From Dendrophyllia cribrosa (lineage: Eukaryota > Cnidaria > Anthozoa > Scleractinia > Dendrophylliidae): a stretch of DNA of 64,000 nucleotides. This document shows positions 1 to 64,000 of this stretch, in pieces. The notes beneath the pieces were generated by a model. The model saw only the letters and a program-made list of their open reading frames with translations, was not told the origin of the DNA and searched no databases. Where the stretch lies: positions 7,230,997 through 7,294,996 of the forward strand of contig JAJLRJ010000009.1 in NCBI GenBank assembly GCA_024195265.1. Direction: 5' to 3'. Numbering within the stretch: the first letter of the stretch is position 1; every line of letters starts with the position of its first letter. Position numbers and translations under genes: made by a program.

Positions 1-1458
1 GTTCAGCAACAAGTTCTTTTGAAACGAAAATGCTTATTAGTTATGATCAGGAGGCGAGGATGATAGTTAAAGAGCTCGTACAACAGGAGGTCGAGTTAAG
101 TGAAATCCGTCATCCGTCTACTGATTTTGTATCTTTTCTTTTTTTAGGGCGTTTCCTTGGTTATGAAGTCACCACGAAGTTGTTTAGCTGGATTTGAAAT
201 GAGTGAAAAGTGATCGACATACGCTAGCCGTTCAACAGGGTTCAATCCATTGGGAAGAATCAGAGACAGGCATAGCTGCTGTTTATGAAATCAGATCACG
301 AAGAATCGTATTTTATGACAATGATATAATTTAAAAATGTGTGGAAAAGAGTTGGAAGAATTTTTACATTGGTGTCATGAGAGTGATTGCAAGTAATTTA
401 TATCGACGAAGAGTTTTTTGCTTCGAAGGGGAAACAATTTTCGTTAATTAATATTGTAGAAAAAAAATTGATTTAGGTGTTGCTCTCTTCTCGGTTTTCA
501 AATTTCAGCTCACGAGTGAGAACAACAGTTTACTGTGTACAGTATGATATTTTCTACAGGTCTTTGTTTCAAGTAACCATATTTTCTTCTACCTAGTTTC
601 TCACGAGGTGTAATTCACATGGCTCGGTTTTTTGAAAGCTGATTGATACTAACCCAGGTCTTATAAAATTAAGCCAAGGTTCTGTTTCTACTGAATTCTA
701 TACGTTCTACTTACGTGTGAAATTAGCCACAACGAAACATGAACGAAATCCAGACAGAAATCCTCATTGGAAATATAACATTGATTTAAAGAAAATTAAA
801 CTAACTGAACACTAAATAAAAATAATTACTCAATCTAATATTAAATAAATAAATGACTTCTTTACATGCAATATAATGATTATATCAATGCGTAGTATAC
901 ACCGACTTTAAACTCAGTTTTGAAACATGTCAATGTGGATTTCTGTCATTTTTCTTGTCGTACTTACATACCATCCTATAATTAGTATTTTGAGAAAGAG
1001 AGATAGACGCAAACCTCGGATGAACAAGCGCAATGATTAGTTTCCGAAATACCGAGCCAAGAACATTATTGTTCAGACAACAGCTGGATAAAAACAAGAT
1101 AATTGAATTGAACAGTTTCTCCACATTTTTCCATATCATTTTGTAACATTGGAATGCAACTGAATAAAATATTTTCATCGACTTTGGCTTGAGTAGCAGT
1201 CATTTTTCGAGGCAATAAGGCCTGAAATGCGCGTGATAGGGGACTGATAAACAATTTCAATATTTTGGAAAATTTAATTATATGTTTGAAACTGGTCACA
1301 TACTGCATCTTGGTCTTCTCGCCTGCCTTTCTTGGTCTCCAAAATGACTGCTACCAGGCTACATTAGCCTTTTCTTATTTTGTTTTAGACTCGCTGTGAG
1401 CGAGTAGAAAGAGGAAATTAGTATTGTTTTAGGCTGAGCCTTAAACAACTGTTAAGCT
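1..1458. other. AT-rich stretch without a recognised gene
   Basis: I see no splice-compatible coding pattern, RNA gene or clear repeat here. Open frames on the minus strand around 930-1308 are short, lack motifs and overlap one another in different frames, so I do not call them. Confidence 0.5.
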
Positions 1459-1750
1459 ATGATACACGCGGGTTCAACATTTGTTGATCAGCGCATGTTG
1501 CCGACTTCTGTTCAACAAATGTTGAATAGTTTAATTATCATGCCCTGTTGAATGTTGAAATAGGCCATTCAACATGTTGAACGCTGTGAAAAAATAATGA
1601 CAGGCTCTATTCTGTTCAACTGACAAGTTGCAACTTGTTGAACGTCGTCAGTCAATCGCTTTAAAATGTTGAATGTGTTTTCTACTCATTCGACAAGTTG
1701 CAACATCGTTCAACATTTGTTGATCAACAAATGTTGAAAGATGTTGAACT
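1459..1750. repeat. Palindromic TTCAACA-rich repeat, copy 1
   Basis: Short interspersed element built from many copies of TTCAACA and its complement TGTTGAA. It opens with a TTCAACATTTGTTGATCA motif and closes with the mirrored TTGATCAACAAATGTTGAA. Related copies lie at about 14033-14262 and 20090-20363 and share an internal block containing AGAGCCTG and GTAGAAAACACATTCAACA. The mirrored ends and lack of coding fit a non-autonomous DNA transposon (MITE) with strong fold-back potential. Confidence 0.65.
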
Positions 1751-1779
1751 GATGCATAATTTACACTCGCATCAACTTG

Positions 1780-3760
1780 CTGCCCTGTCATAAACTCTCA
1801 ATTTCGCTCTCGTCCATCATTCACGGCGTCGTCAACACCGCCGACGCCGCAGGATCATTCGCTCTCGTCAACTCTCGTGCGCTCTTAATCATTAAATCTT
1901 CCTCAAAAGAGCAACATTCGTGCGTTATCACAAACTTTCATGCGCGTTAATCAACTTTTCTCTCTTTTAAACCTTCAATTCATGCGAGTGCTCTCAAATC
2001 AGCACTTAATTGCGTTATCGTAAACCCTAGTAAGCTCTCGTCAACTCTCATGAAGCAGCATTCGCTCTTGTTACCTCTTATTCTTACTTATTATTACTTT
2101 ACAAGTGCTCCTATTAACAACATCCATTCTTAGTCGTCAACTCTCGAATAAGGTCGAAAACACTCATTCAGCAGCTATATTCGTGCGCTCTCAGAACTTC
2201 CGATGAACGTCCATCAACTGTCGTGCGCTCTAATGAAATCTCGTGCGCTTTTATCCATCCGTCTTTATCGCTATTATTAACCCTAGTAAGCTGTCGTCAA
2301 CATCCAGGGAACATTCGTTCGTTTCTTTCCTCATCATGCGCTTTCTTAAACACTTTTAAGCTGTCTTTGAATCTCAGGCGTTTTCGTCGGCATTAGTTCG
2401 CTCTCATCATTTATCAATTGCTTTAAACCTCGCACGATGATGTGGACAATCAAGCTTTCTTTTCGCTGTCTCTCATTTCTACACTTGAGTTTTACGCAGT
2501 CGTTAGCTATCATGCACTGTCATTAATTGTTATCCCTTCTCCGTAATTGTCTTATTCTATCGTCAACTCTCATCCCCTCTCGTGAGTTTTCTTATGATTT
2601 TCAGTGTCGACTCTTACGGGCTCTCGGCAATTTTCTTATGCTTTTGTCATTTTTATGCGATTTCGTCAACATTTGTACGCCGTCCTCCACTTTAAGACTT
2701 GCGTCAACCTTCGTTTGCTGTTGTCGACCATAATTCACACTCGTCATTTGTTATTCGCTCTCGTCAACTCTCATGCACATTTGGACACTGTCGTCAACTA
2801 TCATACGCTCTCGTCTCGCATTCGCTCTCATCAACTTTCGGACACTGTGGTCAACTATCATGCGCTCTCGTTCTCATTCGTTCTCATCAACCTTCGGACA
2901 CTGTCGTTAACTATCGTGCGTTTTCGTCATCTCTCATTCCCTCTCGTCAATCTTTGTACACTGTCGTCAACTGTAATGCGCTTTCACCATCTCTCATTCG
3001 TTGTCATCAATCTTCGGACACTGTTGTCAACTAACATGCGCTCTCGTAATTTCTCATTCGTTCTCGTCAACCCGCTTACTATCCGCTATGCGCTCTGGTC
3101 AACCCATTACTCTTTCGTCAACCGTCGTGCATTCTAGATCTAGTCATCTCAGTGTACGCTCTCGTCGACTATTTTCCACTCTCGTCAACCCCAGTGCGCT
3201 TTCATCAAGTATTATATGCACGGCACCAACCCTCTCTTTATCTCTCACTACACGGTTGTCTCTTCAAGTATTGTAAGTTGTCGTAATTTCTAATGCCTTT
3301 ACAAACGATCTCATCAATAATATGTGCTCTCTTCAACCGTAGTCACTCACAGTGTCTTCATCAACTCTCGTACCCTCTCACCAATCCTTGTGCGCTGTCT
3401 TCAATTCACATGCACATGGTTTTTCCTGCTCTCACCTGTGCTCTCGTTGACGCTCACACGCTCATAAAAACTCCTATGTGCTCTTGCAACTTCGTACGTC
3501 GACTCGACTCTCGGCGGCTTTTGTCAGTCAGTTCGTACGATTTCATCAGTAATCATGCGCTCCCATCATTTCAAATATGCCCACTCGTCAACCTGCGTAC
3601 GCTCTCATCAACTTCGCGCTCTCGTCGGCCCTCGTAGGCTCTTAAGTAAACTCTCATGCCCTGCCGTCTACCTTGGTACGCTGTCGTAGACTTTCTAGCC
3701 TTCTCGTCAAACTTTATTGATTTCGTCAGCCTATGTTCATTGACCATAAATATCGCATCA
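1780..3760. repeat. Degenerate satellite of TCGTCAACTCTCATGCGCTC-like units
   Basis: About 2 kb is made of a diverged tandem array whose core reads roughly TCGTCAACTCTCGTGCGCTC. Between about 2770 and 3070 a higher-order unit is visible: GGACACTG (once GTACACTG) recurs at 2783, 2840, 2896, 2956 and 3016, a spacing of 56-60 bp. Open frames across it are low-complexity (Ser/Leu/Arg/His-rich) products of the repeat and are not called as genes. Confidence 0.75.
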
Positions 3761-6400
3761 ACTTCCGCGCGTTCTGGTGTGCACAGAAATTACCTTGTTT
3801 TTATTGTATATAAGAACTCATTGAAATGAGTATATAAATTCTGCCCCTCATGCTTGCCCAAGACTGGGCAAGCATAATTCACCTCGAGATCAACGTCCGC
3901 CCCCTCGGTTGCCAAGAAAGAACAGCAAAAACTTGAAAATGCTCTTCATCACCCATGGGCTTCTTCCAGAAAATTAGCTGCATATCTTAGGACCAGGAAC
4001 TAAGTGGGAAGAACGCATCCCCATTGATAAACTTAAACAGTTACTTTCGTTCCTCTACAATTTCTTCTTTAGATAAGATTCAGCCTATCTCATCGCAGTA
4101 CAGTTTTAACGTAGCCATGATTGGGCGTCTCTGCGAAACTGACTGCAAGCGCAACGTGTATCACTTAATTATAAACACCGTTGCTCATTAAAACATAATC
4201 TTTCTCACCTTCATGTCAATTGTTACTATACATATAACCAAACATTCGGCCCGTTTCGCATTTAAACATATGCTTTGTTTCATTAGTTGTCATTGTTATA
4301 AAATAACTTATGGCTGCGATAGGTACGTACCCTTATCAGCGATTTATGCGTACAATAGAACCTGGTTAGTCGATTTGTTTTTTCTGTATCCGTGTTCCAC
4401 ATGTTTTTTTCGTTCCAGAGATGTTTCATGCACAAAACAATGGCGATCTATGTTTTCACGCACAGTTTTACAATACTTTTTTCACTGTGGCTGTATGCCT
4501 GGCAGCCGAGAAGGGTCTTAAATAAATAGAGTAAATGTAAGGCAGTCAGAAAGGTTTATAGAATTTCTACGAAATCACGGTCTTGTCCTTACCTCCTGAA
4601 AGTATGCTATCTTCGTTTAGAATCGCCAAGTGATTAAGAAAACGAGAGTGGCTTCGCAGATGACTAGTTTTGCATGCTTGGGCATAGAGTGAAATCGCCG
4701 TGAGTTCGACACTTAGAAAATATTGTATATTGCCGTTCTTGCAGCTGAAAACTGCAAAGTTTAAGGATTTCAACGGTTCTGCGTGGGGTTTTTACCCGAT
4801 TTAAGTAACCTTCATGACATGCAATTTACCGACCGTCAACGGACCATCTCTCTCCTTTACGGTCTGGCAGACCGTACAGATCGTTAAACTGTTTCACCCC
4901 ACACTCGGGATGGCACGTGAAAAGTCCCCTTAATGAGATAAAATTTACGGACTGTCAACAGACTGACCACCACTATTACAGTTTGTCACACCGTACAAAT
5001 CGTAACATTGCTTTGACAGACTGTATCAGTGCGTCTATATTGGACAACCCTCATATAATGAAAATATAATGCTCGTTTCCACGCGGTTTACTAATTAACG
5101 CCACTGAGTTACAAGATCACTTATAGCGAAAAGTGTTTTTAATTCGCATGTTTTTGTTCCTAAATCAAATAGACCTCTTCCTTCACTGTAGTATTCATTT
5201 CAGTAGCATGTTAAGCTTGGTTTCCTCTAGCGAACCCAAGAACCTTACGATCTAGTGGAAATCAAACGACGGAAACGGATAGTAGGCGACGGAAGCAGAA
5301 ACGGAATCGGAAGAAAAAGGAAACTTTATGATCCTTCCGATTCCGATTCCGTTGAGCTTCCAATTGCGAATGCGACTCCGTTTTTTACTTCCACTAGAAC
5401 GTAAGGCTCCTTACGCTTCCGACTCTGACTCCGCTTCCGATTTCGTAGACATGTGTGATTCTATTCGGCTGAGCGTAGTGAAAGAGAATAGAATCTTTGT
5501 CAGTTTACTCGCGGTCAGCAGTGATGTGCAAAAAAACCTTGCATGTAAGTTACTCATTTTTCTCTGGTTTATTTTAAATTAACTTGTCGCTTATGTTCTG
5601 CAGGATTTCTAGATCCTGCTTAATTTTAAATCTCTATATCTAAACAATCTTCACTAAAATAACTCAAACAGTTATAACTGATTATTATAAAAGCGGTGAA
5701 CGTTTTAAAATACGCAAACCATTGTCTTCTTGTTGATCCACCGATTCACTTTTCGGCGAAAAAAGCTGCTCGGAAGTCCCTCGTCATCTTTGACTTATTG
5801 TTTTTAAGTGTAATAACCTCGAACTTCCATAACATCGGAAAATTTAATGCTTCTTGTTTTCGACACTAATTAAAAATGAAAAACAACAACAAAAACAACA
5901 AAAACAGTACAACGCCATTCGAAGCGTTTTCTTAAACAAGTCTAAACATTCTTCGTTAGGTGCCCTTGACTAAATTCACATAAATTGTAGAAACAAGGAC
6001 ACACTTTGCTTTCAAACTTCGGTCGATGACTTGGTATAAGGGTTCCTCAGGTTCCTAAGTCTTCCATTCATTCGTGGTAAATCATTTGCGTATCAGATCA
6101 TTTTTAATGGTTCTGCGAGAAGAAACATACCAAAGATGGTGTCAAACACTGAAAGCAATAATTAATCAGAATTTTGTACCATAATATCTGTAATATGTTT
6201 TATACAGCATTTTTCAACAACACGCAAACTTTGAAGATCAAAACTCCAACGAGCTATTACACTCCCGAAATACGTGTCTCGCACAACCTCGCGAATCTCG
6301 GGGGCAGGTGCACCGCAAACGTTTAGTGACAGGGGAGGGGGGATGGAATTTCTGGTTTGGGTGGAGATGTTATTTTGAAGTTGAGACATTCTCGTTCCCA
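3761..6400. other. Intergenic, minor local repeats only
   Basis: No gene is supported. About 4810-4885 and 4930-5010 are two diverged copies of a unit containing GACCGTCAACGGACC / GACTGTCAACAGACT and CCGTACA(G/A)ATCGT. At 5275-5440 a purine-rich tract (CGGAATCGGAAG) is followed by its complement (CTTCCGATTCCG), giving a hairpin-capable repeat. A minus-strand open stretch at 4601-4755 ends in a good donor (CAGGAG|GTAAGG) but has no recognisable domain. Confidence 0.4.
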
Positions 6401-6418
6401 GTCGCTCATCACACTAGA

Positions 6419-6490
6419 TGACGTCAATAGGAGCTTTGTCGCGGTTTAGTTGCTAGGCAACTGCAGGACACCAACCCGATAATATATAAA
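6419..6490. promoter_or_regulatory. CRE + RFX X-box + TATA promoter cluster
   Basis: Three motifs sit within 72 bp: a full palindromic CRE TGACGTCA at 6419-6426, a palindromic RFX-type X-box GTTGCTAGGCAAC at 6449-6461, and TATATAAA at 6483-6490 facing the plus strand. A plus transcript would start near 6515; a possible non-coding first exon could end at a CCGG|GTAATT donor near 6607. In the other direction an ATG at 6389 lies 60 bp from the X-box, a spacing usual for ciliary X-box genes, and opens a 75-codon frame (6389-6162) that I do not recognise. The target gene is therefore open. Confidence 0.45.
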
Positions 6491-6717
6491 GGCAACCGAA
6501 GATTCCACCGCTCTAAAGCGATCCACGCGCGACATAACACGGAGCGAGCAACAGTATTGTCACGACGTTTTTACAGACTGGACTATTTTAAGATTCCCTT
6601 TTGCCGGGTAATTGATTAATATCTGTTTGCTCTCATCATAAATAATGCGATAATTAGAATATAAGATCAGTAGGATGATGTCCTTATCAAGACCTAAGAT
6701 TGTTCCTTATCTAGGTC

Positions 6718-9700
6718 TTATCTGTCCATGAACCTCAATTCTATGATCTCTGCTTCTGCATTCCGTTTCTCAACTGGATACAAAACCTCATCGCAAACGG
6801 TCGAATTGGCCGGTAGGAATCCAAACGTTCGGGAAATTTGAACTAAAAATAAATAGGTCTGTGAATACATCTTGCCATTGACAGGGAGTTGCACGCTCCG
6901 GGTTATGGGCCCCTGGCCTAAACTACCTTTCACATCTTCAAAATTTGTTTGACAAAATGTTTGTATTTAAACTTTCGTCTTTGTAACACGCGTTTTCTGA
7001 TGTCGCTTTAAAACCTTTATTGAACAAGCTGGTTTGTTTCCACAGCTGAATCAGTTATTATTCTCGTTCGTTAATGGACTGGTTGATAGACCTCGCCCTT
7101 GACCATTAGGCCGCGGCCTCGCGCTACTTTAATTCCTGACGGACGATCGCTACGATGAGGGTTGGTGTTTCATATTGAAAGGAGCAGCAGTGTCAATGAC
7201 ATAACATCGTTTGAATAACGAAATAAACCAACCAGGCTGACTTAATATAGAATATTTCAATAGCAAAGCAATTAGCAGGATCCGTCGTTAGACTAATTAG
7301 CCCCCCGGCTTCTATATAGGCTTCCTTATCACTACCACCCTAAACATTTTGTAGTCTATCGTCTTTTAAGTTATTATAAATTTCTAGTGTATTGTATTGT
7401 TATTATTATTATTATTATTATTATATTTTTAATGTGGTTAATGGCAAAATAAAATGAATGAATGAATGAATGAATGATTAGCCATCACAAAGTATTTCAT
7501 TTTTTCCCATATATTCACTTTCCTTACGACACTACCTTTTATCATGTCCGTGAACTTGCACCTGCCACTGGAGCACTGCCAGTTTGAGTTGCTACACGTG
7601 CTGCATGAAAAGAAAATTGTTTAGAAAGTATGAATGCTTTGACATTGAGTACAATCTTGATAATTCGAAGCGAAACGTTACCCCTTTTCTTCGCTTGAAG
7701 GAACTATGTCATGGAGATTTAAACGTTTTGGGTCGAAACTCCCCTTAATTAAAACTATGTACCTTTGTCAAACACGAAATGCTCACAGAACACTAGAGGA
7801 AGATTAATCAAGTGAATTGTCGAAGAGAAATAAACCATAATCAGAGTTTAATGGAGTTCCTAAAGACACAAGACGATAGAGTTGAAAAACTGTTGCAATC
7901 CCTTCCAATCCAGGCTATCTGCAACCCAAAAAAGTCACTAATTTTTGCAGAACTAGTAGATCGAATAATTTTAAACTGAAAACTGAACCATTATTGTGGG
8001 GTGTCCACTGATATAAATATGTTTGGGGCTTTTTAAAGTAACACTAGAGCTGTAGAATATAAACACGAGCTTTGACTCCACCCAACCGGGTCGGACTACA
8101 TAAACAACTTGAACCGCCATTTAGGACTGATTGGAGAAAGATGCAAGATAAACTTACCACAGTGTACATCTGTCGGGAAGCACTACAAGCTCACCATGAA
8201 AGTACTTAACTCCTTCAAAGTGGCAAACTAAATACAACAAACAGTAAACAAATTACATTCTCAGTCTTTTTCCCGTTTAGTCCAGCATTACAAACCACAG
8301 CCTAACCAACCTCTAGCGTAGTCCGCAGGGCACACAAGACAGCAACGTCCCTTCATTTTAAATGGATCATCGCACTGCGGTCTGGGACAGCCAACTGATG
8401 AGCAGTTGCCAGTCTGGATATCTCCGCACAGGCAGTGAGCACACTCACTGAGGCTCCAGATTGCACCTTTGTTGTACACCTCATCTGACAGTGGATCTAC
8501 GCATTTTGGCCACTCTGTTGAAAATATGTAACATACTGTAAAAATTCTGATCATAAGCCCTGGGCTTATGCAACTTCGTAAGGGGTTTTCGGCGGGTTTT
8601 TAAGCGGAGAAGCTAATATCTGCGGGAGCAGGGATGGTGCAGTATTGAGAGCGCGCGCCTCCCACCAATGTGGCCCGGTTCGATTCCCAAACTCGACGTC
8701 ATATGTGGGTTGAGTTTGTTGTTAGTTCTCATCCTTGCTCCGAGGGTTTTTCTCCGGGTATTCCAGTTTTTCCTCCCTCCTCAAAAACTAACATGTCTAA
8801 ATTCCAATTCGACCAGGAATTGCAATAGGGCCACCCTAATCAACCTAGAGTTAGCTTGGTGTCACCCTCTTAAAAAATTGTTATTTGTTTATTTATGTAT
8901 GTATAAGCGGCATAAAAGAACCGTTTAGGAATGAGCTGATGAGAAATAAGCTGAGAAAAGATAAACTTTCCCGTTGGCTGAGACCAACATACATCACTAT
9001 ATACGTTTTCTATTTACTGCATCTTTATAATGACAGATACACGAACAAAGCCCTTTGAATCTTTGATGCTGCGCAAAGTTGGAGCCTGTTGAACTGAGAT
9101 GTTCTGCATACCAGCTTATAATAACTGTTATACTACTATTAATACTACAGAAAAACATTGAACAGTTACGTTAATATTTGATGAGATAAAAATAAAGCTT
9201 TAATTAGACGTATTGTTCCGCACTCTACATGACTTATACTTTTCTTTTTTTTCTATTTGAAGTAGCCTGCGAACAGAACTTCTGGTTGGGGATAGGGAGA
9301 AGGCCAGGAGGGGGAACTGGTGAGAGGGGAAAAAGGAAGGCCTTCCCCTCCCCCTTCCTCTTTTCCACGTATTCCATCGGCTCGCTTCGGTCGCTCCCGA
9401 TCTTTCTTTTCCTTTCACGACCTTTCTTTTCGCCCTATCCCCAACCAGAAAACCTGTTCACATGCTATATTTGAAGTTGTACAGTGTTCTGTGAAAGTGT
9501 TTATAAACAAGGAAAATTACAGGTGGCGGGGGACTTATAACCGCAATATTTTTACAGGTAGATCGGCCTATGAGTGGGGGATGGGGGAGGGAGCTTATAA
9601 CTGTAGTTCTTCTAAAGGGGCTATGCCATGAGTATTTGACTGATTTTTATCAAAACTATGCTGAAATTACTGATACGTATATTCAATCAATGTGTGCTTG

Positions 9701-12700
9701 AACCTAATAAAGAAGATGTAAAGTGAATTCTTAAGGGAACGAACCACAGTAATTTTTGATCGATCGTGTTTTTAACTGACACGGGGAAACAACTTGAAGA
9801 ATTTAGCCTAAACTTTTGAAGTTGCATGCAGTCTATTTCCATCCTGCCCATCCGCCGCTAAAATCACACATGAATTAAGTTTCACATGCACCAATATAGT
9901 AACTGACCACTTTTAATAAATTTCCTTAACTCGATTCCATACAAAAAAAATCATATATATTTTGGCTTTTTAAAGTGATAATACAATCTAGGGACATACC
10001 GAGCCCCTTTAACAACGACTACAGAAGCTAGTTACTACCGGTTAGTTTGTACAAACGTTCTATTTTTCACTGTAAGCTAGAGCCTTACCCACAAAGGGTC
10101 CTTTCAAAATTTGCTGCGAGAAACGTCACGAGCCGAACAGTCACGTGACTTTTATATAGCAGTCCCTTGGGATCTTACCATTAAGAGGAACCATTGGATT
10201 TTGGTCGTCATGCTGGCACATCCATCCTCCTACCTCGTTACATTTACTGCAATGAAAGAGAAAAAGAAGCAGTGATCAGAGCTGCGTGCAGAAAAAGAAG
10301 CTAAAAGCAGTGATCAGAGATATGGTGCAGAACAGTGGCGGATCCAGGGGGAGGGTCATCAAGACCCCCCCCCCCCCCCCCCCCCCCCTCCCCATTAGAT
10401 CTCTGGTTTTCGTTTTTACTGCTTGTTTGACATAGAAATGCTTGCATTGACGGGATCGTATATCACTATTCAACTCGTTGATTTTTTTTTCAATGAAACA
10501 CGCATTGAATTTTGCCACTAAACTAAACTGCGACAGGGGGGTGGGGAGTGTTTTCGAAATCAACGTTTGGACCCCCCAATAAAAAATTCCTGGATCCGCC
10601 TCTGCAGAAAAAGAAGCAGTGATCATCATGCCTGTCAGCCTGCTTCAACAGTTAAGATTGTAAGTCCGGGAGCAGCTAAAAATCGGCGCGCGAACGAGCG
10701 GGGAAAATGAGGGGAGAGAGTAGAGAGGCGCATCTATCGTCCTCCGTCAGCACTTGCAATATTTTTCCTTCGCGCGCTGCCTATCCTTCGCTCCCCACTA
10801 TCTGAACGCTTGGAACAGGCTACCCACTATCTGAACGCTTGGAACAGGCTACATGCGTGTTTGATCAGTTTGTAGCTAAATTCGTGAATTTCAATCTGCT
10901 CACCAGAGAGAACGATGATCTTCTAGCACGATGATTTCGTTTTGAAAGAACTTCTTTCCGTTGTATTTGCACGCTAAAGAGCAATAGGAGAAAACAGTGT
11001 TATGTGTATTGACCAATACTCATGTTACGACAACTAAAGCCACTGATCATAACCATTACAATCTCAGGTCTGAATGCCGTAGCTACCCCCTACCAACAAG
11101 AAATGACCGATTTAAGAACTTTGTAAAAGTAAAATATCAACCATGATTGTAGTTTAATAGTATTGTAACCTTTACACTTTGTAACATTGTGCCTTAAATT
11201 TGTAGTATATATATATGTAATCTGCCTACATTTCAGTTGTTAATGCAAAAGGCTTGAATAAACGATATTATTATTATACATTCTCCATGTGCGACCACCT
11301 CTAGATCGTAAGCGACCACTTTTCCAAAATACCAAATTTTTTCCAGTCAAATCACTATGGTGAAGCCCTCTCGGAAGCAACCACAACCACTATCAACGCT
11401 AGCTAACGCTGATGGTTTGAATTTTTCTATTGTTTTAACCTCCGGTAAGCGACCACTCGCTCATATTTCAATCCGGTTACTACAGAAGCAAATTGAATAA
11501 TGTGTCACAGTACAAGTCCAATAACACGAAATTGTTGCCCCTTGCATCAATACTTTTCTAATGTCCGTTATTAGAGGATTGATTCTGCTATGTGATTTCT
11601 ATTGACACTTAGCTGAAATAAAGTTTTTATCTATTTATTATTTTTATGATAAAATATTTGACGCTGATAGATGCTTAATTTGTACATTGAAATTGCTACA
11701 GGTTCATGTGATTCAAAGTTAAGACCGGCCTGTGGTCTGACCACTCGTATTAGCGACAACCTCTCCTAAGCGGCCATCTTCGCTTTGCATTTTGGGTAGT
11801 CGCTTACGGGAGGTTCAACTATGCTAAGAGTGCCAGGACTATTATTCCCTTCAGAGGATTTCATTAAGTGCAGTAACGCGATCTTTTCGCGAGTCACATA
11901 GCACCAAATCGTGCATAATTTCTGAGGGCATCCCACTGATGTATTCTGATCGATTCCTGGTTTCGACGTGACGTGTGGATAGTGTTTATGGTTTTACTTC
12001 TGATTGATCGAGAAAGTGGCGCGAGATTTTTTTAGCCAATCACAAAGCGTAGCAATGCAAAAACAAAGCAATTGTTTAATTACTTTCGTTACTCAATTGA
12101 AAACTGCTCTATAAATAATCTCTTTACGATGGCCAATTTACCATATCAACTCAGTTGATTAAACCTAATTTTCTTAGCGGGGTTCCCCGGTTTATCTGCC
12201 TCCTTTCTGTGGCTGAAATAGGACGAATGGTTTTAATACTAACCTTTTTTAGAGTCGGTGTCCAGGCAGAATCTGCAGCACCTTCCCTCTATACGAGCAG
12301 TTCGTTTGCAGCCAGGAACATTGCATTTTAATCCCCAGCAGTTTAGATGACCACTGGTTTTGCAGGCACATGCAGTGCACGCAAAGTCTCCTCGTATCCA
12401 GATTTCTCCAATTCGGTAGTATTTGTTTGTGACTAAGTCATAACATCGGTTTCTCCCCTCTGAAGTGAAATGAGAAAAAGGATTACGAATAGAGCAAAAT
12501 TCAAAGCTGGAGGGCTATATACGGATGAACCGCTACTTAGGTATGACTGTATTGATGCCTAGTTTTCACTAGTGGCATAACTGCATAAGCATAAACATAA
12601 GCGGTAGCATACGAATTTCCGTCAAGTGAAAAGGAACGCTGGCATAAGCATAAGATCGTGTTTTCATGATTATGTGGCCAGGAGCTCACTTTAAGCTAGT

Positions 12701-13365
12701 TTTATTATCTTGAAATAGGAAAAAATTCGCCTGAAGGAATGAAAGCAAAGAAGTATTATCTAAACAGACAAAATAACATTTAAAAAAGTCAAAATCTCAC
12801 AAGAATTAGAAGAATGGCAATTTTGATTTCTTAACCGCCTGTCATGAATCAAATTTGATTTAACATCCTTGCAATCCTACACTTTACCTCCAAACTAATG
12901 CGTCTGTTTTGCTCTTTAGAATCTTACGGAAAGTTTGCTACTTCGACGAGACAGTGTTCTTTTAAAATAAACCATTCATCGAAAGTAAGGTTCCCATTTC
13001 TACAAACCTTTTTCACATCTGCTGACTTTAACATTACTGGGTTCCATATTTTCGCAATACCATGCATCATCGCTTTGTTTACATGTAAGTCCCCTATTAC
13101 ACATAGCGTCTTGTTTGTCCAGTGGCTCTCTTCTGCACGCCTCTCCAATATCCTTAAGGCACACATCACAGCAACCACATTTATCTTTCACCACAGCGGT
13201 TTTGCAGTTTTTCACCACAGGGCATGCGTATTTGGGGTTGGGGCAGTCTCCTGGACTCTTACACCAACACGCGGAGCAGTCTGGGATTGGATTTGGGGTC
13301 TGAGCAGTGATGTATGATGATAGATACACCAGAAGTAAAGTGGTTGATGAGATGACGTTTGTCAT
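6718..13365 (-). CDS. Secreted IGFBP-like + multi-VWC protein (CRIM1/kielin-chordin-like)
   Basis: Exons, minus strand: 13365-13008, 12459-12244, 10973-10904, 10246-10179, 8514-8311, 8227-8158, 7600-7536, and a tentative last exon 6842-6718. All junctions are GT-AG with matching phases (1,1,2,1,1,2,1). Exon 1 starts at an ATG with a signal peptide (residues about 1-21), then a cysteine-rich IGFBP-like module with KCGCCDVC. Exons 2 and 5 each encode a full ten-cysteine VWC domain ending in GRCCRFC or GRCCLVC. Exon pairs 3+4 and 6+7 encode VWC N-terminal halves (C-x-Y/F-x-G, then a CxC block split by the intron). The IGFBP-plus-VWC order is that of CRIM1, which binds BMPs at the cell surface; no transmembrane segment or antistasin repeat is seen here. 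With the tentative last exon (41 aa tail, one Cys) the product is 391 aa. If exon 5 is not spliced at 8311 it stops at 8288, giving a shorter alternative end. Confidence 0.75.
7400..7477. repeat. (TTA)n and (AATG)n microsatellites
   Basis: A (TTA)n run at 7400-7424 is followed by a 3'-end-like segment with ATAAAATG and an (AATG)n run at 7453-7477. The arrangement resembles the tail of a non-LTR retroelement. It lies in the intron before the tentative last exon of the VWC gene. Confidence 0.6.
8288..8310 (-). other. Alternative 3' end of VWC exon 5
   Basis: Reading through the donor at 8311|8310 (GCTAGAG|GTTGGT) adds seven codons and a TAA stop at 8290-8288. The 83-bp intron 8310-8228 is the shortest in the gene. 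Splicing it joins two VWC parts in frame; retaining it gives a 266-aa protein (if exons 3 and 4 are also skipped) or a longer one ending here. Both forms are possible from sequence alone. Confidence 0.4.
8625..8910 (+). repeat. tRNA-derived SINE
   Basis: Box A-like GGGATGGTGCAGTATTGAG and box B GGTTCGATTCC, spaced as in a Pol III promoter, begin the unit near 8630. A conserved-looking body follows with CTCCGAGGGTTTTTCTCCGGG and TTCCTCCCTC, then GGGCCACCCTAATCAACC and an AT-rich tail. A fragment with the same tail (GGGCCACCCTGATTTATTTA) lies near 58665-58690. It sits between VWC exons 5 and 4, on the strand opposite to the gene. Confidence 0.65.
9262..9468. repeat. Inverted-repeat element
   Basis: The left arm TAGCCTGCGAACAG...TCTGGTTGGGGATAGGG is mirrored on the right by CCCTATCCCCAACCAGA...CTGTTCACATGCTA. 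The centre is CT/GA-rich. There is no coding capacity; the open frames through it are repeat artefacts. It lies in a VWC gene intron. Confidence 0.6.
9610..10015 (+). repeat. Interspersed repeat, family shared with 13934-14740
   Basis: Begins AAAGGGGCTATGCCATGAG and continues through TTTAGCCTAAACTTTTGAAG, TTTCCATCCTGCCCATCCGC and CACCAATATAGTAACTG, ending near GGGACATACCGAGCCCC. A second copy runs 13934-14740 but is interrupted by another element. The 34736-34760 segment carries the same end motif in reverse. Confidence 0.55.
10337..10600. repeat. Inverted-repeat insertion with 24-nt poly-C
   Basis: Starts GGCGGATCCAGG and ends CCTGGATCCGCC, and contains C(24) at 10365-10388. It interrupts a small local repeat of GCAGAAAAAGAAGCAGTGATCA seen on both flanks (10262-10320 and 10603-10625). 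It lies in the intron between VWC exons 3 and 4. Non-autonomous insertion. Confidence 0.6.
10660..10855. repeat. Interspersed repeat ending in GCTTGGAACAGGCTAC
   Basis: G/C-richer than its surroundings, with GCGCGCGAACGAGCGGGG at the left and a duplicated end unit CCCACTATCTGAACGCTTGGAACAGGCTAC at about 10797-10852. The same end occurs at 20860-20912 (CTCCCCACAATCTAAACGCC) and, reversed, at 20378-20395 and 26893-26925, so it is a dispersed family. Confidence 0.55.
11270..11830. repeat. AAGCGACCAC-type repeat copy
   Basis: Repeats of GTAAGCGACCAC(T/C)(T/C)TC with intervening unique-looking sequence. Related units are at 48864-49290 and 55170-55350. It ends GGGAGGTTCAACTA, the diverged terminal motif of the same family. 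It lies in the intron between VWC exons 2 and 3. Confidence 0.55.
11960..12115. repeat. Partial copy of the GAGCAGTTTTCA MITE
   Basis: Right half of the element that is complete at 39674-39932. It shares GGTTTTACTTCTGATTG, TTTTAGCCAATCACAAAGCG and the end CAATTGAAAACTGCTCTA. Confidence 0.6.
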
Positions 13366-13527
13366 GGCTGCAATGAACTAATAGGTGAATACAATATTAA
13401 CATTTTTATAAGAGATGGAATGATAACATATATGTAGGTATCACTTACACATTTGGGAGCTGTAGTTTAAAAATTGGATGACATCGTGCGCACTCCAGCC
13501 CAAGACCAAGCCAGTTGGAGAAGTCTT

Positions 13528-13836
13528 AAGGCCCGTTTACACATGCGATTTTTGATGCGATTTTTGTCCCAAGTGTCAAGCGGCGATTTCCTGTGCGATT
13601 CGGGTGCGACATTTGCTTTGATTTACTGTGATTTCCCAAAAATCACCGCCAAGTTGCATCAGGTTTCGAACATGTTCGAAACCTCTGCGACATCGCGCGA
13701 CAAATCGGCGCCCAAATCGCACTGAAATCGCCACCCGTTTACACATGCGATTTGAAGATGCAACTTGCGCGCGACAAAAATTGCATCGACAAGTGCGCAA
13801 AAATTGCACAAAACATCGCCTGTGTAAACGGGCCTT
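13528..13836. repeat. MITE with AAGGCCCGTTTACAC terminal inverted repeats
   Basis: The left end AAGGCCCGTTTACACATGCG is mirrored by GTGTAAACGGGCCTT at the right. Internal TGCGATTT and AAATCGCA motifs recur on both strands. It is palindromic, non-coding and sits just upstream of VWC exon 1, so it could affect that promoter. Open frames on both strands here are mirror artefacts. Confidence 0.7.
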
Positions 13837-13933
13837 TACAGTGGACTGTTCTTCAGCTGACCGATGATGATGGGTTAAAAAAAACCGTTAAGATATACGG
13901 CCAAGAAGTCGTCTTTTTTTTGGCCAGTTAGAC

Positions 13934-14740
13934 AGTAAAAGGGCTATGTCACGAGAATTTAATTTTTGGTCAAAACTCTGCTAAAATTACTGACAACACC
14001 TTCAATCGTGCACAAAATGTTCTTTGAGCTAATGATACACGGTTCAACATCTTTCAACATTTGTTGCTCAAGAAATGTTGAAAAATGTCGCAACTTGTTG
14101 AATGAGTAGAAAACACATTCAACATTTTAAAATTAAACGATTGACTACTAAGTTCGTTCAACAAGTTGCAATAGAGCCTGACTCTATTTTAATCAGTTCA
14201 ACATTTGATGAACAGACGTTGCAACATCTGTTTATCAACAAATGTTGAACCGTACATGTATACATAGAATAAACTGCAGGGCTGGTCTGACTACGTAAAA
14301 AAAATAGTCTTTGTGAGACATCATCACGACAGTCAGATCAGCCCTGCAGTTTATTGCATGGTTAGGTCTCTCGCAGATCCTATACGTATACAGCATTATC
14401 GTTTGCGATCCTTTGCAGATTTCACTTTTATGTATATCATAGGCTTTCATAAATGAAGATCAGAAGATATACGGTTAATTCTTAAAAGAAGAACGAACTA
14501 CACCCGTTTTCATGGATTTTTCAAAGACCCGAAGGAAGAACTTAAAAAAAAAATTAGCCTAAACTTTTCAAGTTGAAATCCATCCATTTTCATCCTGGCC
14601 AACCGCTGATAAAAACACACATTTATTTAATAGTTTTTATGCACTGATATAGCAATTGTTAACAAAACTAGACCATTATTGCTAAGTTTCCTTCGATACA
14701 AATTTGCTTTTTAGCTTTTCAAAGTAATCAGCTAGTAGGA
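13934..14740. repeat. Interspersed repeat interrupted by a nested palindromic element
   Basis: The parts 13934-14030 and about 14455-14740 align with the continuous copy at 9610-10015. Between them sits a TTCAACA-family palindrome (14033-14262) followed by a short fold-back unit (GCAGGGCTGGTCTGACTACG at 14275, mirrored by CAGATCAGCCCTGC at 14334-14347). This is a clear nested insertion order: old repeat first, palindrome second. Confidence 0.6.
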
Positions 14741-14749
14741 ATGGACCGG

Positions 14750-16780
14750 GTATCTCAACGTTGCACTTCACATCCCCGTTACTCCCGGTTCCGTTCCTCT
14801 TCCCCGAGCCCCGAGAACTTGCTGCTCGCAGGCTACCTTGTTTCTCTCAAAAACATTACACAATATCGTGCAAGTTTTTCTTATTTCTACCGTTTTTTTT
14901 ATCTCAAATTACCTACCTTAGAGTCTTTTATATAATAAACAAAATAATACATGGCTCGGCTTGGATATAGGAAATTTTTCTTCTCGTGTTCAACTCGATA
15001 TCGCACTCGTTTGTTGTGCTCACTCGTGAGATATCGAGTTTAAGATTTCAAGTCACGGACCACTTGAAGAGAAATTTCATATTTCCGCGCACCCATATTT
15101 TAAATATATAAAACTATTCTAAAAACTAAACTGAATTTCCAGCGAGGATTTAAGCTGTTGACATAATTTTCCACAAACAGCCACAAACAGATTTTTTTTT
15201 CATAAATATTTCCATGTACTACTTATACACAATTCATATGCTTTACTTACTGTTAACTGTAAGCATATAAAGTTGATTGCCATGGCGAATTACAAATGTT
15301 TTCACTCCATCGGCCTCTTTAAACCGATAGTATTCACAAGGTAGATATCGATCAGTGATGTTTTATCTCAAAGAATAAAGTGTTGTAAAAGAGGGTGTAA
15401 ACCGAGTGGAATTGGTATCTGACCAAAAGTGGTAGCACTTTTGTGTGTTTTGACTCCCGACACAATTAAACATTTCAGTCTCAGGTCTACCAATTTCTTA
15501 GATTCAAAGATATAGTTTATGGGTCCCTTTTACCTTTCCGTGTTTCTTGTGTTTTTAAACTGATAAATTCTGAGCGAATGTCAAAGAGCAGGCAAGTTAA
15601 ATCTGATAACTTAGATTCTAAAAATACCACCTGTAAAAAAAAAAACATAAAACAAACACGAACAGACCGAAGACCACCACAAGTTAGAATTGCTCACCGA
15701 TACACTCTAGCTATATCCTTTTAAATTCGAAATGGTACACTGTAAATTTGATTTTCACAGACTGACCAAAAAACTGAGTAGAACAGCTTGTCTTGACAGC
15801 ATAACAAACGGTTAATTCAAGAAAGTACTCGAAGGCTTCCATTGAATTGATAACGGTATTGTCCCATTAAAATATTTTACACCATCCTTAATAGATGGGA
15901 GCTACCTTGTAAATTGATTTGCAACTATTTTGAAAAGCGCAATAGACGAGAAACGCAAGAACTTACTTTAATAAACAGTTTTTTAAAACAAACATCGCCA
16001 AGAACGGAGCTGAGTGAATAGCTTTTAAGTCTAGACATATGTGTTTAATCAACTAATCTACAATTTTAATAAAACGATGAAAACACATGGCTTGATCGTT
16101 GAATTTAGAAAGGAAAGGTTTATTGGACTTCTAACCGACCAAACAGCCTAGCGTCCCCGAACTCACCCCAGGGATGTACATGTAAACGTCTCAGTACAAA
16201 TGGTTTCTTTCTAAGCCTCTATCGTTCTCGAAGGTCAAGTCTATCACTTGTTTAATACCGCTAAATAGTTTACACAGATGGTGTAAAATCGCTTTGTGTC
16301 TTCTCCCTAATGCGATTACAGGTACCTATTATATAAAAGTAACAAAAATGTCTTACTTACACTCGCAGTCACTTGGATTTAAGTGCACTTGATCACCGCA
16401 GAATTTTAGTTGCAGATATGATAAACATATCGTTGTACGTCTTCTACATATTAGATAGCCATGTAATGTAATATTGAACTTGTCAAAAGGTTATTTTGTT
16501 TGCTTAAAAAGGGCTGGTTCTAGATCAAACTTTATGTCTATTCATAACTCTAAACAGGATAACATCTGACATAAAGAAAAATTTCCGTCGGTCATACAAC
16601 CTAGTATTTGTTACTAAGATTTATCAGCTCATTCCACTGATCATCTTATATAGATCGTGTTATATTTTATTTCCATGCATGAAATTGAGACATTTGTCAA
16701 TAATATCTATTTTGGTTATTGACGCCTGAAATTGTGCGTGAATTTTTTTGTGGCGGACAGGGGCGTAGTAGATTAAAGCA
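14750..16780. other. No supported gene; two isolated spliceable open stretches
   Basis: AT-rich sequence. Minus strand 15630-15534 (97 nt) has a strong acceptor (poly-T, ACAG) and donor (CGGAAAG|GTAAAA) and is open in one frame. Minus strand 16443-16361 (83 nt) has an acceptor and a GAGT|GTAAGT donor and a Cys-containing frame. Their phases do not connect with each other. The first could be an untranslated leader exon of the VWC gene, since a possible acceptor (GCAG|CC) lies directly before its ATG. Confidence 0.25.
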
Positions 16781-16782
16781 TA

Positions 16783-17057
16783 TACAGCTGTTTCGAGAAA
16801 GGTTGTCGGAAAAAAGCGTAAAGGTGCACGCGACAATCCCGAAAGATATTGTGGGTAGTCATCAACGCTTTATCCTAAAAACTCGTTTATCCATATGGCC
16901 CACCATCTAAGATCGTCGCTGTACGGACGAGGCATCGCGGATTTGATGTATTTATTTGACTTATTACTAGTGATCATATCCCAAATTAATTTTCGGCGGG
17001 ATTATCGCGTGCACTTTTGCCCTTTTTTCCGACAACCTTTCTCGAAACAGCTGTATA
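16783..17057. repeat. MITE with TATACAGCTGTTTCGAGAAAG inverted ends
   Basis: Left arm TATACAGCTGTTTCGAGAA and right arm TTCTCGAAACAGCTGTATA are exact mirrors, followed inward by GGTTGTCGG / CCGACAACC. A region with GTGCACGCGA is also mirrored as TCGCGTGCAC. Non-coding. Confidence 0.7.
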
Positions 17058-17397
17058 TATACATGTATATTATATATCATACACAAGTTGATCCCACGAG
17101 GTCGCACGGCTCAAAAACACTTTCCATCATATCGCATCACATCCATTTATATTTTCTTTATTTTAATTTACTTCGGCTAAAATAATAATTCATTGGATAG
17201 AATGTGGATAAGCTAAAAATTTTCGATGGCTGACAAAACTAAGTTTAACTGAAAAATCAAAAAGGATAGTTAAGTTTGGTTCAAGATCCAGTTTACTTTA
17301 GCTGTTTTGTTCAAGACCCAGTTCGTTAGTTGTTTTACTTGTAGCGAGGTTTCTTTTATTTGTATCTCAAGCTTATCGCTGGTTTTGTTTTCATTCT

Positions 17398-17533
17398 TTC
17401 TTTTCAGTCGTAATAAACGGATTTCATGCAAGAATTTTAAGTGTGTTTGGCAAAACATCAAATATCACAGCGGTTTAACCCGACATCACAACAGCAAAGG
17501 AGCCGCCGATCACCTACAAAAAAACTACGGCTA
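17398..17533 (+). pseudogene. Possible zinc-finger-like fragment
   Basis: After a TTCTTTTCAG acceptor-like motif one frame is open to a TAG at 17531-17533. It encodes a CxxxxC pair followed by HSGLTRHH, the tail pattern of C2H2 fingers. There is no start and no matching partner exon, and the neighbourhood is repetitive. It may be a relic of a transposon-encoded finger. Weak. Confidence 0.15.
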
Positions 17534-17924
17534 GACCCTATATTTTGTAAGTGGTCTTTTCCGCTTATCTATCGGAAGCGTGCAGTTTTGTTTGTAGACA
17601 ATAATGAAAGTTCACGAACATAAAAGAACGAAACCTGAGGGTCAATACATGCGACTGTTTGAGGTATTCAAACGCCGGAAAAACAGACGGTACGTACAAA
17701 CGCCGATTCTCGTCAAATTCTAGAAGAAACATGAAAGTTGCCGATCAAACTATAATACGCGAGAGTTAGAACTTTTGCGGCTATTATTATCGATTCAGAT
17801 GTTGGCACACCGCTTATACTCTTTCGTTTGTTATTTGATTTCTCCTGTCGTCGAGCTAATAGGCTCTTGACGTTTGTGACGAAATGTTTCACTTAAATAT
17901 GTTAAGACTTACATCTAAGTCCGG

Positions 17925-18360
17925 GAGGGGGGGGGGGGGGGGGTACTCCCTATAATGGGCTATACGGGGATGCTCCGCCCGAAAGGGGTACCGTTTTGCG
18001 GCCGGAGGTATTTGAAAGGGTAGAGATTTCACGAGTTGAAGTATATGAAAGGGTAGGGATTTCACGAAGTATAGGAAAACCGTAGAGAAAACACGAGTTG
18101 AAGTATAAAAAGGTAGGGAAAACCGCAATTTAAGTGGTATAAAAAGCGCCTTTCAAAATATAACAAACAGACGCACATAAAGGCTATATGAAAGGGGTAC
18201 CATTTTCAGTGAAAGATATATGAAAGGGGCACCATTTTCAATGAAAGGTATATGAAAGGGGTACCTTTTCTGTCAAAAACGGTATATGAAAGGGTAAGGG
18301 TTTCGACCTTGGGGCGGAGCATCCCCGTACAAAAATTTGTTGAGTACCCCCCCGGGATCT
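17925..18360. repeat. Inverted-repeat element with GAAAGGGTA internal tandem units
   Basis: Ends are mirrored: CCGGGAGGGGG...GGGTACTCCC at the left and GAGTACCCCCCCGGG at the right, with GGGGATGCTCCGCCC mirrored as GGGGCGGAGCATCCCC. Inside are several copies of TATGAAAGGGGTACC(A)TTT. Non-coding. Confidence 0.65.
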
Positions 18361-18747
18361 GAGTATAATACAATTGTGGCAGCTCATTTAACTTAAATTC
18401 TTTGTGTTGCGATCTCCCACAGTTTATTAAACAACCGAAACAACCGCCCATTAAACACTATGGTGTGTTTATTTCGAGACTTTTTTAAGCAGAAAAAACA
18501 AATTAGCGGGGATTAGTCGTGCGCTGTGCAGTGTGATATTCAATGTATCGAGCAGAAAGGTGACACAAAAACATGAAGAATCTATATTAGCCGTATACCT
18601 TAAATCCCCTACAGAAACGAAAAAGTTACTCGTCATAAAATAAATGTGAGAGAGTAACCTGCGTAGACCGTATCCCGTTAATGTTTGGCCTAAATATCCC
18701 GTATGCCGTTAATTATATCTGCTGATTACGTCATTTCTTGTAATTAA

Positions 18748-18905
18748 AGACCCGGACACACGGTGCAACTTTTCTTGTGCGCAAGATTTTTTGGGGGTGT
18801 CACACGATGCAATTTGTTGCGCCCAACTTTGCAAACTAGAACTCGATTCTATTTCTGCAACTGTTGCGCGTAACCTTACAAGAAAAGTTGCACCATGTGT
18901 CCCGA
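18748..18905. repeat. Palindromic repeat of the ACGGTGCAACTTTTCTTG family
   Basis: Starts ACCCGGACACACGGTGCAAC and ends GTTGCACCATGTGTCCCG, with AAGAAAAGTTGCACC-type arms. A related copy is at 60661-60815 and a diverged end at about 48438-48500. MITE-like. Confidence 0.6.
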
Positions 18906-18921
18906 AGTTAAGTACGTTTAC

Positions 18922-19290
18922 CAGAATAAAAACTATAATGAGGAAAAACAGCGAAAAAAAGATATACAACTTGCGGTTTCCCGATATTTCGGACAGTCAA
19001 GCTGTCCTTCTTCAGGGGATTTAATGGAGACACGGAAAGTCGTTACAATATTTTATATAGTAAACAAATTGTGAAACGGTTATAATTTGATATATGATAC
19101 AGGCTAGGAATATTTATTATAACCGTTTCACAATTTGTTTACTATATAAAATATTGTGACGACTTTCCGTATCTCCATTAAATTCCCTGAAGAAGGACAG
19201 CTTGACTGTCCGAAATATCGGGAAACCTCATTCTCTAGTTGTTTATTTTTTCTTCGCTGTTTTTCCTCATTATAGTTTTTATTCTAAGTA
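18922..19290. repeat. Long nearly perfect inverted repeat
   Basis: Arms run inward from AGAATAAAAACTATAATGAG / CTCATTATAGTTTTTATTCT through CCGATATTTCGGACAGTCAA to a short unpaired centre near 19090-19115. The inner arms (about 18981-19090 and 19115-19225) differ at only a few positions, so it is young or maintained by conversion. The transcript would form a hairpin of well over 100 bp. Confidence 0.75.
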
Positions 19291-20089
19291 CTTAAAAACA
19301 GCAAGATTTGGTTGGTGGTCGTTTTAATATAAGTTTCAACGTCTACGTTTATCAGGGCTGTTTTGTGCCGTTGCACAAGCAGAGTATCATTATATAATAA
19401 GTTGCATGCTAAGTAGGAATTAAAAGCATTTTTTGACAGACTTGTGTAAGGAATATAAATCGCTAAACGAGGACCAAAAAAGGTCAACAAATCTGATGAA
19501 GGTCGATGAAAGTCTCCAATAATTTTTCATGATATTAAAGAAATGATGGTCGGATCGAAGTCTGCTCAAAGTCTGCGATGTCAAAAGGGTACGTTATTTC
19601 AGATCCTTTTAAAACTTTGTTGATATTCTAAAAATCATTTTCGTTTCTCTATCCCTTCTTTAAACCTCTTAAAATTTCATTCAAATTTAGGTCGAGTCTC
19701 GCCTTAAACGACAATAAAAATTGTGAAAATCATTCCGTTATTTTTTCTTTTGGAACTGAGAAATAAAGGACCACGCCTACAAAATTAGATACTGATGACT
19801 TCTAGGGTTCTTGTGAACATTTCAGACAAGCACCCGCGTCACCGTTATAAGAGTCCCCGAAAAATCTGTGTTATTTTGTAATGGTTAGTATACTCTAGAT
19901 TCAGTCATTAAAAAATCCTCCATAAAACACGAGACCCGCTACAAATAAATGGCAAAAACAAAATCGAACAACTGACGGCAAACAAGTATAGGTCACGCGC
20001 GTTGAGGTCGTGCAGGCCTTCCAAGCTATATTTTATTTTTACTGTGTTGAAACTCGCGCGTGAAAACAAAATCCGATCAAATCTCAAAC
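19291..20089. other. No gene seen
   Basis: AT-rich sequence with no splice-compatible coding, no RNA gene and no clear repeat. Confidence 0.4.
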
Positions 20090-20363
20090 AGTTCAACATC
20101 GTTCAACATGAGTTGTTGCTCAACAAATGTTGGCCAATGTTGAACGATGTTGTAACTTGTTGAATGCGGTAGAAAACACATTCAACATTTTGAAGCGATT
20201 GACTGAAGTCGTTCAACAAGCACAGAATAGAGCCTGTCATTATTTTCGTTCAACTACGTTCAATATGTTGAATGGCGTATTTCAACATCCAACATGACAT
20301 GATACAGTGTTCAACATTTATTAAACAGCCGTTGTAGCATCTGCCGGTTGATCAACAAATGTT
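20090..20363. repeat. Palindromic TTCAACA-rich repeat, copy 3
   Basis: Same family as 1459-1750 and 14033-14262. It shares GTAGAAAACACATTCAACAT, AATAGAGCCTGTCATTATTT and the closing TTGATCAACAAATGTT. Confidence 0.65.
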
Positions 20364-20930
20364 TAGCCTACTTAACCTGTTCCAGGCGTTAAGGCGGGGG
20401 TCTACCTGAATTTTAATGAAATTTTAAGAGGTTTTAAGAAAGGATAGGAGAAAGAAAATGATTTTTGGAACACCAACAGACAGTTGATACCCACGTAAGA
20501 GCACCCCAAGTTGCTAGTGGACTAACTTGGTGTCCGTCTATTAATTATTAACTACAAATTCTAATTTTAAAACTTCACTAAATCTTCAATATTTCCGACT
20601 TATTTCTCTATTAAATTTTACCAATCCTTTGAGAAAAAACTATTTCCTCCCCCAAATACCCAAAAATCAACCAAAAATTTACAAAACATTCCACAACATA
20701 GATTCATGTAATGAGCGAAGGGTTTTTGGATTGCTTGAAACGTGAACGAGATATTTCCATTAAAGCCATGTTGAGTGGTGGAAACATGGCATTCAGGTAG
20801 AGCCCCGCCCCGCGAAAGGAAAATCTGGTGCCAGTCTTCCCTCGCGCCGACCCTAGCGCCGCGCGCTGCTTTTCGCTGCTCCCCACAATCTAAACGCCTG
20901 GAACAGGCTAACAAACATTGAACCATGTAT
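20364..20930. repeat. Interspersed repeat flanked by CCTGTTCCAGGCGTTAAG / GGAACAGGCTAAC
   Basis: Starts CCTGTTCCAGGCGTTAAGG and ends with the mirrored CTAAACGCCTGGAACAGGCT. Most of the interior is AT-rich; the last 120 bp is GC-rich. This fits a terminal-inverted-repeat element of about 550 bp. A further end copy is at 26893. Confidence 0.55.
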
Positions 20931-21975
20931 CAAAATAGGGGAAGCGACAAATCGGAAGAGCTCTGAGGTGGAGGGTAGATTGTGACACTCTGCTGACTTT
21001 GTCTAAGAAATACCAGGAAAATAAGGAAAATATAAATTGATCTTTTCCTGATCTTCTGCATCTTTCGTTATGATCTATGAATCTAACTTTTCTTAAGGAA
21101 AATTACAACTTTGGTGGCTCAGTATCTCGGAATAGCTTTTCTCGACCTCCCTTATCCCGTTAGTCGCACCCTTGAAATATCCCATATCCCTTTTCCCGAT
21201 AACCCCCAATGGGGCCGCGGGGCCTCGACCGTACCGTTATATTTTAAAATGGCCAGCCGTTAAAATAATGATTGCAAAGTTAAGGACAGTTACGTTATTG
21301 GTGAAGACGATGAATTCGAAGTGGGAACTAGACATGGAAAAAATATTTTGATAATGCTGTATGTTAGTCTCAGCTTATCTCTTATCTGCTCATGCCGCTT
21401 ATTAGCACCCCCACTTATAGGCCCACTGAAAATCCCTTACAAAATTGTATAAGCCCAGGGCTTATACCTGGTATTTTACGGTAGCTTGTGGGTTAGCAAA
21501 ATTGTCTGCCATCTATTCATGAACTCCGCCCGTTCAACCTTTACGGTTTTACCTAATATTTAAACTGAACGAAACTTTAAAAGCAATAGCACAAGCATTC
21601 TCCAACATTTACCTATTTATACGCTGAGCTAAGCCGGAAATGCTAACGGAGATCAAAATATTCTTTTTACTGATTCCGCGTAATCGATAAAATTCTTCCA
21701 TTGGGCCGAACGACATTTGAATGATCACTGCAGAAAAATGTTAATCATTGTTTTTAGATGTTTTCGACAAAAACGTTTCTGTTTACTTAAAGTAATGGAA
21801 AAAGAGTTCGAGGAAGTGAAATGACAGACTTGATTCTTCATTTTGAATGTGTAATTAATTATAACCCTGTAAATCAAGAATGAAAAGCGTTATTCTAGTT
21901 TGTGTAGTTTTGGTCTCTCGATCTGGTCTCGTTACCAGTCTGTGAACTGTTCGTAACAACGAAGGCAATGTATTA
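20931..21975. other. No gene seen
   Basis: No supported coding, RNA or structured repeat. Short A/T-rich frames only. Confidence 0.4.
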
Positions 21976-21979
21976 TAAA

Positions 21980-22290
21980 GGTTCGTAGAGGCAAATTCAT
22001 ATTCTAACTTCTCTTGGTGATCCCTAAGAGAAATAAAACCGGCGTCCCGAGGGGTGGTATCGCTTAGGGTGCTAACATCTGAAATGACCACCGTTTGGTG
22101 GTTATGGCATTGAGGCGAAAAAATATGACAGAATATGACATGAGGTGTTTTAGATTGGATACCTCTTAGGGGTAAAATTCCATTTAATTCACGCCAATTA
22201 AACGGGATTCTGGTACCTTTTAGGCTGTTGTTCGAAAATTTCCGACCAGCACCTCCGTCATTTTTAAATAGAAGTCCCCCCGGGACTGGC
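21980..22290. repeat. Interspersed repeat, mirrored by a copy at 57690-57960
   Basis: Contains GAAAATTTCCGACCAGCACC, AAAATATGACAGAATATGACATG, GGTGCTAACATCTGAAATGA and an end GTCCCCCCGGGACT. The copy at 57690-57960 carries the reverse complements (CCCGGGGGGACT, GTCGGAAATTTTCG, TGTCATATTCTGTCATATTT). Non-coding. Confidence 0.65.
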
Positions 22291-22294
22291 ATAA

Positions 22295-25200
22295 GCTATG
22301 TACCCGTCTCAGACATCGCATACATATTCCATACCTTTTAACTGTCGACTTGACCAACAAGTTTGCCAGTTGAATCAAAACGTTTTGCCTCCTTTTAAAA
22401 AGACAGTTTTTCTAACTGTACTGCCGTAGTACGAACAAACTTCAGAACAGATTTCTTCCGTGCATTCAGTGTGTAGAGTTAACATGAAAGAGTCAATAGC
22501 AGACGTTATAGATGATATGAACGATAACTGAATGGGGTCACGAACATATTTCCTTTCTTATCATAACTGTCAATCTATAGAAAGAGACTTATAACTTCTC
22601 TCGTGTTCGGGATCGGTCTTGTTGAACGTGGCGTTTTGAGTATACATACATACAGTAGCTACAGTTTACCCTAAGCACTACACAAGTAGTGATGGAAAAC
22701 AAAAGGAATTGCTGATATCTGTCTCTTCAAAGTACCCGAACGAACAACACGACTTTGAACAGAAATGGAAAGCTTTTAAACTTGAGGTCATAAAAATGGC
22801 CTTATCGTCAAACAGTCGAGCACCAGTCATTTCCTTCTATTATCTGTTGATAATTAACTCCAAATTGTAGCTAGACCAAAAAAAGAACAGTTTGCAACAA
22901 GGCCACAACCATCTGACAGAAAACAACAATCAACGATGACAACGTCTAAGAAAACGTCACTTGAAAAAAGAATTCACGCGATTTTAAACCACTTTGCAGT
23001 TGTACGAATTTGTTTAGTTTATCTCTGATGTCGTTATATTGTCCAGGACCTGAATCTGTAGGCCAAATGGCTTTGAAGTTCAAATTAAGAAAGCAAATTC
23101 AACCGTCGTGTGTTCACGTTCTTCACAAACCTATAATTTAATCATTTGACGTTGTTGTTTTGCAGGGACGGCAAATAAATGAACCAAAATATAAAACGCA
23201 CAAAACAAGAGTCTCGAGTTTTTGCCGCAGAAAGTGCAATTAACTGTCGAAGCAATTAATATCAACCACCTTCTCTCAATCTTGAGAGAGAGGACGATTG
23301 TACACAGGATCAACGTAAATTTCTTCTTAAGGGGGTGAATAGATCTTCGGATCGGCGGATTTTGAAACTAATTTTGTCAATTGTCAGTTGTCAATTGTTG
23401 CATTTGTCAATTGGATCCTATCAATGCATCGGATTACGGATTCATCCCGTTTTGGGGCCCGGATTTGTGGTTATAACTGGCTAGAATCGAAAAAGGAGCT
23501 CGGTGACCCCCATTTCTTATTATCGAATTAGCATGTAAGATACAATGTTTTGCAAAGTTTAAAAAAATGCTTGAGAAGGGGTTCAGAGCCGAAAATTTAA
23601 GTTGGCTTTGATGATGATCTATGATGATCATCTAATCACTAACAAGCTGTTTCCATGAATGAAAGTTAAAACAATAAAACCACAACTGGAAACTACAGTC
23701 GCTTTGCAAGTCTGGAACACGATATGCGATAACTAGCTACGTGTGGCGATATGGCTTTAAAATCATATTCATTGTTATCATCATCGAACGGCTATGGTCA
23801 CAGCCAGTCGGTTTAAATGAAAATGCATGCATCGATCAAATATAGTGGATTTAATTTTGGCGCATTTTTGCCCTTGTCTTGCCTAAGACTTAAACATTTC
23901 ATACATACGAAAGGCATTTACCCTACGCATCACATACTCAGTATAACGTGCAAGCTCGAAGCAAAATATGGCACTGCAAGTGACACGTCAATGACAAATC
24001 CGGGCAAACCTGCGGGATGTGCGGTGTCCGCGGGATGTGCGGAATGTGCGGGATGTGTGGGATGTTTTTCAAATACTTCTCTTCTCAGTCATTGGCCCGA
24101 GGCACCTGCTCGTTTTCTTTTCACGTTCATGTTTGCATTCGAATTATTTTAAACTCGTCGATTCCCGCTATATGAGAGCCTGGTCATTAAGAAGTAAAGT
24201 CGCACCAGAGTCGCACACCAGCCACCAGGCCAGGAGTTAACCCACTTTTTTTTTGCTTGAAGCAACTAGAGGTATTGCTACCTCCCTGGATAGGATACAG
24301 TAAAAACCCGCAAGTAAGAACCTGCAGTCAGTCTGTTGAGCGGTCATCCTCGGGGAATAGCCATTCGGATTTCAGCATAGTTACATTTTCAGTTTTCGGA
24401 TCGACGGAGTCGGCCATCAAAATGTGAACGGATCGGCGGATTTTTTGCATACCTCTATTGACCACCCTCCTCAGTCTTGCAAGCCATCAAACTGAACTAA
24501 AAGCACCGCTGCGGGGAAATACTTACTCTGCTTATTAGCACAGAAAGCACTGAATTCACGCAAGCTTTTATCTGAATGGTCACACTCAATTATTTATATT
24601 TTTCGCAGACTTTTATGTAACCATACTGAAACTCGACTAAAAGTTGACTTTCCGAGGGAAGGGGAAGAAAGAAGGTAACTTCTGTGCCTTCGAAATTAAA
24701 AATAATGTGAAGTTGTCAAAAATTAGGGTCGCAAAATTTGATAGCTATAATCCGATGCAGTAATAGAGTAATTTGTGTCAATACTGCATCGAAATGCGTC
24801 ATAAAAAATAACAACTAAGCCTTTGATAAAGAAACAACATCTAAATGTCTGGCTGGTCCCGGGTCACTATTTTAGCGTTGTTTACTTCGGGCTAAACTCT
24901 CATAAAAGGCGGACAGCGGACACTTTTACCCATTAACCGGCCTATACCGCACAAAACCGCCCGTGACGGGCAACGATCGTTGTACCATTTGTGACGTCAT
25001 CACGCTTACGACGTCTTTGACAACCAATGCAGGATGAAGAAATCTTCCCAAGCGTGAAATACCATGTTCGAAAAAAGTTTGCTTTGTGCACATGCCCAAA
25101 AGAAAATGACTGAAATTTCGCATCACTTAAATTTCGTGATTTGGTAGAAAAGTCGCGTTTTAGCGCGTTTTAACGCGTTTAAAAAAACTGACATGTTGCG

Positions 25201-26015
25201 TAAATGTTCCAAATGCTGATCTGCATCTCAGAATCGGCGCTACAGATTTTAATTTTACGAAGCCATGTTTTACAAGGATGTTGAACAGAACCATGAAAAT
25301 ACAAAACTAAAAACAGGTTGAATTGTTCGTTTGCGACACAGGACAGCGTTATACTAAAATAAATACGACATGTCTTTTTCCGTTTTACTGCTAACCTCAA
25401 AAGATCGATCATAACTACTAACTGTTCCAACCCCAGGGAACACAATTTCTTTTTCTTAGGGTATTTAATTTCGCGTCGTTAGTTTTCGCGATAACCTTTT
25501 TTCTCCCCTTTTGTGATTTTTGTTTTGAGTCACGAATATTGCGAAAATTAACTAGCCGTTCAGTACGCAAAAAGGAAAGGAAGTTTAGTTTTCATGTCGC
25601 AAACAGCGTTTTGAACAGTTTGGCTGCAATTTGTCACGACTGAGTGGTCAAAAAAGACATAAGTGGCTTCAGTTTTAGAAACAGGCAATACTTTACGAAC
25701 AAAATACGGAATTACGTACGTGTGGTACAGGAAGTGACACAAATATCACCTGAAGATTGGCTCTTATTAAATTTGTTCAAGGCCGTCTTAGATAATGACA
25801 ACGATCTTGTTTCAGTTCTGACGTCACAGATAACCTGGTGGTGGAGTAGAAGGGGAGGGGCGAACATCTAAGGCTCATTCTTTGTATTTAACCCTCGGAC
25901 GTAAACGCAAACTTATACCCCAACCCGTGGTACGTGTAGGTCGTCTTCTTTGTAGTGTCTATCTTTATTTGGCTGTTTGCTTGACTTTACCGAATCACTC
26001 TAAGGAAACATTCGT
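22295..26015. other. Repeat-poor stretch without a recognised gene
   Basis: A short GC-richer tract at 24000-24065 repeats GCGGGATGTGCGG-like units (Cys/Gly/Ala low-complexity frame). At 23340-23365 and 24397-24440 a GGATCGGCGGATTTT motif recurs. A plus-strand open frame near 25644-25870 lacks an ATG at its start and any known domain. No gene is called. Confidence 0.35.
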
Positions 26016-26870
26016 TGACTGATTCGGATCGGAAATTGAAAAAGAATTGTGACAACTTTTAGGTGTCTGACCTCAAGTCCTAGAGAAATATATTCAGACG
26101 ATGTCCGCAAGCATATTGGATTTTACGTTTTCCTTGCCGGTACCACCCATATTCATTTCTCCATATCTCGTCTTGAAAATTTTGTGGAACTTCTCTCCAT
26201 ACTTTTCTAAATACCTTGTAAAAGCAAAAAACGGAAAACCGATACACATTCAAATCTTTAGAGATTTGGTTGCTATGTAAACCTAAATAAGGTAGCAGGA
26301 TAATAATATCCTTCTTAGGAACAGTGGAGACATGGTTGTTTGACTTGTTGAGAACCTCGTTCTCAACAGTCTAAAGTTATTTACAAAGCAAGTTGTTGGG
26401 ATTGTGAAGAATTTTACATTGGTAAAACTAAACGACGGCTTCATGATAGAAAAACTGAACCGGCATTCAAATCTTTTCAAGTGACCAATCTCGCCATTTT
26501 AATTGACAGTTTGCTTGACTGTACCGAATTGTTCTAACGAAACATCCATTGACTGCTTCGAAATCGGAAATTGAAAAAGAACTGTGACAACTTTTACATG
26601 GGGTACTTAAGGACGGACCATTATTTTTTTAACGGGGCGGGGGAGGTTGGAAATTTTCACATGCAAACGTTTTTTTCATATGCGGCACCTGCTGCAAACA
26701 ATTTTTTTTGTGTCTCCGTCCAACTGCCATACTTTAAGCAAACATTTTTTTCTTTATTTTTTGCTTGCATACAATTTAAACTGTGTCCGCTAGCATATTG
26801 GATTTTACGTTTTCCTTTGTGGTACAACCCATATTCATTTCTCCGTAACTATTCGTCTTAAAAATGATCT
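26015..26870 (+). repeat. Decayed Penelope-like retroelement piece with duplicated flanks
   Basis: The frame from 26376 reads a GIY-YIG endonuclease core, YKASCWDCEEFYIGKTKRRL, the form usual in Penelope-like elements and related retroelement tails. Stops interrupt it on both sides. The flank around 26018-26195 is repeated in diverged form at 26550-26870 (ATTGAAAAAGAA(T/C)TGTGACA; GCATATTGGATTTTACGTTT; CATATTCATTTCTCC). Fragment only, not functional. Confidence 0.55.
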
Positions 26871-26884
26871 GGAAACTCACTTCA

Positions 26885-27320
26885 TCTTTTTCCTGTTCCA
26901 GGCGTTAAGATAATGGGGAGCGAAGGAGGAAAAATAATTTGGGTACTAAAAAGAATTAGCCCCCAAAGACGTTTTGTCTTGCAACTGCGGGAAAACGCGT
27001 GCAGGCAAGTCACGATTGGTTTTGGTTTTACATGTACTTCTGATTGGTAGATAGAGCGCTTTTCAATTGAGTATCGAAAGTAATTTCGCAATTGCTTTGG
27101 TTTTGCATTGCTACGCTTTGTGATACATGTATTTGCTTCGAGCTCTGATTGGTTCATTGGACGGTCTGCGTCTGTTGTGATTGGTCAGAGTAATTACTTT
27201 GGTTTTGGTTTTACGACACTCAATAGAAAACCGCTCTAAAGTATCGCGACATGTTTTAGCCAATCACAAAGCGTGCAATGAAAAACCAAAGCAATTGCAA
27301 GTTAATTTCGATTCTCAATC
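26885..27320. repeat. Composite of MITE copies (GAGCAGTTTTCA family)
   Basis: Opens with CCTGTTCCAGGCGTTAAG, then parts of the family complete at 39674-39932: CACGATTGGTTTTGGTTTTA at 27012, AGAGCGCTTTTCAATTGAG at 27053, and ACTCAATAGAAAACCGCTCT ending at 27238. The part after 27240 repeats TTTTAGCCAATCACAAAGCG. At least two copies appear joined. Confidence 0.55.
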
Positions 27321-27549
27321 CTCGGTAGGAAAAAAGATGGAGACTGGTACATTTACCCATAATTCTTAGCGCACAAAAACCTTAACAACGTTCATAAAAA
27401 TGTAAAGAAAAGTTATAAAATCTTCAAACCTAGTCTACACATTGTCCTTAGTACTGGAACAAATATTGTAAAAATTTGGCTTTCTATGTGCCTTTATATG
27501 TGCTGTGTTAGGTCCGCAAGGTATTGTGGTAAAATGAACAGCCGCCATC

Positions 27550-28045
27550 TTTTTTCCTACGGTGGATTGACAACCGGCCTAAAAGATAGTAGATCATGAT
27601 GAGAATTACAAATGACAGTAAGAAAAGATGAGAATAACACTGACAACTGAGCTGCTAAGAAGCGAAACTTTTGTTTAATATTATTTCTGCTTCAAATTAA
27701 TGGCAAGGTACAGAAATATACCTATATCAAAATAAATATACGTTTACATTAAGTATATTCTTTAGAAATGATGACAAAGCTGCCAGGAAGTGAAACTTTT
27801 GTTAAATATGATTACTTCAAATAAATATCGAGATGCACAAATTTACCTATATAAAAATAAATATATGTTTACAGATATTCAGTTGTTTTATAAAGATAAC
27901 ATACTGTAACAAATATAAAGTGTTTTTAATAATTCATTACAATGGAATAATTCATTCATTCATTCATTCAGCCGATCAGCTGTTTCTCGTCGTGTGTTCC
28001 ATAGCCTGGCGTGCAGGATTCCTCTGCTATTCGTGCTGTTCGCTT
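27550..28045 (-). other. Possible 3' untranslated region and downstream of the peptide gene
   Basis: A strong acceptor (T10 then ACAG at 28050-28047) opens a candidate last exon at 28046 on the minus strand. The region holds an (ATTC)n run near 27950-27970 and two diverged ATAAATATA-type segments. I could not fix a poly(A) site. Confidence 0.35.
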
Positions 28046-28654
28046 CCTGTAAAAAAAAAATGTTCAAGTCGTTAATTGGATATCAATAAATTTCCATTTT
28101 CATGATTTCCTCTCAAAGGGTCTTTTTGCGCTTCCTAAACAAACAACCTAACACATGGTTTTCATACGCCACCGAGATTCTCGCTTTGCTCGCGACATAG
28201 CCCCCGGCAATATCCTGCCGGCATTACCGACTATACCCCACACACTTAACCGCCGGAACACCTGCGAATTGAGTTGACTTTCAACATCACAGCAAGCACT
28301 CATCCCGACGTTTTATCTGGCGATATGTTTACGATAACTGAAATCTTTGTGGGCGGTGACGGCATCTGCGCACGACAAAGGTATCTGATCGATGTGTTGT
28401 CGTTGCTCGATCTCTCCAGAATTTTGTTACCATTAAAAGTGTTCTTTATTCTTCTTCATGGCTCCTTTATTGTTCAGATTTATTGTCGTATAGATCTAGA
28501 GCAGTTTTCTTTATGATCGTGGCCTTTCAAACATTAAATCTTTTGAGAACTTTGATCACATTCTTTGCATAATATATACATTAAGTTTTCGTTTCAAACG
28601 GACCAGTACCTTAACATTTAAAAAAAATTAGGACAAAAAGACATTCGGTCAAAG

Positions 28655-28655
<1 letters not shown>

Positions 28656-28711
<56 letters not shown>
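28656..28711. repeat. (ATA)n microsatellite
   Basis: About 18 perfect copies of the AAT/ATA triplet. Lies downstream of peptide gene exon 2, in the candidate intron. Confidence 0.9.
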
Positions 28712-28959
28712 TAAACAACAGTGTAAATAAAAGCTCGCATCACCGCGAAATGTTATTCAGTGAGGCCCTGTATTTTACGATGTTTTTGCATGTACCAATA
28801 CGAAACCCAAAGTGTAGAGTTTCTTTAATCGATGTCTCGATATCTAACCATGCATGCACTGAAAAAAGTCAGTTAAAACTACAAATTAAAATTACTCATG
28901 AGTTTACGCTGTATTTTTAAAAACTGATATGCATGGCGCAATATAAATCTGATGACTTA

Positions 28960-30138
28960 CTAGTTCCCGGGTGCTTCGGTAGGACAGCCAGGCAGTGCTG
29001 GGTCCTCTTGTCCACACCACCACCATCGCTTAAATCGTCCAGAACGTTTTATAGCTCGTTCATGACGTCGCTTTAAAATCACATCTGATAAACTGCAAAA
29101 AAGAAAAATAATGCATTCCAAGCTTTTTAAAAAACTGTATGTCTCTATTCTTGTTCGTTTTACGTTTCCGACGACCTTTTAGGATTTTATAGTGACAAGC
29201 TGATCTTTCACTGCTCTTGCCATAAGATGCCTTATCTTATGGTGGAAATTGGACGAACTTCAAATAATTGCGCACAGGGAAATACGGCGGTTTGGATGGA
29301 GCTGAAATCAATTCAGCAGTATAATTAAAAAAAAGATATTTTTTGACTGCAAATTTGGTACATACGTATTTGTAAGAAAGCTAAGGTAGGAATTCGAATA
29401 GCCTCGGTGCTTTTTCAACTGAAGGGCATTAAAGTTAATTTTACATGGGGCACGCAACGAATTATTTCGCCAAATAGCTGCTGATCGGCGTCCGCTCTCA
29501 GAATTTGGATTACAACTCGGATGAAAAGTTAAGGTTCTCGAACCGAAAATGTAAACTGTCGTTTTCGGACCCAATACTGAAACTACGCCTGACGTTCTGA
29601 AGGGGATGAAGATGTTGTTTTTGGTTCTAAGAAAGTCCGAGCTAAAGATTTCGCCGGGGAGGCAAACAGTTTCCTTAAAATTCTTGAAAATCCGGCATAC
29701 TTGAGCTAACTTTTACGGAGAAAAGGATTTTGTTCAGTTCGGCCGGTTCAATTTCCAGCTAAGGCTTCTGAACATATCGAAATTCAAATATCCCATAAAC
29801 GGCATTAAATTAACAAAAGAAACATAAGCATGACTTTCTAAAGCCTTTGGTGAGTGCCCCTAGACCCTGATTTTAACGTGCAAACTTTAAGCTAGTGAAA
29901 AGGTAGACCTCCGACCTTCCTGTAATCTCATTGACGGCAGTATTTTGTGCGATCAAAACTTTCAAATAGTTGTAAAAGGAATTTACAGTGTAAAATTTTC
30001 TCTCTACCTCAGTTTACTTTTAGCAATCTCATCTTTGATCTCAGCCAGCCACGCTTCTTCCAGTGGTTTTCCATCCGTCGTTCTCCACAGCACAGCTAAC
30101 ACGGCAACGAATGTAACAAATATTACAACTCCTTTCAT
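28960..30138 (-). CDS. Small secreted peptide precursor with dibasic sites and a Trp-rich two-Cys peptide
   Basis: Two coding exons, minus strand: 30138-30008 (ATG in an AAG-ATG-A context) and 29092-28960. The intron is GT-AG with phase 2 on both sides. The product is 87 aa: a signal peptide at residues 1 to about 22 (hydrophobic VVIFVTFVAVLAVLW), an acidic/amphipathic spacer to residue 50, then basic sites at 51-53 (KRR), 59-60 and 65-66 (KR). After the last site come WWWCGQEDPALPGC (67-80) and a short PTEAPGN tail. Cys70 and Cys80 could form one disulfide ring. The layout is that of a neuropeptide or secreted peptide prohormone cleaved by furin/PC-type enzymes. I recognise no family. The TAG stop lies on a GTAAGT donor: the splice TA|G to 28046 again makes TAG. 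A non-peptide role is possible. Confidence 0.65.
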
Positions 30139-30199
30139 CTTGGTCGGGCTTAGCTCCTTATGACTTAGCTCGAGACTGTTTTCCAGTTGAGGCGATTAT

Positions 30200-31085
30200 G
30201 AAAATACAAGGTGTACTTCGCCTCTTTTATAATTGCAGCTAACGCATTTTTTAAATTTATTCTTTTGGAAGTGATGACGTTTTAGCGGCAATTAGAAACC
30301 TCAACAGGAATTATGCTGGGATGACACGACAAATCTATATTAGTCACACAATTCACTTGATCAACCAATATTTACTTCGATGTAGTTGTTGAAAAAGGGC
30401 AAGGTACAATAAAAAACCAAAATATATATACATTTGTTGACAAGGAATAAGTGTTGCAGCGTTGAGGCGTTGCTCAATAACTAAAAGCAATTTTTTTTTT
30501 GTGAAAAAATGAATCCAGCGAAGAAGGCGAAAATTTAGTTTTTAAAAAATTCAAGGGACCACACCGGCAACCGGATATACGTCGGGAGGAAAACAACATT
30601 CTGAAATCATGTCTGTATTTAATTTCGTAAAAGGAAGACTCTTGTAAGCTTTGTTGTGTCGCGATTTAACCTGACAAAAATCCTGTGTTGCAAAGTAAAG
30701 GAACATACTTCATTTTTAGGTTTTGATAAATGTCTAAGATCGCTAAATATCGATAAATAATACACAGGTGCACTAATACATTTTAAAATTAGTTGATGTT
30801 GTCGAAACAGGTGTTCGTTAACTTGTTTAATTTGTGTTCCTGAAATTTCTTCAGTCTCAAGCTGCACGTATGAAATTTTTAGCTAAACGCTTCGATTGTC
30901 AATCCTTAATTCTACCCAGCATGAAATGTGTTTTTTCCCTCCGTTAACTCTTGTTCTTTCAATCAGTCACGCGATTGATCGAAGGACTACCCTTTTGGTC
31001 CGAAAAAGCCTTCTGACTCTGTAATAAATCTTCCCGCAAAATGCAAGCTGTATATTATTTTTAAGACATTTGTATGACTAAGTAA
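30200..31085. other. Upstream of the peptide gene; no gene seen
   Basis: AT-rich with no coding pattern. It would contain the peptide gene promoter; a TTTATAAT tract at about 30224-30231 (read ATTATAAA on the minus strand) could be a TATA-like site some 90 bp before the ATG. Confidence 0.3.
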
Positions 31086-31099
31086 GTGTAATGGGAATT

Positions 31100-31320
31100 T
31101 TATCCCTTTCACTCCCAGAGTCAATTATGGAGACATGTAGTGTAGTTCTAACTTTTGATTCTGTGGATGAAAACCTATGGTGTGACCATTCAAATGAAAC
31201 CTCTTCAGCAGTACTTTTGCATGGTACCATTTGTTTTGTAATATTTTACAAAATTAAATTTGGGATTTTTCTTGAATTTTGATGTTTGGCACTCTTGGGA
31301 ATTAAAGGGTTAATTATGAT
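31100..31320 (+). repeat. Interspersed repeat, three copies in the window
   Basis: Shares TTTCACTCCCAGAGTCAATTA, TATGGTGTGACCATTCAAAT, GAAACCTCTTC and TTGAATTTTGATGTTTGGCA with 43021-43190 (plus) and 61543-61770 (minus). The ends CCCTTT.../...AAAGGGTTAA suggest short terminal inverted repeats. Non-coding. Confidence 0.65.
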
Positions 31321-34300
31321 CTCGCACAAAAGTGCATTGTAAGCCGAGAGACGTCAGTAACAGTTCTTAAAACTTCTACAGCTATCTCGTCAATTAGAAA
31401 GTTATAATTAGCCACCGTTGCCGACATTCAATATTTTTTTATCGTTGGGTCCCTATTATTTGGCGTCCCGCAAAGAATAACATTATCTTGTCAGCTAAAT
31501 CGAGAGTATCCCATAAATTGGAATAACTTGCCTTAGGCTGATATTTATTCTCTTCTCTTTTGCGTTTAACCACAGGTCGCAACAAGTCAATGAGGCGATA
31601 GCCGTCCGATATCGCGGTCCGATACGTTTTATATCGTCAGGTTTTAAAATAAAGATGTGACGTGCAAACCCTTAAAGACCTCTTTGCACTTTTTGGTTTT
31701 TATACAAGGAAAACAAAGCGAAATATCGAAAAGTGAACAATACAAATCTTTGTAGTGACTTTATTGGTATTAAATGTCAATCTCGTTTTGATCCCCCCCC
31801 CCCAACCCGGGTTTTGATCATGGCCCCGGGTCACCACAGATCAAAATCAAAATATCCATGGTGGTCCGTCACGTTGGAGCACATAATTAGGTTAATGAAA
31901 ACCGCAAGATTACAGTAGGCGGTGATGTTATCTGCTGATACCCTGGCGTTCTTTTCAACAATATTCCCAAAACGTACATTTAATTCAAGACAAAATTCTC
32001 GAAAGGTAGGTAAGAATTTAATGCCGTTCCTATAATTTGGTTATAAAATTCGTAAGTGTTTTATAATTGTCTCTGGTCTTATTGTCAATTCTTTCAGCCG
32101 AAGTATATTTTTATTTAGCAAGCTATCATTTTGAGATATGTTTTCAGATTTGAACACATTTATTTCTTCATTAAAAATTCAAAAAATTGCACGAGAAGCT
32201 ATCACGGTTATTTCAAAGTCGTGTCCAGAGGCATGTCTTGACAAACTGACATGGACGCGTGTAGTAATTTTACGTGATTTTGGTCAAATGCAGTGAACAT
32301 GTTTGCTTTTGGTGTCTCATTAAATTTACTGACAAAAGAAAAATAGATAATAGGGCTTCCTTTACGTAAAATGTCTTGCTTCTCTTCAAGCCAGATTCTC
32401 GCATGTTGTTTGTTTGTTCATTGTTTACTTTTTTCGGAAATGGAGCCATAGTAACTGATAACTTCTTTACGGCATCCGCTTCCTCAGTAATATTTTTACC
32501 GTTTCAGTATTGTCGCATCAGTAAATTGCATTATTATACTTTTGCATAACTCTAACTTCCGATTCCGAAATGTGACATCTAGACCAAGAACATTTTTAGT
32601 CAAGGTTCTAAACATGCGTTTGAAACTCCTAGCTAAAACGGAAGATAGAAAGTAAAAAATATATAACATTTAGATGAAAAATCCTTTAGTGTATTTGTCA
32701 CTCGATGATGCTGTTTGTATCTGATTCTCCGAAGTGGGATTCACACAGGATTTGTCATAGCTGAACTCTAATTCTTTCAGCAGGAATCAATGTCTATAAG
32801 CTCAAGAATGCTAATGACAGTGATCTCCTAACCAAACTTGAAATAAATGCGAATTTCGCACTTTTTAATTTTTAAAAGTTACTCTATTTAAAATTCGCGA
32901 AAAAGAGCTTGAAAACGTGCTCGCGCCGAGCCAAAAGATGATCTGTGTTGGAGTCTACGGAGACATTCGACATGAAAGCGTATTATGTACAGCTATACCC
33001 TATTTTTGACAGAATTACGTCTCTAATTAATTCTGTTCCCATCATATTAGGCGTTTACTGACTACCATGGCGCGTCACTTGGTATGACGCATGGACCCAC
33101 CCCATCATCCATTCAATAAGTGCTTTATTTCCTTTATGCCCTTTATTCCTAAAAATTATGCCTTAAAATACAAAACACTACGTCAATTACAGACCTGCGG
33201 CTAATCATGAGTTGGCGTTTGCAGGTCTAGAATGCAAACATCGCTGCTTGTTAATGTGCTCACTGAGTCGTATAAAAATTTGAAAGGTCAGTCACGAGGG
33301 TGACTAGGTGCCGATTGCGCGACCCACTCTCACGCCGGCTTAAGTGATGTTTTGTGTCTGATTCGCGCGTTTCCTCGCTAGATTTTATTTCTACACAAAC
33401 AGCCCCCATCGGACGGCTTTTTCCTGGAAATATCCTGTCTCTGTAGCCACCAACGCCGACATCACCTAATGGATTGCGTGGGGAAGTTACCCTGGGTGCC
33501 AGAGGCTTTTCCCGCGCTCTCATCTCTCTCATATTACACGCCTCTGGTGTCTTATATTTTCGCCGCCCCAACTTCCGGCATCAAAGCGCGCCGCAGCTCA
33601 GCTGATTTCCCTTAAAGGACCCTAGTCGGCCACACCTTTGTGTTTGTTTACATACGGGAGTCTCGGTATTATATTACACGTGGCGCGTGACCAAAAGTAA
33701 GGAAATCGTCGCGAAAGGTCAGAGGCGAGATATTTGCGTCGACGAAGGAGACGCTTCCTAATCTTGTCGGCTAGGCGGAACGAATCGAGAAGAGTGTCGG
33801 TACCAAATCTGCGCCATCTTGAAACGTCACAATAGCATTCCCAGCGCGTGGAAATCAGGCATCATCCTGGGGAGCTGGGGTTCCGAAATGTCACATGTGA
33901 ATAATCTATTTGTCTTGATTTAGTTTAGGATATTTTCCCGATTTTGGAATAGTACGGCTCAATATTTCAATGCCTACTAAAAGTACGTAGTGGAAAAATT
34001 GGACGAAGGTTCTTCTCCGGACCAAGTAAGTTGTTAGGTCTCTTTGGAATCAAGCAAGAAGTTATCGGATTTTCCTCGCTACCGTTCTGGTATGTTTTGA
34101 ATGTTCTATCTTGATTTTGCTGTGGTTCTCTGCCTGATTTGGGAAGCTTTCAACTAAATACCGACGTCGTTCTTCGCGATGATCTACGGTACGGTTCAAT
34201 TCGCTGTATGTCTTGTAGCTAAATTCACTGACCGGCCGTGCCAGGCGAACGCAGATTAACTTTACAGTGCTCAAAATTACGCCTGTATCGGGCGCATTTG

Positions 34301-37300
34301 CGACTAAAGATTTCGCAGTTTTGTGACTAAATTGGTCTAGCTAATAAAGGAATTATATTCAACAGTCTTGTGTCTTACTTGCAACTGGTAGTTGTAATTT
34401 TATCCGAAAAATCCTGCGAAATTCACGTTGAATGTTGCGTGACTTAATCGTCGATTTCATGCTCCATTAACGCGGTGTCCAAGAAGTTTATCACGGGAGC
34501 ACTTTTTCAGGCTTTCTCAGAAATTTCTCATTTCCGGTTCCGGTATTAGTACATGTACTGAGGAGTATGATTTCAGAATCAGAGAAATAACCGAAATGAA
34601 ATCAAGACAAATATACTATTTATATGTCGGAAAAATCTGAGACCTTTCGGATTACACAGCACGGCAGGATTTTGCCCGATCCCACGGCGATAGCGGGAAT
34701 TTGTTTGATGTCGGCCCGACGTTTTTGCCTGCGTGACATATCTCGCGACATAGCCCTTTTAAACAGTGGCTGAATTAATTCATGAAACTGAGGTACTAGG
34801 TCAAGACGAGGTGCCACGGGATAAGGAGACGCACTATAATCTATGATTACTACTAGTTATATTTATATTTATGCCTAGCACAAATCCTGCTTGTCGCAAA
34901 AAAAAAAAATTAAGTCGGGCTTTAGAATAGGGTTACCCCAAGTACGTGTCTGAGAGATTGTTTTCTTTTTATAGATCAAAATTAAGATATAACAGGACCG
35001 TTGTTCTCAATATTGCCGATTCTTTGATCTTAGGAAAGTCCCTGATACTGACATGAGATATTAACGCTTTCCAGAGCCGTTTACTATGAGAATATTAAGT
35101 TATGCCATCGCTGTTTGCTAGTTCTCGGCATAACAATATTGTTTCTTTGGCACATAGTTTGCAAGATCAGTAATAGTCGCTGAATGCTAGGATCACTGAG
35201 TTAATTTCTCAGTCCATGGCGTGATTTTGTGTGAGCGCAAGTCTGCGGTTTATAATAGGACGGTTAGTATGGCTTCGAGATAGTTTCTTCATCAATGATT
35301 CCATAAAAAATGGCATATTACAATTGTTTTCGACTCCTCAGAGTTTATTCTGCGTTTAAGTTGCGTGTCTCGGAGCCTTAGGCTGTACTTCACCGTTGTT
35401 AAACGTATGGCGTTATTGCATCCATCATGAAATCAGTTTGTAAAATATTGACAATATTTGAATCTCCAGCCTGTTTGCTGTTTCATAATTCTCATGGTCG
35501 GATGCAACAGTGTTGTACATTCTTAACAACAACAATTCGTTTAGCCGTATGATTCCAACCTTACTTTTGCTCGCAATCCAAAGGTGGAAAGTCGATTCGC
35601 GAAGAATAGTTTTCTTTGCATTTCCTGGCGCCTTCGGCCGTCCACGCTTGGGAAACCGTGAGGCCATTATATGAAGACCATTGACTTTGGATGTTCAAAA
35701 CCTTGTCCACCGGTAGCGCAAAACTACGAAAAAAATCAATCAAACCAATAGACTAATAATTCAAAAAAAGCAACGATAACAGTTACAGAGTTTCATTTAC
35801 ACAACTTGGGACGATGCAGTAAGATTCCGATTCACTATGAGCTACTATGCAATGTTCGGTATCGATTCGGTAATTTCGATGGCATCGAAAATGGCGGATT
35901 TCACCGTTTGAGCGCGCAGTGCATTTTGGATGGTACGGTCGATGCCATTATTAAGCCATCATAAGTAACCGAGCCTTTTGTAATGGTCGATGCCATTTAT
36001 GCTCTAGTTTATGTCTGTATTAGGACGAAAGTAGGCTGTCATTATTAGATAAAATTGGGCCTAGATAAAGTCCACGGTTGCATTTTGACTTTCAGTTTTG
36101 GCTCTACTGTTGTTGACGCGTTAAGTGTTCTACGTAGTATCAGCCTTGCTTACTTTATATCTAGATAAAGCAATTACACGGAATTAGACCTAAGCTAGAT
36201 TCATCCTTAGATATACGGATATAGTTACCCGAAAAGTAACTTTTATAATTAAATTTTTCGTGTGTTTGCCAGATCAACGCAGAGGTGTAGTGGTGAAGGC
36301 GAGGGATCAGTTAGAAAAACATTTCTAACTGGTGAAAATTTTTCTAAGTGTAGCTAGGAGCCGATTACCCTGGTGTAACTAAAATGGCATCGACCGTTCA
36401 CGAAACAAAAAATTTGCCGCACCTCGAAAGAACCTCTCAGACCTCTGGTTTTAAGGGTATAAGGAAGTCTGCGTCGGAGTGTAATCCCCGCCTAGGGCGG
36501 TATTGCCTTTCATCCACACAGACACGAATGAAACGATGTCATCGCTTGTAACCCGTCTACATGCGTCTACACTAAAAACAAGGCGTTCAGTGGGCGTTCG
36601 ATCGGTGAGTTTTAGTAATAAACGTGTGCGCTTCCAACCAACTGGCCGCAATAGTGTGTGAATGGCCGCAAAGAGCTCTGTAATGTAACTGGCCTGAGGT
36701 CTAACCCACATACTGTTAATAAAACTCAACAATTTGTTTATAAAATCACAGCGAGCCTACCCAAACTGACACTTCAGTCGCCGAAATTCGCCGTTTTTAA
36801 CCGCAAGGATGACATTCATAAAATTAAGGAAAGATTACGTATATTTTGAACTAATTTGGTACCATATCCTTCGCTATATTTGATGATGATATATGAACCT
36901 TTCGATTTCACGTACTGTGTACTGGTATGATCACTCCGTGAACTATGAGCGTGCACGTGACACGAGGCGCGTGCATTATGGCGTTACAGGAATGAAGTTG
37001 ATGTGGATTGGAACGAACGAAAATAACGGTCCCGAAATAATCGACTAAGTAGGCCAAATAAATAAGGTTTAATATTAGATTTACAACTGAGCGTCTGTGC
37101 TCCATGAGAGATAGGTGGCCAATATATATATTTTTTAACTCTGACATGCACTGAAGTTATTCGTTAAGAAATCATGTACTGATTCATGTGACTCAATACG
37201 TAACTTGATAAACGTGACGAAATTCAGTTCAGTCTTTTCTCAGACTATTTGTTTAAGTGTCTTCGTCACAAACGTCCACTCCTTTCCTGTGATGTAAAAT

Positions 37301-37385
37301 TTATCATGCATCAACATTGTAGCCTGAGACTTTTTCACTTTAAAGTTATATAAGACCCATATAACATCTTGTACAGTTGAACAAT
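31321..37385. other. Long intergenic stretch without a supported gene
   Basis: Local points only. A C(10) tract lies at 31795-31804. The part 33260-33600 is GC-richer and open on the minus strand (103 codons) but has no domain and looks like a dispersed repeat. Minus 35667-35577 starts with ATG, is Arg/Lys/Pro-rich (RGRPKAPGNAKK) and ends at an AAAA|GTAAGG donor, so it could be a first exon or repeat-derived; no partner exon was found. An ATGGCATCGA motif recurs at 35880, 35942 (reversed) and 36384. Confidence 0.35.
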
Positions 37386-37387
37386 AC

Positions 37388-37835
37388 TCAGTCGAACCTC
37401 TCATCAGTCACGGAGCCAACAACAATAACAATTTATTATGGTATTCCCATAGAAGTACATGGTATTACCTAATTAAATATAATAAAACCTATAATTCTAT
37501 CAAATTACAAGAGATTGCCTTAAGTCCATACATAAATGAATATAGGCAGCCGTAAGTCGACAAATAAAAGGATCAACATTGTTAAAAAGAAAAGTGATTT
37601 TTAATTTTTTGCAGGACCTGTTTTTTGTCAAAGCCGCCCGTAATAGAGGTGTCTGTACTATAGAGGTGTTTGTATTATAGAGGTGTCCGTATTTCATTAA
37701 AGAGGTGTCCGTATTATAGAGGTGTCTGTATTATAGAGGTGTCTGTATTATAGAGGTGTCCGTATTTCATTAAAGAGGTGTCCGTATTATAGAGGTGTCT
37801 GTATTAGAGAGGTGTTCGTATTACAGAGGTCATGG
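37388..37835. repeat. AGAGGTGTCCGTATTAT minisatellite
   Basis: About ten copies of a 17-bp unit AGAGGTGT(C/T)(C/T)GTATTAT, with a 26-bp variant carrying TTTCATTAA, from about 37640 to 37835. The left flank at 37390 has CAGTCGAACCTCTC, the terminal motif of the AACCTC repeat family, so the minisatellite probably grew from one of those elements. Confidence 0.7.
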
Positions 37836-38078
37836 ATATGACGTCATTTAAAAGTCGATAAAGGCTCCAGTATGCTTCCAAACGCAACAGCTCGTATTTT
37901 TATAGTTGTTGTAGCATTAATTTTAACGTTTGTTCTGCTTAACGCAGTTATATTGTTCACTAGAGTATACTATCTTGTTCGAAGATAAAGAAACTCTAGC
38001 AATTTATGACAATACAATATGTAAAATACTGTATGAAGGTCTATTAATCCTCGATGGTACTAAATCCTTTTTCTTGTT

Positions 38079-39436
38079 ACAGTCAACTCCCGCCTTGCGG
38101 ACACCTCGCTATTACGGACACCCCGCTATTACGGACAGCAGCTAAATCCCCGGCAAAAGTTACAGACGTTTGACTGAAACAAACTCCCGCTATTACGGAC
38201 TCTCGCTATTACGGACCTACGGACACTTAATTTATTCGGTCCCAACGTCACAATTTTATTGCTTTCTCTCTCGTTATAGCGGACACCGAGCAGCATCTTG
38301 GAATATTTGCACACATACATTAAGTCTATTTTTTCTGCTTTTTGGGATTGCCTTTGTCTTTTTTGATCGATTTCCGCTTCTTCTGTCCATCAATCAAAAT
38401 TCCTTCATCTTTTCCTCTTAACCCTTATTATGCTAAATCCGGATTTTTCCGCGATTTGGAGGAATGGCAATTCAACCACTTGTGACGTCACTAATTCACA
38501 CGTCAGCAGATTCTTTTGATATGCAACTAATACAGGTTGGAGAGATCTTTCCACAGGACTGTCCATTTTGAATATCGACTGCATTCTGACAGAGCTAATG
38601 GCAAAAAACGTGATCAGTTTTTGGTGCAAAATTGGTGGTAAAACAGGCCAATATACCTGTACTTGATCATGGTCTCCTTTCCAGGCCTTTCCATTGATAA
38701 AGATCAAAACTGTTCAGGCAAGAAGAAACGATGTACAGAGTAGAAGGTAGAGAGAATAAGAAAGCAGAGAAAAACGCAAAGGAACGGAGCAAGGAAAAAA
38801 AATCGGAACGGTTCCGCAAAAAAGTCCAAATTTTGGCTTATGCGCATGCGCCAAAGTGAAATATTGTATATTTTTACATGAAAACCTCATAAAAATCTTA
38901 GTACAGTGTGAGAAAGTGCATTTCTAGTAAAGTTTAGAGAAATTCAGCACCGTAGTGCCAAAAAAATCAATTTAACGGTAAAAAAACGTGTTTTTTTTTA
39001 GTAATTTCAACATATTAAGGGTTAAGGCCCTCTTTGCAGTCTCGTTGCCATGAATAAGTTCGTCCAGTCTGTCCAAATATTTCCTTCCGCCGTAAATCTT
39101 ATAAATAATTGGAATTTCCAGTCCCAAGCCAGCTCTTCGATTGATCCAGCATACGATGATTGTTGTTTACGTACTGAGAAGAACTACTGCACAAAGAATA
39201 CAACGTTGAACTTCTGTTCTGTTAAGTTCTATTCTGTTTGTAAATAAAGTTCTGACCTTCTTTACGTGCGACAACGAGTCTGAAAAAGGTACTGGAGTTA
39301 ATGAAAATGAACACACATATGACCCCCTACTGTAAATATGGTTTAAAATAAAAGAATTCTCGCATCCTGCTATTACGGACTCTCGCTAAATCAAATCGCA
39401 GTCCCGAGGGTGTCCGCTATAACGGGAGTTGACTGT
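38079..39436. repeat. Terminal-inverted-repeat element (ACAGTCAACTCCCG ends)
   Basis: Left end ACAGTCAACTCCCG and right end CGGGAGTTGACTGT are exact mirrors. Subterminal CTCGCTATTACGGACA units recur at both ends. It is 1.36 kb with no transposase frame, so non-autonomous. A second element is nested at 38418-39026. Confidence 0.75.
38418..39026. repeat. Nested inverted-repeat element (TCTTAACCCTTATTATG end)
   Basis: Begins CTTAACCCTTATTATG and ends ACATATTAAGGGTTAAG, inside the larger 38079-39436 element. There is no coding potential beyond a 100-codon frame without motifs. Confidence 0.6.
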
Positions 39437-39673
39437 AGATAGTTTTGCCGAATTATCAGGCTTAAAAGTTAATTATGAGAAAACCGAGGCTCTCCGGAGA
39501 GTGTATTAAACTTATGAGTTTGAGTTAGAATTTCGAGTTCGAGTTAGAATTTTGAGTTCGAGTTAGAATTTTGAGTTCGAGTTAGAATTTCGAGTTAGAG
39601 TCAAAATTTTGAGTTAAAGCCAAAATTTCGATTTATTTTTTTAATTTCTAACTTATTATTATTATTATTATTA

Positions 39674-39932
39674 TAGAGCAGTTTTCATTTGAGTGTCGTA
39701 AAACCAAAACCAAAACCAAAGTAATTACTCTGACCAATCACAGCAGTCGTAAACAATCCGATGAACCAATCAGAGCTCGAAGCAAATACATGTCGCCGGC
39801 GCCAAGCGCGGGAAAACGCGTGCGAGCAATTCACGATTGGTTTTGGTTTTACTTCTGATTGGTTGAGAAAGTGGAGCGAGATTTTTTAGCCAATCAGAAA
39901 GTGTAGCTAGCAATCAATTGAAAACTGCTCTA
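39674..39932. repeat. MITE with TAGAGCAGTTTTCA ends (complete copy)
   Basis: Left TAGAGCAGTTTTCATTTGAG and right CAATTGAAAACTGCTCTA are inverted. Inside, AAAACCAAAACCAAAGTAAT and GATTGGTTTTGGTTTTACTT are also mirrored, and CCAATCA boxes recur. The ends begin and finish with TA, consistent with a TA target duplication. Other copies are at 11960-12115 and 26990-27310. It lies about 250 bp before RECQL. Confidence 0.75.
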
Positions 39933-40080
39933 AATGTGTAAATTCTTGTGTAATTTAAGTAGGGTTATAAGTAAGACATTTATTGTAGGTGTCCGTAAGG
40001 GGAGGTTTTGACCGTGAACCTCAAGTAACCGGGTGCCGAGAATTTGAGCCCGCGTTGAAAATCTCAGCAGATTTCCCAGC

Positions 40081-40134
40081 AAATTTAATATGGCGGACGA
40101 AATGGCGCTGTATCATAAGATTAAACGTCTTTGA
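40081..40134 (+). promoter_or_regulatory. RECQL leader with ATGGCGGAC motif and 14-codon upstream ORF
   Basis: AATATGGCGGACGAAATGGCG at 40087-40107 matches the YY1-type AAnATGGCGGC pattern often found at housekeeping starts. Its ATG (40090) also opens a 14-codon frame that stops at TGA 40132-40134, 41 bp before the RECQL ATG. If this part is transcribed, the uORF could reduce RECQL translation. No TATA box is seen, which fits a housekeeping gene. Confidence 0.4.
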
Positions 40135-40175
40135 GAATTAACTCTTTTTGGCGTTTTTTTGTTTGTTAATTTACC

Positions 40176-49794
<9,619 letters not shown>

Positions 49795-50037
49795 TTCTTG
49801 ATTCAGGATTTCAACGTAAAGTGCAGTTTGGTCATGCTGGCATATTTCGGTATTAAAGAAGAACACAAGCAAGTCTCCTGGAACAACATAGTTTTATTGT
49901 TACTTCCGTTTTGTAGTTTTCGTTAAATTGTGTGAAACCGTTAAGATAAACAAAACAAAATGTCATCCTCAATATAGCCTGCAGTACAGGCATATTGTGT
50001 GGCGAGCACTGAATATTTTCTTCGCAAAATGTTTGGG

Positions 50038-50096
50038 CGCCATCTTGGAATATGAAGTCGCAACTCCCTACATTTTGGGAATCCAAGATGGCGGCC
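50038..50096. repeat. Hairpin of two opposed CCAAGATGGCG motifs
   Basis: CGCCATCTTGGAATATGAAG is followed by AATCCAAGATGGCGGC, giving an 11-12 bp stem with YY1-type CCATCTT/AAGATGGCG sites facing each other. It lies between the convergent RECQL and CIMIP2-like 3' ends. It may be a small repeat, an insulator-like site or chance. Confidence 0.5.
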
Positions 50097-50391
50097 AAAC
50101 AAACGAATGAATTTTAAACATAGCACTCGCCCTCCAACAAACGCCGGCACCGCAGGTTATCTTCAACATAAGATTATAGTAGCCGAGCCGAGTGAATGAA
50201 AAATAACGCAGTAAAGTTAATGAGAGAAATACAAATCTTTTGCGCCTTCAGGATCGCAAGGCTTAAGTTGAAGGATAAATGACACAGAGACATGTGGAGA
50301 CATGTACATTAATGTGAATGGAAAGTTCAATTTGACTATCCCCGAGATCATTTCGCAAGCCAGGACTTGGGCAGAGAAGACTCAATCGATC

Positions 50392-53300
50392 CTATCTCTT
50401 CTCAAAGTAGACATCCCTCAACGCACGGTCCCTCCAGGTACATGTTGAAGGGGGGCTCATTTTGAAAGGGATTCTGTGATGGGATCTGAAGTCCTTATCG
50501 TCGGCTGATACAAATTTACCGCACAGGGGACATTTTATCATCACCACTTTGCTAAGGAAGCTGCAGTTATCTACGCCTTCCAATCTACAAAACGCAATAC
50601 AAACAGCAGGATAAAAACATGGATGACTTTGTTTTCTGGCAGTCTTGTGCAGTAACGACAAATCATTCATTCAGAGTTTATAATACCGCTTAAATTCGAT
50701 CAGTCAGCATCCTCCTTCCAATAACCCCCCCCCCCCCCTCCCCCCTTACCCGAGTGTCACTTTGTTAATAAGTTCCCACGCCCCCCTTGAGTGTTGTTTA
50801 TAGCGCCCTTTATTCCAATAAAAAAGTATCACAAGATCAACCGATGTCATTTAGCTTCCTTTAAGTGTTCCTTTTGACGGGATCACAGAATCGGACGTTA
50901 AAGACACCAGAAAGCTATCTTATTAAATATTATATTCTGACAATGCGAATTATTGTTACCTGTTGTTCTGACTAACACGCCCACATATTAAATCAAAAAA
51001 GAAACAAGCACTCCTAGTAAGTAGTATTACTCCTAGTAGTAAGCGCTCCCACTCTAATAAGCACCCCTCCCTAGTAAGCACTCTTTCTCCAATAAGCACC
51101 CCTCCCTAGTGAGCGCTCCCTCTCCAATAAACGCTCTCCCTTGAGCTACCAAAATTAAATAGGCCACTTCGAAAAATACCATAATACTCTTTAAAGTGCA
51201 GGTTTGGGTGGTGATTGATGTAAGCCTGATCTTTCCAATTTCGTTTGTTTTCAGCACGAACTGCACGTGCTATGCTTCAACTTCTTGGCAATTGGTATTC
51301 GGTGCACATTTGTATGCGTACACACAATGCTACGTTCAAGCGTTCCTACGTGTACTCTGAATTCCATTGTGCCATTCTAACAAAGGAGACTTGAATAATT
51401 ACACCCCGGTGAGGCTGAGCCTGCACATAAAAGAGTATTATGATGTTTTTCGAAATGGGCTATAAGCCGCCCGGCGCTAAATCCAATCATAACGTAACTC
51501 TGTGAACTACCAGCCTCTCCTGCTCGGTTCCCATAAAGTGAATTCTCCGACACTCATGATCAGCTTTAGCTGTCCGCCTTTAATAGAGAGTTTAGGTACA
51601 GACAGGAGCCCATAATCCCGGAGCGCAACTTCCATACTGCGCTTGTGAAACGGCATTTTTACAAGTAGGTTTATTTTTAGATAAGCCTTTCCCGTGAATT
51701 GGTTTCGGAAAACCAATCACAAGCAATTGCATAATTAATAACATTCACATATTCACATAGCGACTGGAAATCAGACATTCAACACACAGGAATGTGAACA
51801 TGTGAATAGTTGTTAATTATGTAATTGCTTGTGATTGGCTTTCCGAAACCAATTCGCGGGAAAGGCTTATCTAAAAATAAACCTACTTGTAAAAACGCCG
51901 TTGCACGAATTTATGGTAGTTACACCCTCCGGGTAATGGGCTCCTGGTACAGACAAACAAGTGAAACTCGACTGGGAAGAGCCAACCACTGATGTTCGCC
52001 TTACTGGGTGTCTGCTTTTAAGGGATGGTTTCACGGTTCGGCGCATGTGCACAGATTAAAAATGCTTTATTCGCTTACTCACCAATTTTGTTGGTTAAAA
52101 AACCACTCACATTTACTTCAATAATCACATACTATATTTAGTCCAAACAAAGCGAAGGATGACCAAAATTCACAGAAAATTTCAACGGAATACACCGACA
52201 AAGTCAACACTGCATAAAACCAAATGAAGAATGATCCTCGCAGTTATGAACGCAATTTAAGCAATTGCGAAAAGAAGCCTGAAAAAAATTCAGGACTTCA
52301 ACGGGGTTCGAACCCGTGACCTCGCGATACCGGTGCGATGCTCTACCAACCTGAGCTATGAAGCCACTGACGTTGGGAGCAGGTCAATTGTAGGTTCATA
52401 TGTTCCCGTGAAAGGAGTGAATGTGAAATGATATATATGAAATAAATCATATATGAACTGCGGAAATGAAATCAAATGAAGAATGATCCTCGCAGTTATG
52501 AACGCAATTTAAGCAATTGCGAAAAGAAGCCTGAAAAAAATTCAGGACTTCAACGGGGTTCGAACCCGTGACCTCGCGATACCGGTACCGCGCGATACCG
52601 GTACCTCGCGATACCGGTACCTCGCGATACCGGTGCGATGAACCTTTGACCCGAAGGATTTATTCTACGCTCTGGTGGTTTTCATGGCGTACATGGGTAT
52701 GTATAATCATCTATTCAATCAACTGACTGACCACGACATTTTCACGGGCAAATTTCCTGCCAGAGTTAAAATTAAATGGGTTACGTCATAGCTTGCACAT
52801 GCGCCGAACCGTAAAACCCTCCCTTTATGAGAGTTGACTGTATGAGCATATCTCTCGGCCGAGTGTGATTAAGGCTTTGGGAAGGTTATTCCCCGTTCAC
52901 ACCGACTCTTAAACATGATTATTTTTTTTAGTTTAAAACAGGTTCAGAAAAATACCTCCTAACCTCCTGAAGTATTTGGAGGGGAATCTTTACTAAAAGA
53001 AACTAATTTATTGATATTTATTACCATTCCAGGTAGTTTTACTCTCGCTATACATTTAAAAACGTTCAAGATGGAGACTAAAAGCGAAGTTAAACTAAAC
53101 AACATTTTAACATGTTTAACTGTTGGTGTGAATGGGGTTTTAGTCTGTAACATAAGCACGCGAAAGAGAATCCCTGGGTAAAAAGCGACAGTCCACCCCT
53201 AGCTCCCTCAAAATTAGGCACTTCATTGTACCTCGACTCACCCGCTTGAAGTTAGCTGATGTTTTCGCGGGACGACAAATCTTTCCACCCTTTGAACTGT

Positions 53301-56300
53301 GCCGGTTCTATCCATGTAATGATTTCGATGACTCTGGGAAATCTAAAAAAAAAGGGGGAAATATTTTATAAATGCAAGGAGCATCTAGGAAAACAAAAGA
53401 AAAACTATTGCTATTAATTCTTTTTAGATTATTTTAAGCACCAGCTCATTATACTAAAGAATTGCGGAACATTATTCATTAATTATTGTTCAAGGCTGGC
53501 TGAAGAGACTGGTGGAAATCGAAAACAGCAGCGGGCTACGATACAACCTACTCAGAATTTGTATTAGTATTACTGAAACCCTCCTTAGACCTTCGATTTC
53601 CTGACGAAACCAAACAAATTTGGTTTAAACGGTGGCTAACTAGCTTTCGTCTGATCTACTTAGAATTAAATGTCACTTTAAAAAAAACGAGAGACTATAT
53701 TTATATGAGTGGAAACCCAGAAACAAACGTCCAGTTTTGTTAAAAGATTTAAAACTAGCAGTGATCAGAGATTATGGAGACGCGTTCGAAGGAATTTCCG
53801 GCGGAAATGAGCCCCTGAAAAAACCAATAGGGGCGGCCATTTGGAAGACCGTCTACCAAAAAATCTCAAATTTTTCTGCACATAAACCACAGGACAACCA
53901 ACACGAAATTAGGATTGCGTTCTTCGAACGCGATTATTCTACAAGTGCGCTAATAAGATTAAAAATACGTGTCTTGAGCTGCAGATGGCCAGGATGGAAA
54001 TCGATTGCAACTTCTCAATTTTTTCAAGTTTATCGGCTTGTGTCAGGGAAAACTCGCTAAAACTCTGATTATTTAACAAATTGACGTCAGTTTTCTATGC
54101 GTCTGTCCTCTGATTGATGATAAAATTCGTCATAACATTGTCAAAGTGCTGTGCGGCGAGTGGATCCACAGCAAACTTTGACAATGTTATGACGAATTTT
54201 ATCATCAATAAGAGGACAGACGCGTAAAAAACTGACGTCAATTTGTTTTTTTAATTACAATAACAAAAACACCAAAATCGTAAAAAACCGGATGAAATGA
54301 AGAGTGAACGCAAGGTTAACATAACAAATTGCTGAGTTTTATTCAAATTGACGCAATCATTGTCAATAATTTTTCTCGCTTTCTCATTGGCTAACTGATA
54401 ACAATAAAGAAATTTCATTGGCTAAAAAATTGACAGGATGACAGCTTGCATAAATTAAAATTTTATGTGTCTGTTTGTACTCAATCAGCATGCGAGAATA
54501 ACTTCAGTTATTGTAAAAGATTTATTCTCACTTCCAAAATTCACTATAAGCATTTCGTGACTGAAAAAAAAATTGGGGAAGTTTTGACCCAAAACACCAA
54601 GACCCCATGTCATAGCCGCTTTACTCTTTTTCGCGAATACTGAGCCGCCTTTTATTGCTCCCGGCCACTTGTGCGAACGTTGGATGCCCACCTGGGAGGG
54701 ACGGCCGTATACCTGCGCTTCACATGACTCAACGCAAAATGAGGTAGCTAAAACATAAAGTAACCTTGTCAAATTCTTGTACTTCTCTTCCTCTCTCGTG
54801 TTCGTTAGAAAGAGAGTATTTTTTAGCATCGCGCCATCGCTCCCGTGTCCTCGCCCTGGCTGACAGTACAAGGTCCGGCGTGTTGGAGTACACTGTGGGA
54901 AATCTGTGTTGTCCATCTTCGCCGATTCCTGGGTCATTCATGACGCTAGTACTAAGCTTAGCTGTTCGTCTGTCCTGGAAGTACTTCGCTGTGGTGTTAC
55001 CAAATGTGTCGCCATAATGCCAGAATTTGGCTTGAGGGCAGTAACCTGCATATCTAAAAAATAGCGCGTTCGCTGTATATTTAGAACGTTGGTAGTATCG
55101 ACAACTACACAGCGCACGCTGTCTAGTAAGTACATTTGATAATGGTGATTGCATGAAGACAATTGAATTACAGCCGAACCTCCATGTGCGATTACCTCTC
55201 GTAAGCGACCACCTCTTCAAAGCACTAAAGTCGAAACCTCTCATAAGCGACCACTTTTCCAAAATACCAATTTTTTTCTTTAATAGTCAAATCACTATAG
55301 TCGAAACCTCTCATAAGCGACCACCTCTTGTAAGCGATCGCGACTACTTTTAATGCCTGGTGAATAAGTACGAGGGGTCCCCTATACTTTTTAAGTGAAG
55401 CGTGAATAGGGCTATTTATTTTCCAGTGAAACGTTATTAAGACTTTTATTCAGTATTAGTGATTCGTGATTTTTAATCTCGAGATCTTTAACGTGATTGC
55501 CAACGCATTTTTTTGCTTTAACGTGACCTGTGAACTAAGTGCTGAATTAAATTAACGTGATCAATGAATCTTTTTATTTTCCTTCAGTTCATTTCTGTGT
55601 TTTGATTATATGAATGTGCGTCTTTTTCTACATTACACACTCATTTTATCTAAAAGAGGCAACGCTGTGATCAAGAGAATCGGATTTCCTCGATTTTTGC
55701 GTGAGTGAAAGAAATGACTTTTGTAATTATTCGTGACGCGTGAAAAGGTCCGGTGTTTTTTTGGTGAATAAGTTTCGCAAAGGGGTATAAGGGACCCTCT
55801 ATTGCGCTTTCAAATAATTTTTCGAATTTGGGTCAATTTTTTTTAATTCTCTAACAGATGATATAAAATATGCTGCCACCCTAAATAGTTTTAAAATCAT
55901 GATAAATATACATTTTTATTCGTAATTTTTTATATAATAAATTTGATTTTTATGGTAAATATCTAGCGCCTTCACCCACCTTTATTTTACAATGCAACTC
56001 CTATATAATTTTAAATCCCTTTTACTTTTCATCGTAAAGGGCCCTCCAGCCAAGTAGCTGAATGGGCCACCCCGTTTCAATAAAGTTTTCTATCTTTGTA
56101 CTTATGAGTTAGGTCTTATGGAGGCGGCATGTACGTCTCGGAACGTCTCCGGCACAGGATTGGCTGAGAAAACAATAGAACGAACAACAGAACAATGGAC
56201 CCTAGCCCTGAAAACAATTCTCTATTTTCGATTGCCCATAATACACTTTGCAGTGCCCCCAAATTTTACATAAACTATTGTTTGTAATTACTCTTGGGAG

Positions 56301-56618
56301 GACTGCATATTCCCAAGAGCATTTCAAAACAATAGTTTACGCAAAATTTGGGGGGCAAACAAAGTGTATTATGGGCAATTCGAAAATAGAGAATACATCT
56401 GCGTGATACCCAGGTGCAATGAAATTAGAGGTTCTGAAGAGGTGCATGGCATCTGGCCTTATGTGGCATACTAACAGTGCGGTGTATTGATCTGTTACTT
56501 ACCCTGGCTTGTGGTTAGGATTCTGATAGGTGGTCAGATTTGTGGTGTTATAAGAGGAAATCATCGTTACCTCGCTAGAATACTTGCCGAATTTCGAGCT
56601 CTGCTTTTGTGACGTCAT
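50392..56618 (-). CDS. Ciliary microtubule inner protein 2C-like (FAM166C/C2orf70 family)
   Basis: Exons, minus strand: 56618-56503, 55053-54765, 53342-53242, 50584-50392; 699 nt, 232 aa, phases 2, 0, 2 matching with GT-AG introns. Exon 2 holds the family core: GYCPQAKFWHYGDTFGNTT, KYFQDRRT, then HRFPTVYSNTPDL and ARTRERWRDAKKY. Exon 3 carries QSHRNHYMDRTGTVQRV, matching the vertebrate HRKYYQDKTGTVPRV block. The last exon ends LRDVYFEKR and stop, like the RDCYFE end of human FAM166C (201 aa). These proteins sit inside axonemal doublet microtubules of motile cilia and sperm tails. The last exon adds a CPLC pair not obvious in the human protein, so its exact acceptor is less sure (50584 chosen for phase; 50563 is an alternative). 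The start ATG lies inside a TGACGTCA site, with TTGACGTCAG about 35 bp upstream. Confidence 0.85.
51651..51900. repeat. MITE with CGGCATTTTTACAAGTAGG ends
   Basis: 250 bp. Left CGGCATTTTTACAAGTAGGT and right ACCTACTTGTAAAAACGCCG are near-exact mirrors; the mirror continues through GATAAGCCTTTCCCG and ATTGGTTTCGG to a short centre. It lies in CIMIP2-like intron 3. Confidence 0.8.
52215..52640 (-). repeat. Two head-to-tail tRNA-derived SINE copies
   Basis: Both share the same 3' body (GAACGCAATTTAAGCAATTG, GAAGCCTGAAAAAAATTCAG in plus orientation). The first (52215-52365) has a complete tRNA-like head. The second (52468-52640) is broken in the head by four copies of a 16-bp unit GCGATACCGGTACCTC. 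In CIMIP2-like intron 3, same strand as the gene. Confidence 0.7.
52293..52365 (-). tRNA. tRNA-Thr(GGT)-like sequence, probably a SINE head
   Basis: 73 nt fold as a full cloverleaf on the minus strand: acceptor GGCTTCA/TGAAGTC with one G-U, D stem GCTC/GAGC, T arm ACGGG-TTCGAAC-CCCGT and discriminator C. The anticodon loop is CCGGTAT, giving GGT, but position 33 is C instead of the invariant U and the stem closes with an A-C mismatch. Because the following body is repeated 250 bp away, it is more likely a SINE head than a working tRNA. Confidence 0.4.
54076..54245. repeat. Perfect-arm MITE with CRE-containing ends
   Basis: 170 bp. Ends ACAAATTGACGTCAGTTTT and AAAACTGACGTCAATTTGT each carry TGACGTCA. 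The arms continue through GCGTCTGTCCTCT and ATGATAAAATTCGTCATAAC to a loop of about 30 nt. Lies in CIMIP2-like intron 2. Confidence 0.8.
55170..55350. repeat. AAGCGACCAC-type repeat, partial
   Basis: Starts TTACAGCCGAACCTCCATGT and carries several CTCATAAGCGACCAC units; the mirrored right end is missing. Same family as 48864-49290. CIMIP2-like intron 1. Confidence 0.6.
56219..56392. repeat. MITE with CTCTATTTTCGA ends
   Basis: Left CTCTATTTTCGATTGCCCAT and right ATGGGCAATTCGAAAATAGAG are mirrors; the inner arms AAACTATTGTTTGTAA / CAAAACAATAGTTT and CTCTTGGGA / TCCCAAGAG also pair. CIMIP2-like intron 1, close to exon 1. Confidence 0.75.
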
Positions 56619-57295
56619 GATTACCGAGTTGAGCGCGCGATAGAGGAATGTGTTCTAATTGACGTCAGGTGGGAACTTTCAGTGCCTGGTCAGGCATAAA
56701 TTAAAACTCCTTAGTCGGTCCGAGTAGAGTTTTTCTCTTTCATTTTACTTTCTTTTTCACATGCAAAATTACCACCGTGATGGGCACCATTTTTTTTAAC
56801 TAACTGACTCCGCCCTGCCAGTTGACGGGCTGATTCACACAAGCGAGTCTCCCGAAGTCAAAGTCCCAGCTCACCGAAAAATGTTTCCGTAAAATCCGCA
56901 TAGTTACTAAAAATAACTTTTTCGCAATTAAGATACATGACTGGGAGATTCCCTCGCTATCCAATGTTATCTCTTGCTACCGACTTGAAGCATTCTGTTG
57001 ATGCCGATGTTAATAAAATCTCTTATAAATGCAAACATCGAATTAATAACAAATGTATTTATTTCAGTTATATGTTTAAAAAAATATCAAAAGACATCAG
57101 GGCTCGTGTATGCGCCGTTGTTAATAATTACATATAATAAAGGCCTCAAATCGGGTTTTAATCATGTCAATACAATTCACTCTGAAGATGACTTCCGCTC
57201 AGGTAGTCAAAACTTTACTCACAGGCCTACCATCCTCTGTTTGTGTCAAGTGGTATCCTGTGCATCTGTAATGCCGTATCGGTGATATAAACGCT

Positions 57296-57641
57296 AGCCT
57301 CAATAAAGGCGAAATTTAGGGCTATTAAAACCGTATGCAAATGAAATGCCGAAAACTCTCGAAATCACTACCGTACTGTTTCACTTTGTTTGATGGTTTA
57401 TTTTGGCGATTTGTGGATCGCGAAGGCGGTATTTTTATATAATATGATAACGGTTCGACTCGCTCAAACGTAGAGAAAAAGAAGCGTAGAACCGTTATCT
57501 TGAAAATCCCGCCTTCACAAGCCACAAATCGCCAAAATAAACGCAGAAAAACAAAGTTACGCAATATGGCGGTGATTTTAGAGAGTTTTCATTTCATTTT
57601 CAACAGTTTTAATAACCCTAAATTTCGCCTTTATTGAGGCT
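57296..57641. repeat. MITE with AGCCTCAATAAAGGCG ends
   Basis: 346 bp. Left AGCCTCAATAAAGGCGAAAT and right ATTTCGCCTTTATTGAGGCT are exact mirrors; inner arms include TTTATTTTGGCGATTTGTGG and its complement. It lies between the divergent CIMIP2-like and TBC genes. Confidence 0.8.
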
Positions 57642-57689
57642 ACAGTTTTGTAGTTTTAAAAGCCGATACGGCCATTGTGGATGCACAGT

Positions 57690-57960
57690 CCCGGGGGGAC
57701 TCACATATAAAAATGACGGTGGTTGCTCGTCGGAAATTTTCGAAAAATATATACCCTAAAATCTCGTTTGATGGGCGTGGATCAAAATCATTTTTACCCC
57801 AGGTACCAATTCTAAAACAACACATGTCATATTCTGTCATATTTTTTCGACTCAATACCCTAAAAGGTTCCGCGATAATTCTAACGGGGTCATTTTAGAT
57901 GTTAGTACCCAATCTACAAATTTTGACCCCTAAAAGTTACGACAAGCACCCTAACGAGGG
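57690..57960. repeat. Interspersed repeat, reverse copy of 21980-22290
   Basis: Starts CAGTCCCGGGGGGACT and shares GTCGGAAATTTTCG, GACGGTGGTTGCTCG and TGTCATATTCTGTCATATTT. It ends about 250 bp before the TBC start and so is part of the shared upstream region. Confidence 0.6.
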
Positions 57961-58208
57961 CACTGGTAATGAATGTACTCGTCCCAGTCTTTTCTGAGAG
58001 AAAAGGCGGTTGTTTTCGAACTTTTGTCTTCATACTGTACAGATGAAAGGCCGGGAAATTGCCGATTTTTAAAAGCTGAAGTGCTCACAAAAGGAAATAT
58101 TCTGCTTACATGCCATGTTAAGTTTAGATTAAGAACGATTCGACATGTAACAAGCTTTGAAAAGCTCAGAAACGTGGTTGTATTAATACAAATCTTCAGC
58201 GATTCAAC

Positions 58209-61200
58209 ATGGCGGTCACTGGAGATGAATCGCGTATTGATCATTTGTCTTTCTATGATCAGTATGGTTTTGCTGTGTTTAAACCAGGGTCAGAACATGC
58301 AGAAGAAGATTGCAGAAATCATGAATACAAGTAAGTTAATGATAAGCTTGTAATAAACAAACGTAATGATATTGATACGATTGCACACATTGTATAAAAA
58401 TTAATGTTACAGTTAAACCTGTATGTATCAAAGAAAACACTTTTATAGTTTATGTATGCAGATGCTTATTTCATGCTTTAGGAAAGGTTTCGTATGTGTA
58501 TGTATATGTTCAAATTTTTCTTCAGTTTACTAGACGAAGGAAAACTAAAATCAAACTGGTTTAATAAAACCAAAGAAAAATGTACATGTATCTGATACAT
58601 GAACATGCATGATGTCGACCCTTTTAAAAAATTCGGAGGTGCATCCCAATGCTCTGGCTTGTAAAAGGGCCACCCTGATTTATTTAATTTAATATTTTAA
58701 AATAAAGGTGTCTATCTAATTATATAGGAATTCAACTTTCAGGATATTTCCCTATAACTCCTTTAACACACTGTAATTTCCTACACATGTACATGTAGAA
58801 TAAAAACAGTTGGTGAATGCTCCAAGACAAGAGAATACTGGACAAAGACACTTGAAAACTGGGAGGAACGTCAACTGTTATCCTCAAAACAGGTAAAAAC
58901 AGTAATGTGACACAAAAATACTTTGTCTAGTAAAATTAATGAATAACACCAGCTAACATACACAATGCATGTACAGTACATGTGCAATTGACACATGTAG
59001 TCTACATGTACATGTGTGATGTACATTTATGATACACTGAAGATCGATCTTTGGCATTGATCTTTGCTACTGCTAAAAGACTTTCAAAGACTGTTGCATT
59101 ATTGTCGGGGTGATGTTCACATTGGACTGTGTCCTGGGTCAAGCATTTTGGTCAGCACTATGGATCACAGACTCTAGCCGGTTCCAATTTGAAAGTCATT
59201 CTGCACAGACTTAGAGTTTATATCACTCAAATCTAATTGCCTGACAATTGAAAATGAGAACTCTCAAATGATCAGAACTGGCCAGAGTCTGATTCATGGT
59301 AGTGGTCAAAATGATCTCATCTACATTATGTACACCTGGGAATGGGATAGGCTCATAGCCGGTATGCCCACAAGACATCTAGTCTTAAATAATGTATCAC
59401 ATTTGGATTTCAAGCCACATCATGTACCTGACTGTATAGTACAATAACTATTGCAGTTTTGTGAGTCAATTTGATCTACAGTAGATTTTACAGTAGTGGA
59501 GAGGAGGCCTAAAAGAATTCAGAAGACTTCACAAGTGATGAGGCCTGATCCTGAAATGATCAAATGTATTACCAGTTTAACCCATTGACACCTGAACCGC
59601 CCGTAACCGCCCGTACAAGACTCCACTGCTTTAAAAAATTGTAACTTTCTCAATCGTGCGAACATTGCCTTAACTAGCAGTTGTGAGCATTGACTAGAAA
59701 GTCTTTCAAATTGAGATACCCAATAAACACAAAAAAGTCAGCGATTTTTGCAGAATATCAGCGTTTAAATTTGGACAATAACAAAAATTACTGTTTTTAA
59801 CGTCATAGAAAAACAACAAAAATCATGTTTTTGCCTTTAGTTTTTTTATTCAAATCATCGTGGCAAACCCAAAAGTCAACATTTACAGCAAAATTCAGTC
59901 CTAGTCCTAGCTTAGCAGTGGATTTTTTTGCTCTTATTCGTTGCTCGGGCCTAGCTACAGCTTCTTATACTAGTGCATACTCACCTTGCCTCGATTTTCA
60001 ACATCACCACCGCACTGCATGCTGGGAAATAAACAGATTTTTTTGACAGCGCCCATTCCGTCCACGACAATTTTCATATATATACTAAGTCCACAGCCAC
60101 TCTGACCCACCGCCGAAATTTCGCGCTTGTTGTGTTCTCCTGTGGTCGCAACTTCCAAAATATGCCGCGGTAGGTCGAGAAATTCATCCAGAGTCGAGTC
60201 CCAAAGCCACTTCGTTTCCAGGCGACCATTTTTCCAGTTCAACGAGCAACGAGCCAAATTCGTAAACGAAGTACAACACCTAACTCGCTTCATTGAGAAG
60301 TGGACTCTGAACTACCTCCAAGCTTAATGATGCTCACCAGGCAGCTACTAAAGATGAAAAATGGCTGTGAACTTACCAAAAATCGTAGATAATTCATATT
60401 GGACCCTTTATTGCAAATCAACCAAGCAAAATGAGATCGTCACAATGACGTTTCCAGTAAACTCGAGCCTTCAGTGTTTTAAAACAGCAGCACTTTCAAT
60501 GGTAACTCCAAAATATGAAGTCACGAAATCCTATGGGGCGTGTGAATGCAGAAAATCACTCAAAAACGTAAAAATCCTCAGGTGTGAATGGGTTAAAAGA
60601 GATTAGTGAATTAAAATATAATTAATTGCAACTTCAGCTGTTTCTTAAGGGAATCAATTAAGGCACGGACAAACGGTGCAGAAGTTGCCTGGAAGTAGAT
60701 TCAAGTTTTATTTTTGCAAGGTTGCGCACAACAAATTGCATCGTACGACTCCCCCAAAAAATTTTGTTGTGCACAATGTTGCAAGAAAAGTTGGACCGTG
60801 TGACCAGGCCTTTAGTGTTTGAGCCCACGACATCACCAATTCACTATTATTGAATTAAAAAAAGTTGGGACCATAAGGAGAAAATGGTAAACCATAAAAA
60901 AGGTACAAATTTTAATGTAATGGCTTATTTTCTAACAATAGGAACAAGTGCATCCTGTAATCAATAAATTATTATATTGTATACAGGGATATAGCTAAGA
61001 GCTGGCTACCGGCTAATTTCACCAGCTGAAAGAGAACTTATCACCGGCTGAAATTTCACTAGAAAACAAAGACTTGGAGTGATTTTGAAAGTGTAAAAGC
61101 CAGAAAAACCGGCTGGGATTGTTAACAAGCCTGCTCAAGCATTTTCTTAGCTACACCTCTGATTACAGAGGGAGTATATATGCTATGTATTTTAATAAGC

Positions 61201-63861
61201 TGTTTATTTTGTTTTTCACGAATCATGTAGCTGCGACGGTACATCAAACAGGGTATACCTGATGATATGAGAGGGCAGATTTGGATTAAAATGATTGGCA
61301 GTCAGGATGTCAAGGCTATCTCTTCGTTTGATTATCAGGTAATGGAACATTTCATTTGTCTGTCAGGGCTGCCATTAGACCATCAGTCAGCTATTATGGC
61401 CAGCAACTGCGGTAAAGATGGCCAACAATTCAAAGCTTGAAAATGACTAAAGGATCGACAACAACCATGATATGGGTGGCTATTAAAATTTTGGTGACCA
61501 CCGGTTTTTCTTGAGTAGCCAGCAAACTCAAAGCTTAACCCTTTTAGTTTATATAAACTCCCAAGAGACTGTGCCAAACATCAAAATTCAAGCAAAATCC
61601 CAAATGTCATAATTTGTAAAATATTGAAAAACAAATGGTACAATCTGCTAAAGTTCTACCAAAGAGGTTTCATTTGAATGGTCACATCATAGGATAAGTC
61701 TGGACAGACTCAAAAGTTCAAACTACATTACATGTCTTTGCCATAATTGACTCCAGGAGTAAAAGGAATGTCAATGACAATCCTGTCTGTAATAAAATAA
61801 ACCCCCATTGATTTTATAAATTATGAAACTGCTGCATGTACTGTACAATTGTACACTAAATGCTCAAATTCCATAATTTACACATATTTTCTTATTTGTT
61901 CAGGCCACTTTAGCAGAGATTCGTCAACTCCTTGTTGATTTAGGAGTCAGTGAATATGGAGGAGTAAACTGCATTTCAAGACTGGGACAGATTGTTGGTA
62001 AGAATCAACGTATCATCATGATTTCAAACACTTGCTGCAACACTTGAAAGTTGGCGTAATGTAACAGTGTCTGTCTTTCTGCCACCCAAGCATCATGATT
62101 CAACTACACATAAATATACAGTACTGTCAATGGTGCATTTCTTGGTGCCATACTCCGCAAATTTCATGCTAATAAAGTAGGAAATGTTTATAATGTGCAT
62201 CCTTACTGCAACACTATGCTACATCATGCACAAGCCTGTGCACAAGAGAAGAATTCTAAACGTACAAAGGGCTGTAAACCTGTTGTCATTGTTAACTTTG
62301 CTTAGATTTACATGTAACTCGTTTGAATGGTCCATGTCCTCCACTTTTTTTTGGATAATTATTACTAGTCACAGAATTTCCTTTTCCAATTCTTGACAGA
62401 TTGTGAATTAATGAACAAAAAATCAATCTAGGAAGTTTAAAATTTTCCCATTTTTCTACCCACGCAACACTGAATCCTGCCAACTTGCAGTTGTCAGGGT
62501 TTGCAAATGCTGTGTTTAAAGATAACTAGGTTCCCTTAAAGGGATGTCACCAGTTGAATGAATTTGCTTAATAGACCCACTTGACATACACATGTATAAA
62601 ATTTGGCATAGAAAGTTGCATTTTAGAGATTCATTTGCAATATTTTTAGACTTCTAACAGACATGCTTACTGCTGGGATCAGCAATGTGAAAAGTGTCAT
62701 ATGAGGCGATAAACATGACATCTTTTTCGCAACAATAATTTATTTTTTCTGGCTTATTCTCAAAAGTTCACTTTTGGTTTGGATTGAACATGTAGGGTCA
62801 CTGATGGAAAACAATAAGGAAAATATGATCGATAGCCCTGATACTGCCCTGATGACAAGACAGTGGAAAGAGAAACTGCATAAACGGATCAGTGTCTTTA
62901 GGCAAATCATGTTGGACATTGGTGAGTTGATACAATCATGAACCAGGTACAGTTGAACCTCTTACAGACACCTCTATTACCGACAGCTCTCTATGAATGA
63001 TCCCGAAGATACCAAAATTCATACATTCCCTAATTCTATAATATGGCCACCTCTATACATGAAAGTCACCATTACTAAATAATAATTATTTTTAAATGTA
63101 GGTACCATAATTATAGACATGACTAAAATTTTGGCACTGGCAAACTGATTCAAAGAAGATTTGCTAAATCTGGAAGCTACAGTTGAATCTCCCATAAGCG
63201 GACAATCTCGGGAAGCAGAAAACATGTCCGTACCTGGAGTTTGCCACTAATTACAGGAATGATTCTCATAAGAGGAGAAATGAAACGGGCTTTTGTCGAG
63301 GCAACCCTGTATAGAGCTTATGAGAGTTTCCACTCAGAGAGCTTCGACTGACTAATTCTAAGGAGTCATTCGCAAAATGGCCATTAAACTAAAAATTTAA
63401 CTTGGAGCCGGGTAACATATTAAGGAGGTTTGACTGTATTGTGAATTAATTGGCGCATTTCCTCGAGGTCCTGTCCCTTGAAGATCGCACAAATTGCCAC
63501 TTCCTAGATTACTGCTTGTTGTGTACCACATGACCGTATATAGTGTTGTATATTCATTCCCAAAATGCTAGACATTCTATTTCAGAGCCTCAGTTTTTCC
63601 AAGAGAACATGCGCTCATGCTCCCTCGTCTTCCTTAACTTGCTGGTCACAGGTGCTGTAGTCTATCTATCAGGACCAACCTGCTACATAAAATATTTTGA
63701 AAACCCTGTTTAATATTGTGCCTAATTTTTTTCAGACAGATCCTTTCCAAGCCACAAGATGTTTATAGATGGGACCAGTGAAGGAAAAGAAGGGCGAGCT
63801 GCACTGTTCAGAGTTCTTGCGGTTTATGCTTTGTATAATCCTGAAGTGTCATATTGTCAAG
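58209..63861 (+). CDS. TBC-domain Rab GTPase-activating protein, N-terminal part (gene runs off the window)
   Basis: Exons: 58209-58330, 58799-58892, 61231-61338, 61904-61997, 62796-62921, 63736-63861; phases 2,0,0,1,1,1 all match. The last donor (CAAG|GTACTC) leads beyond the window. The 223 residues seen start MAVTGDESRIDHLSFYDQYG in a CAAC-ATG-G context. The TBC fold begins at about residue 74 (RYIKQGIPDDMRGQIWIKM). The arginine finger motif IMLDIDR is at 177-183 and the glutamine finger YCQ at 221-223, so catalysis by the dual-finger mechanism should be intact. About 70 residues between QIWIKM and the Arg finger are long for the smallest TBC proteins. The nearest types are GRTP1/TBC1D6- or TBC1D2-like; the subfamily cannot be fixed without the 3' part. 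It acts on a Rab GTPase in membrane traffic. Confidence 0.9.
59576..60598. repeat. TIR element in TBC intron 2 (TTTAACCCATTGACACCTGA ends)
   Basis: Left TTTAACCCATTGACACCTGA and right TCAGGTGTGAATGGGTTAAA are mirrors, giving about 1.02 kb. The left subterminal part has CCGCCCGTAACCGCCCGTAC. Frames inside (73-107 codons) overlap on both strands and show no transposase motif. Confidence 0.7.
60661..60815. repeat. Palindromic repeat of the 18748 family
   Basis: Starts AAGGCACGGACAAACGGTGC and ends AAGAAAAGTTGGACCGTGTG then AGGCCTT. Shares the GCACAACAAATTGCATCG type core. TBC intron 2. Confidence 0.55.
61543..61770 (-). repeat. Interspersed repeat, third copy of the 31100 family
   Basis: Reverse orientation: GCCAAACATCAAAATTCAAG, GTTTCATTTGAATGGTCACA and CATAATTGACTCCAGGAGT. 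In TBC intron 3. Confidence 0.6.
62945..63440. repeat. AACCTC-type repeat pair in TBC intron 5
   Basis: ACAGTTGAACCTCTTACAGA at 62951 and ACAGTTGAATCTCCCATAAG at 63180 are two left ends, and GGAGGTTTGACTGTA closes near 63439. Diverged member of the CAGTCRAACCTC family seen at 37390 and 48864. Confidence 0.55.
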
Positions 63862-64000
63862 GTACTCAACATTACTACACTACAATGTATCTGAGTGACC
63901 CTAGTCACCTTGCTTGGTGGCAGTGTTGTTTCTAGCCTGTGCTCTAAAGAGTTATCACAGGGAGTCCAAAGGAGTCCAAGTATAAAATTCAGGGTGCCAA

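Follow-up and report, generated by a model that had tools for sequence, protein, structure and literature searches.

Urotensin II and the somatostatin-type hormones are C-terminal one-ring peptides that arise by basic cleavage from short precursors. Among the cnidarian two-cysteine peptides described in the literature searched, those nearest to the candidate are scyphozoan and cubozoan cyclic FRamides, with the forms CXSPMCWFRXamide and CXGQMCWFRamide (PMC6909153). Amidated cnidarian precursors have been sought by the presence of three or more processing sites with glycine for amidation, together with three or more similar copies of the peptide (PMC7523074). Cleavage at KR is documented in Nematostella by mass spectrometry (PMC11087051). 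A non-amidated cnidarian peptide is also active, as the LW-peptide induces contraction in Hydra; the same report describes its gene as being without a homologue elsewhere (PMC12440616).

The locus considered here lies on the minus strand of a stretch of 64,000 nucleotides from the stony coral Dendrophyllia cribrosa (C22:7230997-7294996), the whole of which is referred to as the window. Re-reading of the minus-strand sequence bore out the original prediction that two exons join in phase and encode 87 amino acids, MKGVVIFVTFVAVLAVLWRTTDGKPLEEAWLAEIKDEIAKSKLSLSDVILKRRHERAIKRSGRFKRWWWCGQEDPALPGCPTEAPGN. The frame starts with an ATG at 30138 and is closed within exon 2 by a TAG stop at 28962-28960. 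The features of the locus are given in Table 1. The possible poly(A) signal overlaps the stop codon of a possible third exon. Just downstream of the candidate gene, 28656-28711 consists of a pure run of the trinucleotide ATA (18.7 copies).

Table 1. Window positions of the candidate peptide gene, its parts and its flanking signals.
Feature	Position	Strand	Basis or remark
TATA-box-like TATAAAAG	30224..30231	-	93 bp upstream of ATG
Exon 1 coding part, residues 1-43 plus two bases of codon 44	30008..30138	-	signal-peptide-like N-terminus, acidic spacer
Putative signal peptide MKGVVIFVTFVAVLAVLWRTTDG	30070..30138	-	sequence; 10-residue hydropathy maximum 3.22
Putative intron, 915 bp	29093..30007	-	weak donor GAG/GTAGAG, very strong acceptor TTTTTTGCAG
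Exon 2 including stop codon	28960..29092	-	holds the basic linker and the C-terminal peptide
Furin-type R-X-K-R site RFKR (residues 63-66)	29026..29037	-	sequence
Predicted C-terminal peptide WWWCGQEDPALPGCPTEAPGN, residues 67-87	28963..29025	-	net charge -3, possible C70-C80 ring
GTAAGT donor overlapping stop codon	28955..28960	-	possible second intron
Possible third exon	28825..28858	-	AG at 28860-28859; adds YACMVRYRDID and stop
ATTAAA, possible poly(A) signal	28824..28829	-	~131 bp downstream of exon 2

The 87-residue chain runs from a hydrophobic leader (residues 1 to ~23) through an acidic spacer (24-50, net charge -2) and a basic linker (51-66, KRRHERAIKRSGRFKR, net +8) to the tail (67-87). 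The signal-peptide cleavage site was placed by the -3/-1 rule, which is assumed to apply here. The three basic sites that had been proposed are all present, as KRR at 51-53, KR at 59-60 and KR at 65-66, the last of these inside RFKR, which is taken to be a furin-type cleavage motif. The terminal peptide had to be corrected: the 14 residues originally given (WWWCGQEDPALPGC) are the front part of the 21-residue tail that follows the last basic site. The whole precursor holds two cysteines, C70 and C80. The ring between them, CGQEDPALPGC, is devoid of FR-G and counts 11 residues with both cysteines included (nine between), instead of the ten proposed earlier. For the tail in its oxidised form, the calculated monoisotopic mass is 2310.946, with [M+2H]2+ at 1156.480. 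None of the three basic sites is preceded by a glycine, so the candidate lacks the amidation signal that is usual in cnidarian neuropeptides.

The preferred reading, given a probability of roughly 45%, is that the locus is a genuine gene, present in one copy and restricted to its lineage, whose product is a small secreted peptide, an acidic one-ring messenger released by a cut after RFKR. On its sequence, the candidate is plausible as an orphan secreted-peptide gene; its splicing, secretion, cleavage, disulfide and receptor action are predictions. The signal peptide would take the chain into the secretory pathway, and a furin-like enzyme or a prohormone convertase would cut after RFKR. A C70-C80 bridge would form in the tail. 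The 21-residue acidic peptide thus released would have three tryptophans at its N-terminus and a single disulfide ring of 11 residues, and may act extracellularly, most likely as a receptor ligand. Non-amidated, single-copy precursors on short exons would evade long-ORF searches, and would also evade the repeat-plus-amidation script described for hexacoral neuropeptides (PMC7523074). One confirmed case would favour the re-scanning of such genomes; at present there is a single unconfirmed candidate.

Neither a homologue of the candidate (87-aa and 60-aa queries) nor the conserved KR-WWWC frame that had been expected in related species was found among 5.8 billion proteins. In this search, a protein becomes a candidate through three exact five-residue words shared with the query, and neither query had any. 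A control from the same window, the ORF at 13003-13365, retrieved 13 proteins from the same collection at 63-79% identity, none of them identical. As the relatives of this neighbouring gene reach 79% at best, the species itself seems to be absent from the collection, and the negative is weak: with three exact five-residue words needed, a fast-changing precursor of 87 amino acids could escape at that distance. The control ORF is a single-exon secreted frame on the minus strand with an IGFBP domain, and 12 of its 13 relatives list PF00219.

Pfam returned no family at E values up to 10 for the 87-aa and 98-aa models, under HMMER filters that remove most matches above ~0.1. The PDB search with the precursor yielded five DNA primase/helicase chains at E 0.15-0.83, aligned to query residues 6-68 or 9-68 and judged to be chance, and the tail alone gave no PDB match. 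The candidate's own genome (627 Mb, 22 contigs) was searched at E values up to 10 with only the best candidates scored, which gave three matches. Two are the exons of the candidate; the third, on contig C18 (E 0.94, 28% identity), was judged unrelated, and no similar precursor occurs at that locus. No second copy or paralogue was found in this genome, and the candidate region is non-repeated in the DNA examined. The four pattern-matching stretches from viral contigs include no relative. Among 130 pattern stretches from prokaryote genome contigs, one passed tblastn, in a Methanoregula MAG. It was rejected as chance because it is without WWW and overlaps, on the same strand but in a different frame, a 187-aa ORF that resembles a flavin reductase.

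A search for WWWCG in the open-licence literature of PubMed Central gave no peptide-family study by title. No such peptide is described in the open-licence article texts searched there. The original prediction of an unrecognised secreted precursor fares unevenly: it stands as the best reading of the anatomy, with no known family matched, and its step to a new family rests on absent matches, which the collections searched are unable to render decisive. That the candidate represents an orphan family of one-ring, triple-tryptophan peptides from an early-branching animal lineage, a messenger that is not amidated and has a receptor of its own, is put forward as a rather doubtful extension.

The window contains other genes. 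A multi-exon gene resembling the human ATP-dependent DNA helicase Q1 (RECQL1-like) extends from 40176 to about 48420 on the plus strand; its first long exon matches PDB 8yrs_A at E 7.4e-57, and of the five donors inferred in this gene, four have low scores. Between apparent helicase exons there is a ~68 bp tandem repeat (47404-47848) that is open over long stretches. A tRNA-Thr (anticodon GGT) was identified at 52293-52365 on the minus strand by ARAGORN and Rfam. In a separate stretch, L010, two open frames of 334 codons begin near 3278 and 8975 of that stretch on the plus strand, 5.7 kb apart; their first 90 residues are identical and GPCR-like by eye, and the pair is probably a recent tandem copy.

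The splice sites of the candidate were scored with generic animal weights and compared with RECQL1-like junctions set by eye from conserved helicase motifs. The exon-2 acceptor, ...TTTTTTGCAG/TTTATC, is exceptional and ranks in the top 0.1% of the 6970 AGs in the window. The exon-1 donor scores 0.64, which 6.3% of the 7271 GTs in the window equal or beat; this value is inside the spread of the five RECQL1-like donors (-0.92 to 8.71). The C-terminus of the candidate may extend further, since GTAAGT overlaps the stop codon and an acceptor follows 102 bp downstream. Joining the two would yield ...APGN-YACMVRYRDID*, a 98-aa variant with three cysteines.

A real gene with this third exon, whose product would end in ...CPTEAPGNYACMVRYRDID and whose three cysteines would allow pairing within a dimer or to a partner, is considered unlikely; the estimate overlaps those of the other readings, and the variant would suit either functional reading. 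The second donor (3.68) is above four of the five RECQL1-like donors, with 1.1% of GTs as good, and the third-exon acceptor (5.3) falls within the 1.85-7.35 of four RECQL1-like acceptors. An intron of ~158 bp inferred in the RECQL1-like gene also makes an intron of 102 bp plausible in scale. Nevertheless, the number of cysteines is odd, the extension of 11 residues is too short for testing, and the acceptor is unremarkable, being in the top 1.4% of AGs. A more serious rival, albeit with the odds against it, is that two short open stretches happen to flank a good acceptor in non-coding DNA and that there is no gene. Each open stretch of the model has only ~43 codons and the exon-1 donor is weak. 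Relatives were not found in the protein or viral-contig searches, and the single prokaryote-contig match was itself attributed to chance. The TATA-like word, the acceptor, the hydrophobic leader and the codon use, on the other hand, all agree with a gene. There are 28 occurrences of the word TATAAAAG in 567,982 strand-bases, the candidate's own copy included. Of 4000 random open pieces, 95.6% have a lower codon score than the frame, whose score is at least equal to that of 74% of 97 coding pieces, on a small model of 20 pieces and 5071 codons. This model draws on 15 of 47 long ORFs chosen by eye (32 omitted), some of them probably derived from mobile elements, on the IGFBP-domain ORF and on four of five helicase stretches, the fifth being left out because it had no stop-free frame as cut.

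The likelihood of the layout arising by chance was gauged with a lax test that combines a hydrophobic N-terminus, at least three basic sites, a tail with at least two cysteines and a PWM-passing splice pair. Of 1500 simulated 64-kb windows (order-3 Markov), 50 passed it (1 of 60 in a first run), a rate that predicts many chance cases across a genome of 627 Mb. However, no lax match occurred in 22 other stretches of the same genome, about 220 kb (219,991 bases, of which 12,838 are N). The lax scan of the window itself gave two start codons, with exon 2 common to both. A strict version passed none of the 1500 Markov windows, with cut-offs chosen post hoc to lie close to the leader and acceptor scores of the candidate. 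The candidate thus beats chance moderately, and some chance layouts are still expected at genome scale; as the layout features were picked after the candidate had been seen, they lend only moderate support to a gene. The tryptophan run is scarce in the DNA examined: three copies of TGGTGGTGG were counted in 567,982 strand-bases, where base composition predicts 0.9, and all three are within the window, one in the candidate and one in a RECQL1-like exon. Of 3185 open stretches with at least 40 amino acids, 3 contain WWW. An origin of WWW as a TGG microsatellite was considered and set aside, TGGTGGTGG being uncommon; three successive TGG codons may still come from slippage.

If the gene is real, its product might have a function other than messaging. 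Venom precursors comprise a signal peptide, a propeptide, a basic cut and a Cys-bearing mature part, and the similar order in the candidate would suit a venom-type peptide made by stinging cells or gland cells. This is very improbable: a paralogue was not found in the own genome, there is no Pfam match and the best PDB match is at E 0.15. The two-exon model allows one disulfide only, which favours the messenger, while the two short folds described in the review consulted have two (PMC6627431). Somewhat less remote, yet still quite improbable, is an antimicrobial or mucus defence peptide, in which the acidic spacer would mask the basic tryptophan-containing segment KRRHERAIKRSGRFKRWWWC... The contrast between a spacer of net -2 and a linker of net +8 recalls the AMP precursors of Hydra, which are described as mostly charge-bipartite and taxonomically restricted, and the HyCWR peptides of Hydra are cysteine/tryptophan-rich with a positively charged C-terminal part (PMC10945409). 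The tail of the candidate is acidic (net -3), however, and cuts at all three basic sites would reduce the linker to pieces of only five and four residues. In addition, HyCWR has six cysteines against two here, and Hydra AMPs typically have several paralogues (PMC10945409) where none was found for the candidate. The acidic tail and this lack of a paralogue are the grounds on which the messenger is preferred to defence.

Comparison with known systems places the proposed messenger beside several groups of secreted peptides. Urotensin II and the somatostatin-type hormones, compared by layout, have a C-terminal one-ring peptide of the kind predicted here; no match to them appeared in the protein (5.8 billion) or PDB searches. 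HyCWR of Hydra, compared by description only, is secreted, as is predicted for the candidate, and likewise tryptophan-rich and strongly biased in charge, and differs in its six cysteines and in a positive C-terminal part described as lacking a conventional cleavage site, whereas the candidate has two cysteines, ends in an acidic tail and carries RFKR (PMC10945409). The SCRiPs of corals have a signal peptide and, in nearly every member, a convertase site, both of which are predicted for the candidate, and they share an anionic character and taxonomic restriction with it (PMC2652719). They form a group of several members with eight cysteines at fixed spacing, Cx6-7Cx4-6CPx3-6Cx4-6Cx5-6CCC, a pattern absent from the candidate, which has two cysteines (three in the 98-aa variant) and no paralogue found (PMC2652719).

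The Antho-RWamide preprohormones of corals and anemones resemble the candidate in their one peptide copy and tryptophan-containing product (PMC7523074). Their peptide is placed right after the signal sequence, starts with pyroglutamate and ends in RWamide, whereas that of the candidate is C-terminal, uncapped and unamidated (PMC7523074). With three basic sites, none with a glycine, and one peptide copy, the candidate departs from the pattern by which amidated precursors were sought. This lowers the claim to the amidated class and does not close it, since other genes in that study came by TBLASTN and single-copy precursors were accepted (PMC7523074). The cyclic FRamides have a six-residue ring, several similar peptides and amidation, where the candidate has an 11-residue ring, one copy and no amidation signal, and their consensus CXXXMCWFRamide does not occur in it (PMC6909153). 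The features that the candidate is predicted to share with them are a two-cysteine ring in a peptide cut from a secreted precursor and a tryptophan beside a ring cysteine (PMC6909153).
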